A DNA stretch of 64,000 bases from the NCBI RefSeq assembly GCF_000709795.1, contig NZ_KL503802.1, forward strand, positions 1-64,000. Reading direction: 5' to 3'. The stretch is from Bartonella bacilliformis Ver097. Lineage in GTDB: Bacteria; Pseudomonadota; Alphaproteobacteria; Rhizobiales; Rhizobiaceae. The notes below the pieces were generated by a model, which saw only the letters and a list, made by a program, of their open reading frames with translations, did not search any database and was not told where the DNA came from. The translations under genes and the position numbers were made by a program. The first letter of the stretch is position 1; every line of letters begins with the position of its first letter. Below, piece by piece: positions 1 to 64,000 of the stretch.

Positions 1-122
1 GACAATTGTGGTGGATGGACTGTATAAAGATTGCTCTGTTCATCAGCAAAGCTTTCGCCCTTGTTTAACAAGAATAAAACAAGGGCGAACAAAAGACTGG
101 CTATACTCTTTCGATTGTTCAT
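1..122 (-). CDS. IalB-family periplasmic protein, N-terminal part only (cut by window edge)
   Basis: Only the first 40 or so codons are inside the window. They encode a signal peptide (MNNRKSIASLLFALVLFLLN, then a cleavage zone around SFADEQ) that differs from the complete IalB-like protein at 4975-5592 by only a few residues. At DNA level, positions 1-118 match 5471-5588 with two mismatches. The stop codon of the adhesin gene upstream (TGA, 127-125) overlaps a possible ATG at 125-123, and a second in-frame ATG follows at 122-120; I chose the latter because it aligns with the start of the other copy. No well-spaced Shine-Dalgarno sequence precedes it, so translation is probably coupled to the adhesin. 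Function is inferred from the intact copy: export to the periplasm, role unknown. Confidence 0.8.
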   Translation of the reverse strand, partial: MNNRKSIASLLFALVLFLLNKGESFADEQSNLYTVHPPQL

Positions 123-124
123 CA

Positions 125-3100
125 TCAATTTAGTGTAAGGCTTAGCCCTGCACCTAAACCCCAATGACCTCCGCCACTAGTTGCGGATAAGTTAGAGCGA
201 ACCCTACCATTTTCAGATGTATAAGCACTACCTAAAGCAACAGCAGATTCACCGCGCCACATACCAGCTCCAAACGCAAGACTGAACTTTCCAGGTGTAT
301 CATCATAACGCAAGTTAGATACGGCCAAACCAATTGCTGCACCTTGTCTGGCCTCTTTGCGTGCACCATCAATTTCATAACTCAAAACATTAAATTTCTG
401 ATCTGTATAGTCTTTAGCTTTTGCAACAGCTTCATCAACAAAATCAACAACGATATTCTTTATCTTTTCATCAGTATATTTTTTTGCATCATCAAGAACA
501 AGTTGCATTTTCTCCTTGGTATAGTCATGCAACTGACCACCATTGACTGCTTCTTGTGATCCTTTTTCAATTTTACCATCAGCTACATTATCAAGTGTTA
601 CAGGTTTACTTTCATCCCCACCTTGTAAAGTGATTTTGTTGGTCTTTTTGCCGTTTTCATCTTTGTCATAGCTCACGACACCATCCGTAGCATCCTTAAT
701 TTTATCCTTCATATCATCAACTGCATTTTCGATACCGTTTAGCTTATCATCAAAACCATTCACCTTATCCTTAAGATCATTAACTTGATTTTGAACATCT
801 TTAACATCTTCTTTAACATCCCATAGCTGACCACCATTAATGGCATCTTTTGACCCTTGTTCGACCTTACCATCAGCTACGTTGGTGACCGCACCAGGCT
901 TACCATTATGACTAGCATTAAAAGCCCCTATATTTTCATTCCAATTTAAAGAATCTTTACCCCCATTTTGGGTGGCCTCATTAACACGATTATTGATATC
1001 TGCCATACTTTTATTAACGCCATCAAAAGCATCGGCGACATTATTGTATGTCTTGTCAGTAGAATGAGAGCCATTATTACTGAATTGAGCAACCTTGAAA
1101 GTAGGAGCTATCCATTGGCCATTATTATATCCAGCACCACCACCCAGATACAAAGCAAGCTGATTGCTTACAACATAAAGTTGATTCCCTGTGATCGCTT
1201 CTGTTGAACCCTCAGAAACATCTCCATCTAAAAGAAATTTTAGTTTGCTATTTTGAAATTTTTTCCCTTTTTCTGCAGCATGAAGAGCAACAAAAGCATT
1301 TTCTTCATCACTCCACAACAAAGCATCTTGTTTCAGATCTCCAGAATTAATTTTTGTAAGAAATTTATCAACACCATCAAAAGCAGACCCAACATCACGA
1401 TATGTCTGACCCTGGATTTCGTAAATTGGGGCTACACCTTTTAACACATCTGCATAACCGCCTAAATACTGCGATATATTCGCTGCAGCATTATTGACAT
1501 TCGTTTCAAGTATCGACACATCCCCTTTTACAATTGCTATATCAAAAATTGCAGCTTTTACATTTGTATCCAGCGCATTAACCTTCTCTCTAGTTGTCCA
1601 AAGCTGCCCACCTGTTACCGCATCAGTTGAATTTTGAGAAATTATTCCAGCTTTCAAGCCTGTAAGCTGTCGATTCTCTTGCTTACCGTTTGCAATGTTA
1701 ATTACAGTGCCTTCTTTTTCACCACCGATAGTAATAATACCCGTCTTAATATCTTGCTTAACAAGGCTATCACCCATCGCACTGGAAATATCATTTTTGA
1801 TTTCCTCGATAGACTTATCGAATTTGCTGAGAGAGTTATCAACACCACCAAAAGCAGCTCCAACATCACGATATGTCTGACCCTGGATTTCGTAAATCGG
1901 GGCTACATCTTTTAACACATCTGCATAACCGCCTAAATACTGCGATATATTCGCTGCAGTATTATACACATTCGTTTCAAGTATCGACACATCCTCTTTT
2001 ACAATTGCTATATCAAGAATTGCAACTTTTACATTTGTATCCAGCGCATTAACCTTCTCTCTAGTTGTCCAAAGCTGCCCACCTGTTACCGCATCAGTTG
2101 AATTTTGAGAAATTATTCCAGCTTTCAAGCCTGTAAGCTGTCGATTCTCTTGCTTACCGTTTGCAATGTTAATTACAGTGCCTTCTTTTTCACCACCGAT
2201 AGTAATAATACCCGTCTTAATATCTTGCTTAACAAGGCTATCACCCATCGCACTGGAAATATCATTTTTGATTTCCTCGATAGACTTATCGAATTTGCTG
2301 AGAGAGTTATCAACACCACCAAAAGCAGCTCCAACATCACGATAGCGATTCCCTTGAATAGTAAAAATTGGTTGTTTATCCCCAAAACCGCCTACCCCAA
2401 ATGATGCATCACCACCCAAAAATTTTTCCACTGTCTTATAGGCATTATAGAGTTGTCCTCCCGTTACTGCCATACTTGAATTTGATGCAATGACACCATC
2501 TCTAATGCCCTCAATATAGCGTTTATCGCCATTCTTATGATTCACACTTATTGACTGAACAGAAGCCTTATCCCAACCAATAGAGATTTGGCCAGATCCG
2601 TACAAATTAAGTAAACGGAACTGAATGATGTCACTTATATCTATATCTCTCGTTTGCATCCATTTTCTTAACGCTTTTAACTGTGCAACATTCACTGCTT
2701 CGTTATCTTCACGCCCAGCCGCTACTCCTGTAATTTGTCGTGATCTCTTAATGTTCATATTACCGATACCAAGCTCACCATGAGTACTTGTCCATAAATA
2801 GTCACTGCTGGTTGAAATCCCATCAGTTACAGGATCGTAACCAGCAACATTAGGGCCACGGATAGCCTGAGATCCATAGCCTAACGCAACAGAAGCAAAC
2901 CCCCTCGCTGTAGTAAGCTGACCAATACACAATATATCCTTAGAAGCGGTATTACATAACAAATCATCAAGACTTCTTGTCTCAGCAATTCCGAACCTGC
3001 TGTAAATTTTATCACCAGAAGAATTATTAGCACTAATAAAAACATCACCTCCACCGAGATTAAGCTTATCTTGAGTCATAAACGTTGTTACGATAGGAGT

Positions 3101-3835
3101 GTCATTTAAAATATCCGCTAACTTTGCACCCTCCTCTAGATATGTCTTTCCCTCGCCTTCTGCTTCTTTTGACAAACTTCTTGAACTATCCGACTGTACA
3201 TCCCCTTCTTTTGAGGCTTTATCGATTTGAGAACCATAATCATCTGAAACACGATTGTCATAAGAAGAGTGAGCATAATGTGCCAAAGAAATAGAAGGCA
3301 AATCTTGACTATCCATACGCTCTCTAAAACCAAAACACATAGCAGTTGGTGCATCAAAACTGGTAGAACAACTATTGAGTGCATCCCTTCCTTCATAATT
3401 GCTATGCATTATTGAAATTGAGCCTGTCGCCATTCGATCAGCTGCATTCATCAATGAACCAATAGCAATATTTTCTTTTAGTAATAAATTCCTTGTAGGC
3501 GCATCCACATTTAGCGTTTTATGCTTGGCTTGCGTAACACCATCCATCAAAGCAATATTTTTATTCAATCCCCATAAATGAGATGTATCAGCTCCTTTCT
3601 CATTTTGGGATCTATAATCCTTTAAAATTTTAGAATTTTTTGCATTTTGAGCTATTTCTTCTACAGGAGCAGAATGCACAGGAAAAACTAATGCAACACT
3701 CGATAAGAGTGCTGTCATTGCAGTCCCCAATATGACAGCTTTGAACAAAAATAACCGATAAGGGAAGTGACAATCATCCAAATCATTCCCTTTTGCATCC
3801 AAATTATTTTCCTTTGTTGTCGAATTTTTTTTCAT
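125..3835 (-). CDS. Trimeric autotransporter adhesin (BadA/Vomp/YadA type)
   Basis: Surface adhesin expected to trimerise and bind host matrix or cells; 1236 residues from the chosen ATG. I chose position 3835 because GAGGGG lies 7 nt upstream; an upstream in-frame start at 3910 would add 25 residues without a clear ribosome site. Order: long charged N-terminus followed by a hydrophobic core (about residues 28-52, ending near PVHSA), a divergent head with four cysteines (about 150-310), a YadA-like motif (ARGFASVALGYGSQA), a neck (ITGVAAGREDNEAVNVAQL, about 370-390), two near-identical 157-residue repeats (about 501-815), stalk segments with VADGK..GS.DAINGGQL necks and coiled coil, and the C-terminal YadA anchor (last about 90 residues, ending LSLTLN). 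It is much shorter than full BadA and resembles Vomp-size members. An IalB-like gene follows, overlapping its stop. The family assignment is firm; the ligand is unknown. Confidence 0.93.
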   Translation of the reverse strand: MKKNSTTKENNLDAKGNDLDDCHFPYRLFLFKAVILGTAMTALLSSVALVFPVHSAPVEEIAQNAKNSKILKDYRSQNEKGADTSHLWGLNKNIALMDGVTQAKHKTLNVDAPTRNLLLKENIAIGSLMNAADRMATGSISIMHSNYEGRDALNSCSTSFDAPTAMCFGFRERMDSQDLPSISLAHYAHSSYDNRVSDDYGSQIDKASKEGDVQSDSSRSLSKEAEGEGKTYLEEGAKLADILNDTPIVTTFMTQDKLNLGGGDVFISANNSSGDKIYSRFGIAETRSLDDLLCNTASKDILCIGQLTTARGFASVALGYGSQAIRGPNVAGYDPVTDGISTSSDYLWTSTHGELGIGNMNIKRSRQITGVAAGREDNEAVNVAQLKALRKWMQTRDIDISDIIQFRLLNLYGSGQISIGWDKASVQSISVNHKNGDKRYIEGIRDGVIASNSSMAVTGGQLYNAYKTVEKFLGGDASFGVGGFGDKQPIFTIQGNRYRDVGAAFGGVDNSLSKFDKSIEEIKNDISSAMGDSLVKQDIKTGIITIGGEKEGTVINIANGKQENRQLTGLKAGIISQNSTDAVTGGQLWTTREKVNALDTNVKVAILDIAIVKEDVSILETNVYNTAANISQYLGGYADVLKDVAPIYEIQGQTYRDVGAAFGGVDNSLSKFDKSIEEIKNDISSAMGDSLVKQDIKTGIITIGGEKEGTVINIANGKQENRQLTGLKAGIISQNSTDAVTGGQLWTTREKVNALDTNVKAAIFDIAIVKGDVSILETNVNNAAANISQYLGGYADVLKGVAPIYEIQGQTYRDVGSAFDGVDKFLTKINSGDLKQDALLWSDEENAFVALHAAEKGKKFQNSKLKFLLDGDVSEGSTEAITGNQLYVVSNQLALYLGGGAGYNNGQWIAPTFKVAQFSNNGSHSTDKTYNNVADAFDGVNKSMADINNRVNEATQNGGKDSLNWNENIGAFNASHNGKPGAVTNVADGKVEQGSKDAINGGQLWDVKEDVKDVQNQVNDLKDKVNGFDDKLNGIENAVDDMKDKIKDATDGVVSYDKDENGKKTNKITLQGGDESKPVTLDNVADGKIEKGSQEAVNGGQLHDYTKEKMQLVLDDAKKYTDEKIKNIVVDFVDEAVAKAKDYTDQKFNVLSYEIDGARKEARQGAAIGLAVSNLRYDDTPGKFSLAFGAGMWRGESAVALGSAYTSENGRVRSNLSATSGGGHWGLGAGLSLTLN
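1391..2332 (-). repeat. Two tandem 471-bp repeats inside the adhesin gene
   Basis: Copy one spans about 1391-1861 and copy two about 1862-2332; a partial third start follows at 2333. The unit is 157 codons, so gain or loss of a copy keeps the frame. About 300 bp (roughly 1570-1870 against 2041-2341) look identical, while the other part differs at several codons (for example VAILDIAIVKEDVS against AAIFDIAIVKGDVS). Each unit carries one FGGVDNSLSKFDKSIEE segment, one neck (DAVTGGQL) and a short coiled-coil connector. Such repeats in stalks of this family commonly change number by recombination. Confidence 0.9.
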
Positions 3836-4974
3836 AATAAATCCCCTCAATGAAAATAAATCCTGAAAACAGAATAAACATCGTTTCAGAAAAATTTTTC
3901 CCCTTCGCAAAATCGTTTTTGCGCATCTACCAAATTAAAAAGATAAGCAATTATAACTTAGATACCGAAGCTTATTGCAGCATCACTCTAAAATCTTTGA
4001 AATATATTGGAGCTCAGAAAAGATTATCGCTCTTTTCTAACTAAAAATTTAAAAACCCAGAAAAAAATAATTTTTTAAATACTCTATTCTAAGCTTAAAT
4101 TATAAGCTCCCAATCAAAATAATGCAGCCCGCTCTTTTGATAAAACGAACTTTACTCTTATGATAAAAATAAAATGGATAATCTTCAAAGAAATATCACA
4201 TATGAGTAAGAACTAAAGCCTCTTTACTTAAAGGTTTCAAAATAAAGAAAAACAATAGAATCTACCCAATGGCATTGCCCCCCTTTTTAATTATAATAGT
4301 TCTTTCTTTTTACAAAAAAAGCCCTATAAATATTACTACGTTCTTTTATAAAGAACATAAAGAAAATAGCAAGAAAAAAGTGTAAACTTTTAGTTGTTTT
4401 CAAAAATTCATATTGAAATACATTTTGATTATAAAAAATACAAATTGATATTTTTCAAGTCTAATATTTCAAGAACTAAGAAGTAACCGCATTATAAATA
4501 ACGTCTAGTAATAGCTTGGGAAAAGCTTTATTAATTCAAAAGTACCGTATTGCCTAGATAAAAATAAATACATTTAAGAAAAGACTCTTAATATTCTACC
4601 CTATAATAAAACACCTATTCATTAACTTAAGAAACACTGCTTTTATCAATCAAAGCTCTCTTTGCTAAAAACCAGAGAAGTATTTTGACATATTTCTCTG
4701 AAATTCTGCACTTATTTATGCTTTTTGTCAGTAAAATAATCAAAAACGAATGGAATATATTATTAAAAAATACCTTTAGAGTCTAAAATGATTGAGCAAG
4801 AATTTTATAAGCTTAACACGGTATATACCTAAATCTTGGCTCTCTCTTATTCTAGTGTAATCCATAAAATCTCTTGTTGCTCAATCAATATAATCTCTAC
4901 AAATAGCCTTTCCCTTTTTATTTCCTCACTATAAAAATTTTTAACCACTCGTTCAACAAGCTCACAAGAAAAAA
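3836..4974. other. Intergenic region between the two adhesin modules
   Basis: About 1.1 kb, strongly AT-rich, with no open frame that looks like a protein. It must contain the promoter of the adhesin ending at 125, since the preceding gene on the same strand ends at 4975. I cannot assign a specific promoter or terminator. I saw no adhesin or IalB fragment in it. Confidence 0.6.
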
Positions 4975-5592
4975 CTATCTTTTCTGTTTTCTTTCCATGT
5001 CATTCCTATTATCTCCTTGTATTGTTAAAAAGGAAAGTGCTTCACTTAACCCCTCAAAGGGAGCAACAAAAGAAAATATCTGACCACTTTTCACCTGATA
5101 AGAAATACGCACTTTTCCCCTCTGTTCTATTTGCTGACGCAAAATCAGCCCTAAAGGCGATTGAGCTAAACAAACCTTAGCATCGCATTGCGTATAACGA
5201 ATAACTATAGGATCTGAAAATCCCTCTACTGATACCCGAATCGGAACATTAATATCTGCGCTGGGTAACATCCGTAAAAGCATAACTGCCTGACCACTGG
5301 TCGTTAACACAAGAGACCAACTAAAAATCGTATGACCTTCTTGATCATGGATTGCCTGTGTCACATTACAAACGCCTCGCTTAACCGTTTGGCTTTCATC
5401 GCAAATCAAAGTCCAATCACTAAATTGCATAATGATCCGGCGTGTTTCACCAGGCTTACCACTGGGAACAGACAATTGTGGTGGATGGACTGTATAAAGA
5501 TTGCTCTGTTCATCAGCAAAGCTTTCGCCCTTGTTTAACAAGAATAAAACAAGGGCGAACAAAAAACTGGTTATACTCTTTCGATTGTCCAC
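4975..5592 (-). CDS. IalB-family periplasmic protein coupled to the adhesin gene
   Basis: A 205-residue protein with an N-terminal signal peptide (hydrophobic stretch SFLFALVLFLLN, cleavage probably near SFADEQ). The mature part fits the invasion-associated locus B family: a W-x-L-x-C motif (SDWTLICDE), a second cysteine in GVCNVTQ, then a pair of cysteines (YTQCDAKVCLAQ). The four cysteines suggest two disulfides in the periplasm. Family members were named for a Bartonella invasion locus, but their biochemical role is unknown. The GTG start (5592-5590) lies one base after the TAA of the upstream adhesin, with no well-placed Shine-Dalgarno, so translation is probably coupled. The lysine/arginine-rich C-terminus (MERKQKR) is a small oddity. 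This is a paralogue, not necessarily the classical ialB gene. Confidence 0.85.
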   Translation of the reverse strand: MDNRKSITSFLFALVLFLLNKGESFADEQSNLYTVHPPQLSVPSGKPGETRRIIMQFSDWTLICDESQTVKRGVCNVTQAIHDQEGHTIFSWSLVLTTSGQAVMLLRMLPSADINVPIRVSVEGFSDPIVIRYTQCDAKVCLAQSPLGLILRQQIEQRGKVRISYQVKSGQIFSFVAPFEGLSEALSFLTIQGDNRNDMERKQKR

Positions 5593-5593
5593 A

Positions 5594-7303
5594 TTAATTC
5601 AGCGTAACACTGACTCCTGCACCTACCCCCCAATGGCCTCCAGTAGTAGTTGCGGATACATTAGCGCGAACCTTTCCGTCCACAGACATAAACCCTGTAC
5701 CAACAGCAACAGCAGATTTACCGCGCCACATACCAGCTCCAAACGCAAGGCTCAACTTCCCAGGCATGTCATTGTAACGCAAGTTAGATACGGCCAAACC
5801 AATTGCTGCAGCTTGTCTGGCCTCTTTGCGTACACCATCAATTTCATAATTTAAAGCATTAAATTTCTTATCCGTATAGTCTTTCGCCTCTTTCAGAACA
5901 CTCTTCGTCTGTTCTTTGGTATAGCTCATCTGTGTTGTCATAAGATCATACAGCTGCCTACCATTGACTGCTTGTTTCGATCCTTCTGTGACTTGACCAT
6001 CAGCAACATTGCTAATTGTTACAGGTTGACTTGGATCTCCACCTTGTAAAGTAATTTTATTGGTCTTGTTACCGTCTTCATCTCTGTCATACAGAACAGT
6101 GGCTTCTCTTAATGCTTGTAGCTGCGCAACATTCACTGCATCAGTATCTTGAGTACCTGCTGCAACTCCTGTAATCTGCCGTGTTATGCCGCTATCAGTA
6201 TCACCAACACTAACCGCACTATATACACTCTTCCATGCGGGATCAGTGTTTTTCGTTTCATCATTACTTCCAGGATCGTAACCTGCAACACCAGCTGGCG
6301 TATTAACCCTGGACCCTGCCCCCAAAGCAACACCATATTTAACATCTACGTGCGCATTCCTACCTAAAGCAAGACCACCTTCCACACCCTCACCTACGAA
6401 AGCTCCCCAGCCCAAAGCGACACCACCCGAACTTCCATCTCGCACCTGCGCACCCAAACCGACAGCAATAGCTGCATCAGACGCCTGTCCAACATAAGAC
6501 TTAGCAATCATAGAAAGAGAATTTTTAGCCAATGCCTTTGCTCCAAATTCACTATCAGGATCACCACCGATTGCAACAGAACCATCACTGTAAGCTAAAG
6601 TTTGCGGACCTAAAGCAAGACTATTTTTTCCCTTTGCACTTGCAATCCCACCAACAGCAACCGCTCCACCTCCTCTAGCATCTGATCCTATCCCCACAGC
6701 AATAGTTGCAGGTGCCCTTGCACTTGAACCGACACCATAAGCCTGCGCTCCCCAAGCATCTTCTGTTGTAAATGCACCTGCCCCGACAGCTCTCGAACGA
6801 ACACCCCTAGCAGTCGCATAATCACCACTTCCCCCAGCTCCATTTCCATTATTATTATTCATATCGTTTTCTGATAACTCTCGAAATTTTTCAGCGAGAG
6901 ATTTACAATATTGCTCACTTAAACCTGATAAACTTGCTATATCTATCATTTCCGTGTGCTTTATATCCGCCCTTAGCTTTAACCTGACTACCTCATCATA
7001 CATATCTCCACAACTAGTGCTCATGCTAAGAACTGCAACGGTATATTCTTCCCCATTTTCTCCGCGCAATCCTCCGTGAATCGCCATCGGTAGAGACGAT
7101 GAATCCCCTCCTTCTCCAGAAAGAATAGTCACACTCTCTCCTCCAGGAGAAACACTCGATACATTAATCGTCAATTGCTCTTTAGCAGAAACACCACTTG
7201 ACAAAAGCACAACCATTGCACTTCCTACAAACCACTTGAACCAAAAATAATTTCTAAGAAGGACACAGCCACTTGCCCCTCTCTGAGGTTGAATTTCCTT
7301 CAT
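5594..7303 (-). CDS. Trimeric autotransporter adhesin, short form
   Basis: 569 residues from the ATG at 7303, which has AGGTGG seven bases upstream; an upstream in-frame GTG at 7345 is less likely. Order: signal sequence (hydrophobic WFVGSAMVVLLSSGVSA), a unique N-terminal region with two cysteines (about residues 30-155), a left-handed beta-roll head made of repeated short motifs such as AVGAGAF, AVGIGSDA, ALGPQ, VALGWGAF, ALGRNAH, VALGAGS (about 164-350), a neck (ITGVAAGTQDTDAVNVAQL, about 374-395), a short stalk with one VADGQVTEGSKQAVNGRQL neck, coiled coil, and a 90-residue YadA membrane anchor ending VSVTLN. The anchor closely matches that of the adhesin at 125-3835, while heads and stalks differ: shared ends with variable middles. 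The IalB-like gene follows immediately. Confidence 0.93.
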   Translation of the reverse strand: MKEIQPQRGASGCVLLRNYFWFKWFVGSAMVVLLSSGVSAKEQLTINVSSVSPGGESVTILSGEGGDSSSLPMAIHGGLRGENGEEYTVAVLSMSTSCGDMYDEVVRLKLRADIKHTEMIDIASLSGLSEQYCKSLAEKFRELSENDMNNNNGNGAGGSGDYATARGVRSRAVGAGAFTTEDAWGAQAYGVGSSARAPATIAVGIGSDARGGGAVAVGGIASAKGKNSLALGPQTLAYSDGSVAIGGDPDSEFGAKALAKNSLSMIAKSYVGQASDAAIAVGLGAQVRDGSSGGVALGWGAFVGEGVEGGLALGRNAHVDVKYGVALGAGSRVNTPAGVAGYDPGSNDETKNTDPAWKSVYSAVSVGDTDSGITRQITGVAAGTQDTDAVNVAQLQALREATVLYDRDEDGNKTNKITLQGGDPSQPVTISNVADGQVTEGSKQAVNGRQLYDLMTTQMSYTKEQTKSVLKEAKDYTDKKFNALNYEIDGVRKEARQAAAIGLAVSNLRYNDMPGKLSLAFGAGMWRGKSAVAVGTGFMSVDGKVRANVSATTTGGHWGVGAGVSVTLN

Positions 7304-8171
7304 GATAAACCACCTAAGTTTTACAGAGTCCAACGCCCCTCCCACCAGCAGTAAACCACCCTCTTAAAACTACAGTGCATCAGAAATTAATAACACGGCA
7401 GCACAACGCCAAACCGCACTGCAAAATCGCTTAAGAAGCTTCAAAAGAGATACAGAAATCCCACGGAAGATCATCTGAACAAATACACTTACCTGAAGAA
7501 AGATTCACTCCTCCTTCAAGAGCATCATCCAACAGTAGGAATAAACTCTCTGCTAACAAAAATGTTCTTCTCTTGCGACAAATTGATCGCCTCATTAGAG
7601 TCTCCAGCGACCAATCGATTGTGTAGGTAGAGTGCACTAAAAAAATGACAAGGGTCACAACGAATAATTTTTTAATTTATTTTCAAACAATGTCTTTTTT
7701 CAATATTGCGTGGATAAGGCTACATAGCTTCAATTACAAACTCTATTCTCTCACCTCGCAAAGAGAGAATATTTTAGAAAAATCTAAACATAGAAAGAAA
7801 ACAAAATATTCGTAAAAAAGAAAAATCGACAGCCAAGAGACACAATTTAACAATGCATGTTTTAAAATCATGCTATTGTGAAATACAAAACAGCTCACTT
7901 TAAGTTAACGGTAGAGAAAGAAGATCAAACTCTCGATACAAGTTTTATATATAAGCGCTCCAGCATATACTTCACCTACTTAACTACCTCTCCCAAAATC
8001 GACATGATACCAAAAAAGAAACACACGCTTAAATTTTACAAAAATTCAAAAAATATAAGAGATACCCTCTTTATCCTGAACGCAGATGCTAACCATAAAG
8101 AAATTCAGTGCAGTCTCTCATTTTTATTCAGCTTTATACAATTTTTACACTTAATTATATCATCCAACATA
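7304..8171. other. Intergenic region upstream of the short adhesin
   Basis: About 0.87 kb. Open frames exist on both strands (75 codons at 7431-7658 minus, 102 codons at 7878-8186 plus), but their composition is not protein-like, they lack convincing ribosome sites, and I recognise no family. The region should hold the adhesin promoter; I cannot place it. Confidence 0.5.
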
Positions 8172-8217
8172 ACAAAAAAGCAGTAAAAAGAAGATTTTCA
8201 TCCATCCTTTACTGCTT
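8172..8217 (-). terminator. Rho-independent terminator of rplU-rpmA
   Basis: Perfect 10-bp stem (AAGCAGTAAA at 8178-8187 pairing with TTTACTGCTT at 8208-8217), 20-nt loop. Read on the minus strand it is followed directly by a T-rich tract, and it lies about 60 bp past the rpmA stop. Confidence 0.75.
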
Positions 8218-8273
8218 AAAAATTTATAAATAAGTCCAATAGAACGACTGGCTTATTTTAAAGAATATTCATT

Positions 8274-8543
8274 CTACTTTGCTATTACTGCTGCAGGAAT
8301 AACAGAAACGTAGGAACGATTATTAACTTTCGTGCAAAAAGAAACCGTTCCATTTGCAAGCGCAAAAAGGGTATGGTCTTTTCCAATGCCGACATTCTCA
8401 CCAGGATGCCAACGTGTACCACGCTGACGAATAATAATATTACCAGCAATAACAGCCTCACCACCAAATTTCTTGACACCAAGACGTTTCGACTCTGAAT
8501 CGCGACCATTACGCGAAGAACCCCCAGCTTTTTTATGTGCCAT
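8274..8543 (-). CDS. rpmA: Large ribosomal subunit protein bL27
   Basis: 89 residues, the full usual length. The conserved N-terminus [19 protein letters not shown], the central [20 protein letters not shown] block and the C-terminal YVSVIPA segment identify it. bL27 reaches the peptidyl-transferase centre through its N-terminal tail, which here begins directly with Met-Ala-His-Lys-Lys, so no cleaved N-terminal extension is present. It lies 12 bp downstream of rplU in the conserved L21-L27 operon and is followed by a hairpin terminator. Confidence 0.98.
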
Positions 8544-8555
8544 GAATATTCTCCT

Positions 8556-9029
8556 TTAATCTTTTTTACTCTCTGACGCAGCTTCTACCTTTTGTGACAC
8601 ATTCCGTTTCTTAACAGCTTTTGTAGTGGTTTCTTTAACAGAATCAGCTTTTACTTCCTTTGGCACAGGCGCTTTTTTTTCATTCGACTTCACAGTTACT
8701 GTTTTGGTCTTTAAACCGCCAGTCAAAATCTCTACAATACGAAGTGTTGTTATTTTTTGGCGATGACCGCGGGTGCGCTTAGAATTTTGACGACGGCGTT
8801 TTTTAAATGAGATCACTTTACGAGCACGCTCTTGCTCTATAATTTCAGCTGTAACGGAAGCGTCAGCAACAATAGGCGCACCAATAATTGCATTATCACC
8901 TTCACCGACCATCAATACATCACTGAAGTTAACGACATCACCAGCATTGCCAACAATCTTTTCAACTTTCAATACCTGATTAGCAACAACGCGATATTGC
9001 TTACCACCAGTTTTAATGACTGCGAACAT
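8556..9029 (-). CDS. rplU: Large ribosomal subunit protein bL21
   Basis: 157 residues. The first roughly 100 residues are a standard bL21 ([20 protein letters not shown] at the start, [16 protein letters not shown] in the basic RNA-binding stretch). The remaining 50 or so residues form a charged, lysine/glutamate-rich, low-complexity tail beyond the usual bacterial length of about 103; such tails are common in Rhizobiales. First gene of the rplU-rpmA pair. Confidence 0.97.
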
Positions 9030-9319
9030 TTTTTATCCTTTCGTTCGATCCAGATCTTATTTTTTCACTGTGATTAATGGAAAAACGTCTGCTTTTTATC
9101 AGTCTTAGTAATTTTACAAAGGAACGGAAAATACCTCTTGAAACACAAATATGCACAGATCTCCCCATGCTCCTCTCTCACATATGATAGAATTTTTGTT
9201 TTCTGTCAAGAAAGGTCACCAAAAAAGCAAAAAGGGGTTGTACTTGAAGCGATTGAGGGTTATCTAGCGGCCATACACTTAACGATTACACAATGAAAAT
9301 TTTATGTTTTATTGATAAT

Positions 9320-9409
9320 GGAGAGATGGCTGAGTGGTTGAAAGCACCGCACTCGAAATGCGGCATAGGGGCGACTCTATCGGGGGTTCAAATCCCTCTC
9401 TCTCCGCCA
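9320..9409 (+). tRNA. tRNA-Ser (CGA)
   Basis: 90 nt including encoded CCA. Acceptor GGAGAGA pairs with TCTCTCC, G discriminator. Anticodon stem CCGCA/TGCGG with loop CTCGAAA gives anticodon CGA at 9354-9356. The long variable arm is typical of serine tRNAs, and the T-loop is GGTTCAAATCC. Confidence 0.97.
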
Positions 9410-9443
9410 AACTATCATTAAGAGCGATAGTGCTTGTGTTCCT

Positions 9444-11093
9444 TCATTCAACATATCTCTTCTGAATATGCTTTAATAAGCCTAATGTTGAACCATCTCG
9501 ATTATCAGCTTCATTTTCTCCGCGAATAACAGGTAACAATTCATTGGCAAATTCTTTTCCAAGCTCAACGCCCCATTGATCAAATGAATTAATATTCATC
9601 AAAATACCTTCAACAAAAATACGATGCTCATAAAGCGCCATCAAGCGACCAAGTGTAAAAGGCGTCAATAAATCCTGAATGAGCATAATGCTCGGCCGAT
9701 TCCCTTGCAAACTTTTATGGAATGCTAAATTATCCGCTTCATCACTCTCTCCGCCATCATTCATGAGAGTATGATAAACATCTTCACGACTGCGGCCTTT
9801 CATCAAAGCTTCTGACTGCGCTAAACAATTCGCCATCAATATATCATGCATATGATTTAAATTAGATTCATGACCTCTGACAAATAAAATAAATTCTACG
9901 GGAACAATATCTGTTCCTTGATGCAAAAACTGAAAAAAAGCATGTTGCCCATTTGAGCCTGAATCTCCCCAAACAACAGGACCAGTTGGGAAAGTTATAG
10001 GTCGTCCCTCTAATGAAACATGCTTCCCATTTGATTCCATATCAAGCTGTTGTAAATAAGCTGGTAAACGCACTAAACGCTGTTCATAGGGAACAATAGC
10101 ACGCGACGAATACCCACAAATAACACGATGCCAAAAGCCCAAAAGTGCAAATCGGATAGGAATATTCTGATGCAAAGGTGTATCTTTAAAATGTTGGTCC
10201 ATTTGCTGAGCTCCCTCGAGAAACTGGCGAAAATTATGGTCACCTATTGCTAACATAACAACAAGACCAATCGCCGACCAAATAGAATATCGCCCTCCTA
10301 CCCAATCCCAAAATTCAAAAATTCTTGAAGAATCTATGCCAAATTCTATCGCTTTATCAATCGCACTCGAAACAGCAACAAAATGAATTCCGACAGCGTC
10401 TTCTCCTAAATGTGAATGAATCCACTGACGTGCAACGCGAGCATTTTCTATTGTTTCAGTTGTCGTAAAAGTTTTGGATGCAATGATAAAAAGTGTTGTT
10501 GCTGGATTTAAACCAGCAAGAATATCCGTAATATGCGCACTATCCACACTAGAAACAAAATGACAATGCGGACCATCATGATAAGGCTTTAAAGCACTCG
10601 TAACCATTGCAGGTCCAAGATCAGAGCCTCCAATACCAATATTGACAATATCAGTGATCCTCTCACCACTGTATCCCTTGTAACCCCCATCACGAACCAT
10701 TTCAGAAAATTTTGCCATATGGGCAAGAACAGATTGAATATCTTGAACAATATCACGATCATTCAATATAAAAACTTCATCAGCAGCAAGACGTAATGCA
10801 ATATGAAGAACTGAACGTTTCTCCGTTGTATTAATGATCTTTCCTGAAAACATCGCTTCGCGCTTGCCGAATACATTTGCTGCGATAGCAAGATTATCTA
10901 AAAGTTGTAGCGTATCCAATGTTACACCACATTTAGAAAAATCAAAAAGAAGATCATCAAGCCTTATAGACAAACGAGAAAAACGTTGTTCATCCTCTGA
11001 AAAATGCCGACGAATATCACATACCTTATCCTGGGCGACATGTTTTTTTAAAGCTTTCAGACTTTCCTCAAAGGTTTTCTCATCGGGAAGCAT
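9444..11093 (-). CDS. pgi: Glucose-6-phosphate isomerase
   Basis: Interconverts glucose-6-phosphate and fructose-6-phosphate in the cytoplasm; 549 residues, the usual bacterial length. Family signatures are present: DWVGGRYSIWSAIGL, QLDMESNGK with the catalytic glutamate, GSNGQHAFFQF with the catalytic histidine, and the C-terminal FDQWGVELGKEFAN with the catalytic lysine. The ATG at 11093 is chosen because GGAG precedes it; a TTG one codon upstream is also open. It is a single gene, with tRNA-Ser downstream on the opposite strand. Confidence 0.97.
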   Translation of the reverse strand: MLPDEKTFEESLKALKKHVAQDKVCDIRRHFSEDEQRFSRLSIRLDDLLFDFSKCGVTLDTLQLLDNLAIAANVFGKREAMFSGKIINTTEKRSVLHIALRLAADEVFILNDRDIVQDIQSVLAHMAKFSEMVRDGGYKGYSGERITDIVNIGIGGSDLGPAMVTSALKPYHDGPHCHFVSSVDSAHITDILAGLNPATTLFIIASKTFTTTETIENARVARQWIHSHLGEDAVGIHFVAVSSAIDKAIEFGIDSSRIFEFWDWVGGRYSIWSAIGLVVMLAIGDHNFRQFLEGAQQMDQHFKDTPLHQNIPIRFALLGFWHRVICGYSSRAIVPYEQRLVRLPAYLQQLDMESNGKHVSLEGRPITFPTGPVVWGDSGSNGQHAFFQFLHQGTDIVPVEFILFVRGHESNLNHMHDILMANCLAQSEALMKGRSREDVYHTLMNDGGESDEADNLAFHKSLQGNRPSIMLIQDLLTPFTLGRLMALYEHRIFVEGILMNINSFDQWGVELGKEFANELLPVIRGENEADNRDGSTLGLLKHIQKRYVE

Positions 11094-11280
11094 CAAATAT
11101 CTCCTATAGCCACTGACAATAAAACTTTAAATATAAAAGGCAACAGAACAGAAAACTTCCTCTTTCATGGCAACTCAATTTCCTCTACTCATACATAAAA
11201 TAACACAATCAATAAAAATACCAATGTGACATATCTAAAACAAAAACTTTAAAATTTATCGGCCTTCTATTTTATAAAAA

Positions 11281-14200
11281 TCATATAGCTTGGTTTAATT
11301 CTCTTTCTAATTGCTTAGCTTCTTCTATTTTTGGTCTTATAAAACGCCCAAGCAAAAGGTAAACAACTGGCGTTACATACAGGGTAAAGATAGTCGCCAA
11401 ACCCAAACCACCCACAATAACCCAACCTAAAGCTATACGCGCCTCCGCACCAGCACCTTTTGCTAACACTAGAGGAATTCCTCCTAAAATAGCGCAAATC
11501 ATCGTCATACACACTGGACGCAAACGGACATTAGCAGCTTCTTCTACAGCTTCACGCACACTTCTACCTTGATCACGCAATTGATCTGCAAATTCAACAA
11601 TCAAAATACCATTTTTAGCCATAACACCAATCAATAAAATTAAACCAATTTGACTGTAGATATTAAGGCTAACACCACTCAAAAGCATAGCAATTACTGC
11701 GCAACCTAATCCTAACGGAACAGTAGCCATTATGATAAAACCTGAAACAAAACTTTCAAACTGTGCCGCCAAAATTAACAAAATAATCAAAAAAGCAATG
11801 CCAAAAACAACCATTACATTAGAAGATGTTTCACCAAGAGTAGCAACTTCTCCTAAAGGAACAATATAACTCCCTTCCGATAAGAGAGGAGAAGAAATTT
11901 CTTGTACAATTTGATACGCATCTCCTAAGGAAATATTTGGAGAAAAATTCGTGCTTAAAATAACAGCATTCATGCGTTGCTCTCGTTTTAATTGAGGTGC
12001 AATAGCTTTTTCATGCAAATGTGCAATCATTGATAAAGGCACATATTTGTTATTTTTTGCTTTCAAAAGAATATTTTCTAAATCAGCAGGATTATCAATA
12101 AACTTCTCACGCGATGTCAATTTAACATCGTAAGAATGATCATCCACATAAATGGAACCAATTTTTTTTCCATCTAACATTGTCTGCAATGTATTACCCA
12201 AATTAGTAATATCAACCCCCAAGTCGATGGCTTTTTCTCGATTAATTTCAATAAAAAATTGTGGTTGTGTTGCATCAATAGCAAGCTGCGGACGAATAAA
12301 ACGTTGATCAGCTTGTAAAGCATTTACAAGTTGATCAGAAATTGATTGTAATTTTTCATAATTATTTCCAAGAATTGCAAACCGTAATCCTTGGCCGGTT
12401 CCCCTGACCCCAAGAGAATTACCTTGTGCAGCAAATACAAATACTGCTGGAAATTGCCTAATCTTAGAATTCAGATCATTCACAATTTCTTGTTGACTAC
12501 GCAAGCGTTTGTCCCAAGATGAAAGCAATAAGATAAGAAAAGCATTATTAGATGCGCCTCCAGCTCCTGCAATAGAATAGCTGTTAACAATCTCACCAGC
12601 ATCACGCAACGGTTGTAAACTCTCTTCAATCTGCTGTACCTGCTCATTTAAATATTGTGTTGAAATACCCTGTGGCCCACGAATGACCAAAAAAATCATT
12701 CCTCTATCTTCTGCTGGTGTTAGCTCCTGTTGTAATTTCATATAGCCCCCAATACAAAAGCCAAAAAAAACAAATGAAATAAGTATAACAGTCCAAGGCC
12801 GTCCCAAACATTTATGCAAATAATGAGCATAATTTCTGCTAAAAAAAGCACCCAATTTATCCAATATAATGAAACGACGTATGTCTTCTTTATTCTCTTC
12901 AACATGTTCTTGAAGCAAACGCGCAACGAGCATAGGACAAAGAGTTAAAGCAACTACTGAAGAAAGTAGAACAGAAATTGCCAATACAAAACCAAATTCC
13001 CTAAAAAGCCCTCCAACTTGCCCAGGAAGAAAAGAGATAGGCACAAAAACAGCTACTAATGTTAATGTTGTTGCAACAACAGCAAAAAATACTTCACGCG
13101 TTCCTAACACTGCTGCAGACCGAGAACCGTATCCCTTATTGCGCCACCGAACAATATTTTCAAGAACAACAATTGCATCATCTACGACAAGCCCTGTTGC
13201 TAAAACAAGCCCTAAAAATGTAAGAATATTTAAGGAGAAACCTGCAAGATAAATCGCAGCAATTGTTCCAATTAAAGCAACTGGTATCGATAAAGCAGGA
13301 ATCAGCGTTATACGAATATCTCTTAGGAAAACGAAAATAACAGAAATAACGCTTAGCACAGCAATCACTAACGCAATCTCAACTTCATGAAGAGCGCTCT
13401 TAATAAAAATAGCATCATCATTGATAATCCGGACTTGCACAGAAGGAGGAATAATCATTTTAAGACGGTCAAGAGTTATTCGAACATCTTTAGAAATATT
13501 AAGAGTATTAGATTGTGCTTTACGCACAATACCTAGCCCAATCCCCTCTTCCCCGTTAACACGCAAAATAACTGTTTCTATATCAGGCGATAAAGTAACA
13601 CGAGCAACATCGCCAATAAACACATGTGGCTTTAATAAAACTCGTTCAAAATCTTCCGGTGTTGCCAAATGAGCTGTCGCACGAACAATTAAGGCCTGTT
13701 TAGCATTACGTAATGACCCTACAGGGACATCAACCATCATATCAGAAAGAGCACTTGAAACATCTGCTACACTTAATCCATAATTAGCAAGCTTTACTTG
13801 ATCGACATCAATCTGAAAAATTTTTTTGCGAGCACTATCAACTTCTACATCAGCAACCCCCTCAACAGCGGAAAGAACATCAACAATTTGATCATTTACA
13901 ACGGTCGTCAGATCATCAATATTCATTGTCGGTGAGGTCACAACCAAATACATCATTGCCGCTGCATTCGAATCGGCTTTAATGATTAGAGGTGAATCTG
14001 CATCTTTCGGTAAAGAATAAGCAACACGAGAAAGAGCATCACGAATGTCAGATGCTGCAACATTTAAATCAACACCAACATTAAACTGAATCTCTACACG
14101 AGAACGGCCAAAAGAAGACGTTGAAGAAATCGTTTTAACCCCCGAGATACGAGAAACAGCATCTTCTACAATTTTCGTAATTTCACGATCTATTGTTTCC

Positions 14201-14415
14201 GCTGAAGCACCAGAAAAATTTGTCATAACTGTTGTTACAGGAATATCAATATCAGGCAACTCACGTACATCAACGCCCATCCATGCTGCAAAACCTGCAA
14301 TCATAATCATGGCATTTAAAACAAAAGTAAAAACCGGCCTACGAATAAAAAACGCCATGATATCGTTTTGCTGCAACTTTGCTAAAAGCTGTTTTGTCTC
14401 AAGTTGTTGACTCAT
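11281..14415 (-). CDS. RND-family efflux transporter, inner-membrane pump (AcrB type)
   Basis: 1044 residues, the standard length for a hydrophobe/amphiphile efflux RND protein. It begins MAFFIRRPVF after a short leader, shows the twelve-helix pattern with two large periplasmic loops, and keeps the proton-relay residues: adjacent aspartates in GLVVDDAIVVLENI of helix 4 and the lysine in GVMAKNGILIVEFA of helix 10. The start overlaps the stop of the adaptor gene by 4 bp (ATGA), so the two are co-translated. No outer-membrane TolC partner is in the window. The substrate cannot be told; drugs, detergents or bile-like compounds are typical. Confidence 0.94.
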   Translation of the reverse strand: MSQQLETKQLLAKLQQNDIMAFFIRRPVFTFVLNAMIMIAGFAAWMGVDVRELPDIDIPVTTVMTNFSGASAETIDREITKIVEDAVSRISGVKTISSTSSFGRSRVEIQFNVGVDLNVAASDIRDALSRVAYSLPKDADSPLIIKADSNAAAMMYLVVTSPTMNIDDLTTVVNDQIVDVLSAVEGVADVEVDSARKKIFQIDVDQVKLANYGLSVADVSSALSDMMVDVPVGSLRNAKQALIVRATAHLATPEDFERVLLKPHVFIGDVARVTLSPDIETVILRVNGEEGIGLGIVRKAQSNTLNISKDVRITLDRLKMIIPPSVQVRIINDDAIFIKSALHEVEIALVIAVLSVISVIFVFLRDIRITLIPALSIPVALIGTIAAIYLAGFSLNILTFLGLVLATGLVVDDAIVVLENIVRWRNKGYGSRSAAVLGTREVFFAVVATTLTLVAVFVPISFLPGQVGGLFREFGFVLAISVLLSSVVALTLCPMLVARLLQEHVEENKEDIRRFIILDKLGAFFSRNYAHYLHKCLGRPWTVILISFVFFGFCIGGYMKLQQELTPAEDRGMIFLVIRGPQGISTQYLNEQVQQIEESLQPLRDAGEIVNSYSIAGAGGASNNAFLILLLSSWDKRLRSQQEIVNDLNSKIRQFPAVFVFAAQGNSLGVRGTGQGLRFAILGNNYEKLQSISDQLVNALQADQRFIRPQLAIDATQPQFFIEINREKAIDLGVDITNLGNTLQTMLDGKKIGSIYVDDHSYDVKLTSREKFIDNPADLENILLKAKNNKYVPLSMIAHLHEKAIAPQLKREQRMNAVILSTNFSPNISLGDAYQIVQEISSPLLSEGSYIVPLGEVATLGETSSNVMVVFGIAFLIILLILAAQFESFVSGFIIMATVPLGLGCAVIAMLLSGVSLNIYSQIGLILLIGVMAKNGILIVEFADQLRDQGRSVREAVEEAANVRLRPVCMTMICAILGGIPLVLAKGAGAEARIALGWVIVGGLGLATIFTLYVTPVVYLLLGRFIRPKIEEAKQLERELNQAI

Positions 14416-15548
14416 TGTACATCCTGTTCATTAGCTAACGATTTTTGATGAGCCTTTGAATCTTGAATAAAAACACTCCTACCTGACTGAAGCACTTGTA
14501 CTCCCTGAATGACAATTGGATCATCCTTTTCTAAATCAGCCTTCACAAATACTTGATCTGCTTTACGCTGAATAATAGATACTGGAACATATTCCACCTT
14601 ACCATTTTTCACACGCCAAACGAATGATCCTTTACTGTTCCATTGAATTGCAAGGGGATCAACAACTGGAAATAGACCTTTTAAAAATTGAAAAATAACG
14701 GAAAAAGACATACCAGGCATAAGTGTCTCTTGTTCATTCTGCACTTCAACTTGAACATGAAGTGTACGGCTTTCGGCATCAATCATATTATCAATAGCAT
14801 AAATACAACCAACAAAATTCTTATCTGACTGCACTGTTGGCACTACCGTTACTTCATCTCCTTTATGAAGATACGATGCATACTGTTCAGGAACCCACAC
14901 ATCAACAAGAATGCGCTCTCTATTCTCAATACGACCTATCACACTATTAGAAGACACAGCATTTCCCACACCAATAGGTAAAATACCAACGGTCCCGTTA
15001 ATCGGCGCACGAATTGTCCTCTGATCAAGAGCCAAATTAGCATCGAGCAAAGCTAAATTCGCATTCTCTAACTCTAAACGTGCAGTAATTTCTTGAATCT
15101 CTGTCGCTGTATTGCTAGCACGCAACTTCACAATACGTGAAAGCGTTAATGCACTATTGTCATGGTGAATTTTTGCTTTTGCAACAGCTATTTCTTCCTT
15201 CTTAGAATCAAGCTTTGCAAGCAAATCACCTTCTTTCACTTTGGCTCCAGATGACACAAAAAACTTATCAAGGATACCTGCTGACCAAGGGGTTAAATCT
15301 ACTGTTGCAATTGCTTTTCCACTACCGACAGTATGAAGTCGTTCATAAAAATTTTGAACTTTAACAAGATCAACAACAACGTTCGCTGGCGGCATTTCCA
15401 CAGACGATTTCACTATTGTATTCGATGTATTTTTTGTTTCATTTTCTGCAGAAATGTTTTTTTCTGAGCTATATTTGAACCCCAAATAAGAGGCAATCAG
15501 AACGATACTTAACAGCACGAATGGAATGATTTTTTTTAACAATCCCAT
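14412..15548 (-). CDS. RND efflux periplasmic adaptor (membrane fusion protein)
   Basis: 378 residues. An N-terminal membrane anchor (IIPFVLLSIVLIASYLGF, about residues 7-24) is followed by a biotinyl-lipoyl-like half (ATVDLTPWSAGILDKFFVSS), a short alpha-hairpin with LDSKKEEIAVAKAKI, the second lipoyl half (IRAPINGTVGILPIGVG), and the beta-barrel and membrane-proximal domains. It has no lipobox, so it is probably anchored by its N-terminal helix. AAGGA precedes the ATG. First gene of the two-gene efflux operon; the family is clear, the substrate is not. Confidence 0.93.
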   Translation of the reverse strand: MGLLKKIIPFVLLSIVLIASYLGFKYSSEKNISAENETKNTSNTIVKSSVEMPPANVVVDLVKVQNFYERLHTVGSGKAIATVDLTPWSAGILDKFFVSSGAKVKEGDLLAKLDSKKEEIAVAKAKIHHDNSALTLSRIVKLRASNTATEIQEITARLELENANLALLDANLALDQRTIRAPINGTVGILPIGVGNAVSSNSVIGRIENRERILVDVWVPEQYASYLHKGDEVTVVPTVQSDKNFVGCIYAIDNMIDAESRTLHVQVEVQNEQETLMPGMSFSVIFQFLKGLFPVVDPLAIQWNSKGSFVWRVKNGKVEYVPVSIIQRKADQVFVKADLEKDDPIVIQGVQVLQSGRSVFIQDSKAHQKSLANEQDVQ

Positions 15549-15925
15549 ACATATATCCTTGCTTCACTTTAATAATTAATATAATAGGCACTTTTTTCTA
15601 AAATGATCTTCGACAGGAATATTTAAATTTTATGCAAACGAATTGTTGACAGCACATTACCCCCCTCTGTAAAAACATATCTCACCTATCTATTTTGTTA
15701 GCCTGACTATCTTTAGGAGGTAAAATCGTCAAGTTAACTATCGTTCATATTGAACTTCCACCATAAATTTCAGGAAGAAAACACCCCACAAAACCAAAAA
15801 TATACAACGTCTTGCAAAAAATATATATCGTCCTGATTAGAAGACAAAAAAATCACCAAGTTTCACTTGCAATTCGTCAACGAAATGATTAGGAACTCCA
15901 TATCCTAACTAATAAAAAATTAAAT
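15549..15925. other. Intergenic region upstream of the efflux operon and tRNA-Arg
   Basis: About 380 bp, AT-rich. It contains a strong Shine-Dalgarno-like AGGAGGT at about 15716-15722, but no start codon or frame of useful length follows. Promoters for the efflux operon and the tRNA should lie here; none is assigned. Confidence 0.5.
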
Positions 15926-16002
15926 GCACCCGTAGCTCAGCTGGATAGAGCACCAGACTACGAATCTGGGGGTCAGGAGTTCGAATCTCTTCGGGTGCGC
16001 CA
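15926..16002 (+). tRNA. tRNA-Arg (ACG)
   Basis: 77 nt with encoded CCA. Acceptor GCACCCG pairs with CGGGTGC. Anticodon stem CCAGA/TCTGG with loop CTACGAA gives ACG (15960-15962), normally edited to ICG to read CGN codons. T-arm GGAGTTCGAATCTC. Confidence 0.97.
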
Positions 16003-16406
16003 CTTTATCAGACTTCAAAAATCTCTCGACACACTTTATGATTGCACCGTCAGTTACATGATGAATCTATTAGGATAAAATTATATCATAAAAGATTTTC
16101 TTCTTGATAGAATCAGAATTTATCGTTTGCAGAATAATCATAACCATGCTTGATCCTTTACTCTACCAGATCATTAATTTTTGTTTGAAAATGAAATAAA
16201 GATTTTTTTATAAATGAATATCTGCAAACTCAATCATCAATCAAAAAGCTATTTATAGAAAAAAAGAATAAGAGTTTTTAAAAACCAATATAGACAAGCA
16301 TCTCATTTATATGGTATGCGCCCTTTGTATATTCTTTTGACTCTGTTCAAAGGAGAATAGGTTTTTGCCTATTTATTGATAATAATCAAACAAAGCAGGG
16401 TAAACT
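16003..16406. other. Intergenic leader upstream of rpsU
   Basis: About 400 bp without a gene. A short hairpin (AATAGG at 16356-16361 with CCTATT at 16368-16373) lies about 35 bp before the rpsU start, preceded by AAAGGAG, and could be part of an rpsU leader; this is only a suggestion. Confidence 0.4.
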
Positions 16407-16640
16407 GTGCAAGTACTCGTTCGTGATAATAATGTTGATCAAGCGCTACGTGCGCTGAAAAAGAAAATGCAGCGTGAAGGTATCTTCCGTGAGATGAAGA
16501 TGCGTGGATATTATGAAAAACCATCTGAAAAGCGCGCTCGTGAAAAGGCTGAAGCTATCCGCCGTACACGTAAATTAGCTCGTAAACGTGCCCAACGGGA
16601 GGGTATTGTGAGCAACGGTCGAACCACTTCTGTCCGATAA
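16407..16640 (+). CDS. rpsU: Small ribosomal subunit protein bS21
   Basis: 77 residues, start GTG with AGGG upstream. The N-terminus [20 protein letters not shown] and the motif [19 protein letters not shown] are characteristic of alphaproteobacterial bS21, and the C-terminus is strongly basic. bS21 sits near the anti-Shine-Dalgarno end of 16S rRNA and helps initiation. Monocistronic here. Confidence 0.96.
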
Positions 16641-17106
16641 TACTTTTTTATTGTTGATATATCATAAGAAAGAGAGCATAAATGAGGGGCCATACACACT
16701 CAAAGTGCTTGCACCAGATAGCAGTGTTGAGGTGATTTTTTTACTTCAGGTTAGTTTTGATATTTTACCTGGCTGTGGTGGTTGATTTTTGTGTATTATT
16801 AAGCGCTTCTTAGGTTTCACGAATAAATAGAAGCAAAGAGTGGTTGTGAATTTATCGTTTTGTATCCGAAGTAGCTTGCTAATATCGGTGATATACATCA
16901 AAAATTTAAATTTCATACAATTCAGTATCTTATGTCATTATCAATCAAACGCACAGATATTTTTAAAATTATTCAAATCATAAATGACTCAATTATATAA
17001 CAATATTACTTCCTGATTTTACTTTTCTTATTAAAACTGCTCTCGACAAAATATCTACGCAATTATTGTCTTTAAGAAGATAAAAAATCTTCTTATCTCA
17101 AAAAAC
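16641..17106. other. Gene-free stretch between rpsU and gshA, with a stem-loop
   Basis: About 470 bp. A 9-bp stem with an AAAAA loop (TAAGAAGAT at 17073-17081, ATCTTCTTA at 17087-17095) lies 12 bp past the gshA stop and may act as its terminator, though no T-run follows on the minus strand. A short open frame near 16669-16785 (containing the peptide APDSSVEVIF) has no start codon and no family I recognise; it may be a fragment. Confidence 0.45.
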
Positions 17107-18480
17107 CTAACAGGTGTGTTCTACAAATAATGGCTCTGTAGACTCACCCCAAATAGAATAATAATGAGATAAAAACTTATCAGCGCTCGTCTGACCTGTT
17201 GTAATCACTTCTTCTAAAGGATCGAGGAAATTCGTCTCATCAAAAGCATTAGAACCATATTGTTTGCGATTTTTTAAACCCTTGCGTGAAATAGCAATAG
17301 TCTGACTTGCTAATTCTACAATTGTAGTCTGACGGAAAGGTGTTTTTATCCCTTCTTTGGCAACACGGTTACGCATATCTAAAACTTCTTCATAACACCA
17401 ATCTTTCGTCAAAGCCTCTGCTTCATTTAGCGCTTCACTGTCATAAAGAAGCCCAACCCAAAAAGCAGATAAAGCACAAATACGCCGCCAAGAACCACCA
17501 TCAGCACCTCTCATTTCTAAAAAGCGTTTCAAACGCACCTCAGGAAATAAAGTTGACAAATGATCAATCCAATCTCCCATAGTCGGAGTTGCATCTGCAA
17601 TCTGTCCTTTTAATGCTCCATTCATAAATTGACGAAATGTTACATGCGTACAATCGTGATAATGTCCATCGCGTATAACAAAATACATCGGAACATCAAG
17701 TGCCCATTCAACGTAATCAGCAAAGCCAAAGCGATCAGAAAATATAAAAGGAAGGATTCCAGTTCTCTGATTATCAGTATCGCACCAAATAGAAGAACGC
17801 CAAGACAAGAAACCATTTGGACGCCCTTCAGTAAAAGGAGAACTCGCAAATAATGCAGTCACAATTGGCTGTAACTTCATGGATACTTGCATTTTCCGTC
17901 GCATATCTGTTTCAGATGAGAAATCAAGATTAACCTGAATAGTCGATGTTCTATACATCATATCAAGACCATGATGACCAACCTTTGGCATATAGTTGGT
18001 CATAATCTTATAGCGTGACTTAGGCATTTGAGGCGTTTCAGCCAAAGTCCACTTTGGGCTCGCCCCCATCCCTAGAAAACCAATACCTAACGGCTGAGAA
18101 ATTTTTTTGAGAAGATCCAAATGTTCCATCACCTCACAATAAGTATGGCCAACCGTTTTTAGCTTTGCACCAGATAATTCAAACTGTCCCCCAGGTTCTA
18201 AGGAAATAGCGCCCTGCCCCTCTGGGCCTACAAGGCCAATAATATTCCCCTCATCTAAAATAGGTTTCCAGCCTAAAACTCCTTGCATTCCTTCTAAAAG
18301 CACACGGATACCCTTTGTGCCTTCATACGGAACAGGATGAAAACCATTTATATAAAACGGAAATTTTTCGTGTTCTGTACCAATACACCAATCATTTTCC
18401 TCTTTACAGCCTTCTTGAAAATAGCCAATTAAAGATTCTAAGTTATCAATTCTACCTTCATCAGTGGTATCAAATGCCAT
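17107..18480 (-). CDS. gshA: Glutamate-cysteine ligase (plant/alphaproteobacterial type)
   Basis: First step of glutathione synthesis: ATP-dependent joining of glutamate and cysteine. 457 residues, matching the class shared by plants and alphaproteobacteria rather than the E. coli type. Visible blocks are IGTEHEKF near residue 35, PEGQGAISLEPGGQFELSG around 90, MYRTSTIQVNLDFSSE around 185, and WCDTDNQRTG. Glutathione would be the main redox buffer. rsmE lies about 65 bp upstream on the same strand, an arrangement also seen in other Rhizobiales. Confidence 0.95.
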   Translation of the reverse strand: MAFDTTDEGRIDNLESLIGYFQEGCKEENDWCIGTEHEKFPFYINGFHPVPYEGTKGIRVLLEGMQGVLGWKPILDEGNIIGLVGPEGQGAISLEPGGQFELSGAKLKTVGHTYCEVMEHLDLLKKISQPLGIGFLGMGASPKWTLAETPQMPKSRYKIMTNYMPKVGHHGLDMMYRTSTIQVNLDFSSETDMRRKMQVSMKLQPIVTALFASSPFTEGRPNGFLSWRSSIWCDTDNQRTGILPFIFSDRFGFADYVEWALDVPMYFVIRDGHYHDCTHVTFRQFMNGALKGQIADATPTMGDWIDHLSTLFPEVRLKRFLEMRGADGGSWRRICALSAFWVGLLYDSEALNEAEALTKDWCYEEVLDMRNRVAKEGIKTPFRQTTIVELASQTIAISRKGLKNRKQYGSNAFDETNFLDPLEEVITTGQTSADKFLSHYYSIWGESTEPLFVEHTC

Positions 18481-18546
18481 CAGTTTTCTTATCCTATTAT
18501 GAACTTTATCATTTTAAATGAATCTTTTTAAATGATATTGCAAGCC

Positions 18547-19290
18547 TTAATCGATGGCCCAATCTCCCACGGTAGCATTAATAATTGCTAAAGCTGCAAC
18601 AGCTGCAGTGTCAGCGCGTAAAATACGTGCTCCTAAAGATATAGGCACCACAAAAGGATATTTTTTTAATAAAATCCGCTCCTCTTCACTAAATCCACCT
18701 TCTGGTCCAATAAGAACGCCTGCTGGCGTTGCTCTATACTTTTTTAAAAGAGGTAATGGATTGTAGCACTCATGCGACTCATCACAAAAGAACAAGGGGC
18801 GTACTTCATCCCAACTTGTTAAAAGCGCTTCTAAAGATACAGTTGGTGCACATTCTGACAAAGACAAGATACCACATTGTTCAGAAGCTTCAATAATATT
18901 GGCTTCTATACGCGCTATATTGATGCGCGTAACTTGGGTGTGATGTGTTATAACAGGTTGTAAAATAGACACCCCCATTTCTACAGCTTTTTGCACCATA
19001 TAATCTAAACGAGCCGATTTAATCGGAGCAAAACAATAGACGAGATCTGAACGCTCTGTTTGCACCCTCTCCTGATAGATAATCCGAACCACCACAAATT
19101 TTTTCTTAATCGTGATAAGCTCAGCAAGCCACTCGCCATCACACCCATTAAACAACAAAATTCTTTCTCCCTCTCTCATGCGCAAAACATGTATAAGATA
19201 AGAAGCCTGCGAACCCTTTATAACCACTTCTTCATTCAAAACGAGTGGCTGCTGAATAAATAATCTTTGAAACTTATAATTTGCACGCAT
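18547..19290 (-). CDS. rsmE: 16S rRNA (uracil-1498-N3)-methyltransferase
   Basis: 247 residues from ATG 19290, where the protein begins MRANYKFQRLF as is usual for this family; an in-frame TTG at 19326 would add 12 residues. The C-terminal half is a SPOUT fold with the knotted SAM site: LIGPEGGFSEEE and the later ISLGARILRADTAAVAAL. The N-terminal PUA-like part binds RNA. The enzyme methylates helix 44 of 16S rRNA in the assembled 30S subunit. Located directly upstream of gshA, likely co-transcribed. Confidence 0.95.
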   Translation of the reverse strand: MRANYKFQRLFIQQPLVLNEEVVIKGSQASYLIHVLRMREGERILLFNGCDGEWLAELITIKKKFVVVRIIYQERVQTERSDLVYCFAPIKSARLDYMVQKAVEMGVSILQPVITHHTQVTRINIARIEANIIEASEQCGILSLSECAPTVSLEALLTSWDEVRPLFFCDESHECYNPLPLLKKYRATPAGVLIGPEGGFSEEERILLKKYPFVVPISLGARILRADTAAVAALAIINATVGDWAID

Positions 19291-19515
19291 AAAAAAATTT
19301 GTGCCAGAGCCAATTGTAATCGTCAAGAGAATGAAATCACAAACACAATCAAAGTTAAATGCGTATAACTATAATATGAAAACGACAGAATTTTTTATCT
19401 ATATTAAGTAATCATTTAAGTAAAATAAGCAAAGTATGACTTGATTCTATTTTCAGAAAAATCATACAATATCATTCGCCATTGCATTCAATCGTTCACT
19501 ATGTAAAGAGAAAAT

Positions 19516-19659
19516 ATGTCTGCTAAAAGAGCTGCAGTTATTACTATTTCCACAATTTTAGCTTTTATTTTCATCATTGTAGGCATTGGTTCAATTGGAG
19601 CAGATAGAAAGCACACGATAGCTAAAGATGGTTATGGAATTTCCACAAAACATCAATAG
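19516..19659 (+). CDS. Small membrane protein, 47 residues, unknown function
   Basis: ATG at 19516, preceded by AAGAGA; ends TAG 19657-19659. The protein begins MSAKRAAVITISTILAFIFI, with a single hydrophobic segment (about residues 8-28) containing GIGSIG, and then a short polar tail (ADRKHTIAKDGYGISTKHQ). This gives one transmembrane helix with a basic N-terminus (predicted inside). The frame sits between two minus-strand genes, oriented away from rsmE and towards the AsmA-like gene. I recognise no family; the protein-like composition and clean helix-plus-tail layout argue that it is real. Confidence 0.55.
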   Translation: MSAKRAAVITISTILAFIFIIVGIGSIGADRKHTIAKDGYGISTKHQ

Positions 19660-19722
19660 AGGAACGTTGAATATTAAAAATTTTTTACAAAATTAGTATG
19701 ATTAACCATGAAGAACAAAAAT

Positions 19723-21603
19723 TCAATTTTTATGAATATTTTTCTTAACAAAAAAATTACCTAAAGCTTGTTCCGTAGAGTCAAGCGAAAAAGTAAAAGG
19801 CCATACGAGACTATTCGTAAGACACCGAATGTCTTTACACACAGTTTCTGAACGATTGTTGCTTTGCAGTTCTGCTCGCAATATCTGTTTGTTTTGTTTA
19901 CCTTTAGTTACAGAAAGTGTAGTGGGTCTCTGAATAAACAAGTTCCAATTCGTCGTATACATTGATAATGTTAGCATTGTCATTGCGTCACTTGCAAACT
20001 TCGCTTTAATATCTAGGCGATCAAAAGCTGTTGAAATCCCATTATCGTTAACTAAAAGAAATTGGTCGTTTTTTAGAAGTTGTTTCTGTAAATTATCCAA
20101 GTCATATCCAATTAATCGACCAGCAGACATATTTAATGTTAACTGACCTTGCATTTTTGTTAGAATCTCTGACCAGCGACCAACCAGCATCTGTGTTGTC
20201 ATAATAAAATCAGTTTTAGCCTGTACAAATGGAAAAAATCCTAAAGCATCCGAAACAGCTTTCGTATCAATAGAAGTTCCCGAAGTCCGTCCTTTAATGC
20301 GCACTTTTTTATCATTGGGTATCATCTGGATATTGCTCTGAATAGATCCACCAAAAAGGTTAGCATTCCCAAGATCAAAAACACCACGTCCATTTTTAAG
20401 TTGTATTGCTGCTGCTAAATTTGTAAGTTCTACATTATCTACTTTTGCTCGTAGTGCTGAAAGTCGCACGTCCAATCCAATGCGATCGAAAATTGTTGTA
20501 TCAAAGAATTTATTCTTCTCTTCAACTGATAACAATGTTGATCCTAATACGCTAAGATCTAAATCATCAAAAGCCAAAGATCCAGTGATAATCGGTACAC
20601 TATTTTGAAAATTAAATTCCAAAGCGCCACGTGCATTTGCTGCCCCCATTATAAATGTAACATTGTTCATTTGAATACATGTTGGCTGTGCTAAAAAACG
20701 AGATTCCCATACAATAGGTATCTTAAATTGGTGTCCCCAAAACTCACGACCACCAATCCATGCCAATGTCTGATCCCAACCAGGAGAACGCACTGAGACT
20801 TTCCCATCAACGACATAATATTCAGATAGTTGTGCCTGTCCTACAAATGTTATACTACCACGCAATGAGTTAATACTGATCTTAAGCGGACTTTTTCCTC
20901 CTGCTAAAAGTAACAAAGCTTGGTCCGCATTAATTATTAATTCTGTTAACTCCCCACGCCAATGAGCATTTGCCCGAAAACGCACTGCCCGTGTTAATTC
21001 TGGCCAATCCATCGTTGCATTTAATCCTGTTATTTTTTCTGCTACATTAGAAACTCTATCACGATAGACTAGGACTCCATTTTTAATAACAACACGCCCA
21101 AAAGGTTGGCGTAAAAGATGTTCTACATCCGGTTGATCAGGGTTATGCATAACAACTTCACGAGCATTGCGTATTGTTAACCCCAACATGCCTTGTGACT
21201 GTGAAAGTGTATCAAAAAAATCAGCTACTGTTTTGACAGGCTTTTCTATAACAAATTGTGGACGTATGATCCGCGTCTCTGAAAAAGAAATGCGCTTCCA
21301 CAGAAGATCAATCAAAGAAAGATCCACTTCTATTGATTCAGCTTCCATCAAAGGTGCATTCTTATCAATTTTTTGTGTTAAAGTAACACCAGAAAGAAAT
21401 GCTTTTGGGTAAGGAAAAAGATCCAATCGTGGAGGATCGCGCAATTGCACATTATAGCCTGTCCATGCACTTAAATCCTGCGCTAAACGGATACGAATTG
21501 CATCTGTCGAAACAATATAGGGAAGAATAATAACAGCCGCACCACACAAAAAAACAACCGCAAAAAAAATTCCGCTCAAAAATTTTACTATTCTAGCACA
21601 CAC
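19723..21603 (-). CDS. AsmA-family envelope protein
   Basis: 626 residues. A single N-terminal membrane helix (about 8-30, FLSGIFFAVVFLCGAAVIIL) leads into an AsmA domain (STDAIRIRLAQDLSAWTGYN, RDPPRLDLFPYPKAFLSGV), with the AsmA C-terminal region around 370-560 (QMLVGRWSEILTKMQGQLTL, SAGRLIGYDLDNLQ). Proteins of this superfamily are periplasmic beta-rich structures tied to outer-membrane assembly and bridge-like phospholipid transport. GTG start with GAGGAAATT upstream. No operon partner is evident. Confidence 0.88.
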   Translation of the reverse strand: MCARIVKFLSGIFFAVVFLCGAAVIILPYIVSTDAIRIRLAQDLSAWTGYNVQLRDPPRLDLFPYPKAFLSGVTLTQKIDKNAPLMEAESIEVDLSLIDLLWKRISFSETRIIRPQFVIEKPVKTVADFFDTLSQSQGMLGLTIRNAREVVMHNPDQPDVEHLLRQPFGRVVIKNGVLVYRDRVSNVAEKITGLNATMDWPELTRAVRFRANAHWRGELTELIINADQALLLLAGGKSPLKISINSLRGSITFVGQAQLSEYYVVDGKVSVRSPGWDQTLAWIGGREFWGHQFKIPIVWESRFLAQPTCIQMNNVTFIMGAANARGALEFNFQNSVPIITGSLAFDDLDLSVLGSTLLSVEEKNKFFDTTIFDRIGLDVRLSALRAKVDNVELTNLAAAIQLKNGRGVFDLGNANLFGGSIQSNIQMIPNDKKVRIKGRTSGTSIDTKAVSDALGFFPFVQAKTDFIMTTQMLVGRWSEILTKMQGQLTLNMSAGRLIGYDLDNLQKQLLKNDQFLLVNDNGISTAFDRLDIKAKFASDAMTMLTLSMYTTNWNLFIQRPTTLSVTKGKQNKQILRAELQSNNRSETVCKDIRCLTNSLVWPFTFSLDSTEQALGNFFVKKNIHKN

Positions 21604-21894
21604 AATTTCCTCTACATTTCCCTATATAGATAAAATTAGGCTAAACGAGCAGAAAAAGGATTTTTATAATCCTATATCAGTAATATTTATATGATAGTCT
21701 AATTTTATCCAGACTCTATTAGCACAACAATGTTGCTACCCTTTCATAAAACAATTATTTTTTAATATTCTATCAAAATTAAAGATACACCAAAACTATT
21801 CAATTACTTTTACCATGCTTACTTCAACACTCTGTTTATTACCCTAAAATGCTTTACAGAAAAACAGAATGGTTAGACTGAAAGGATTGTCCTA

Positions 21895-22794
21895 ATGAAT
21901 AATATTATCGACGGGAAAAAACTTGCTGAAAATGTTATTGCTAAAGTAAAAAACGAAACAGAAAAACTCAAAAACAGCCATAACATACAACCAGGAATTG
22001 CTGTTATCATCGTTGGAGATGACCCTGCAAGTCAGGTTTATGTCGCATCAAAGAATAAAAAAGCTGAAGAATGCGGTTTTTTTTCAATGAAGCATATACT
22101 TCCCAAAGAAATAAAAGAAGCAGAACTGCTTCAACTCATCGAAATATTAAATTTTGATCCCAAAATCCATGGTATTTTGGTACAACTTCCTTTGCCTGCA
22201 CACATTAATACAAATAGAGTAACACAGGCCATTGCTGTCGAGAAAGATGTTGATGGTTTCCATTATATAAACATCGGAAAGCTTGCAACAAACGCAATTG
22301 AAGATGCCATTATTCCATGCACACCAGCTGGTGCCATGATGATGATTGAACAACAATGTGGGCAAGATTTATCCGGTCTTAATGCTGTCATTATTGGACG
22401 TTCTAATATTGTTGGAAAGCCTATGGCAGCCCTACTAACAGCAGCCAATGCTACTGTAACACTTGCCCACAGTCGAACCCGTGACCTTGATGAAATATGC
22501 CGTAGAGCGGACATTTTAGTCGCAGCTGTTGGCCGTCCACAAATGATTAAAAAAGACTGGGTTAAAAAAGGTGCACTTGTTATTGACGTTGGTATTAACC
22601 GAATTTCAGCACCAGAAAAAGGCCTTGGGAAAACCTGTCTTGTTGGTGACGTTAACTTTGAAGAGGTTAAAGAAAAAACCCTAGCTATCACTCCTGTACC
22701 AGGGGGAGTAGGACCTATGACTATTGCTATGCTCATGGTCAACACACTCAAAGCAGCAGCCCGATCCCTTAAACTACCCATGCCAAAATTCTGA
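21895..22794 (+). CDS. folD: Bifunctional methylenetetrahydrofolate dehydrogenase/cyclohydrolase
   Basis: 299 residues. Interconverts 5,10-methylene-, methenyl- and 10-formyl-tetrahydrofolate with NADP. Conserved blocks: [14 protein letters not shown] carrying the catalytic Tyr/Lys pair, [18 protein letters not shown], the Rossmann segment [15 protein letters not shown], and [15 protein letters not shown] near the C-terminus. Single gene. Confidence 0.97.
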
Positions 22795-23044
22795 ACACGC
22801 TGTATCTGATAAAGCCCTATAAACACACTTTATCAATTTTTTCAACAAAAGATACTATACTAAATTCTATTTAATATTTATGATGAACAGGTACAAAAAT
22901 TTATCAATCAAAGTAAGATATTGGAAAAGAAGATATTAAAATACTCTCATTAACCATTGGCTCATCCATTATCTTATTCAAATATAAAATCTTTTCTACT
23001 TGAGAAGAAAAATTTTTCACTTTTTGCATTTCAACAATGACGAA

Positions 23045-24328
23045 TTACAAATGATCCATCAAAGAAAACCAATTCATTGCCAAAAAAACAAGCGGATAAC
23101 GCAATATCTTTCCACCTGGAAAAGATGAAATCTTTAAATCTTGAAAAGATTTAAAACGTTCATGATTGCCAGACAACCACTCAGCGTATAATTTCCCCAT
23201 AAAGGGAGCAAGCATAACTCCATGCCCGGAATATCCACCACAATAAGTGACACCAGGCATAATTTGGCGAACATAAGGCATACGTTCAACCGTAATTGCT
23301 ACTGTTGCACCCCAACGATGCGTTAAATTTATAGAATGGAATTGAGGATAAATTTCAGCAATTTGCTGACGTATACGTTCATCCAAATCAGCAGGATACT
23401 GATTATTATAACTTTCTACACCACCAAACAATAAACGATGATCAATGCTTTTTCGAAAATAACGAACCTTAAAGCGAGAATCATCTACCGCTTCTCCTCC
23501 TGAAAGAATTGAATAATGCTCTGGTAATGGTTCAGTTGCCCCAATATAAGAACGAATAGCAACAACATTATTTTCAACAAAGTTTTTGAGTCCAAAATGA
23601 TACGCATTGGTTGCTAACAAAATATTTGTAGCTATTATATTGCCTTTTTTTGTTGTTATAAAACACTGACCATGATTGCTCTTTATTCCTGTAACTTTCG
23701 TCTTTTCATAAAGTTTTACACCAGCTTTTTTTACCTGTTTTGCTAACCAAACAATCAACTTCAAAGGATTGATATGGCCAGTTTGTACATCATAAATACC
23801 ACCGTAATAAAAAGAAGAGCCAAGCCTTTCATCTGTTTCAGCCTTATTCATAAAAGTGAGACCATGATAACCATAGCGCTGCATAGTCTCAACATGTTTT
23901 TGATAGGTTTTGCTATGACGTTTTTTATGAATAACTGAAAACTGCCCTGCCATAAAATCAATATTACAATCAGGCATTGCAGACCATGATAAAATATCTC
24001 TTTTAGCTTCTTCAGCTAAATCAAAAAGCATTTTACTGCGTTCAAAACCATATTTTTTCTCCAGCGTTTCTACCCATTGTCGCTGACCTGTTCCTAATTG
24101 ACCACCGTTACGCCCCGAGGCACCATCACCAAAACGTGATGCTTCTAACAAAATAACACTAAGCCCAATTTTAGCCAAATGATAAGCAGCTGAAAGCCCT
24201 GTAAACCCTCCTCCAATGATAACAACATCGCACTGTGCTTGTGCATCAAAACATGGATACGAGGGACGCTCTCCTATAGTATCTTCATACCAAGAAACAC
24301 CTGGAGAAATTGAATTATAATGAGCCAT
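23045..24328 (-). CDS. FAD-dependent oxidoreductase, gamma-glutamylputrescine oxidase-like
   Basis: 427 residues of the DAO/DadA family. The dinucleotide-binding site is at the N-terminus (VVIIGGGFTGLSAAYHL), followed by GASGRNGGQ, the usual flavin-contact stretch of the PuuB/OrdL group; the C-terminus has YCGGYSGHGVMLAPFMGKL. It lies 12 bp downstream of a glutamine-synthetase-like gene, the same pairing as puuA-puuB for putrescine breakdown, so oxidation of a gamma-glutamylated amine is the likely role. The exact amine is inferred. No other puu genes are nearby. Confidence 0.85.
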   Translation of the reverse strand: MAHYNSISPGVSWYEDTIGERPSYPCFDAQAQCDVVIIGGGFTGLSAAYHLAKIGLSVILLEASRFGDGASGRNGGQLGTGQRQWVETLEKKYGFERSKMLFDLAEEAKRDILSWSAMPDCNIDFMAGQFSVIHKKRHSKTYQKHVETMQRYGYHGLTFMNKAETDERLGSSFYYGGIYDVQTGHINPLKLIVWLAKQVKKAGVKLYEKTKVTGIKSNHGQCFITTKKGNIIATNILLATNAYHFGLKNFVENNVVAIRSYIGATEPLPEHYSILSGGEAVDDSRFKVRYFRKSIDHRLLFGGVESYNNQYPADLDERIRQQIAEIYPQFHSINLTHRWGATVAITVERMPYVRQIMPGVTYCGGYSGHGVMLAPFMGKLYAEWLSGNHERFKSFQDLKISSFPGGKILRYPLVFLAMNWFSLMDHL

Positions 24329-24339
24329 AGTAATAATAC

Positions 24340-25767
24340 TTAAACATTAAGTAGAAGATACTCACGCTCCCAAGAACTAATCACGTCCATAAAAGTTTCA
24401 AATTCTTGTCGCTTAATAGCAGCATAAGTGCTCACAAATGCATCCCCTAAAATATCCCGTAACGCTTTATCCTGTTCAAATAAACTAACAGCCTCAATCA
24501 ATCCACGGGGCAGTTCAATGTTATTAGAATTCACCGTTTTTTCTGTTGGTTTATCTGGTGTAAGCTTTTGCTGTAAACCAATAAGACCACATGCCAAAGA
24601 AGCTGCAATAGCTAAATAAGGATTAGCATCTGATGAAGGAAGTCTATTTTCAACACGTCGCCCTTGCGGAATAGAACGTGGTACACGAAAAGCTGTAGTA
24701 CGATTATCGTACCCCCATTGCAAATTAACTGGCGCTGAAACATCAGGCATAAGACGCCGATAAGAATTAACATAAGGGGCAAGCATAACAAGCGCCCCAG
24801 CCATATGTCTTTGCAACCCACCAATAAAATGGCGAAAATGTACACTTTCTCTGCCATCTTCCTCTGTAAAGATATTGGCACCAGTTTTTTGATTAATAAT
24901 GGATTGATGAATATGCATCGCAGATCCTGGTTGCCCTTGAATAGGCTTAGCCATAAAAGTTGCATACATATTATGTTTGAGCGCTGCCTCACGTAGCGTT
25001 CGTTTAAACATAAACACTTGATCAGCTAAGGTAATCGGATCACCATGATGCAAATTAATTTCAAACTGGCCAGCCCCTTCTTCATGAATGAGGGTATCGA
25101 TTTCTAGCCCCTGTGCTTCTGAAAAATGATAAATATCATCAATTAACCCATTAAATTCATTAACACCCGCAATAGAATAGCCCTGCCCTCCACCAATAGA
25201 ACGTCCAGAACGACCAACTGGAGGTTCTAAAGGATAATCAGGATCGGGATTCTTTTTCACCAAATAAAACTCAATTTCTGGTGCGACAATTGGTTTTAAG
25301 CCCATTTGATTATAAAAATCGATCACTGTCCGCAATACATTGCGCGGTGTATATTCAACAGCCTGCCCATTTTGATATCTAATATCACAAATTACTTGGG
25401 CTGTAGGAGCACCTTCCCATGGCACAATACTCAACGTAGAGAGATCAGGATCAAGACGTAAATCACCATCCGTTGTGGGATATTCAAAACCATTGCCATC
25501 TTCAGGATAATCTCCTGAAATTGTCGTCATAAAAACTGCTGAAGGCAATGCCAAAGATGATTCTGATGTGAATTTTTTAGAAAGCATCATTTTACCCCGT
25601 GCTACACCTGCTTGATCAGGCGTAATACACTCAATATCTTCTACTCCTCGAAATACAAGCCATTGTGACACTTGTTCCCAATTGTTTACACCACGTAAAT
25701 TTTTCAAAAAATCAGAAACAGGCTCACATTTTTTGCGTTTCATTTTTTCGCTACTGTTCACAACCAT
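24340..25767 (-). CDS. Glutamine synthetase family protein, gamma-glutamylpolyamine synthetase-like
   Basis: 475 residues. Metal and substrate motifs of the glutamine-synthetase fold are intact: APEIEFYLV, HEEGAGQFEINLHHGD, GQPGSAMHIHQS, and the arginine-rich RVENRLPSSDANPYLAIAAS. The N-terminal part resembles PuuA/GlnA3-type enzymes that attach glutamate to amines, not classical GlnA. Together with the adjacent oxidase this forms a likely two-gene operon for polyamine or other amine use. The true nitrogen-assimilation glnA would be elsewhere. Confidence 0.85.
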   Translation of the reverse strand: MVVNSSEKMKRKKCEPVSDFLKNLRGVNNWEQVSQWLVFRGVEDIECITPDQAGVARGKMMLSKKFTSESSLALPSAVFMTTISGDYPEDGNGFEYPTTDGDLRLDPDLSTLSIVPWEGAPTAQVICDIRYQNGQAVEYTPRNVLRTVIDFYNQMGLKPIVAPEIEFYLVKKNPDPDYPLEPPVGRSGRSIGGGQGYSIAGVNEFNGLIDDIYHFSEAQGLEIDTLIHEEGAGQFEINLHHGDPITLADQVFMFKRTLREAALKHNMYATFMAKPIQGQPGSAMHIHQSIINQKTGANIFTEEDGRESVHFRHFIGGLQRHMAGALVMLAPYVNSYRRLMPDVSAPVNLQWGYDNRTTAFRVPRSIPQGRRVENRLPSSDANPYLAIAASLACGLIGLQQKLTPDKPTEKTVNSNNIELPRGLIEAVSLFEQDKALRDILGDAFVSTYAAIKRQEFETFMDVISSWEREYLLLNV

Positions 25768-25947
25768 CAGATATCAACTTAAAAAACAATTCAAGCTCCC
25801 CCATTTATAGCATCACTTTATATGTAGGATGCTACATAAAATTCCGTTAACTAAATTTTCTAAAGAATACTATACACTAAACTTTATCAAGACAAAATAT
25901 GCCTTATGATCTCTAAAAGTTTTCTATCGTATCAAAACCGCAGAAAT

Positions 25948-26024
25948 TGGTACGGTTGGTGGGATTTGAACCTACGACCTCTGGTGCCACAAACCAGCGC
26001 TCTAACCAGCTGAGCTACAACCGC
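25948..26024 (-). tRNA. tRNA-His (GTG), lacking an encoded G-1
   Basis: 77 nt with CCA. Read on the minus strand: acceptor GCGGTTG with CAACCGT, anticodon stem CTGGT/ACCAG, anticodon GTG (25988-25990), T-arm GTAGGTTCAAATCC. The base before position 1 is T, not the G-1 usual in bacteria, and the discriminator is A, not C. This combination is known from a group of alphaproteobacteria whose histidyl-tRNA synthetase does not need G-1. Confidence 0.95.
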
Positions 26025-26134
26025 ATTATGCAAATACTTAACTCTTTGCCCTGTGTGACATACGGAAGATCAAAAGAGTTTGCAAGCCCCCTTTAAAAAA
26101 TCCTGCATTTTTTTGCAAAAAAACAATATTTTCA

Positions 26135-27223
26135 CTATAAAGTAAGCGTACATTTTGCCCACTTCTCAACATTATGATCTCGGTAAGCTTTGATAGTATC
26201 AACACCATCTTTCTGCATCATCTGCAATGTATCTTTTGTAATATTTCTAGCAAGATCTGGTCCTTCATAAATCATCCCACTATAAAATTGCACTAAATCA
26301 GCACCAGCCTTAACTTTTTCCAAAGCTGTTTGAGCATCCCGCACACCACCAACGCCAATGATCGCAATATCTTTACCCAATTTTTGACGCATTTTCGCAA
26401 GGACAATAGTAGAACGCTCAAATAATGGACGCCCAGATAACCCTCCCCCTTCATTCATAAACGCGCTCCTCTTAAGACCTTGGCGAAAAAGTGTTGTATT
26501 AGAAACAACTAAACCATCAAAATCAGAAAGACTTAATTCTTCAGCGACATCATCCAATTCTTGTTCTGTCAAATCAGGCGCAAGTTTTAAAAAAATCGGA
26601 ATAGAAAATCCATGTTTTTTCTTGTTTGTACTCCGTGCTCGCGAAATTTCCTTAATCAAAAGACGTAAACTATCACGTGCTTGTAAATCACGTAAGCCCG
26701 GAGTATTAGGAGAGGAGATATTGACTGTAAAATAATCAGCAACATCATAAAAACAAGCAATACCTGCTACGTAATCACCAATTCTATCAGGCGTATCTTT
26801 ATTGGCACCAATATTAACTCCAACGATATCAGACTTTTTACGCCCTTGTAGCCTATCGTGAACAATTTGGTGTCCATCATTATTGAAACCCATTCTGTTA
26901 ATAATTGCTTCATCTTCTTTCAAGCGGAAAAGCCGCGGCTTAGCATTGCCAGTTTGCGGTTTTGGTGTAACTGTACCAACCTCAGTAAAACCAAAACCGA
27001 GACGAAAAACAGCATCGACAACCTCTGCATTTTTATCAAATCCTGCAGCAAGACCCATAAAATTTTCAAATTTAAGACCTGCAATCCTTACAGATAAACG
27101 CTTATCGACAATTCTTTTATGACTATTTAATCCACTTTTAAGCCATAAAATAGACAAATTATGTGCATGCTCCGGATCTAACATAAATAAAGCAGAACGA
27201 CCAATACACTGAAAAAAACTCAC
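26135..27223 (-). CDS. pyrD: Dihydroorotate dehydrogenase (quinone), class 2
   Basis: Fourth step of pyrimidine synthesis, passing electrons to the quinone pool at the inner membrane; 362 residues. Class 2 features: N-terminal extension ([15 protein letters not shown]), FMN-site stretch [13 protein letters not shown] and [12 protein letters not shown], catalytic serine in [10 protein letters not shown], and [18 protein letters not shown] near the end. tRNA-His follows on the same strand. Confidence 0.97.
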
Positions 27224-27756
27224 AAACTATCCTCCATACAATAAAAAATTTTCCTCTTTATATAATATATAATCTGCATACCCCAACACTAAAAATTATC
27301 ACAAAAACAAACACATCAAAAAAATAAAGAAACAAATCACTACTGCAAAAAGCTCATCATATAACAATTAAAGAAGCCATTTTGATAGACACCAATCTAT
27401 CAGAAATACCTTGCTTTTTTTAGCCATTGCTCAAACATTAAGAAACACATTGACATATCAGCCAATCCATAACACACATTTTCTCAATATCTTTCCTTAA
27501 AATATTTGGGTCGCATAAGCCAATCCAAGCATATTTCCTTACTTTATAAATAAAATTCATCTATTCAAATTCTACAAATACTATTCCTATTCGATAGAAT
27601 AAAGCATCTCATAGATAACTTTCATCTATTTTATTGCTATAGAGTATTTATACTTGTGCTGTAATTTATCCAAAAATTTAAAATCATTCTTTCCTTTTTC
27701 GTTTAAAGCTATAATTAACAACTGATATGTATAGCGTGCATAAACAAAGGAACATA
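27224..27756. other. Intergenic region between pyrD and mscL
   Basis: About 530 bp between divergent genes, very AT-rich, no gene-like frame. It must contain both promoters; I cannot place them with confidence. Confidence 0.5.
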
Positions 27757-28173
27757 ATGTTTAAAGAATTCAAACAATTTGCCTTAAAAGGAAATATGGT
27801 CGATCTAGCCGTCGGTGTCATTATAGGAAGTGCTTTTGGTGGTTTAGTTAATTCAGTTGTGAACGATATTTTTATGCCAATCATTGGTCTTATTACAGGT
27901 GGTATTGACTTCTCTAATATGTTTATTCAGCTCGCTGGTGATAAGAAAGCTACATTGCTTGCTGCAAAAGAAGCGGGAGCAACCCTTAGCTATGGGAACT
28001 TTATAACACTTTTAATTAATTTTCTGATTATTTCCTGGATTCTCTTTTTTTTGGTCAAGGGAATGAACAAAATGAACCAGAAACAAGAAAAAGTAGAAAA
28101 ACCAAAAGAAATGTCTCCCGAAGAAAAGCTTCTTATTGAAATCAGAGACTTACTAGTCGCTCAGAAAAAATAA
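27757..28173 (+). CDS. mscL: Large-conductance mechanosensitive channel
   Basis: 138 residues. I start it at ATG 27757, where AAAGGAA stands just upstream and the protein begins [20 protein letters not shown] as in other MscL proteins; an earlier in-frame ATG at 27727 is unlikely. First helix and pore region [16 protein letters not shown], second helix around [16 protein letters not shown], and a cytoplasmic bundle helix [15 protein letters not shown] at the end. It forms a pentameric emergency valve during osmotic down-shock. Confidence 0.96.
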
Positions 28174-28641
28174 ATTCACACCTAATTTCATTGCTTGAAC
28201 ATAGGAAATAGCATTTCCGAAATTGTCTTTTAAGATATCAGAAATAAGTAGAAGGTGGAAGCTAATCTCCTAAACCATTATATACATGCTGATAAGCGCA
28301 AAACGATGCTAGCAAACGGTGCTATCATCACAGTGATCACTCTTCGCTCTATTCTCTAATAAAATGAAAACGCTTTCGTAATCGATGAATCAAAACATAT
28401 ATGTGTTTCCTTACAGTGACAGGCTATATGCTCATCAAACTATAACAACAGATAATGCTATTGTCAGCCGAACCAGAAATGAAAAGAATAATTTTCTTTA
28501 AGCAAAAATACTTTGTTAAACTAAAAATCTCAATAGAAATCAGATAGCTCTTATCCCTATGTAATAATGGCATCCATAGCAGATGAAAAAGTGAAAAACG
28601 CTGTAGAATTAGTTTACATAAAGAATATTATGATCATTCGA
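28174..28641. other. Gene-free stretch between mscL and ftsK
   Basis: About 470 bp between two convergent genes. No frame, RNA gene or repeat that I can support. The long distance between convergent genes suggests decayed sequence. Confidence 0.4.
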
Positions 28642-28674
28642 CAAAAAAATAAGAGCAGAACAATGCCCACTCTT
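28642..28674 (-). terminator. Rho-independent terminator of ftsK
   Basis: On the minus strand an 8-bp stem (AAGAGTGG with CTGCTCTT, two G-T pairs) is followed by ATTTTTTTG. It lies about 70 bp past the ftsK stop. Confidence 0.65.
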
Positions 28675-28742
28675 CATACAGAAAAAATAAACTTTAATTT
28701 TTGCAACTGCTACTCTGATATACTTTTGAATTAGCTTAACTA

Positions 28743-31349
28743 TTACCACTCATTACATAAAATTTCACGTTTACCCACATGGTTAGCAGCCCCAACAATG
28801 CCCCCTTCTTCCATTCGTTCAACAAGAGAAGCAGCCTTATTATAGCCGATTGAAAGACGACGTTGAATGTAAGATGTGGAACACTTTTTATCACGCATAA
28901 CAATTTTAATAGCCTGATCATAAAGCTCGTCACCTTCCTCATCTAAATTTCCATTTTCAGCAATAGATTTAGCATCCTCTGCACCATCATCGCTCTCACT
29001 GTCTGTTACTGTTGATAAATACTCAGGTTTTCCTTGTTTTTTAAGATGAGCTACCACAGATTCAACTTCTTCATCAGAAACAAAGGGGCTATGAACACGG
29101 ATAATACGCCCACCACCAGCCATATAAAGCATATCTCCCTGCCCTAGAAGGGTTTCTGCCCCCTGTTCTCCTAAGATTGTTCGACTGTCAATTTTTGATG
29201 TGACCTGGAAAGAAATACGGGTAGGAAAATTTGCTTTAATCGTGCCCGTAATAACATCAACAGAAGGACGTTGCGTTGCCATAATAAGATGAATCCCCGC
29301 AGCACGTGCCATTTGTGCTAAGCGTTGAATGGCACCTTCAATTTCTTTACCAGCAACCATCATAAGATCAGCCATTTCATCAACAATAATGACAATATAA
29401 GGAAGCTGTGTTAGATCCATCGTTTCTTCATGATAAAGCATTTCCCCTGTATCTTTATCAAATCCGGATTGTACAGTGCACGTAATTATTTCGCCTTTTT
29501 CTACCGCAAGAGCAACCCGTGCGTTAAACCCATCAATGTTGCGGACACCTAACTTAGCCATTTTGCGATAACGCTCTTCCATTTCACGAACTGCCCATTT
29601 GAGAGCTGTTACTGCTTTTTTCGGATCAGTTACGACAGGCGTTAAAAGATGTGGAATGCCATCATAAATAGAAAGCTCTAGCATTTTAGGATCAACCATG
29701 ATTAAACGACACTGCTCTGGTGTCATTCGATAAAGAATGGATAAAATCATCGTGTTAATAGCAACTGATTTTCCTGACCCTGTTGTCCCTGCAACTAATA
29801 AATGAGGCATTTTGACTAATTCTGCAGTTACAGGTTCACCATTAATCCCCTTCCCCAAAGCAAGAGCTAATTTAAATTGACTATCACGAAAACTATTTGA
29901 TTGAATTAATTCTCGTAAATAAACAACTTCACGTATCGAATTTGGCAATTCAATCCCAATTACATTGCGTCCAGGGATCACGGCAACACGTGCAGAAATA
30001 GCAGACATGGAACGTGCAATATCATCAGAAAGACCAATAACGCGCGATGATTTGACCCCTGCAGCAGGCTCAAATTCATACATTGTTACTACTGGTCCTG
30101 GACGAACATGGATAATCTCACCTTTAATTCCAAAATCTTCTAAAACATTTTCCAAAATCCCAGTACTATACTCTAATGTTTCCTCCGAAATAACCGTATC
30201 ACTCTGAAAAACAGGCTCCTGTAACAAATCAATCGGAGGAAATTCATAAGTGCCATAATCAACGGATTGAACATTTGATACAAAGCCAGTATTACGACTA
30301 CAAAGCGGTGTATTAGTAGCTTGCAATGCTTTTGTTCTTACTTTTATCATAGAAAGATCTGATTCACTCTTTGCTACACTGCCTGTCATATAATCAACAA
30401 TATTATTTTGATTATTATTAACCGCAGTCTCCATCAGCACGTCACCAACCTCATGAGCAGGCGCATCAACCATAGATAACTCTTGGATCTTTTGAATAAT
30501 TTCTACTTTTTGGATCTTTTTAACATCCTCATCACCCCTAAAAATAGACTCAGCACTCTGTATTTGAAACTCTCTAGAAGCTTCATTTTTTGTAAAACTC
30601 AAATCAAAAATTGGCTCAATATCTTTAACACTCTCTGTAGAAATTTCTGACACCGTTGAATCATGAGACTGCGGAAAACGGCATTTTAGCACACGATAAA
30701 AAGAAGTAATTGACAGATCAGAAACAGCTTCTGATAAAGTCTCATTATTTGTAGAATCAATACATGTTGTTTCTCTTTGTGGATCTTGGACCTTGATTTG
30801 TTCTAGCATCAAAGGCTCGCATTCAAAAAATGCGGTATCAGAAAGATAGCAAAAAAGCTTCATTCCTTCCTCTACGCTCTCTGCTTGCACTGCATGCGCA
30901 TATTGAGTTGAAGCATGTTCAGTTCGCGTACTAATAATCTGTTGCTCTAACTGTTTTAAAATTGTTGAAGAATAGAATGACGATTTATTATCAACTAATT
31001 GAGCATTAACCTCTTTTTCTACAAATGGAGGCTTTATTGATTCTTTATTACATTTTGTAATATTTGTCAGCTTTTGTGACTCTTGCTGTACAAAAGCTTC
31101 AAATTGTCTTGCAAAAATCGGATCTTTTTCTATACGACGACGCAGAATCTCAACTTCCGGTGTTCGAGTGAAACGCACATTTTGTCCAAGAGTAAATGCC
31201 TTTTCCCACACTGCTGGATAAGAAAACATCTTAGAAATATTAGAAAATGAATTTTCTTCTGATGCGTTTATACCTCCTTCTGATACGCTTTCTACATTGT
31301 TGTCAGCAAAAAAAGATAATGAATTGGATTGTGTTTTTAAATTACGCAT
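28743..31349 (-). CDS. ftsK: FtsK/SpoIIIE-family DNA translocase without N-terminal membrane domain
   Basis: 868 residues from ATG 31349 (a TTG at 31358 is also in frame). The C-terminal half is a standard FtsK motor: beta-strand core [18 protein letters not shown], Walker A in [13 protein letters not shown], Walker B in [14 protein letters not shown], then [34 protein letters not shown], and a gamma winged-helix DNA-reader domain ([17 protein letters not shown]). The first 400 or so residues are polar and apparently disordered, with none of the four membrane helices expected at the N-terminus of a septal FtsK. It should pump DNA and may work in chromosome dimer resolution; how it is placed at the septum is unclear. 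Some Rhizobiales carry a second membrane-bound paralogue, not seen here. Confidence 0.9.
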
Positions 31350-31729
31350 AGCACCCAACGAAATTATAACAATGAGAATGATTTCTTTTTCAGAGAAAAT
31401 ACGTAAGTCCTACACTATGAAGGTTAATAATTTTTTTTCCGACAATTAATTTTGAACGAAAAAATAATTTTTGAAAACAATATAAAAAACATATAACTTT
31501 CTAAAGTTATCAAGTGTTAATCTTAGGTAAAGCGTTTTTATTGTCATAAGCATTGCCAAAAATTATGCTTTTCTTTTTAATTTGGCACAAACATCAACTA
31601 TCCCAATATTTTTTTTAATGTATAATAGCAATAAAATGATCGACACTATTCACTTTCAATGACAAAGCTTCGTTATAAAGAATTTTCATAGTATAAAATG
31701 TAAAAGCAAAGAAATAAAAAGTACGTTAT
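31350..31729. other. Intergenic region between ftsK and the aldehyde dehydrogenase gene
   Basis: 380 bp between divergent genes, AT-rich, no gene. Both promoters should lie here; none assigned. Confidence 0.45.
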
Positions 31730-33160
31730 ATGCTCAATAAGCGAAAATTTTATATCAACGGTTTCTGGGATGATCCGAGTGTTGTGAATGATTTTCATGT
31801 CATTGATCCATCAACAGAAGAAGCCTTTTCTGTTATTAGCATGGGAAGCATTAAAGATGCCGATAAAGCAATTACAGCCGCTAAAAAAGCTTTTCAAAGC
31901 TGGAAAATAACTACACCGAATCAACGTCTTGCTTTTGTTGAAAAAATTTTAAAAATCTATGAAAGACGCCTAGAAGACATAGCAAAAGCTATTTCAATGG
32001 AAATGGGAGCACCTATTGATATGGCACGTAATGCACAAGCGATATCTGGCATTCAGAATATTCGAAATTTTATCACAGCGTTTAAAAATTTTTCTTTCCA
32101 AGAGGCTTTAATAGAGAAAAACGAACACGCAATCCTTCAATATGACCCTATAGGTATTGTAGGATTAATCACACCATGGAATTGGCCTATACACCAAATA
32201 ACTCTTAAAGTGATCCCTGCCTTATTAGCGGGCTGTACTATGGTCTTAAAACCTTCTGAATTTTCTCCTTTATCTGCCATGATCTTTGCTGAAATTATAG
32301 ATGAAGCTGCTCTCCCCGCTGGTATTTTTAATCTCATCAATGGTGATGGAGTTCATGTAGGCTCTTACCTATCCTCTCACCCAGATTTAGAAATGATCAG
32401 CTTTACTGGTTCAACCCAAGTAGGAAAGGCTATTTCTAAGAACGCTAGTGATACTCTAAAACGAGTCTGTCTAGAATTGGGAGGGAAAGGAGCCAATCTT
32501 ATCTTTGCTGATGCAGATGCTAATGCAATACAACGTGGTATCCAGCATTGTTTCTATAATAGCGGGCAAAGTTGTAATGCACCAACACGTATGCTTGTGG
32601 AACACTCAATTTACGATAAAGCTATAAGAACAGCACAACATATTGCCGAAAATATAAGAGTGGGCCCAAACCATCAAACAGGAGATCACATTGGCCCCGT
32701 AGTTTCAAAAAAGCAGTATGATAATATCCAAGCCCTCATCCAATCCGGAATCGACGAGGGTGCAACTCTTGTTACAGGTGGAATAGGTTTACCCAAGGGA
32801 ATGGAACGTGGTTATTACGTGCGCCCAACAATTTTTTCCGATGTAAAACCGAATATGCGCATTTTCCGAGAAGAAGTATTTGGTCCAGTTCTCTCAATAC
32901 TTCCTTTTAGAACAGAAGATGAAGCTATAGCCTTGGCTAATGATACAGAATATGGCCTCACAAATTATATACAATCACAGAACCGAGAAAAATGTCGACG
33001 TATTGCCACACAGTTGCGTTCTGGTATGATAGAAATTAACGGATGTGATTTACCTGATGGAAGTTATTTTGGAGGAGTTAAATTTTCCGGACGAGCTCGT
33101 GAAGGTGGACGATGGGGAATTGAAGAATTTCTGGATACTAAAGCAGTTTCATATTGGTAA
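31730..33160 (+). CDS. NAD(P)-dependent aldehyde dehydrogenase
   Basis: 476 residues, full length for the superfamily. Blocks in order: GIVGLITPWNWPIHQ (cofactor-binding), VLKPSEFSPLSA, SFTGSTQVGKAI, the catalytic glutamate in LELGGKGANLIF, the catalytic cysteine in YNSGQSCNAPTRMLV, and EEVFGPVLSILPF. The substrate cannot be told from sequence alone. It lies about 37 bp upstream of the pseudouridine synthase gene, same strand, possibly co-transcribed. Confidence 0.92.
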   Translation: MLNKRKFYINGFWDDPSVVNDFHVIDPSTEEAFSVISMGSIKDADKAITAAKKAFQSWKITTPNQRLAFVEKILKIYERRLEDIAKAISMEMGAPIDMARNAQAISGIQNIRNFITAFKNFSFQEALIEKNEHAILQYDPIGIVGLITPWNWPIHQITLKVIPALLAGCTMVLKPSEFSPLSAMIFAEIIDEAALPAGIFNLINGDGVHVGSYLSSHPDLEMISFTGSTQVGKAISKNASDTLKRVCLELGGKGANLIFADADANAIQRGIQHCFYNSGQSCNAPTRMLVEHSIYDKAIRTAQHIAENIRVGPNHQTGDHIGPVVSKKQYDNIQALIQSGIDEGATLVTGGIGLPKGMERGYYVRPTIFSDVKPNMRIFREEVFGPVLSILPFRTEDEAIALANDTEYGLTNYIQSQNREKCRRIATQLRSGMIEINGCDLPDGSYFGGVKFSGRAREGGRWGIEEFLDTKAVSYW

Positions 33161-33197
33161 AATTTTATACATAAAATCTGAACAATAGGATCGCGTC

Positions 33198-34208
33198 GTG
33201 ATACAGCAGATAACAGATGAGGATGCTCTTGGACAACGAATTGATCAATGGCTTGCCAAACACTATCAAAATGAACTCTCGCGTTCACGTTTACAAACCT
33301 TAATCCGAGAAGGTTATCTTAAAATTGATGGCCAATTAGTAACGGAACCGAAAACAAAAATAAACTCTAATCAAAAAATTGAATTAACAATACCTACACT
33401 CAATAATGCCTACCCAGAGGGTGAAGCCATTCCCCTTCATATCTTATTTGAAGATGATCATATCATTGTTGTTAATAAACCAGCAGGACTTGTTGTACAT
33501 CCAGGCCACGGCAATTGGACAGGAACATTGGTCAACGCTCTTATTTATCACTGTGGTGATAGTTTATCTGGTATTGGTGGTGTTAAACGCCCTGGCATTG
33601 TTCATCGTCTCGACAAAAATACAAGCGGCGTCATAGTAATTGCTAAAAATGACCTTGCTCATAAAAGACTCAGTGCTCAATTTTCTGATCATGGACGTAC
33701 TGGTGCATTAAATCGGCGTTATTGTGCCTTGATTTGGGGCTCCCCTAATCGCAATATTGGGATCATTGATGCTCCCCTTGGCCGCGCGCGCTATGACCGA
33801 ACAAAACAAGCCGTCATTCATAACCACAATATTTATGCACGCCATGCCGTTACGCATTTTTCTGTCATTGAAAAATATCAAACTTGTGCAGACAAAATAC
33901 CTTTCGCGAGCCTTTTGGAGTGTCGTTTAGAAACTGGACGAACACACCAAATCCGTGTTCATATGGCTCATATTGGACATCCACTTGTAGGCGATACAGT
34001 CTATGGAAATGCTTTTAAAACAAAATCAAATAGATTTGATTCTACAATTAAAGAAGCCATTGATCTCTTCAACAGACAAGCACTCCACGCAGCTAGTCTT
34101 ACCTTTGAGCACCCCGCAAAAGGGAACATCATGTCTTTCTCTGCACCACTCCCCCAAGATATGGCAGAACTTATCAATCATTTTAAAAAACTTAATATCA
34201 ATTATTAA
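33198..34208 (+). CDS. Ribosomal large subunit pseudouridine synthase, RluD/RluC family
   Basis: 336 residues, GTG start with AGGA at good spacing. The N-terminal S4 RNA-binding domain (about 15-80, SRSRLQTLIREGYLKIDG) precedes the catalytic domain, with HRLDKNTSGVIVIAK carrying the catalytic aspartate and the family signature RLETGRTHQIRVHMAHIGHP. It modifies uridines in 23S rRNA. The position next to rpoH, as in other Rhizobiales, favours RluD, but RluC-type activity cannot be excluded. Confidence 0.92.
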   Translation: MIQQITDEDALGQRIDQWLAKHYQNELSRSRLQTLIREGYLKIDGQLVTEPKTKINSNQKIELTIPTLNNAYPEGEAIPLHILFEDDHIIVVNKPAGLVVHPGHGNWTGTLVNALIYHCGDSLSGIGGVKRPGIVHRLDKNTSGVIVIAKNDLAHKRLSAQFSDHGRTGALNRRYCALIWGSPNRNIGIIDAPLGRARYDRTKQAVIHNHNIYARHAVTHFSVIEKYQTCADKIPFASLLECRLETGRTHQIRVHMAHIGHPLVGDTVYGNAFKTKSNRFDSTIKEAIDLFNRQALHAASLTFEHPAKGNIMSFSAPLPQDMAELINHFKKLNINY

Positions 34209-34350
34209 TGATGCCATAATTTCACAATAAAGTATTCTTTTTGAACAAAATTATAAATTATGGTAGTGTAAATATAATGAAAGATGTTTATATAATGCCT
34301 GGAATCAGAATTCGCCTTATGAGGGAGTTCCTATGAAAGGAGGGTGCTAT

Positions 34351-35262
34351 ATGGCCCATATAAATTTACCATCAATTACTGCAAATGATGGAGGTTTGAG
34401 TCGTTACTTGGAAGAAATACGTCGCTTTCCAATACTTGAACCAAAAGAAGAATATATGTTAGTGAAACGCTACAATGAGCACAACGACCTGAAAGCTGCA
34501 CATAGGTTGGTAACCAGTCATTTACGCCTTGTGGCAAAAATCGCGATAGGATATCGAGGTTATGGTTTACCTATGGGAGAGGTTATTTCAGAAGGGAATG
34601 TTGGGCTAATGCAAGCTGTTAAACGTTTTGAACCAGAGCGTGGATTTCGCCTTGCAACCTATGCAATGTGGTGGATTAAAGCATCAATTCAAGAATATGT
34701 TTTACGGTCTTGGAGTTTAGTAAAAATCGGGACAACGACTAATCAAAAACGCTTGTTCTTCAATCTGCGTAAGTTAAAAAGTAAACTTCAAGCCTTAGAT
34801 AATGGTGAGCTAAATACAGAGCAAGTTAAAGAGATTGCAACTCGATTAAATGTCACAGAAGATGAAGTCGTGTCAATGAACCACCGACTTAGTGGAGATA
34901 CTTCTCTTAATGCTCCTCTTCGTATAAATGAAGATGAGCATAGCGAGTGGCAAGATTGTTTGGTTGATGAAGCAAGCAGCCAGGAACAAGTTTTAATTGA
35001 GAAAGACGAATTAGAAAATCGGCGTTCCCTGTTAATACATGCCATGGCTAATCTTAATGAACGTGAAAAGCGCATATTTGAAGCGCGTCGTTTGAGTGAT
35101 GAAGTGTTAACTCTAGAAGAACTCTCGAATGAATTTAACATCAGCCGTGAACGTGTAAGACAAATTGAAATGCGGGCATTTGAAAAAGTGCAAGATTTTG
35201 TTAGAGCTTCTGCTTTATCTCAAAAACACGCACATAATCAGCGTTGCTTGCACATTTCTTAA
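34351..35262 (+). CDS. rpoH: RNA polymerase heat-shock sigma factor (sigma-32)
   Basis: 303 residues. I chose ATG 34351 because AAAGGAGGG at 34336-34344 is at ideal distance; an upstream ATG at 34333 overlaps this site. Region 2 shows GLPMGEVISEGNVGLMQAVK and RLATYAMWWIKASIQEYVLR; the RpoH box is TTNQKRLFFNLRKLKSK; region 4 ends with the helix-turn-helix LEELSNEFNISRERVRQIE. Directs transcription of chaperones and proteases. The unusually strong ribosome site suggests efficient translation; I see no obvious RNA thermometer. Confidence 0.97.
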   Translation: MAHINLPSITANDGGLSRYLEEIRRFPILEPKEEYMLVKRYNEHNDLKAAHRLVTSHLRLVAKIAIGYRGYGLPMGEVISEGNVGLMQAVKRFEPERGFRLATYAMWWIKASIQEYVLRSWSLVKIGTTTNQKRLFFNLRKLKSKLQALDNGELNTEQVKEIATRLNVTEDEVVSMNHRLSGDTSLNAPLRINEDEHSEWQDCLVDEASSQEQVLIEKDELENRRSLLIHAMANLNEREKRIFEARRLSDEVLTLEELSNEFNISRERVRQIEMRAFEKVQDFVRASALSQKHAHNQRCLHIS

Positions 35263-35284
35263 ATTAATCAGAATTAAACAGCCT

Positions 35285-35321
35285 CCTCTATAAACTAAGC
35301 CTTAAATTTAGTTTATAGGGG
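35285..35321. terminator. Bidirectional terminator between rpoH and the convergent gene
   Basis: 14-bp stem with one G-T pair (35285-35298 with 35308-35321) and a 9-nt loop, located between convergent genes and overlapping the last codons of the minus-strand gene. No long T-run follows, but the stem is strong. Confidence 0.65.
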
Positions 35322-36812
35322 TTCTGTATCTGTAAATTTAATGCTTTTCATCCCATTTATATCAGCATTTTGCTTTATTGATTCAGGATCTGTTGATTTA
35401 TTTGTTTGCGCAAGCCATTGTCCAATAACCTGATTAAAGATAGCTTCTCCTGTTTCCCCTTTTGCAAAAGTTAATTCGTTTACACGACCGTTTTTATCAT
35501 TCATCACCAAACGTATCCAATCTAATTCACGTATTAGTTGTAGATTTCGGTTAAGAAACGGATAATGACCACTTAATGCAACAAGAAAAAAATCATCATC
35601 AATCTTAGCAACAACAGTCCTTGTTAAAACCTGACCGACAGATTGTTCACTTGCCTTAAAAGTTAAAGTTTTAATATCACTAATTGCTTGACCTGAAAAT
35701 TTATCAGAAGTGATAAAAATAAGATCCATAATATAGGCTGCAGGTAAAGACAGATCGGTATTACGACGTAGGGTTAATCGTAATGACAATCCCTCATCTG
35801 GAATCTTTATATCACCTCGTATAGCTAATTCTTCTGGCTGACCATTAATAGAAGTTTCCTTTACAAGTGACCATAACGCACTTCCTGTTGCTACCTTTTC
35901 TGCATCATAATCTGTACGGGATTGATAAAATACAACTTCACCTGCATGTTTCATCGAGTTTGTATCGTTAGCAACAACTGGTGAGATTCCTTTTTCACCT
36001 TGAGCTTCCTTTTCCTCAACTGGACCAACATCAATTTCACTCCCATCCTCCAATAAACGTTGTGTTAATTTTGAGTTAGCCTGAACTACTGTCGATGATA
36101 GATTAGAAACGTAAGTATCATCCTCTTGTAATTGATGATCACTTGATACAAACACGCGTTTACCAACAAAAAAAGCACTTATGAATACAAAACAAAAACT
36201 AACGAAGATACAAACACCTATCACAATACGCTTTCGTACAGATGCCCGATTAGCACGCTGTAAAGCCTGAGCAAAAATATGCGAAATAATATGAAAATTA
36301 TCTACCTGCCCAGAAGAAATTGCATCGTTTTTGGACGTCTTTTTCTCAATATTCTGATTCATCTTATGCTCAGAAGCAAAAAAACTATCCATATTGACAA
36401 GCTCAGCATCTGGTATACCCAATACTTTTGAAGATTTGTTCAATATTTCATTTCTTATCGATCCAGTAACAAATGAGTGTTGTTGTTTTGTAACAAAAAC
36501 CGACATCATCTTAGATTTTAAGAATGCGGTGCTTGGTGTTCCTTTCTTATCATCAAATTCATTTGTAAATTTCCACCCAATAACTGAAGAAAGTAACTCC
36601 TTTTCAACCGCCAAATATTCTTCTTCAACAACAGAAATAGCACTTTGCAAAGCCTGCCTTTGCGCATCTATCATTGTTTCTGGCATGTTTGCTTCTGCAA
36701 GTTTATGTTCTAATGTTTCAATCGCCCGTTCATAAACTTGTTTACGCACTTGGAGTGTAATATTATTCTGCGCATCAATCGTCTTTTTTAAAATTCCAAC
36801 GAAATCCACCAT
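35313..36812 (-). CDS. Bitopic membrane protein of unknown function
   Basis: 499 residues. Residues 1-190 are cytoplasmic-looking, with a helical, coiled-coil-like start (QVRKQVYERAIETLEHKLAE). One membrane helix follows at about 195-218 (IVIGVCIFVSFCFVFISAFF), then a linker and a periplasmic C-terminal domain of roughly 180 residues (SLRLTLRRNTDLSLPAAYIM, AFKASEQ-like strands, KGETGEAIFNQVIGQWLAQT). I recognise no named family. The gene lies between rpoH and purA, where related rhizobia also carry uncharacterised membrane proteins, so it is probably conserved in the order. Confidence 0.8.
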   Translation of the reverse strand: MVDFVGILKKTIDAQNNITLQVRKQVYERAIETLEHKLAEANMPETMIDAQRQALQSAISVVEEEYLAVEKELLSSVIGWKFTNEFDDKKGTPSTAFLKSKMMSVFVTKQQHSFVTGSIRNEILNKSSKVLGIPDAELVNMDSFFASEHKMNQNIEKKTSKNDAISSGQVDNFHIISHIFAQALQRANRASVRKRIVIGVCIFVSFCFVFISAFFVGKRVFVSSDHQLQEDDTYVSNLSSTVVQANSKLTQRLLEDGSEIDVGPVEEKEAQGEKGISPVVANDTNSMKHAGEVVFYQSRTDYDAEKVATGSALWSLVKETSINGQPEELAIRGDIKIPDEGLSLRLTLRRNTDLSLPAAYIMDLIFITSDKFSGQAISDIKTLTFKASEQSVGQVLTRTVVAKIDDDFFLVALSGHYPFLNRNLQLIRELDWIRLVMNDKNGRVNELTFAKGETGEAIFNQVIGQWLAQTNKSTDPESIKQNADINGMKSIKFTDTEPL

Positions 36813-37063
36813 ATTTTATATAGTCTTTCTCAAACTCAAGGAGGAAATTTTCAATTTACAAAGCTTAAAACACTCTCAGTGTCTTATTTCACTCTTCTCA
36901 TAATTTTCCAGTTTTTACCATTCAATATGAATACTAACTCTGTTAGTCATTGAAGTGAATATGTACTTATTGCCTCTCTGTCTCCTATTCCTCAAGCTAT
37001 AATAATTACGCTTACTAAAAAACAGAAAAAATTCAACCCAACATCGAAGTGTAAAAATAAAAA

Positions 37064-38353
37064 TTAATCTGCAAAGGGATCAATGATAAAGATTGTATCT
37101 TCACGCTCAGGACTGGTTGACAATAAGGCAATTGGTACACCGATCAACTCTTCAATACGGCGCACATATTTGATAGCCTGCACCGGCAATTCTTCCCAAT
37201 TCAACGTACATGCTGTTGCTGCTTTCCAGCCCTCTAATGTTTCGTAGACTGGTTTTACACGAGCTTGTTCCTCTATACAAGACGGCAGATAGTCAATCTT
37301 TCTACCATCTATTTCATAGCCAATACAAATCTTAATTTCATCTAAACCATCTAAAACATCAAGTTTTGTCAGTGCAATACCATGAACACTACAAATTTTT
37401 ACCATCTGACGAACTAAAACAGCATCAAACCAACCACATCGACGTTTTCGCCCTGTCACAACGCCAAATTCATTCCCACGCATCCCCAGAAATTCACCAA
37501 CATCATTCACCTGTTCTGTTGGAAACGGCCCTTCTCCTACACGTGTTGTATAAGCCTTTGCAATACCCAAAACATAATGAACCGAACCAGGCCCCATACC
37601 TGAGCCAGTAAAAGCCTGCCCAGAAACTGTGTTAGATGATGTTACATAAGGATAAGTCCCAAAATCATTATCCAAAGATGCACCTTGCGCTCCTTCAAAA
37701 AGTATACGCTGTCCCATTCTATGTCTTTCATCCAAAAGGCGCCATGTACAATCCATAAAAGGCAAAATTTCATCTGCAACCTGTATCAATTCATCATAAA
37801 GCGTTTTGGGATCAATTTCTGCAATATCCATACCGCGACGCAAAGCATTATGATGTCTCAAAAGACGTTCAATCTTAGCCATAAGCGTATTAGTTTCTGC
37901 TAAATCTATCATACGAATAGAGCGACGACCGACCTTATCTTCATAAGCAGGACCAATACCACGTTTTGTTGTTCCAATCGTCAGACCCGAAATACCATTT
38001 TCCCGAGCAGCATCAAGGTCACGATGTACAGAAAGAATTAAAGAAGCATTTTCAGCAACACGCAAAATTTTGGATGTAATCTCTACACCTTGATCACGTA
38101 GTTTTTTTAACTCAAAAACAAAATGATGAGGATCAACCACAACACCATTACCAATAACTGATAACTTTCCACGAACTACACCAGATGGCAAAAGTGACAA
38201 TTTATAACTAATTCCGTCGATAACCAATGTGTGACCCGCATTGTGCCCCCCTTGATATCTAACTACAACGTCTGCCTGCTCTGATAACCAATCGACGATT
38301 TTACCTTTGCCCTCATCGCCCCACTGTGTACCAACAACTACTACATTGGCCAT
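37064..38353 (-). CDS. purA: Adenylosuccinate synthetase
   Basis: Joins IMP and aspartate using GTP on the way to AMP; 429 residues from ATG 38353, preceded by GGAGA (an ATG at 38365 overlaps that site). The N-terminal [18 protein letters not shown] and QGGHNAGHT motifs, the central [17 protein letters not shown], and the C-terminal [10 protein letters not shown] segment are all intact. Confidence 0.97.
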
Positions 38354-38813
38354 AATTTTCTCCATCGTGTTTGGTAAAATAACGCTAACATAAAAAAATA
38401 AACGGTTCCTTATAGGCGAAACCTCTTAGCAAATGTGATTCTTCATTTTAGATTTTTCTAATTTTCATATTATTCAGCTCAAAATTTCTTGATAATCACA
38501 TCACACTATAAAATATATTTTTATTTATATATCAGTCATTTTTATCATAAGAAAGAAAAGTTTAAATCTTTAAAATCCTTATCTTTTCTACTATTTTATA
38601 GTGCATAAATTTACATACAATCATCTTTAAAGATATACAGCCATTAAAGAAAATTTACCTGATGAGACATACAAGATCTTATCGTAAACTTTTTCATTTT
38701 ATTTTCTGCAAAAAAAACAATTATTAAATATTGAATTGCGATGAATTTAACTAACTAGTTCCTGAAAACACGAATATTGACAAATATTTTATAAAATTTA
38801 CGAAGAGGGTAAT
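38354..38813. other. Intergenic region between purA and the replication-initiator remnant
   Basis: About 460 bp of very AT-rich DNA with no gene. Its right end contains the segment CCTGAAAACACGAATATTGA (38761-38780), which recurs with one mismatch at 40533-40552. Confidence 0.45.
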
Positions 38814-39850
38814 ATGAATTCTTTTGGCGGCCTTTTACCAGAACGTTATCCGCAGCATGATCTTTTTATCTGTGATGTATCTGATGCCGTGCTAAAGGAT
38901 TTGATAACATAGATGGAGTATCCATTTTATTCTCTTTCAAAAAACCTGAAATGATGGAAGGCGTTATGAAGATGGGCGTGGTAACCGGTTAGAAGTAACA
39001 CCAAATTATAAGGGATTGGTGACTATCTATGACAAAGCTATTCTAATCTATTGCATCTCACAAATCATACATAACCTCAAACAAGGAGGGAAAATTATCC
39101 CAAGGGTTCAGATTAATTCTTATGTGCTGCTTATTTTTATAAATTACAGTACTTCGAGTCGAGATTATCAGTCTCTTCAAACGCTTTAGAGAGAATTTAT
39201 GGTACAACAATTTAGAACGAATATTAAGACAGGGAATGAAGAACAAATGAACATTTTTTAATTAACAGAGATTCAGTCCGTCGAAAGCATGGACTTGACG
39301 ATCGTTTATGTGGTGTAAAATCGAACTTTCAGAATAAATTTTAACGCTATTAAAGCGCGAGAAATATTGACCTTGCATCGGGATTATTTCTGTTTGCGCA
39401 AATCAATTGAACGAAAAATATATTGAGATTGTACGCAAATATCGTGAACGGCAAAACATTTGAAAAATAAGGATTGCCCCTATTGCTAAAAAATGCGGAT
39501 CACAAAGTTCTGAGAAGAAGTTTCCCCATATAATCAAACATTTAACAAAGCGTGATTATCTTGCCTGACTATCATATAAATTTTAACAATGAAACCAATG
39601 TAATGATATTCGTTAATCGTTGCACAATGTCAGAAAAATCTCCTATCCAGCAATCTGTTCCGAGTGATCTCAATACAGATACAGATACAATGCAAGAAGT
39701 CAGGATTGTATCTTCCGGATGGGAGTATATTACTTAAAGAAAGAATGGCTAAATTAGATGGTTGATAGTGGTTTTAATACGCTACGTAATCCAGATAAAG
39801 CATTTCTCAGTTTTCGCTGCAAATGGTTTGAAAAACGGAGCCGTCCTTAG
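38814..39850 (+). pseudogene. Replication initiator protein A (RPA family), decayed
   Basis: ATG 38814, with AGAGGG upstream, starts MNSFGGLLPERYPQHDLF, the typical start of the plasmid/phage-type RPA initiators found in rhizobia and Bartonella. The first frame stops within about 33 codons. The protein can then be followed through several frames: GLVTIYDKAILIYCISQ, NAIKAREILTLHRDYFCLR, SIERKIY, FPHIIKHLTKRDYL, NETNVMIFVNRCTM and, at the end, SGFNTLRNPDKAFLSF with a final TAG at 39848-39850. Total span is about 345 codons, near full length, with many stops and frameshifts, so it cannot be functional. It marks a former plasmid or phage-plasmid integrated here. Confidence 0.85.
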
Positions 39851-40070
39851 ATTATCCTCCACACCATAAATCTTTACCCTGGAGAGCGAAGAGGACATTA
39901 ATACAACGATGCTTCGCAGTTATTTTTTACCATACACATACGGTCTCCTACAGTGGACAAATCTTTCTCCTCCGATAACTTTCTTATGTTTGCACGAATT
40001 AAAGTATGTGTCGAGAAGCTTCATGTCTATTGCCATTGGAATACATTATAAGAGTTTCATATTTCTCTAT

Positions 40071-40223
40071 TTAAAAATAAAGGTTATGGTTATAACCACA
40101 CGAGTTGAAAATTTGCGTGATTTCATCTCTACCGCACATGAAGGCATTCCTTGCTGAGAGGGCATTGGCCGTTACCGGGGATAATACTGAACACAAAACT
40201 GCAGCCAAAATAACACATTTTAT
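40071..40223 (-). pseudogene. Small secreted protein, start codon lost and C-terminus diverged
   Basis: Reads IKCVILAAVLCSVLSPVTAN, clearly related to the signal peptide of the intact gene at 41196-41537 (KPIVVAAVLFSIFSAVLSPV). Where that gene has ATG, this copy has ATA (40223-40221), and the leaders just upstream are similar. After about 50 codons it ends at TAA (40073-40071) with a sequence unlike the intact copy. Probably a degraded paralogue. Confidence 0.6.
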
Positions 40224-40292
40224 GAAATAAACTTCTTCTAAAAAATCAAGTCTCTATTTGGAATCGCTTATTTAGTGTTTTATTTATAGTTT

Positions 40293-40526
40293 TCAACGTG
40301 ATAACATCTCTTTTGTGTCCTGATTTGTTGCGTGACAAACCCTATAGACACCCTCTTCACTAAAGAACAAAGAAGAATTAGTTTTTCCGTTTGAATATCG
40401 TTGTTCTTCTTGACGCTTTGGCTTATAATTGATAGGTTGGTCACTACAGCACTCAATGAATTGCACGCTCCCTTTTGACCTGCGCTTCGCGTCGCGTTCT
40501 AAATAGAGTGAGAAGAAAACAACTCT
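40293..40526 (-). pseudogene. Possible gene remnant, basic 77-codon open frame
   Basis: An open frame without a usable start, between TAG and TGA. Its composition is protein-like and charged (KPKRQEEQRYSNGKTNSSLF, SEEGVYRVCHATNQDTKEML). I recognise no family. It sits just upstream, on the same strand, of the lost-start secreted-protein copy. Confidence 0.3.
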
Positions 40527-40724
40527 CTAACCCCTGAAAACATGAATATTGAGCAAAGAAATTTTAACTTTAAGCGAAAAAATGACTGAAAAATTTCGTT
40601 GAAAGATTAAAAGAATTCTAGTGAAGAAATTCCTACAATTAAAAATTTGGGTAAGCTTTATCCTCTTTCAAAGGTAATCGTGTAACCTTTATATGCAAGT
40701 ATCTCATACTTCAGATTAAAACAT

Positions 40725-40765
40725 AGTACTAAAAGGTACTATACTATATAGTACCTTTTAGTACT
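40725..40765. repeat. Perfect 19-bp inverted repeat with 3-bp spacer
   Basis: The left arm 40725-40743 begins AGTACTAAAAGGTACTATA and the right arm 40747-40765 is its exact reverse complement; the spacer is CTA. Each arm itself holds two copies of a GTAC-containing pentamer, so four such pentamers lie symmetrically. It could be an operator, a cruciform-type origin element of the former replicon, or the outer end of a small mobile element. No T-run follows either arm, so a simple terminator is less likely. Confidence 0.8.
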
Positions 40766-40977
40766 TTCCAGTATTATATTTTTATCCTGAACATAAGTGG
40801 CTAGAAGATAAAAAGTGTCCTCTGACTTGTTTTACCAAAAAGAAGACCTCTTATCTGACCACTACGGGTCAGGTCAGTATGCTTCGTGCTATCTATCATA
40901 GCAAACCATATCCAAGAGGTACGCCAATCAACCATGTTCCGGTATATTCTTCCTCTGTAATAAAACTCCCTAACTAA
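40762..40977 (+). pseudogene. Possible gene remnant downstream of the inverted repeat
   Basis: A 71-codon open frame beginning within the right arm of the inverted repeat. The first ATG is at 40879, leaving 32 residues (MLRAIYHSKPYPRGTPINHV...). Composition is protein-like (PVLYFYPEHKWLEDKKCPL upstream of that ATG), but I see no ribosome site and recognise no family. Confidence 0.25.
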
Positions 40978-41060
40978 AGACGAATTAAATGAGTATAGTC
41001 AAATCTACAATCTCTACTCATAAGTAATCATCATTATGAGACACTTATGAAAACTCAGTA

Positions 41061-41101
41061 AGGAAAAACAGAAAATAAATTTAACTTTCTCTGTTTTTCC
41101 T
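41061..41101. terminator. Hairpin, probable terminator of the small secreted protein gene
   Basis: 12-bp perfect stem (AGGAAAAACAGA 41061-41072, TCTGTTTTTCCT 41090-41101) with a 17-nt loop, about 95 bp past the stop of the gene at 41196-41537. The run of T inside the stem may help release. Confidence 0.5.
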
Positions 41102-41106
41102 AAACC

Positions 41107-41208
41107 TTAGCTGCTAAGATAACGGTGCTCTTTGTGAGACTGCGAACCTCGTGCAGCAGGACTCTTGCTTTTACCAAGAGCTTCTTTTCTCTGTATTAAT
41201 ATTCGCAT
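41107..41208 (-). CDS. Very small basic open frame, 33 residues
   Basis: ATG 41208, stop TAA 41109-41107, overlapping the last 13 bases of the secreted-protein gene in another frame. The product begins MRILIQRKEALGKSKSPAAR and is rich in Lys, Arg, Ser and His. No clear ribosome site of its own; coupling to the upstream gene is possible. It may be a real peptide or the tail of a lost gene; I cannot decide. Confidence 0.25.
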   Translation of the reverse strand: MRILIQRKEALGKSKSPAARGSQSHKEHRYLSS

Positions 41209-41537
41209 GAAACCCATTTTTGACCACTATACTCTTTCGGATTTAACGGCGTACAAAAAATCCTTAACCCAAGAGCAAAAAGAATCCTCTGATAGCGTGA
41301 TTGAACTTCAAACTTTTTCTCTTGGTTGTTAAACAGGTCCTCTTTCCTAGGAACAACAATTTTTTTAAGAATCTGTTCCTCTCTTTCTCCAAACCCACCT
41401 TTGTGTAAAAGTTCTTTCACTACTTGATCCCTCTTAATACCCCAACCATTTCCCACCGGCAGTGCATTAGCTATTACCGGTGATAATACCGCAGAAAATA
41501 TAGAAAACAAAACTGCAGCTACAACAATAGGTTTCAT
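41196..41537 (-). CDS. Small secreted protein of unknown function
   Basis: 113 residues. It has a clear signal peptide (MKPIVVAAVLFSIFSAVLSP, cleavage near VIANA), then a short charged domain (KELLHKGGFGEREEQILKKI) and two cysteines near the C-terminus (FCTP and VSCEY) that could form a disulfide. AAGGA lies about 11 bases before the ATG. A second copy with a lost start lies at 40071-40223, so this is a small family within the decayed island. No function can be assigned. Confidence 0.65.
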   Translation of the reverse strand: MKPIVVAAVLFSIFSAVLSPVIANALPVGNGWGIKRDQVVKELLHKGGFGEREEQILKKIVVPRKEDLFNNQEKKFEVQSRYQRILFALGLRIFCTPLNPKEYSGQKWVSCEY

Positions 41538-41953
41538 GAGATCAAATTCCTTATAATAATAAATTACAATTTACAAAAAATATCCCTACTGTAAAATAAG
41601 GGATTTTTTTGGATATCAATATCAACCCAATAATATCTTTTTCGTGTTCTTTTTTTATTTTTATTATCGTTTGTGTATTCTTATATCTTTTACTCTTTCA
41701 CCCCCCCTTATTACGACTCTTCCGTGTTGTTCCTCTTGAAAACAGGAAAATGCAATGCGTTTCCTGCTTTTGTTATATGAATGCTCAATCTTTCTAGCAT
41801 TTATCCACACAAAAGCCCTTCTGCTAAATGATCTTGCAATTTCTATTGTAAAAGTTAGAGTCTGAAGATTGCAATCTAATGATATATGAGTATTCCAAGT
41901 ATCTATCTTTATGAAGAAAAAAGAATAGAGAAAACTAATGATAACGAAACATC
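41538..41953. other. Gene-poor stretch in the decayed island
   Basis: About 415 bp. A 62-codon plus-strand frame at 41609-41797 would encode a hydrophobic peptide, but it overlaps T-rich low-complexity DNA and has no ribosome site, so I do not call it a gene. Confidence 0.4.
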
Positions 41954-42433
41954 ATGGAGATGGCTTGCTTAGTTAAACTTCCAACTTATTCTCTTCTCAC
42001 TCTCAAAGAACAATATGGTTCAGAATTTATCCACAATATAGGTTTTTATTACCAAAACTGCTGAGGCAGAGTATGGACCAGATTGGCTCGATTGTGATAA
42101 GGGAACATCGTCTTTAAACGAACATTTGTATCAATTGCGGACTGTTCAAGGCGGATATATAGAAAGTCTTGATGAATTTCTTTAAATAATCTCAATGATG
42201 GTCAAAGCGTCTTGTTTTCTTCTCCTTCATTTAAGCTCAGTATCAAACCACGTCACATCCTCAGCATCGACAATCAGCCAAAAGGTCATATTAAACTAAC
42301 AACTCATCAAGAGTATAATTTCGATACGTTTGTTGCTTTACAATTAAATGCCTATTATGAATGGCTAAATCTACTTCAGTATCTTCAACGGAGTTCTGAA
42401 TATATTTTACATGTAACAAAAGTAATGTATTAG
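41954..42433 (+). pseudogene. Decayed gene of unknown family, about 155 codons
   Basis: Starts MEMACLVKLPTYSLLTLKEQ at 41954, shifts frame after about 30 codons to VFITKTAEAEYGPDWLDCDK, runs to a stop at 42185, and shifts again to NNLNDGQSVLFSSPSFKLSI, continuing to TAG at 42431-42433. The three pieces abut almost exactly and read as one soluble protein of about 155 residues with two frameshifts. I do not recognise the family. It converges on the antitoxin remnant, overlapping its end. Confidence 0.5.
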
Positions 42434-42729
42434 TGATGAGTTGCAAGAGGTTTCACGGCGAGACAAAGACCCATAACTCGTAAAATTGCAGATAGGCTCT
42501 TGATTTCTGGATTGCTTTTCTCTAAAAAAGTGTGATAAAGTTGATTAGGATTTAATTCAGTCGACTTAGCTACATTCCGTACACTACCAAATACTTTAGC
42601 CATTTGGCGGAGTGCTATAAATAATTCCGCCTGTTCTCCATCTTCAAGAATGTCTTTTACAACTCAACTGCATAAGCTGGATCCTTGCGAAACACTTCAG
42701 CTATACTTTACATATGGTTTGTCTTTCAT
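42430..42729 (-). pseudogene. Addiction-module antidote protein (HI1420/HigA-like), decayed
   Basis: ATG 42729, with GGAGAAAGG upstream, begins MKDKPYVKYS and then stops. The rest is readable after small shifts: EVFRKDPAYAVEL, DILEDGEQAELFIALRQMA, FGSVRNVAKSTEL, NPNQLYHTFLEKSNPEIKSL, AILRVMGLCLAVKPL, ending at TAA 42432-42430. This is the layout of the roughly 100-residue phage/plasmid-type antitoxin with a helix-turn-helix, here inactivated by at least two frameshifts and stops. The partner toxin, normally just upstream, is not visible. Confidence 0.75.
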
Positions 42730-42955
42730 TGCCTTTCTCCTATGTTGGAGCTTACTTCATTAATTATTTCGGCTAAGCCAATCACGCCAGTAGTTACATG
42801 CTCGATCAATATATTGGGACTTGAAGAGAAACAGATCATGACTAAAATAAATTTAGCTGACAATATTCTATATATTTTTCAAAATAGAGAAGATGTGAAT
42901 GTGTATTAATATTATGCGTTAAGGGAATTTCATGCAATAAAACTGCTAAAAATTA

Positions 42956-44116
42956 TTAAAGACGCGCCTTTTCAACCTGAAATGCCCACTCTAACCATTC
43001 TGTTAATAATTCAAGATCAAAAGCTTCAATCGTTGCTCCAACCCAAATTCGAAATCCTGGGGGAGCATTTCGGTGAGCACCAATATCATAAGCAGCACCT
43101 GCTTTATCAAGACGAGCTACAATTGCCTTCACAAAAGAAGCCTGAGTTTCAGTATCCAAAGCAGTAATTACTGGATCCACAATGACTAAACAAACAGATG
43201 TATTAGAACGTGTTTGTGGAATTTTCGCTAAATGCTCTAACCAAGGTGTTCTGTGAACAAAATTATCAAGAATAGCAAAATTGTTATCAGCTCGTGCCAT
43301 TAATGCTTGCAAACCACCCAATGATTTCACCCATTTTAAAGAATCAAGATAATCTTCTACACAAAGTAAAGAAGGTGTATTAATCGTCTCTCCATTAAAA
43401 ATACCTTCATTTAATTTTCCATCTCGTGTCATACGAAAAATTTTTGGCAAAGGCCAAACAGGAACGTATTGTTCAAGGCGCTCAACAGCACGAGGACTTA
43501 AAATTAACATACCATGTGCTGCTTCACCACCTAAAACTTTTTGCCATGAAAAAGTAACAACATCCAATTTTAAAAAATCAACATTTTGTGCAAAAATTGC
43601 TGATGTTGCATCACAAATCGTCAATCCTGCACGCTTTTCTGGAATGAAAGACGCATTAGGAACACGTACACCAGAAGTTGTCCCATTCCAGGTAAACACA
43701 ACATCACGATCAAAATCAATTTGTGCTAAATCGGGCAATTCACCATAGGGAGCTTTTAATTGACGCACATCAGAAAGTTTTAATTGCTTAACAACATCAG
43801 TAATCCAGTCTAAACCGAAACTTTCCCATGCTACCATATCAACCCCCCGTTCTCCTAATAAAGACCACAGAGCCATCTCAACAGCTCCTGTATCTGAGGC
43901 AGGAACGATACCAATACGATAATCAGAAGGGATTTCAAGAACGTCACGCGTTGAATCAATTGCTTCCGCAAGCTTTAATTGTCCCACTTTTGTGCGATGC
44001 GAACGCCCAAGAATTGCCTTTCTCAAAACTTCAACAGTCCAGCCAGGTCTTTTTTTACAAGGACCTGAAGAAAAGTTAGGATTATTTGGACAACGCTCAG
44101 GTTTCTTCAATACCAT
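42956..44116 (-). CDS. serC: Phosphoserine aminotransferase
   Basis: 386 residues of the alphaproteobacterial/archaeal SerC subtype. The N-terminus has NPNFSSGPCKKRPGW, the centre FTWNGTTSGVRVPN, and the PLP lysine lies in TFSWQKVLGGEAAHG. Converts 3-phosphohydroxypyruvate and glutamate to phosphoserine; SerC also acts in pyridoxal phosphate synthesis. In related rhizobia serA follows directly; here a decayed island lies downstream instead. Confidence 0.95.
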   Translation of the reverse strand: MVLKKPERCPNNPNFSSGPCKKRPGWTVEVLRKAILGRSHRTKVGQLKLAEAIDSTRDVLEIPSDYRIGIVPASDTGAVEMALWSLLGERGVDMVAWESFGLDWITDVVKQLKLSDVRQLKAPYGELPDLAQIDFDRDVVFTWNGTTSGVRVPNASFIPEKRAGLTICDATSAIFAQNVDFLKLDVVTFSWQKVLGGEAAHGMLILSPRAVERLEQYVPVWPLPKIFRMTRDGKLNEGIFNGETINTPSLLCVEDYLDSLKWVKSLGGLQALMARADNNFAILDNFVHRTPWLEHLAKIPQTRSNTSVCLVIVDPVITALDTETQASFVKAIVARLDKAGAAYDIGAHRNAPPGFRIWVGATIEAFDLELLTEWLEWAFQVEKARL

Positions 44117-44497
44117 TGCTATTCTACCTTTTCAGATAACTTTCCTTTTACGAAAGCAACATTGACCACTAAAAAACGTTATACCAATCAATTATTGATG
44201 GTGGACACAAAAAGCGTTTTTTATTTATTGAAAATACAAAAATCATTGTGAAAAATATTTCAATCAATTATGCTTCTCAATGAAGCTTTTTAAAAAAATT
44301 TATGTTCTCATCACAAAAAGCAGCATTCCAACTACAATATATTGGTATGTCACATAATATTTATTAGTTGATTTCACAAAATAATGTTCAGAATATTAAG
44401 ATAAACTTATAAAAAATCGGTTATTTTTATTTTGACGGCTAGACAGCAAGAATTTTAATGTTATAACCGCACACATCTCACATGTTTATTGAAATGT
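44117..44497. other. Intergenic region between serC and tRNA-Phe
   Basis: 380 bp, AT-rich, no gene. It should hold the promoters of serC and, on the plus strand, of the tRNA; none is assigned. Confidence 0.45.
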
Positions 44498-44573
<76 letters not shown>

Positions 44574-45240
44574 TTTTGTTTTTTACTGCTTAATATGATT
44601 GACCTTATTAATATTTTTTAAAGGTAAGGAATAATATACTCAAAGTAAGGGAATAAAATTTTTCAACTCATCTCTATAATTTCCCTTAAGAGTAAAATAT
44701 AAATCGATCAATATATTCAACTATTAATTATAACTCACCCATACACTTTAAATATTGTATTTTAAAAAATCAACCATACTCAATTTATGCCTGTTAGATT
44801 TGGTATATTAACTGCTGTTATATTACCTGGTAGCAGCTCATGACATTGGTTCCTAAAACATAGTTAATTTGAAAAATAACAACATCTGTATGATAGCTAA
44901 ACCATCATCAATAGCAAATGTATAATCGCTAACTCATTACAAATATTAGGATTATCTTACACAATAGTTTATAGCTTTTGATTTTAACCGAAAATACTCA
45001 GTGAACATAGGAAAATTAATGCTAAGTAAAGTTTTCAGCGATTACATAATAGTATTTTGCATTTTTGACAAACACTCTGTGTCTAATTTTAAAGTGTCTA
45101 TGCATAAACACATCTATGTACAAAGATATTGATCATACAAGAAAACAACATCAATAAACCATAAAAACTATTTTATTAGAGCGCGCTGTGAGAGCTTATC
45201 CTGAGAAAAAAGTGTTTTTAAACTAACTAACAATCACAGA
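44574..45240. other. Gene-free stretch downstream of tRNA-Phe
   Basis: About 670 bp of very AT-rich DNA. No frame, RNA or repeat I can support, and no second copy of the tRNA 3' end noticed. Confidence 0.45.
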
Positions 45241-45265
45241 GAAAAGGAAATCAAAGAGAAACAAG

Positions 45266-46824
45266 GTGAAATGGAAGCTTTTTTTATTCCCTTCTTTAGC
45301 ATTATTGCCTATTCAAATTTTTTTTGGAGCCCCTGTTCCTGGAGTGATATAATAACCTCCTGATTATCCTCATGATAGAGCTATGCGTGTAAAATTTATA
45401 TGGGGGATAATATTGCTATGGTGCAGTATTTACATCTCTAATATTGCAATATGGAGATGACTATTTCCCTTAATAACTGTTTTCTACAAATGTTAAGCCA
45501 GATGTTTTTAGGGTGGAAATTTGTAAATAGCTCTGTTTTTTTACACACTATATTTCAGATGATGGATCGAAATCAGATATTGTGATCTCTATTATAATCC
45601 TAGAAAATAGCCACATTGCTCGATATTTTCCCTCCTCTGAGGTGATATCTTGCATGGCTTCCCAACAAGTCCCCTAATGACGATTGGAAATTGGAGTTGG
45701 GTAGATTGGAAATTTTGTAAAGATACGACCACTTCTTAACAAGATATCGGCTCTTGAAATATTGCTGTTGGCTGGACTTGAAAGAGCTTTAACGGATTAT
45801 CAAGGCAATTTTTAAGAATTACCCCCCATATGGTCTCAGTTGAAGACAACCTTACACAGCGAAGCCTAGTTACCTTAAATAAAGACACAACCAATTCTTC
45901 CAAATCTAATTTTCTTTTTTCTTATGACATGAAACGACGGAATCTCTATATCAATGGGAAACCAGAGGATACGTTGGCTTATTGCCCTGCTTCGAGAAAC
46001 AAGGAAAATGTTGCTCATCTCACTAAAACATGGATAAAAAGATTATAGGAAATTACTAAAAGTACTAGTTCTAAGGAGAAAGCAGCAATTGCTCCTTGTG
46101 GAATTTGTATGATTCAGACTATGCAAATGCTCGCTGAATTACAAGAAGATCATCTCAGAGGGTCTCTATCATAATGGAGAAGATTATTTTTTAAATACAC
46201 AAAAAGGTATAAGCCCATTTACATCATTTCATCAAAGAATTTCTTGGCTTGCAGCAAAGCTTGAAGCTACAATATCCTATGATACAATACCTTTGGTATA
46301 GGAGAGAGTACTTTGACGCGAACAACTAAAACAACTCGTGCAGCAGCGTCAATATTGTTACCCCGATATGAGTGGAAACCTTCCTTTATAGAAAGAATGT
46401 CGGAAGAAGAGGTGAGAAACCAGCTTAAAGTCTGTTCAGGGCTCTTGAAAGAACACTTTGGTATATTGTAATTATTAGATCAACTATGGATGGTAGTACT
46501 ATCATTGGTCATGCTCAACTCATTTTAAGAGGCTCATATTAATTCCTACAAACATAGTGAGTATGAGTTTTGATGAGTTTAGGAGTTATCTCAATCCAAC
46601 GAGAAATCCAGAAATATTACTTTCTGAGTTTTCACTTAGGGGTAGTCGAAGACTTTATACACTAATAACTTTATCAAATGACTCAACTAAATGAAATTCC
46701 TTTGAATTTTTATGTTTCGCAAGACGGCTGTACTGGAAAAAGAGAGCATAGAAGAGGCAATAGAGAACTTCCAAGAGTTTCTATTATCAATCAGTGTTTA
46801 AATGGTAAATGTGCAATTCAATAA
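45266..46824 (+). pseudogene. Array of decayed coding fragments, family not recognised
   Basis: Several protein-like stretches in shifting plus-strand frames: a signal-peptide-like start at GTG 45266 (KWKLFLFPSLALLPIQIFFG) that stops after 28 codons; TIGNWSWVDWKFCKDTTTS near 45680; a 72-codon frame at 45830-46048 (VSVEDNLTQRSLVTLNKDTT); GISPFTSFHQRISWLAAKLE near 46205-46300; RYEWKPSFIERMSEEEVRNQ near 46360-46430; DEFRSYLNPTRNPEILLSEF near 46575; and a 50-residue peptide ending CLNGKCAIQ at 46824. All lie on one strand in order, so this was probably one or a few genes now broken by many stops and shifts. I cannot name the family. Confidence 0.45.
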
Positions 46825-47266
46825 AAATTAAAATTCTGAATGCATTAAGAACCATATACTATGAACCAACAAGATAGGACAAGATCTGGTCTTCTATGAC
46901 AAAATATTATAGTGCAGCATGAAGACTTTTAGCTGCACTCTTTATATTGCTCTTATCCTCTTGTTTAGAAAAAAGAATAAGTCATTTTTATAACGCTAAC
47001 AATAGAAAAAACAATAACACTCTTAAAAAAATCAGTTTAACTTACTAAAAATATAGAAATTTACATGTTTCACAAAATATTTTATAGATTTTTCCTGTTA
47101 TAAACTGTTGCCTGTTTTTCCTACCTTTGAGTATTTTTTGTTACTCAAGTAAATGTCCTCTATAATTGTATTATCCAAACTTTTACCTTAATCTCCTTCT
47201 ACCCTGAGGAGCAAAACTTAACAGCATATTAGATAAAATATACTGCCCAAATAATTAGAGAGTAAG
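46825..47266. other. Intergenic region upstream of gpsA
   Basis: 440 bp, AT-rich, no gene. The region just before gpsA contains GAGGAG and AGAGAGTAAG; the latter is the likely ribosome site for gpsA. Confidence 0.45.
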
Positions 47267-48202
47267 ATGAAAATAACAATTTTTGGCGGTGGTGCATGGG
47301 GACAAGCCCTTGCATTTGCTTTTGCGCAAAAAAATGAAATTCGAATTGTTTCGAGACGAAACATTTCAACTGCACTAATGCCTTTAAATGAAACCCTGAA
47401 TAAAAATTCCCATAGAATTATCTTACAATCTTCCCTGGAAGAGAGTTTAAATTCTGAACTTTTTGTCATTGCTATCAGCGTTCAAGCCTTAAGAGAATGG
47501 TTTATTCGCACACACTTAAACCAAAGCTCAAAAATACTCATTGCTAGCAAAGGTATCGAGGAAAAAACAGGGATATTCATTAGCCAAATTGCAAAAAAAT
47601 TCATTTCTTTAGAAAATCTTTGTTTTTTAGCAGGCCCAAGTTTTGCTAAAGAAATTATCCTGGGTCTCCCATGTGCATTAGCCATTCATTCATGTAACCC
47701 AATCCTAGCTCAAAAATTTGCAAACCAAATGCCTTCCTTTATCAAACCCTACATTGAAGATGACATCATTGGTGGCGAAATAGCGAGTGCGTATAAAAAT
47801 GTTATTGCTATAGCAGGAGGAATCTGCGACGGGTTGAATTTAGGCCAGAATGCTAAAGCATCTCTTTTATCACGTGGACTTGTAGAAATGTGCAAATTTG
47901 GAGAATATTTCGGCGCAAAAATGCAGACTTTTTTGGGACTTTCTGGTGCAGGTGATTTGTTTTTAACAGCTAATTCTCTTCTTTCCAGGAACTATCGTGT
48001 TGGACTGGGATTAGCTCAAAATAAACTTTTAGAAGATATTTTAAGTGATTTAGGCGAAATAGCGGAAGGTATAAAAACTTCTCAAGCAATTACTCAAATT
48101 TCTGAAAGAGAAGGTATCTACACTCCTATCGCTACAGAAATCCAAAAAATCATTCAAGGGAAAAGCCCTCTAAAAAGTATGAGTACCTTGATGAAAAGAT
48201 GA
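47267..48202 (+). CDS. gpsA: Glycerol-3-phosphate dehydrogenase [NAD(P)+], Helicobacter-like
   Basis: Reduces dihydroxyacetone phosphate to glycerol-3-phosphate, the backbone for phospholipids; 311 residues. The N-terminal Rossmann motif is [15 protein letters not shown]; the catalytic lysine is in [13 protein letters not shown]; other blocks are [53 protein letters not shown] and [11 protein letters not shown]. These and the short length resemble epsilonproteobacterial (Helicobacter-type) GpsA rather than the roughly 330-residue alphaproteobacterial enzyme. Transfer of gpsA into Bartonella from such donors has been reported. The gene is flanked on both sides by decayed sequence, as expected for an insertion site. 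The donor assignment rests on memory of the family, not on a search. Confidence 0.93.
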
Positions 48203-48571
48203 CAGCTTTAATTCGCTCGTTAATGCAGAAGAAACTCGAAAAAGAAATTTAAATTCAATAGGGATCGTTAATCAAAGACTTTTAGAGAATAATCCGGCTG
48301 TTATCATTAAAACTCTCCTATCGAAAATCAAAGTGCATTCACAGCTTGATCTAATTTAGATAGCAACGGATATCGCCATCATTAGCCCTTTTAAAAGCTT
48401 ATATTATCATTAAGTCGTATTCTAAATAGATGCCTTTTAAACATTCTTTTGAAACTAGCTACAACACTTGAACCAGCGCTACAAGACATAAAACATTTAT
48501 CTATGGAAAAAGAGAAAAAAGCTAACCAAGAAAATTTTGACAAAAGATTCATCGAATTTAATCTAACATAG
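48195..48571 (+). pseudogene. Possible decayed gene downstream of gpsA
   Basis: Two protein-like stretches on the plus strand, in different frames: FNSLVNAEETRKRNLNSIGI ... VNQRLLENNPAVIIKTLLSK (stop at about 48358), then KLATTLEPALQDIKHLSMEK ... ENFDKRFIEFNLT ending at TAG 48569-48571. Both are helical and charged. No start codon or family recognised. A 96-codon frame on the opposite strand (48391-48681) is probably the shadow of this remnant. Confidence 0.35.
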
Positions 48572-48777
48572 AGAAAAAACAGCACACAAGCTAAAAAACT
48601 GACCATAATAAGAGCAGTTTTATTCAGATTAACAATATTGCAACTGAAATCATTCTTGGGTGGACCAAAAAACAATAACATCGGCCCTATACCCAGAACA
48701 TATATTTAAAATTATTACTTAAAATCTATTAATTAAGGTAGAGGCTAAAGTTTTAATAAAGCCTCTATCATATTTAT

Positions 48778-50205
48778 CTACCGCTTAAGCTTATATCCTA
48801 CCACCAAAAGCAAACACCATATAGGAATGATGATAACTGCCAAACTCATGTCAGGTATTGGTACAGGAAGGTAAGAGTCAAGAGGGAATGCTTCTATTCC
48901 TATCATATGACAGAATCGAGTCATTAATCCATCTTGTCCAAAGCCACTGATAAACATAACGCAAAATAATATGGCAAGGAAGAAAAGACAGAGATAATTA
49001 GCATAAGGATATAAACCAAATGGATAAACAAACTTATCCTTTTTGTCTTTATGAGCTTTCCTAAATTTCAAATGAACAATAACAATAAGAGCCCACGTCA
49101 TAGCTGCTGCTGTAGTTGACATAGCCATGACACGCGCAAAAACATTATCGGGCATTAAAGAATTAACAATGATAATTGTCGCAGTACAAAGTGACGAAAA
49201 AAGAACAGCGACATAAGGAACACGAGCACTACTCAATTTACCAAAAATACTTGGCGCATTTTTTTGTACCGCTAAACTGTAAAGCATACGACCATTCGAA
49301 TAAAGACCACTATTGTAAACTGAAATAGCAGCCATAATTACCACAAAATTCAAAATATGGCCAGCTGCAGGAATGCCTACGCTTTCAAAAATAGTGACAA
49401 AAGGACTTTTCTCTTTTCCAATCATATTCCACGGCATTATCATCATAATAATACCGATAGAGCCAACATAAAAAAACATAACCTGTTGCATAATTTTACG
49501 AATAGCAGTGGGTATTGTTTTTTCTGGTTCCATTGCCTCTCCAGCAGCTACACCAACAAGCTCAGTTCCACAAAAAGCAAACATGATCACAGAAGTCGCC
49601 AATAAAACTCCTGTTGCTCCATAAGGGAAAAAACCGCCATGATCCCAGAGATGTTGGATACTCGCTTGCCCCCCATTCATCCCTGTGAGAACAAGGAAAA
49701 TTCCAAAAATAATCATACCAATAACAGCTAATACTTTGATCAAAGCTAAACCATACTCAAATTCTCCATACAGGCGAACATCAATAAGATTGAGCAATGT
49801 AACAAGCGCAAGAACAATAAGAGATGTTTTCCAGTGATCGATCATAATCCAATAATCAAGATAAAGTCCAATAACTGTTATTTGAACCATGCTCGCAAGA
49901 ACATAAAGAAACCAATAATTCCAACCCGCTATAAAACCAGCTAAATTCCCCCAATATTTATAAGCAAAGTGACTAAAAGCACCTGAAACTGGCTCTTCGG
50001 CTAACATTTCTCCAAGCATCCGCATAATAAAATAGATAATCAGCCCACCCAAAGCATAAGCAAGAATAGTTGAAGGTCCTGCTAATTGAATAGCTTCTGT
50101 TGATCCATAAAAAAGCCCTGTTCCAATGACGCCTCCCAAAGCAATCATTTGAACATGACGATCTTTAAGGCTACGCTTCAATTCGTTGTTTTTTACCTCA
50201 GACAT
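48778..50205 (-). CDS. Amino-acid permease, APC superfamily (copy 1)
   Basis: 475 residues with about 12 membrane helices. The family signature MIALGGVIGTGLFYGSTEAI lies at residues about 19-38, with the consensus GEMLAEEPVSGAFSHFAYKY soon after. It imports one or more amino acids with protons across the inner membrane; the substrate cannot be told. It is about 80 percent identical by eye to the permease at 52749-54176, with one 155-bp stretch identical at DNA level. bioY lies about 620 bp upstream. Confidence 0.92.
   Translation of the reverse strand: MSEVKNNELKRSLKDRHVQMIALGGVIGTGLFYGSTEAIQLAGPSTILAYALGGLIIYFIMRMLGEMLAEEPVSGAFSHFAYKYWGNLAGFIAGWNYWFLYVLASMVQITVIGLYLDYWIMIDHWKTSLIVLALVTLLNLIDVRLYGEFEYGLALIKVLAVIGMIIFGIFLVLTGMNGGQASIQHLWDHGGFFPYGATGVLLATSVIMFAFCGTELVGVAAGEAMEPEKTIPTAIRKIMQQVMFFYVGSIGIIMMIMPWNMIGKEKSPFVTIFESVGIPAAGHILNFVVIMAAISVYNSGLYSNGRMLYSLAVQKNAPSIFGKLSSARVPYVAVLFSSLCTATIIIVNSLMPDNVFARVMAMSTTAAAMTWALIVIVHLKFRKAHKDKKDKFVYPFGLYPYANYLCLFFLAILFCVMFISGFGQDGLMTRFCHMIGIEAFPLDSYLPVPIPDMSLAVIIIPIWCLLLVVGYKLKR
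49579..49733. repeat. 155-bp segment identical to 53550-53704
   Basis: Exact direct repeat within the two permease genes, about 3.97 kb apart, bounded on both sides by diverged sequence. This pattern indicates recent gene conversion or strong local constraint between the paralogues. Confidence 0.85.
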
Positions 50206-50821
50206 TGTTCCTCACCATCATTACGTAATCGACCTTTATAAAAAAAGGTATTTATGTATTTTTATAAAAAATAAAAATTAATTTATTTTTCTATCGTTAT
50301 GCAACTCGTTTATTTGAATGCGTCATATGAATTAATTTACTCAAATAATGGAAATAAATATAATTTTGTCCTCTATTTCAATTTATGACGTTTATCTTTG
50401 TTACACTAACAAAACATCATTCACCGATACTTCACGCTTCATAAACACGTTATGTTGAACTAAAATAGTTTTTGTTACAATATCGGATAATCTCTTTACA
50501 GACAGATATTTAGGAATTCAACCAATTTATACACAGCTTTATGCCACTAAATTCCCTCATTAAAAGGTCACGACACAAAAATAAAAGGTATTTCCATTAA
50601 TTTACTCAATTATATTTTTTGCTTTTTTAGCGTTTTTCAATATTTTCATAAAAAATTTGATAACATTACAGCATTGTTCCTAAGAATAATGACTCTAATA
50701 ATTATACTCCCTTTATTCAGCATCTTCTCTTCTTTGTTAGATACAGAAAAAGAAAGTAATTATTGCTCAATAATGATCTACCTTTCTCTTTTTGTTTCTC
50801 AAAATCCTGTATGAGTACCAA
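50206..50821. other. Intergenic region between the permease and bioY
   Basis: About 615 bp, very AT-rich. No gene, riboswitch or BirA-type operator recognised. It should contain the permease promoter. Confidence 0.45.
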
Positions 50822-51376
50822 TTATCTGTTTTTGGGAAAAATGAGAGGGATAGTTTTCTTAACGGTAAGTGCTATAGAGGAAACAATCAACACTTTTAAA
50901 AAATCGCCAACTATAAAACCTAATGATCCTACTAAAGCAGTAAATAAAGGAATTTGAGTGATATAAGCAACCCACGGTATGCCAAAAAGATATACAATTC
51001 CAATACCGCCCATAGCATTTATCAAAACTAGTGTCACAAAATTGAGCCTCTGCCAAAATAACTCAACCATACAACCAACAAAAAATGCAGCAAATGGGTA
51101 ACCTATCATATAACCACCACCAGCTCCTAAAAAGGCACCAACACCCCCGCGACCACCAGCTAATAGAGGAAGGCCAATGGCAACAAGAAAAAGAAAAAGC
51201 GCTGATGCTAAAGCTCCCCTCTTCGCTCCTAATATAGATCCTGCCAACATCGACCCCATAGACTGAGCGGTAATCGGAACTCCAACCAAAAAAGGGAGAA
51301 GAATAGGCGGGAAAAGACCTAAAGCTGCGTAGATGGCAGCAAATAAAGCAATATAAATTAGATCTTTTGTACTCAT
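50822..51376 (-). CDS. bioY: Biotin transporter substrate-binding component BioY
   Basis: 184 residues, six predicted membrane helices. Typical BioY stretches: FPPILLPFLVGVPITAQSMG near the N-terminus, the glycine-rich GGRGGVGAFLGAGGGYMIGY in the middle, and a C-terminal region with LIVSSIALTVKKTI. S-component of an energy-coupling-factor importer; binds biotin in the membrane. Last gene of bioM-bioN-bioY, overlapping bioN by 4 bp. Confidence 0.94.
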   Translation of the reverse strand: MSTKDLIYIALFAAIYAALGLFPPILLPFLVGVPITAQSMGSMLAGSILGAKRGALASALFLFLVAIGLPLLAGGRGGVGAFLGAGGGYMIGYPFAAFFVGCMVELFWQRLNFVTLVLINAMGGIGIVYLFGIPWVAYITQIPLFTALVGSLGFIVGDFLKVLIVSSIALTVKKTIPLIFPKNR

Positions 51377-52026
51377 TCAATTATTCCTTCTGTATCAGAA
51401 TTTTTGTTATCATTCGATAGCTTATCAATATCACTGTCATAAGAACGCGCATCTAATGCCTCAGCAACTTCCGAGGCCATCTTTATTGTGCGTATAATTA
51501 AAGGCATAGAAAGAGCTATAATATTTGTATCAAGCCCTCGTGCTTTCTGTGCTTCACGTATTTCACTAAATTTTTCGCTAACAACAGGAATAAACCTAAT
51601 CGCCATGGACAAAACCATACCCAATTTTGATGGATTAACACCACAGTACTGAAAAGGTCGAAGCCCTGTTTCAATTGAGTGCACCATATCTGAAACTTTG
51701 GTTGTTAACGAAACAAGCGATGCTAAAGAAATGAGAAGTATAAAACGCGATATAATCCAAAATCCCGTAAGCCAATTATCAAAAATAGCTTGAAAAACAA
51801 ATACCAGAACTAAAAATGGGCATACTGGTTTAATCTGCTTTACCACATGATGAAAAGGGATCTCAGCCATTCTATACAATAAGACAACGAACAGTAAAAA
51901 TAGTAGAAGAACAGATATTGACGAAATCCAAAATATACTGGCTCCACACAGAGTAAGAAATATTAGCTTAACTCCTGGCCGCAACTTATGAATCAATGTA
52001 TCCTTTGGGAGATATAAACCAATCAT
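51373..52026 (-). CDS. bioN: Energy-coupling factor transmembrane protein BioN (EcfT)
   Basis: 217 residues, four to five membrane helices. The two cytoplasmic coupling motifs of EcfT proteins are visible near the C-terminus as EAQKARG and EALDARS, which dock to the ATPase. It overlaps bioM and bioY by 4 bp each (ATGA), so the three are co-translated. Confidence 0.94.
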
Positions 52027-52703
52027 GTCATTCTTGTTACATATTCTTTGATAGCAACTGTAGGTATATCATCAACAACTATCTCTCCCTTATCAAAAAC
52101 GAGAACTCTATCAAAATTTTCTAAAAATTCTAAATCATGCGAGACGACAATTGCTTGTTGCGGTAATTCTTCTATAACTTGCGCAATTCGGCGTTTATTA
52201 CGTAAATCAAGTAATGTCGTTGGCTCATCAAAAATAATATAATCTGGTTTCATTGCTACCACACCCGAAATAGCAATTAATTGTTTTTGTCCACCACTTA
52301 ATAAATGAACAGCATGATCTTTGAACGCTTGGAGATCATAACGCTGTAAAATTTCATCAACACGCTCTCTAATTTTATCTTTGCTCAGTTTTAAATTTTT
52401 GAGACCAAAAGATAAATCTTCTTCTACCAATGGTAGTATAATTTGATTATCAGGATTTTGAAACACAAATCCCACTTTACGTCTTATAGCCTTTGCGTCA
52501 TGCTTTGTATCAAGCCCATCAACACTTACAGAACCATTTGATGGTAGTTGTAAACCATTAATAAGACGAACAAATGTACTCTTTCCAGACCCATTCGCAC
52601 CAACAATAGCAACTCGTTTTTCAATAATTTGTACTGTAATATCTCTTAAAACGCACACATGATCAAAGACTTGTGTCACTTTATCAAATTTTATTATTCC
52701 CAA
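52023..52703 (-). CDS. bioM: Energy-coupling factor ATPase BioM
   Basis: 226 residues. Walker [11 protein letters not shown]-loop FQNPDNQI (characteristic of ECF ATPases), signature LSGGQKQ, Walker B YIIFDEPT, and the switch histidine in VVSHDLEF. Energises biotin uptake with BioN and BioY. First gene of the operon. Window content gives no sign of biotin synthesis genes, in line with dependence on uptake, though absence elsewhere is not shown. Confidence 0.95.
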
Positions 52704-52748
52704 GATTTATTCCTATCAACCCATTTAAGTGCTCTTTTTAGAAATTAT

Positions 52749-54176
52749 CTATCGCTTAAACTTATATCCTACTATTAAAAGCAAACACCATATAGGAATG
52801 ATTATAACTGCCAAACTCATATCGGGCATCTGTACAGGAATATAAGAATCAATAGAAGGAACTTCTATTCCTACCATATGACTGAGTTGGATCATGAATC
52901 CATCTTGCCCAAAACCACTGATAAACATAATGCATACCAATAAAGCAAGAAAACAAAGGCAAAAGTAATTAGCATAAGGATATAAACCAAATGGATAAAT
53001 AAGCTTATCTTTTTTACTTTTATGCGCTTTTCGAAATTTCAGATGAACAATAACAATAAGAGCCCAAGTAATAACCGCCGCTGCAGTTGCAATAGTCATG
53101 ATACGCATAAAACTATTATCAGGCATAAGGCAATTAACAACAACAATCACTGCAGTACAAAGTGATGAAAAAAGAACGCCAACATAAGGAACACAAGCAC
53201 GATTCAATTTACTAAAAATACGTGGCGCATTTTTTTGTACCGCTAAACTGTAAAGCATACGACCATTCGAATAAATACCACTATTATAAACTGAAATGGC
53301 AGCCATAATTACCACAAAATTCAAAATATGACCGGCCGCAGGAATGCCTACAGCTTCAAAAATAGCAACAAAGGGACTCCCATTTTTTCCAATCATATTC
53401 CACGGAATTATCATCATAATAATACCAATAGAACCAATATAAAAAATTAAAACTCTCCACATAACTTTACGAATAGCAATAGGAATTTCTTTTTGCGGAT
53501 TCGATGTCTCTCCAGCAGCCACACCAATCAGCTCAGTTCCACCGAAAGAAAACATGATCACAGAAGTCGCCAATAAAACTCCTGTTGCTCCATAAGGGAA
53601 AAAACCGCCATGATCCCAGAGATGTTGGATACTCGCTTGCCCCCCATTCATCCCTGTGAGAACAAGGAAAATTCCAAAAATAATCATACCAATAACAGCT
53701 AATATTTTGATCAAAGCTAAACCATATTCAAATTCTCCATAAAAGCGAACATGAATAAGATTAACCAATGTAACCAAAATAAGAACAATGAAAGATGATT
53801 TCCAATGATCGATCATAATCCAATGATCAAGATAAAATCCGATAACTGTCAGTTCCGCCATACTAACAAGAATATAAAGAAACCAATAATTCCAACCCGC
53901 TATAAAACCAGCTAAGTTCCCCCAATATTTATAAGAAAAAAAACTGAAAGCACCTGAAACTGGTTCTTCAACCAACATTTCCCCAAGCATTCGCATAATA
54001 AAATAGATAATTATACCACCCAAAAGGTAAGCCAAAATAGTCGCAGGCCCCGCTAATTGAATAGCTTCTGTTGATCCATAAAAAAGCCCTGTTCCAATGA
54101 CGCCCCCTAAAGCAATCATCTGAATGTGACGACTTTTAAGGTCACGCTTCAATTCATCGTGTTTTACCTCAAACAT
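52749..54176 (-). CDS. Amino-acid permease, APC superfamily (copy 2)
   Basis: 475 residues from ATG 54176 (MFEVKHDELKRDLKSRHIQM), matching the start and length of copy 1; GAGGGGG lies 8 bases upstream. An upstream in-frame start at 54215 would add 13 residues and is rejected. The same signature (MIALGGVIGTGLFYGSTEAI) and helix layout as copy 1. Divergence is spread over loops and several helices (for example copy 1 VLASMVQITVIGLYLDYWI against ILVSMAELTVIGFYLDHWI), so the pair may have different amino-acid ranges. It lies 45 bp upstream of bioM, same strand, and could be co-transcribed with it. Confidence 0.92.
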   Translation of the reverse strand: MFEVKHDELKRDLKSRHIQMIALGGVIGTGLFYGSTEAIQLAGPATILAYLLGGIIIYFIMRMLGEMLVEEPVSGAFSFFSYKYWGNLAGFIAGWNYWFLYILVSMAELTVIGFYLDHWIMIDHWKSSFIVLILVTLVNLIHVRFYGEFEYGLALIKILAVIGMIIFGIFLVLTGMNGGQASIQHLWDHGGFFPYGATGVLLATSVIMFSFGGTELIGVAAGETSNPQKEIPIAIRKVMWRVLIFYIGSIGIIMMIIPWNMIGKNGSPFVAIFEAVGIPAAGHILNFVVIMAAISVYNSGIYSNGRMLYSLAVQKNAPRIFSKLNRACVPYVGVLFSSLCTAVIVVVNCLMPDNSFMRIMTIATAAAVITWALIVIVHLKFRKAHKSKKDKLIYPFGLYPYANYFCLCFLALLVCIMFISGFGQDGFMIQLSHMVGIEVPSIDSYIPVQMPDMSLAVIIIPIWCLLLIVGYKFKR

Positions 54177-54641
54177 CAATTTCCCCCTCATTTTTGTGTA
54201 CCAACCTTTACACAAAAGACACTTATGTATTTTTTAAAACACAGATAGTAATTTATTTTTTCACTATTTTGCAACTCATTTATTTGAATGCATTACAAAA
54301 ATTTAAAAGTAAAAAATTCATTCTTCTAAGTCTGCAAACCGCTCTACGAAAATATTTAAATTTCTAAACAGTGCATCCAAACTTTTTATTGATCAGTTAC
54401 TATACGCAAAAGCTCAATAATATACCTTTCTTCGCTTAGTTAACTTAATTTTGATTCTATTAAATCAATCGATTTTCATATGACATAATTTTTACTCACA
54501 AAAAAATACGCACAATTTGTTGCAAAACGTCTCTTTTCAATCTCCACCCCATAAAATCTCAAAAAATTGCATGCTTGCTTTTATACGTACTTTTAGCTAT
54601 TACCCTCACTCTAATTTCTATCTAATTAATTACAAACTTAT
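54177..54641. other. Intergenic region between the permease and tRNA-Thr
   Basis: 465 bp, AT-rich, no gene. It holds the promoters of the permease/biotin cluster and of the divergent tRNA; none assigned. Confidence 0.45.
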
Positions 54642-54717
54642 GCCGCATTAGCTCAGTCGGTAGAGCACATCATTCGTAATGATGGGGTCGCTGGTTCGAA
54701 TCCAGCATGCGGCACCA
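54642..54717 (+). tRNA. tRNA-Thr (CGT)
   Basis: 76 nt with CCA. Acceptor GCCGCAT pairs with ATGCGGC, discriminator A. Anticodon stem CATCA/TGATG, loop TTCGTAA, anticodon CGT (54675-54677) reading ACG. T-arm CTGGTTCGAATCCAG. Confidence 0.97.
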
Positions 54718-54894
54718 AAAACAGCCATAAAATTAATTCAATAAAATTTTAAATTGTAATTCTTTCCATTGCGAAATTTGTATTAGAAATTATTAGAAAC
54801 ATATCAAAAACGACATATTAAGTTACACCTTTCTCGCACTCAATAACCAATAACTCTTTTGCCAAAAAATTACCTCATATCCTTCTGTCTCTAA

Positions 54895-56036
54895 TCAATC
54901 TTTTAGATATCCATCATGAACGAGAATCTCATGTGTAATCTCTCTAATTGCGCACACGCCAATCAATGTCATATCTTTAGCAAAAAGATCAAACAAGTGA
55001 GTAACACCTTTCTCACCTGCAGCGGCAAGCGCATAAACAAAAGCGCGGCCAATCATAACGGCATTCGCCCCTTGTGCTACCATGCGCACAATATCAAGAC
55101 CAGAACGAACACTAGAATCAGCTAAAATAGCGATATCACCTTTTACAGCTTCAGCAATCATAGGTAAGGCTTGTGCAGTTGACAACACTCCATCAAGCTG
55201 GCGTTCACCATAATTAGACACCACAATCCCATCTGCACCAAATTTTACTGCCTCACGCGCATCTTGTGGATCAAGAATACCTTTCAAAATCATTCTTCCT
55301 TTCCAAAAGTCGCGTATCCATTGTAAATCAGACCAACCAATTAATGGATCAAAATTTGCATTAAGCCAACCAATATAATCTTCTCATTTGACTTTTCTCT
55401 GGAAATAAGTAGAAATATTTGCAAGATTATGCGGACGTCCCATAATACTAACGTTCCAAGCCCAATGCGGGTGAATCATAGCCTGTAAAACCACGTACTC
55501 TAGCATAAGGACCAGCCATCCCTGAGTGAGCATCACAATAACGCGCATCAGGAACTGGTATATCAACTGTAAAAACCAATGTACGCACGCCAGCTTCCCA
55601 AGAACGCTCCAACACATCACTCATGAATCCACGATCCTTTGAGAACATAAAGTTGAAACCAAAATGCATTTCCAACAGCTGCTTGCGCCTCTGAAATAGG
55701 GCAAACTGAAACTGAAGAGAGAGTGAACGGAATGCCTTTCGCAACGGCTGCACGCGCTACTTGTACTTCATCACGACGCGCATACATACCCGTTAACCCA
55801 ACAGGAGCAAGCACCACCGGCATATCAAGAATTTGATCAAAAATCTTTGTTGAAAGATCAACCTCACCAATCTGACTCAAAATTCGCTAACGCAATGTCA
55901 GTTTACAAAGATCTGTATAATTACGCCGCATTATCTCTTCGGCATAAGCATCACCATCAATATAATGAAATAAGAAAGGAGGTAATCGACGTTTTGCTAC
56001 TTTGCGATAATCAAATATTGAAGAAATAATTATCAC
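54895..56036 (-). pseudogene. lldD: L-lactate dehydrogenase (FMN-dependent), decayed
   Basis: A nearly full-length (about 380 codons) alpha-hydroxyacid dehydrogenase. It begins at GTG 56036 with [20 protein letters not shown], then [12 protein letters not shown] followed by an in-frame TAG where relatives have glutamine. It continues [20 protein letters not shown] and [16 protein letters not shown], shifts frame twice between about 55660 and 55450 (parts such as [20 protein letters not shown]), meets a TGA near 55383 in place of a tryptophan, and ends with the intact tail [14 protein letters not shown] ... [19 protein letters not shown] to 54895. Two stops and about two frameshifts abolish function. 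Decay looks recent, because the reading frames are otherwise well preserved. Confidence 0.9.
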
Positions 56037-56127
56037 GATACCATAACTTCATCGATGGATCAGGCTCAATGTTTCCTTTTCAGAAGAGAATTTGCACATG
56101 CCTTATCAAATTTTCGTATTTCTAAAT

Positions 56128-57231
56128 TTATTTAAAATGCTTGGACAATTTTAATCCCTGTGCTTGATAATGTGAACCAATATCATGACCATAAAGTACT
56201 GATGGCCTATTAAGCATATGTTCATACACCAAACGCCCAATAATTTGACCATGTTCTAAAATAAATGGAACTTCATGATTGCGAACTTCCAAAACTGCTC
56301 TTGCCCCTTTTCCACCTGCTTCTACATGCCCAAATCCTGGATCAAAAAAACCAGCATAATGCACTCTGAATTCACCAACCAAAGGATCAAATGGTGTCAT
56401 TTCAGCTGCATAAAGTGGAGGAACATGGATGGATTCCCGCGAAGCTAAAATATAAAACTCATCAGGATCAAGAACGAGTTCTTTTCGACCATAATCATAA
56501 AGAGGTTCCCAAAAATCTAAAACATCAGCAACAGCGCGTTTATCAACATCAATAACACTCGTATGACGTTTACCACGATAACCTACAAACCCATTTTCAT
56601 CTCCCTTTAAATTAATGGAGAGTGCAACACCTCCATCACTAATGTTGGGAACATCATCCGATATGAGTGTTTCATTTTTGTGCAAAGTGTACAATTCAAC
56701 TTCATTTAAACAACTTTGCCCCTTCCGAAATCGAAGTTGTGATAAACGCGAACCTGTACGGACCAAAATCGGAAATGTCCGTGGACTAATTTCAAGATAA
56801 AGTTGACCATGATAACCTGCACCAATTTTATCAAATTCCTGAGCATTATCAGTGATTATACGTGTAAAAATATCTAACCGTCCTGTCGAACTTTTAGGGT
56901 TCGCTACCGCAGAAAACATTTGTGGTAAAGCTAAACTTTCCAAAAGAGGAACAATATAAACACAACCCGTTTCTAAAACTGCTCCATCTCGCAAATCAAA
57001 CTCATGCAACTTTAATCGTTCAAGCTTATCAAAAACTTGTATATCGGGTCCTGGCATAAAGGAAGCACGTATACGATAGGCTTTATTTCCTAAACGTAAA
57101 TCAAGACTTGCGGGTTGTACTTGATCCGTATCAAACGTGCTTATAGATTGAAGAATACCATTATCAATTAAGGCTTTTATATCACTATCTGCAAGAATGC
57201 CACTTGTACGCACCATATATTTGTTTTCCAT
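56128..57231 (-). CDS. 2'-Deoxycytidine 5'-triphosphate deaminase family protein, two-domain form
   Basis: 367 residues, about twice the usual Dcd length. The N-terminal half has the trimeric dUTPase-like pattern (VQPASLDLRLGNKAYRI, ANPKSSTGRLDIFTR, AGYHGQLYLEISPRTFPI, SRLSQLRFRKG) and the C-terminal half repeats it (FRVHYAGFFDPGFGHVEAGG, AVLEVRNHEVPFILEHGQII). It is the alphaproteobacterial form annotated as dCTP deaminase, feeding dUTP to thymidylate synthesis. Which half is catalytic I cannot tell. Confidence 0.85.
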   Translation of the reverse strand: MENKYMVRTSGILADSDIKALIDNGILQSISTFDTDQVQPASLDLRLGNKAYRIRASFMPGPDIQVFDKLERLKLHEFDLRDGAVLETGCVYIVPLLESLALPQMFSAVANPKSSTGRLDIFTRIITDNAQEFDKIGAGYHGQLYLEISPRTFPILVRTGSRLSQLRFRKGQSCLNEVELYTLHKNETLISDDVPNISDGGVALSINLKGDENGFVGYRGKRHTSVIDVDKRAVADVLDFWEPLYDYGRKELVLDPDEFYILASRESIHVPPLYAAEMTPFDPLVGEFRVHYAGFFDPGFGHVEAGGKGARAVLEVRNHEVPFILEHGQIIGRLVYEHMLNRPSVLYGHDIGSHYQAQGLKLSKHFK

Positions 57232-57526
57232 TTTTCTTGACTGCTTTTTGACCTAAATCATAATTGGTCTAAATTGTTTTAAAGACAATAAATAATTTAA
57301 TTTATCTTTTTCTAATTTAACTAACTGGTTTGCAACCATAATTAATGATTTAAGTAAAGAACTACATGATAAGAGAAGGACTAATTGTGAGCAACTTTTT
57401 CTATTGGAAATAAATTAAATTCATTTCAAACATACTGTTTCCAACTACTTTTGCGTATTCAGCGAATATTATTATCTTTTTCCAAAGTTTCTATACAAAA
57501 AAAGTAAAATCTGTTAAAATTTATTT

Positions 57527-59365
57527 ATGATTATACGCCATCTTAGCGAAAATATTATTAATCAAATTTCCGCTGGGGAAGTAATTGAGCGGCCAGCTAA
57601 TGTTATCAAAGAACTTGTTGAAAATGCTATTGATGCGCAAGCAACCCGAATCGAAATTTCCATAGTAAACGGTGGAAAAAATTTTATAAGAGTCAGTGAT
57701 AATGGCTGTGGCATTCCAGAAGATCAATTGATTTTAGCCGTTTCTCGCCATTGTACATCTAAAATTGTCGATGACATAAGCAATATCTGCTTTCTTGGTT
57801 TTCGAGGAGAAGCTCTCCCCTCTATTGGTTCTGTTGCCAAACTTAAGCTAACCTCACGAACGCAAGATGCTGATAATGCTAGTGAAATTAGCATTATAGC
57901 AGGAAAAATTAAAAGACCAAAACCCGCTGCTGCTAATCCTGGAACTATTGTTGAAGTTCGTGATCTTTTTTTTGTTACACCAGCACGATTAAAGTTTATG
58001 AAAACAGATCGTGCTGAAACAAATGCGATCACGGATATGATTAAACGAATTGCTATCGCATTTCCACATATTCGCTTTTCTCTTTCTAGCACAGATCGAA
58101 TGCTCATGGAATTTCCTGCTACAGAAAACAACACTCAAGGGCAATTGCAACGTATTACACAGATCATGGGAAAAGAATTTGCACCCAATAGTATAGCACT
58201 TAATGCTGAACGCGAATCCGTTCGTTTAACTGGTTTTACCTGCTTACCATCTTTCAATCGCAGCAATAGTCTGCACCAATTTGCTTATGTTAACGGACGC
58301 CCAGTACGTGATAAATTGCTATGGGGAGCAATTCGAGGAGCCTATGCTGATTCTATCGCCCGGGATCGTCATGCTGTCTCTATTCTTTTTATTGATTTGC
58401 CGCCTGCCGATGTAGATGTCAATGTGCACCCAACGAAAGCTGATGTGCGATTTCGTGATCCAGGTTTAATTCGCGGCTTAATTATTGGAGCAATCCATGA
58501 GGCTTTGCATCAAGCTGGTGTTCGTCATACCTCAACACACTCTGAATCAGCGCTGACAGCATTTCAAATACATCCATTAGAAAATTTAAAGAGTACTCAA
58601 AGGCCTTTTTCTTATACCTCACAACCATATCATAATAGGCTATCAACAACCACATCAATGCTTCAAAACCCCTTAAATGACTCTATTGATTTAAGAGAAG
58701 ATACTGTTCCTATGATGGAATGCTTAAGCGCACCAAGTGGTGATACACGGGCAACAACCCACACTTCTCCAACAGAAGAATTACACTATCCACTAGGTGC
58801 TGCAAAAGCACAAATTCATAAAAACTACATTATTGCTCAAACCCAAGATAGCCTAATCATTGTTGATCAGCATGCAGCACATGAAAGATTGATCTATGAA
58901 GCACTTAAAAACGCGCTTTATTCCAAACCACTCTCTTCACAATTATTGCTTATTCCTGAAATTGTGGAACTTTCTGAAGAAGATGCAGCATGTCTTTTAA
59001 CACACAAAGATTCTTTGCAAAAATTTGGTCTAGGAATTGAACCATTTGGGCCTGGTGCAATCCTTGTGCGTGAAACACCTGCTATATTAGGAGAAATAAA
59101 CGCACAAGCTCTTATTAAAGACCTTGCTGACGAAGCAGCTGAATATGATACAATAAGTAATTTAAAGGCAATGCTTGATTATGTTGCAGCAACTATGGCT
59201 TGCCATAGCTCAATACGTTCAGGGCGCCTCCTGCGTCCTGAAGATATGAACGCACTTTTACGACAAATAGAAGCAACACCCCATTCAAGTACATGCAATC
59301 ATGGCCGCCCTACTTATATTGAACTTAAACTTGCTGATATAGAGCGCCTTTTTGGTAGAACATAA
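57527..59365 (+). CDS. mutL: DNA mismatch repair protein MutL
   Basis: 612 residues. The N-terminal GHKL ATPase has [43 protein letters not shown] and [11 protein letters not shown]; a variable linker covers about 335-425; the C-terminal dimerisation domain contains [13 protein letters not shown], the DQHA(X)2E(X)4E metal motif of endonuclease-type MutL, plus [10 protein letters not shown] and [11 protein letters not shown]. It therefore probably nicks DNA itself, as expected in organisms lacking MutH. Confidence 0.97.
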
Positions 59366-59486
59366 AACTTGATTAACTATTGTAACTGGGAAAAAATATT
59401 TTTAAATTCACTCTCAATTATATAAAGCGCCTTACGATACCTCTTAACATGATCTCTTTATAAAAAACAGAAAGGACATATAAAGG

Positions 59487-59720
59487 ATGTTTTCTAGTGA
59501 TGAACGTGAAGCAATAATTCATTATTCAAGTGGTGGATATGAAATTGTAAAATATGGAACGTACACTCTTTGTGCTGTCAGTGGACAAAAAATCCCTATA
59601 GATGATCTAAAATACTGGAACCATGAGCGACAAGAAGCATATGCCTGTTGTGAATTTTCTTATCAGCGTGAACTGGAATGCAATTCATATCTTCGCCAAT
59701 TGTTAAATATGAAAAAATAA
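59487..59720 (+). CDS. DUF2093 family protein
   Basis: 77 residues with the family hallmark of small alphaproteobacterial proteins placed near lpxK: IHYSSGGYEIVKYGTYTLCA followed by VSGQKIPIDDLKYWNHERQE and AYACCEFS. Three cysteines (one at CAVSG, two in ACCEF) hint at metal binding. AAAGGA upstream. Convergent with lpxK. No function is known. Confidence 0.88.
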   Translation: MFSSDEREAIIHYSSGGYEIVKYGTYTLCAVSGQKIPIDDLKYWNHERQEAYACCEFSYQRELECNSYLRQLLNMKK

Positions 59721-59761
59721 CCCTTTGATCCTCCATAACACTAAGAAGAATTTTTAACAGA

Positions 59762-60781
59762 TTACAAAAAATGTTTTCGTTTCTTAAAACGAGCAATAAC
59801 TTCTTCAAGCAACATATAACAAAAATCTGCTTGAGCAAAATCAAGTGTGACATCAAATACGATCAAATTTTCTATATCTTTTTGCAAAGCTTTTACTCGT
59901 ATACGTGTGTAATCCTTCGCAGTTGTAGCTAACCATAGATTTTGAATCTTAGCCTTTTGTTTAAGATTTTTTAGATCCGTATCAGTAAAAAAATAATGGT
60001 CAGGATAAGAGCAAGCTTCTATAACATGGCCAGACATTTCTTTAATGGATTTAAAAAACTTATCTGGGTTGCCAATACCCGCAAACGCTAAAAAAGATTT
60101 TCCAGAAACCTCATCAGAGGCCAAAGGTTTAAGATAAGCATGATGCAAAGACTTGCCAGTACCCGTTATAAAAGCATCCACATGATTATAAGCCTTCAAA
60201 CGGCCAATGCATAAAACACTATCCATCAAAGAAAGCTGCGTTTCTAAAGGTGCACGCAAAGGCCCTGCCGGAAAAACAGCCCCATTCCCTAAACCGCGCA
60301 TGGCGTCTACAACGAGCAATGCATAGTCCATATAAAGGCGACGACTCTGAAACCCATCATCCATCAAAATAAGATCACAGCCTTCTTCTTTAAGTCGTTG
60401 TGCTGCTGCATAACGATCAGGTGATATTGCAACCAAAGCATGGCGTGCTAGTAAAAGTGGTTCATCTCCCACATGATACGCATCATCACATTCCACATCG
60501 ACAAGATGTACCCCTTTAACTGTTCTGCCATAACCACGTGATACGACTCCGGGCTTTAAACCAAGCTTCTTAGCAGCTTGAGACAAAGCAATAACAACAG
60601 GCGTTTTACCTGCCCCTCCTAGTGTGAAATTACCAACACATAAAACTGGCAAGTCAATAACAGGAGGCTTCCTTTCCATACCACGACATGCAAAATAGCC
60701 ATAAACTTTAGAAAATGGCGTCAGTAAAAAACGTAGAAAACTTTTATTTTTCCACCAAAAATGGGGAGCGCTAATATACAT
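59762..60781 (-). CDS. lpxK: Tetraacyldisaccharide 4'-kinase
   Basis: Phosphorylates the 4' position to make lipid IVA; inner-membrane face. 339 residues with an N-terminal membrane-associated segment, Walker A in [21 protein letters not shown], and the catalytic DDGFQ in [13 protein letters not shown]. It starts 3 bp after the waaA stop, so the two are co-translated in the lipid A/Kdo cluster. Confidence 0.96.
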
Positions 60782-60784
60782 TAC

Positions 60785-62095
60785 CTACTCTGAACACTGG
60801 CTTAGAGTTTTTTGAATGATAAGTGGCTGCAAAAACGGATATAAAACCTTTAACGTACATTCAAAAGCGCCCGCCATATTTGTTGCCACCTCATAAGCTT
60901 TATCGACCATTTTCTGCCTCAACGCTTCATTTTTTAAAAGCTCATTCACTTGAAGGGTAAGTTGTATCGTATCTTTAACCATATAAGCTGCATCATGAGA
61001 CAAAAATTTCTCAAATATATCCTGGAAATTTGAGACATGCGGCCCTGTGACAATAGCTGCACCAAGAAAAGCAGACTCTAATGGATTATGACCACCACGA
61101 CTACATAAAGACTTACCAATAAAAGCAACTTGTGATAAACGTAGGAAAAGTCCCATCTCTCCAATCGTATCTCCCAACAAAATATCCGTCTCAACATCTA
61201 GAACAGCATTATTGCTTCTACGAACAAAATGCATGCTTTGATCATTACACATCTTAATAATATCACCTGCACGCTCAGGATGACGTGGAACGATAATAGT
61301 CAATAAATTGGGCCAATGTTTCTTAAGAGTCTTATGAACCTCAAGAGCAATTTGTTCTTCTCCTTTATGAGTGGAAACAGCTGCCCAAACTGGACGATTT
61401 CCAACAGCATGGCGATAACGCATGAGTAATTCCTGATCTTCAACTGGAATAATATCAGCCTTGAGATTTCCAGAAAGCACAACAGATTTCACTCCAAGCG
61501 TTTGATAACAAGCTACATCTCTTTCATTCTGGCCAACAGCCACATCAATATGCCTAAAAACATATTGAGCGAGAGCTGGCCATCTTTCCCAAGCTTGAAA
61601 AGAACGTTCAGATATATGAGCATTCACCCAAATCTGCGGAATACGCATTTTAGAAAGCTCTATAATACGTAAAGGCCAAATTTCTGATTCACACGTCAAT
61701 ACCAAATCAGGCTTCCAATGGCCAAGAAAACGGCGCACAACCAACTCTAAATCCAATGGAGCATATTGATGAATTAACCGATTACCAAAATATTTCTGTA
61801 CAAAGATAGAAGATGTTACCGTACCTGTTGTTAATAATACATTGATTTTCAAAGATAAGATATGATTAATGAGTGGTACAAGAGCCTGTGTTTCTCCAAC
61901 ACTAACCGCATGAAACCAAATTAACGGACCAGAGGGACGCACTCTAAAACTTTTACCTAAACGTTCTTTTTGGCGCCTTAGTTTTTCTTGATCACGTACA
62001 GAAAGAAAAAATAAATAAAAGAAAATCAGAGGATACAAACAAAAGCCAATTATTCGATAGAGAAAAAAAACCGTACATGCCTTTAATTCCATCAT
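60785..62095 (-). CDS. waaA: 3-Deoxy-D-manno-octulosonic acid transferase
   Basis: Adds Kdo to lipid IVA. 436 residues, N-terminal membrane anchor (about 8-32), then GPLIWFHAVSVGETQALVPL with the conserved catalytic region, the LTCESEIWPLRI stretch in the first GT-B half, and VFIGKSLCSRGGHNPLESA in the second. Located between the DUF374 acyltransferase-like gene (13 bp upstream) and lpxK. Confidence 0.95.
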   Translation of the reverse strand: MMELKACTVFFLYRIIGFCLYPLIFFYLFFLSVRDQEKLRRQKERLGKSFRVRPSGPLIWFHAVSVGETQALVPLINHILSLKINVLLTTGTVTSSIFVQKYFGNRLIHQYAPLDLELVVRRFLGHWKPDLVLTCESEIWPLRIIELSKMRIPQIWVNAHISERSFQAWERWPALAQYVFRHIDVAVGQNERDVACYQTLGVKSVVLSGNLKADIIPVEDQELLMRYRHAVGNRPVWAAVSTHKGEEQIALEVHKTLKKHWPNLLTIIVPRHPERAGDIIKMCNDQSMHFVRRSNNAVLDVETDILLGDTIGEMGLFLRLSQVAFIGKSLCSRGGHNPLESAFLGAAIVTGPHVSNFQDIFEKFLSHDAAYMVKDTIQLTLQVNELLKNEALRQKMVDKAYEVATNMAGAFECTLKVLYPFLQPLIIQKTLSQCSE

Positions 62096-62108
62096 TTTTC
62101 ATTAAACC

Positions 62109-62864
62109 TCATTGATCATTTCTGAGGCGGCTATAAGCTTCATCTGTCAAGCGATTCATCATATCTGTTAATTCCATACGTTTCTCCTCCAACAGAATGT
62201 CATCTGCATCATTAGGAACGAAAAGTGCTTCCCCCATAAGAAAGATTGAACGACCAAAAGGAAGCGGAATTGCAGTTTTATCCCATGTATTTTCAAGAAT
62301 TTTCTCTCGTGAAAATGCGTATATGTAAGGAACAATGGGACGACCAGATATTTTAGCTAATAAAATAATTCCTTTTCCAACTTCCCGTGCTTTTCCATTT
62401 GCAATATCCGCAATCATAGCCACTGTCTTGCCGGATTTGAGGGAATTTTTAAGCGTCAACAACGCTTGTGCCCCTCCTTTATTAACATAATGTGCTTTAC
62501 TGCGCCCCCCCGAACCACGTACAATCTCAAGCCCTAATTTTTTTGCTAATTGTGCGTTGATCTCTGCGTCTGCAGAGCGAGAAAACATCCCCATAATTAC
62601 CTCATCCGAAGGACGAAGAAAAGGCCCCATAATGTGGCGTCCATGCCAAAAAGTAATAATAAACGGGTTATAGGTATTATGTGCCTGCCGTGCATCATCT
62701 GAACTTTTCAGCCGCGGATTTGTCCAATAAACAAAACGCAAATAGTTTGCCAATACCCAAACAAAAAAAACCTGTACAAACCAATTTTTTAACAATAAAT
62801 TGCGATTTTTTCTCCAAAATCGCCCTAAAATCCCCCCTTTCTCCTTTTGAATTATTTTACTCAT
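62109..62864 (-). CDS. Lysophospholipid acyltransferase-like protein (DUF374)
   Basis: 251 residues, N-terminal membrane helix (about 24-44). The DUF374 hallmark FIITFWHGRHIMGPF is present, with GLEIVRGSGGRSKAHYVNKG and ADIANGKAREVGKGIILLAK later. It belongs to the PlsC-like superfamily by fold and is always near waaA-lpxK in Rhizobiales, which suggests a role in lipid A or other envelope lipids. The substrate is not established. Confidence 0.88.
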   Translation of the reverse strand: MSKIIQKEKGGILGRFWRKNRNLLLKNWFVQVFFVWVLANYLRFVYWTNPRLKSSDDARQAHNTYNPFIITFWHGRHIMGPFLRPSDEVIMGMFSRSADAEINAQLAKKLGLEIVRGSGGRSKAHYVNKGGAQALLTLKNSLKSGKTVAMIADIANGKAREVGKGIILLAKISGRPIVPYIYAFSREKILENTWDKTAIPLPFGRSIFLMGEALFVPNDADDILLEEKRMELTDMMNRLTDEAYSRLRNDQ

Positions 62865-62946
62865 GTAATATTAAATCCAGCTCATTAAATATCGTTGTCC
62901 AGCTTAAGCTTAAAAAAATGATTAAATGTTTAAACTTTATTATGCA

Positions 62947-63186
62947 TCACTTAATTTCAGAGTGAAGAGATTGATGCAAGTCAACAATATAATAACGTTG
63001 TAATGCGTTGTCTACAGTACTTTGTGCTTTCGCTCGCCATGCATCTTGCGCTGATTGATAGTCCATGAAAATACCAACAATATCCAAATCATCTGGATTT
63101 TTGAATTCATTACTATTAAGATTTTTTAGTTCCCCACCAAATACAAAATACAGCAACTGTTTTTTGTTGTCTTCAGTCATATTCAC
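62947..63186 (-). CDS. DUF4170 family protein
   Basis: 79 residues. The protein shows YFVFGGELKNLNSNEFKN, then DLDIVGIFMDYQSAQDAWRA and the C-terminal YYIVDLHQSLHS, the pattern of small DUF4170 proteins found in the alphaproteobacterial lipid A cluster. No cysteines or membrane segment; function unknown. It sits between the CysQ-like gene and the DUF374 gene, same strand. Confidence 0.88.
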   Translation of the reverse strand: MNMTEDNKKQLLYFVFGGELKNLNSNEFKNPDDLDIVGIFMDYQSAQDAWRAKAQSTVDNALQRYYIVDLHQSLHSEIK

Positions 63187-63226
63187 CTACGTATTCATGA
63201 AAAAATTTCAATATGCTGTTATTTGA

Positions 63227-64000
63227 TTAAACTAACTTTGCTCGACGAACAATATCTATCATATTTTGACAGCATTTTTTTTCACCAGCAATTAAAAATC
63301 CATACTGATAAACTTCACCCCCATAAGGAATAAATGGTGCATCAAGCGACATAAAATGCCCTCCACATTCTTGAAGAATCAGATCAGCAGCAGCAATATC
63401 CCAATCATGGCAATTTGGTCGAACTACCATAATATCAATTTCACCTTGAGCAACAAGAACTATACGGTAAGCAAGAGAAGGAATATCAGAAAAAGAACTA
63501 GCTTGATTACAAAAATCATGTGGTAATTTTTGAGCAATCGATTTATCAAGAAAAACCCTATATTTTTGATTGATCTGAGATTTAATAAGAGGCAATCTTA
63601 CGCCATTTAGTGTCGCTCCTTCACCAATAACAGCTGCATAAACGTCACCCTTAGCAGGACACTGCAAAACAGCTACAACAGGACGCCCATTTTCAATAAT
63701 AGCAACTGAAATACACCAATAAATACTGCCAGCAAGAAAACCGCGAGTTCCATCAATGGGATCAACTACAAAACAGCGCCCATGAGTCTGTAATTTTCTC
63801 TCATCTTCCATTTCTTCTGAAATCCAACCATAATCAGGCCGTGCTCCAATAAGTCTTTCCTTTAAAAAGTGATTAATTGCAGAATCTGCTTCACTAACTG
63901 GTGAATTGCCATCTTTCATCCATACTTTCAGCTCACATCCAAAATATCTCATCGCTAAATCTCCTGCTTCCTGACAAACATCAAGCAAAAGATTGAGATC
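63227..64000 (-). CDS. Inositol monophosphatase/CysQ-family phosphatase, 5' end outside window
   Basis: At least 257 codons; the frame is open through the right edge (reading DLNLLLDVCQEAGDLAMRYF), so the true start is beyond position 64000. Metal-binding motifs of the lithium-sensitive phosphatases are intact: DPIDGTRGFLAGS and, near the C-terminus, NCHDWDIAAADLILQECGG. Most likely a 3'(2'),5'-bisphosphate nucleotidase (CysQ) that recycles PAP, judging by the position next to DUF4170-DUF374-waaA in Rhizobiales; inositol monophosphatase activity is the alternative. Confidence 0.88.
   Translation of the reverse strand, partial: DLNLLLDVCQEAGDLAMRYFGCELKVWMKDGNSPVSEADSAINHFLKERLIGARPDYGWISEEMEDERKLQTHGRCFVVDPIDGTRGFLAGSIYWCISVAIIENGRPVVAVLQCPAKGDVYAAVIGEGATLNGVRLPLIKSQINQKYRVFLDKSIAQKLPHDFCNQASSFSDIPSLAYRIVLVAQGEIDIMVVRPNCHDWDIAAADLILQECGGHFMSLDAPFIPYGGEVYQYGFLIAGEKKCCQNMIDIVRRAKLV

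Follow-up and report, generated by a model that had tools for sequence, protein, structure and literature searches.

Sequence evidence for a Helicobacter origin of the gpsA gene of Bartonella bacilliformis Ver097

The window (the whole stretch of 64,000 nucleotides from contig NZ_KL503802.1 that was analysed) carries a complete gpsA gene, whose product supplies glycerol-3-phosphate for phospholipids and thereby decides whether a bacterium makes its own phospholipid backbone or takes it from the host. The features of the locus are collected in Table 1. There is only one match to PF01210 in the genome (1,394,706 bases in 6 contigs), and it is this gene. The protein scores 473.2 bits against the NCBIfam equivalog NF000943 (NAD(P)H-dependent glycerol-3-phosphate dehydrogenase), for which the curated cut-off is 400 bits. 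By sequence, its nearest solved structure is 1z82, followed by 1evy and 3k96. Residues K95, K177, D230, T234, R241 and N242, which we take to be catalytic and substrate residues of GpsA, have the same letters in 1evy (positions counted by hand). The dN/dS ratio of gpsA lies between 0.08 and 0.21 in seven Bartonella pairs, and the gene, as judged from such comparisons, is kept under purifying selection. The equivalog score, the letters conserved in 1evy and the low dN/dS together indicate that the window protein is very likely an active enzyme.

Table 1. Coordinates of gpsA and neighbouring features in the window
Feature	Position	Strand	Remarks
tRNA-Phe	44498-44572	+	Within the left stretch; unlinked to gpsA in Bartonella G431 and hence outside the import
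Broken DUF1561-type gene	45139..46870	+	Neighbour outside the import; DNA matches to L122; extent approximate
Upstream stretch like that of Helicobacter G417 gpsA	47232..47266	+	blastn, alignment, controls
-10-like box GATAAAATATA	47232-47242	+	Putative promoter role
Purine-rich AGAGAG	47257-47262	+	Putative ribosome-binding role
gpsA, Helicobacter-type glycerol-3-phosphate dehydrogenase	47267..48202	+	311 aa, ATG to TGA; ORF, profile and trees
Spacer from gpsA to permease	48203..48777	.	First 45 bases unlike the Helicobacter gpsA-glyQ spacer
Amino acid permease, right neighbour	48778..50205	-	Same place in G431

The gene lies between stretches that contain few long open reading frames (44117-47266 on the left and 48203-48777 on the right). 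An earlier note on this DNA had taken decayed DNA on both flanks as marking an insertion. The scarcity of long frames holds on both sides, but the left stretch is a broken DUF1561-type neighbour and not debris of the import. It matches the DNA of DUF1561-type genes in relatives and has no plus-strand frame of more than 72 amino acids there, and at the same left-flank position the Bartonella genome G431 has DUF1561-type open frames of 649 and 644 amino acids (compared as DNA; the family name is taken from the intact copy in genome G032). The note had also read the upstream tRNA-Phe as a mark of the insertion, and this reading does not survive the comparison with G431, where a scan from about 10 kb left to 9 kb right of gpsA finds a tRNA-Thr (L122) and no other tRNA. 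The 386-amino acid gene that stands beside tRNA-Phe in the window is located about 0.97 Mb from gpsA in the record coordinates of G431. The two genomes share gpsA and, around it, 8.7 kb of DNA that is 91% identical. The permease on the right and a second amino acid permease gene (52749-54215) are 81% identical to each other, and both are also present in G431.

There are 71 Bartonella genomes in the collection, counting that of the window, and nine of them carry a gpsA of the window type, with proteins that are 74-95% identical to the window protein. These carriers include B. melophagi K-2C, Bartonella sp. WD12.1, A05 and F02, as well as G431, whose protein is 95% identical to that of the window. 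Another gpsA type, only 29-36% identical to window GpsA, is found in 56 genomes, and there is no gpsA match in the remaining six.

Window GpsA is 33-37% identical to most GpsA proteins of its own order, and across 249 Pseudomonadota genomes, that of the window counted, the best of the listed matches other than itself is G129 at 41%. There are matches in 118 of 121 Helicobacteraceae genomes and none in the other 3. Seven members of this family stand apart, namely G417 (81%), G306 (78%), G308 (77%), G416 (74%), G307 (73%), G414 (71%) and G415 (70%), whereas the remaining full-length matches reach at most 65% and G339 has a broken gene with a 131-residue piece at 67%. Three of the seven are the strains 13S00477-4 (G306), 11S02596-1 (G308) and 12S02634-8 (G307), and the 2017 description of lizard Helicobacter genomes (PMC5566214) gives their hosts as the common house gecko, the spiny-tailed monitor and the tegu. 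Isolation from lizards is known for these three of the seven, and the closest relative, G417, is not among them. The 311-residue length and the sequence blocks that had been cited earlier as fitting Helicobacter GpsA are all present in the window, and each block also occurs in several Helicobacter proteins.

A tree of 69 proteins was composed of nine window-type Bartonella, 24 Helicobacter-group, five Sulfurimonas-type, ten other Bartonella, 11 alphaproteobacterial and ten other Pseudomonadota sequences, and a 74-row tree used the same set minus L019, L041 and L070 plus eight other Bartonella. In the 69-protein tree the nine window-type genes fall into a single clade (100/97), nested in a clade of 16 rows that adds the seven near Helicobacter (97/93) and, at the next level, in a 28-row Helicobacter clade (100/99). 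The corresponding supports in the 74-row tree are 100/97, 97/92 and 100/98. The nine again form a clade (98/92) in a 38-row tree built from Campylobacterota and Bartonella, although their grouping with the seven Helicobacter is not resolved there. The proposal of a Helicobacter-like donor is thus borne out by 70-81% identity to seven Helicobacteraceae and by strongly supported nesting within Helicobacter, and a Helicobacter origin of the window gene is firmly supported. The donor would have been a Helicobacter that belonged to, or stood next to, the group containing the lizard strains, and the 38-row tree does not reject the seven as a clade that excludes Bartonella (p-AU 0.38).

Tree placement covers 18 of the 56 Bartonella genomes with another gpsA type. 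Seven of these genes (G020, G007, G003, G006, G013, G011 and G458) cluster with alphaproteobacteria in the 74-row tree (100/99), and they belong to the same enzyme family but are only 33-36% identical to the window's. Ten others plus G004 make up a further type in the same tree (100/100), and the rows closest to it sit on long branches. The rows of this further type (L015, L016, L020, L021, L023, L025, L027, L112, L113, L121 and L229) stand apart from both the alphaproteobacterial and the Helicobacter types. Thus, a single genus exhibits four states: an alphaproteobacterial gpsA, a Helicobacter gpsA, a further type, or no gpsA.

The base composition of gpsA is ordinary for the window (GC z -1.2, GC3 z 0.0), and it was dropped as evidence of import. 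Compared with 30 other ORFs of the window, gpsA is nearer in codon use to four Helicobacter loci than all but 0, 1, 2 and 2 of them, and its lean to Helicobacter 13S00477-4 exceeds that of each of the 30. A comparison with neighbouring genes, which had been suggested as a check, therefore gives a mixed answer: composition offers nothing, and codon use shows a modest lean to Helicobacter.

The likeness to Helicobacter extends beyond the coding region. The gpsA genes of G417, 11S02596-1, 13S00477-4, 12S02634-8, G416, G414 and G415 are full-length relatives for which the likeness reaches non-coding flanks. The neighbourhood of gpsA is collinear over several kilobases in the first four of these, which argues that Helicobacter holds the settled version, and in G417 the gene after gpsA is glyQ. 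Thus, in the Helicobacter loci compared, gpsA is located in a collinear neighbourhood beside glyQ, whereas in Bartonella it stands alone and in differing places. With blastn, the window aligns with G417 from position 47232, which is 35 bases ahead of the start codon, as far as the stop, an interval that takes in the -10-like box and the putative ribosome-binding region of Table 1. For this upstream likeness, none of 51 upstream stretches of control Helicobacter ORFs scores as high in either the window or G431, and 8 of 400 shuffles for the window and 3 of 400 for G431 do. The upstream likeness is weak in the other seven Bartonella (A05, F02, the B. melophagi group and G032), where 4 to 38 of the 51 controls score as high.

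On the other side of the gene, likeness to the G417 spacer between gpsA and glyQ is seen in the first 45 bases past the stop codon of A05, F02, B. melophagi, G024, G021 and WD12.1. None of 51 control spacers scores as high, and the shuffles that do (of 400) number 0 for A05, 0 for F02, 15 for B. melophagi, 1 for G024, 0 for G021 and 1 for WD12.1. This downstream likeness is absent from the window, G431 and G032, for which 6, 36 and 14 of the 51 controls score as high; for the window, 84 of 400 shuffles do so as well. The upstream likeness in two genomes and the downstream likeness in six others suggest that the imported piece probably began some 35 bases ahead of gpsA and reached roughly to where glyQ starts, and that different lineages retained different ends. 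This donor-like flanking DNA supports the transfer independently of the protein tree. A promoter scan of 46800-48800 was uninformative, since it gave one sigma-70-like match (47138-47166) compared with 7.7 expected in shuffles.

There are at least four different gpsA surroundings in the nine Bartonella genomes, and DNA homology between them is nearly confined to the gene plus some tens of bases. In the window and G431 the gene adjoins an amino acid permease, in A05 it is located between an aromatic amino acid lyase and a tRNA-Arg, and in F02 it lies about 1 kb from tmRNA. The B. melophagi group has it next to a hisS-type gene, with a tRNA-Met on the opposite side, which is followed by 5S and 23S in G021, the sole member of this group scanned for RNA families. 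G431 has hisS about 13 kb from gpsA. In G032, a piece comprising the 3' third of gpsA is found at the hisS site, and a full copy is located elsewhere. The two places (L125:10001-13820 and L126:9838-13001) share 3164 identical bases that run from inside gpsA via tRNA-Met and 5S into 23S, and they may reflect gene conversion, duplication or misassembly. Both 23S matches in G032 are shorter than the one in G021. Residues 246-311 of the G032 protein (L007) reach no more than 62% identity with any of 28 other sequences, a sharp divergence unlike the rest of the protein. The differing positions across the nine genomes indicate that gpsA or its surroundings have moved since arrival.

We consider it very probable that an ancestor of the nine sampled Bartonella gained gpsA as a short piece from a Helicobacter in or beside the lizard-strain group and that the gene has been kept since. 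Another possibility is that several imports took place separately, each accounting for one genomic position, and that their Helicobacter donors were closely related. The variety of surroundings, with homology nearly confined to the gene, is compatible with such a series, as are rpoB trees, in which the deep branches are not resolved and the nine carriers are not recovered as one clade. However, the nine genes form a clade that excludes all sampled Helicobacter (100/97 and 98/92), and the occurrence of hisS beside gpsA in the B. melophagi group, beside a gpsA piece in G032 and 13 kb away in G431 fits one old site that was rearranged, so that separate imports appear rather improbable.

Vertical inheritance from alphaproteobacteria, with mere divergence of the sequence, would account for a base composition that matches the window. 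Yet a placement with alphaproteobacteria, which the earlier note had set against its own proposal, is rejected when the nine Bartonella are forced into a clade with them on the 74-row tree (170 log-likelihood units worse, p-AU 6e-95), and forcing all Bartonella into one clade is likewise rejected (p-AU 3e-56). The identity of 33-37% to most genes of the same order, as against 70-81% to the seven Helicobacter, and the donor-like non-coding flanks argue in the same direction, and we regard this explanation as already refuted. Scarcely any more weight is due to a reverse transfer from Bartonella to a lizard-type Helicobacter, or to contamination of the Bartonella records. A clade of all 24 Helicobacter rows without Bartonella is only a marginal case in the 38-row tree (p-AU 0.051), which leaves some room for these ideas, but the Helicobacter gene has its collinear neighbourhood and adjoining glyQ, Bartonella is nested in Helicobacter in the 69-protein and 74-row trees, and nine genomes carry the gene, two of them with the shared 8.7 kb around it.

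If a single acquisition by the ancestor of the nine is accepted, the arriving piece would have been about 1 kb in length: the gene itself, roughly 35 upstream bases that hold a promoter-like box and a ribosome-binding region, and the downstream spacer up to roughly where glyQ begins. The imported enzyme would reduce dihydroxyacetone phosphate to sn-glycerol-3-phosphate for phospholipid synthesis, and it would stand in for the alphaproteobacterial gpsA, which is absent from these genomes. Purifying selection has kept the gene, and its genomic surroundings have changed over time. A more doubtful extension, offered tentatively, is that the donor was a reptile-associated Helicobacter with which the Bartonella ancestor shared a reptile gut or a reptile-fed arthropod, and that parts of the donor's promoter region and of the glyQ-side spacer persist next to the gene as scars of a single event. 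The donor group hints at the habitat of early Bartonella.

Zhu et al. 2014 reportedly described transfers in the phospholipid pathway of Bartonella, with imports of gpsA from several donors, Helicobacter among them. That study concerns the same genus and the same pathway, and the transfer of gpsA is thus a known event for which the donor is sharpened here. The lizard-type donor and the non-coding scars may go further than that study, and a literature search cannot show them to be unpublished. The refinement to a lizard-type donor postdates that work, given the 2017 date of the lizard Helicobacter genomes (PMC5566214).

A search of 22 Bartonella genomes for other routes to glycerol-3-phosphate found a match to glycerol kinase (glpK) in one of them, G020, as two pieces below the cut-off, and glpK is absent from the window's genome in this search. 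For the importer of glycerol-3-phosphate, the binding protein UgpB scores over the cut-off in 19 of the 22, including the window's genome and all six without a gpsA match, and there is no UgpB in G020. This pattern of ugpB and gpsA fits a choice between making and importing glycerol-3-phosphate. The gene had been called essential unless glycerol-3-phosphate is taken up, and here it is conditionally so, because the importer's ugpB is intact in the window's genome; glpK is absent from it. Two other genomes have ugpB in two frames, with the break near position 310 (G024:C1:388850-390159 and G449:C2:224177-225486), and both of these genomes keep gpsA.
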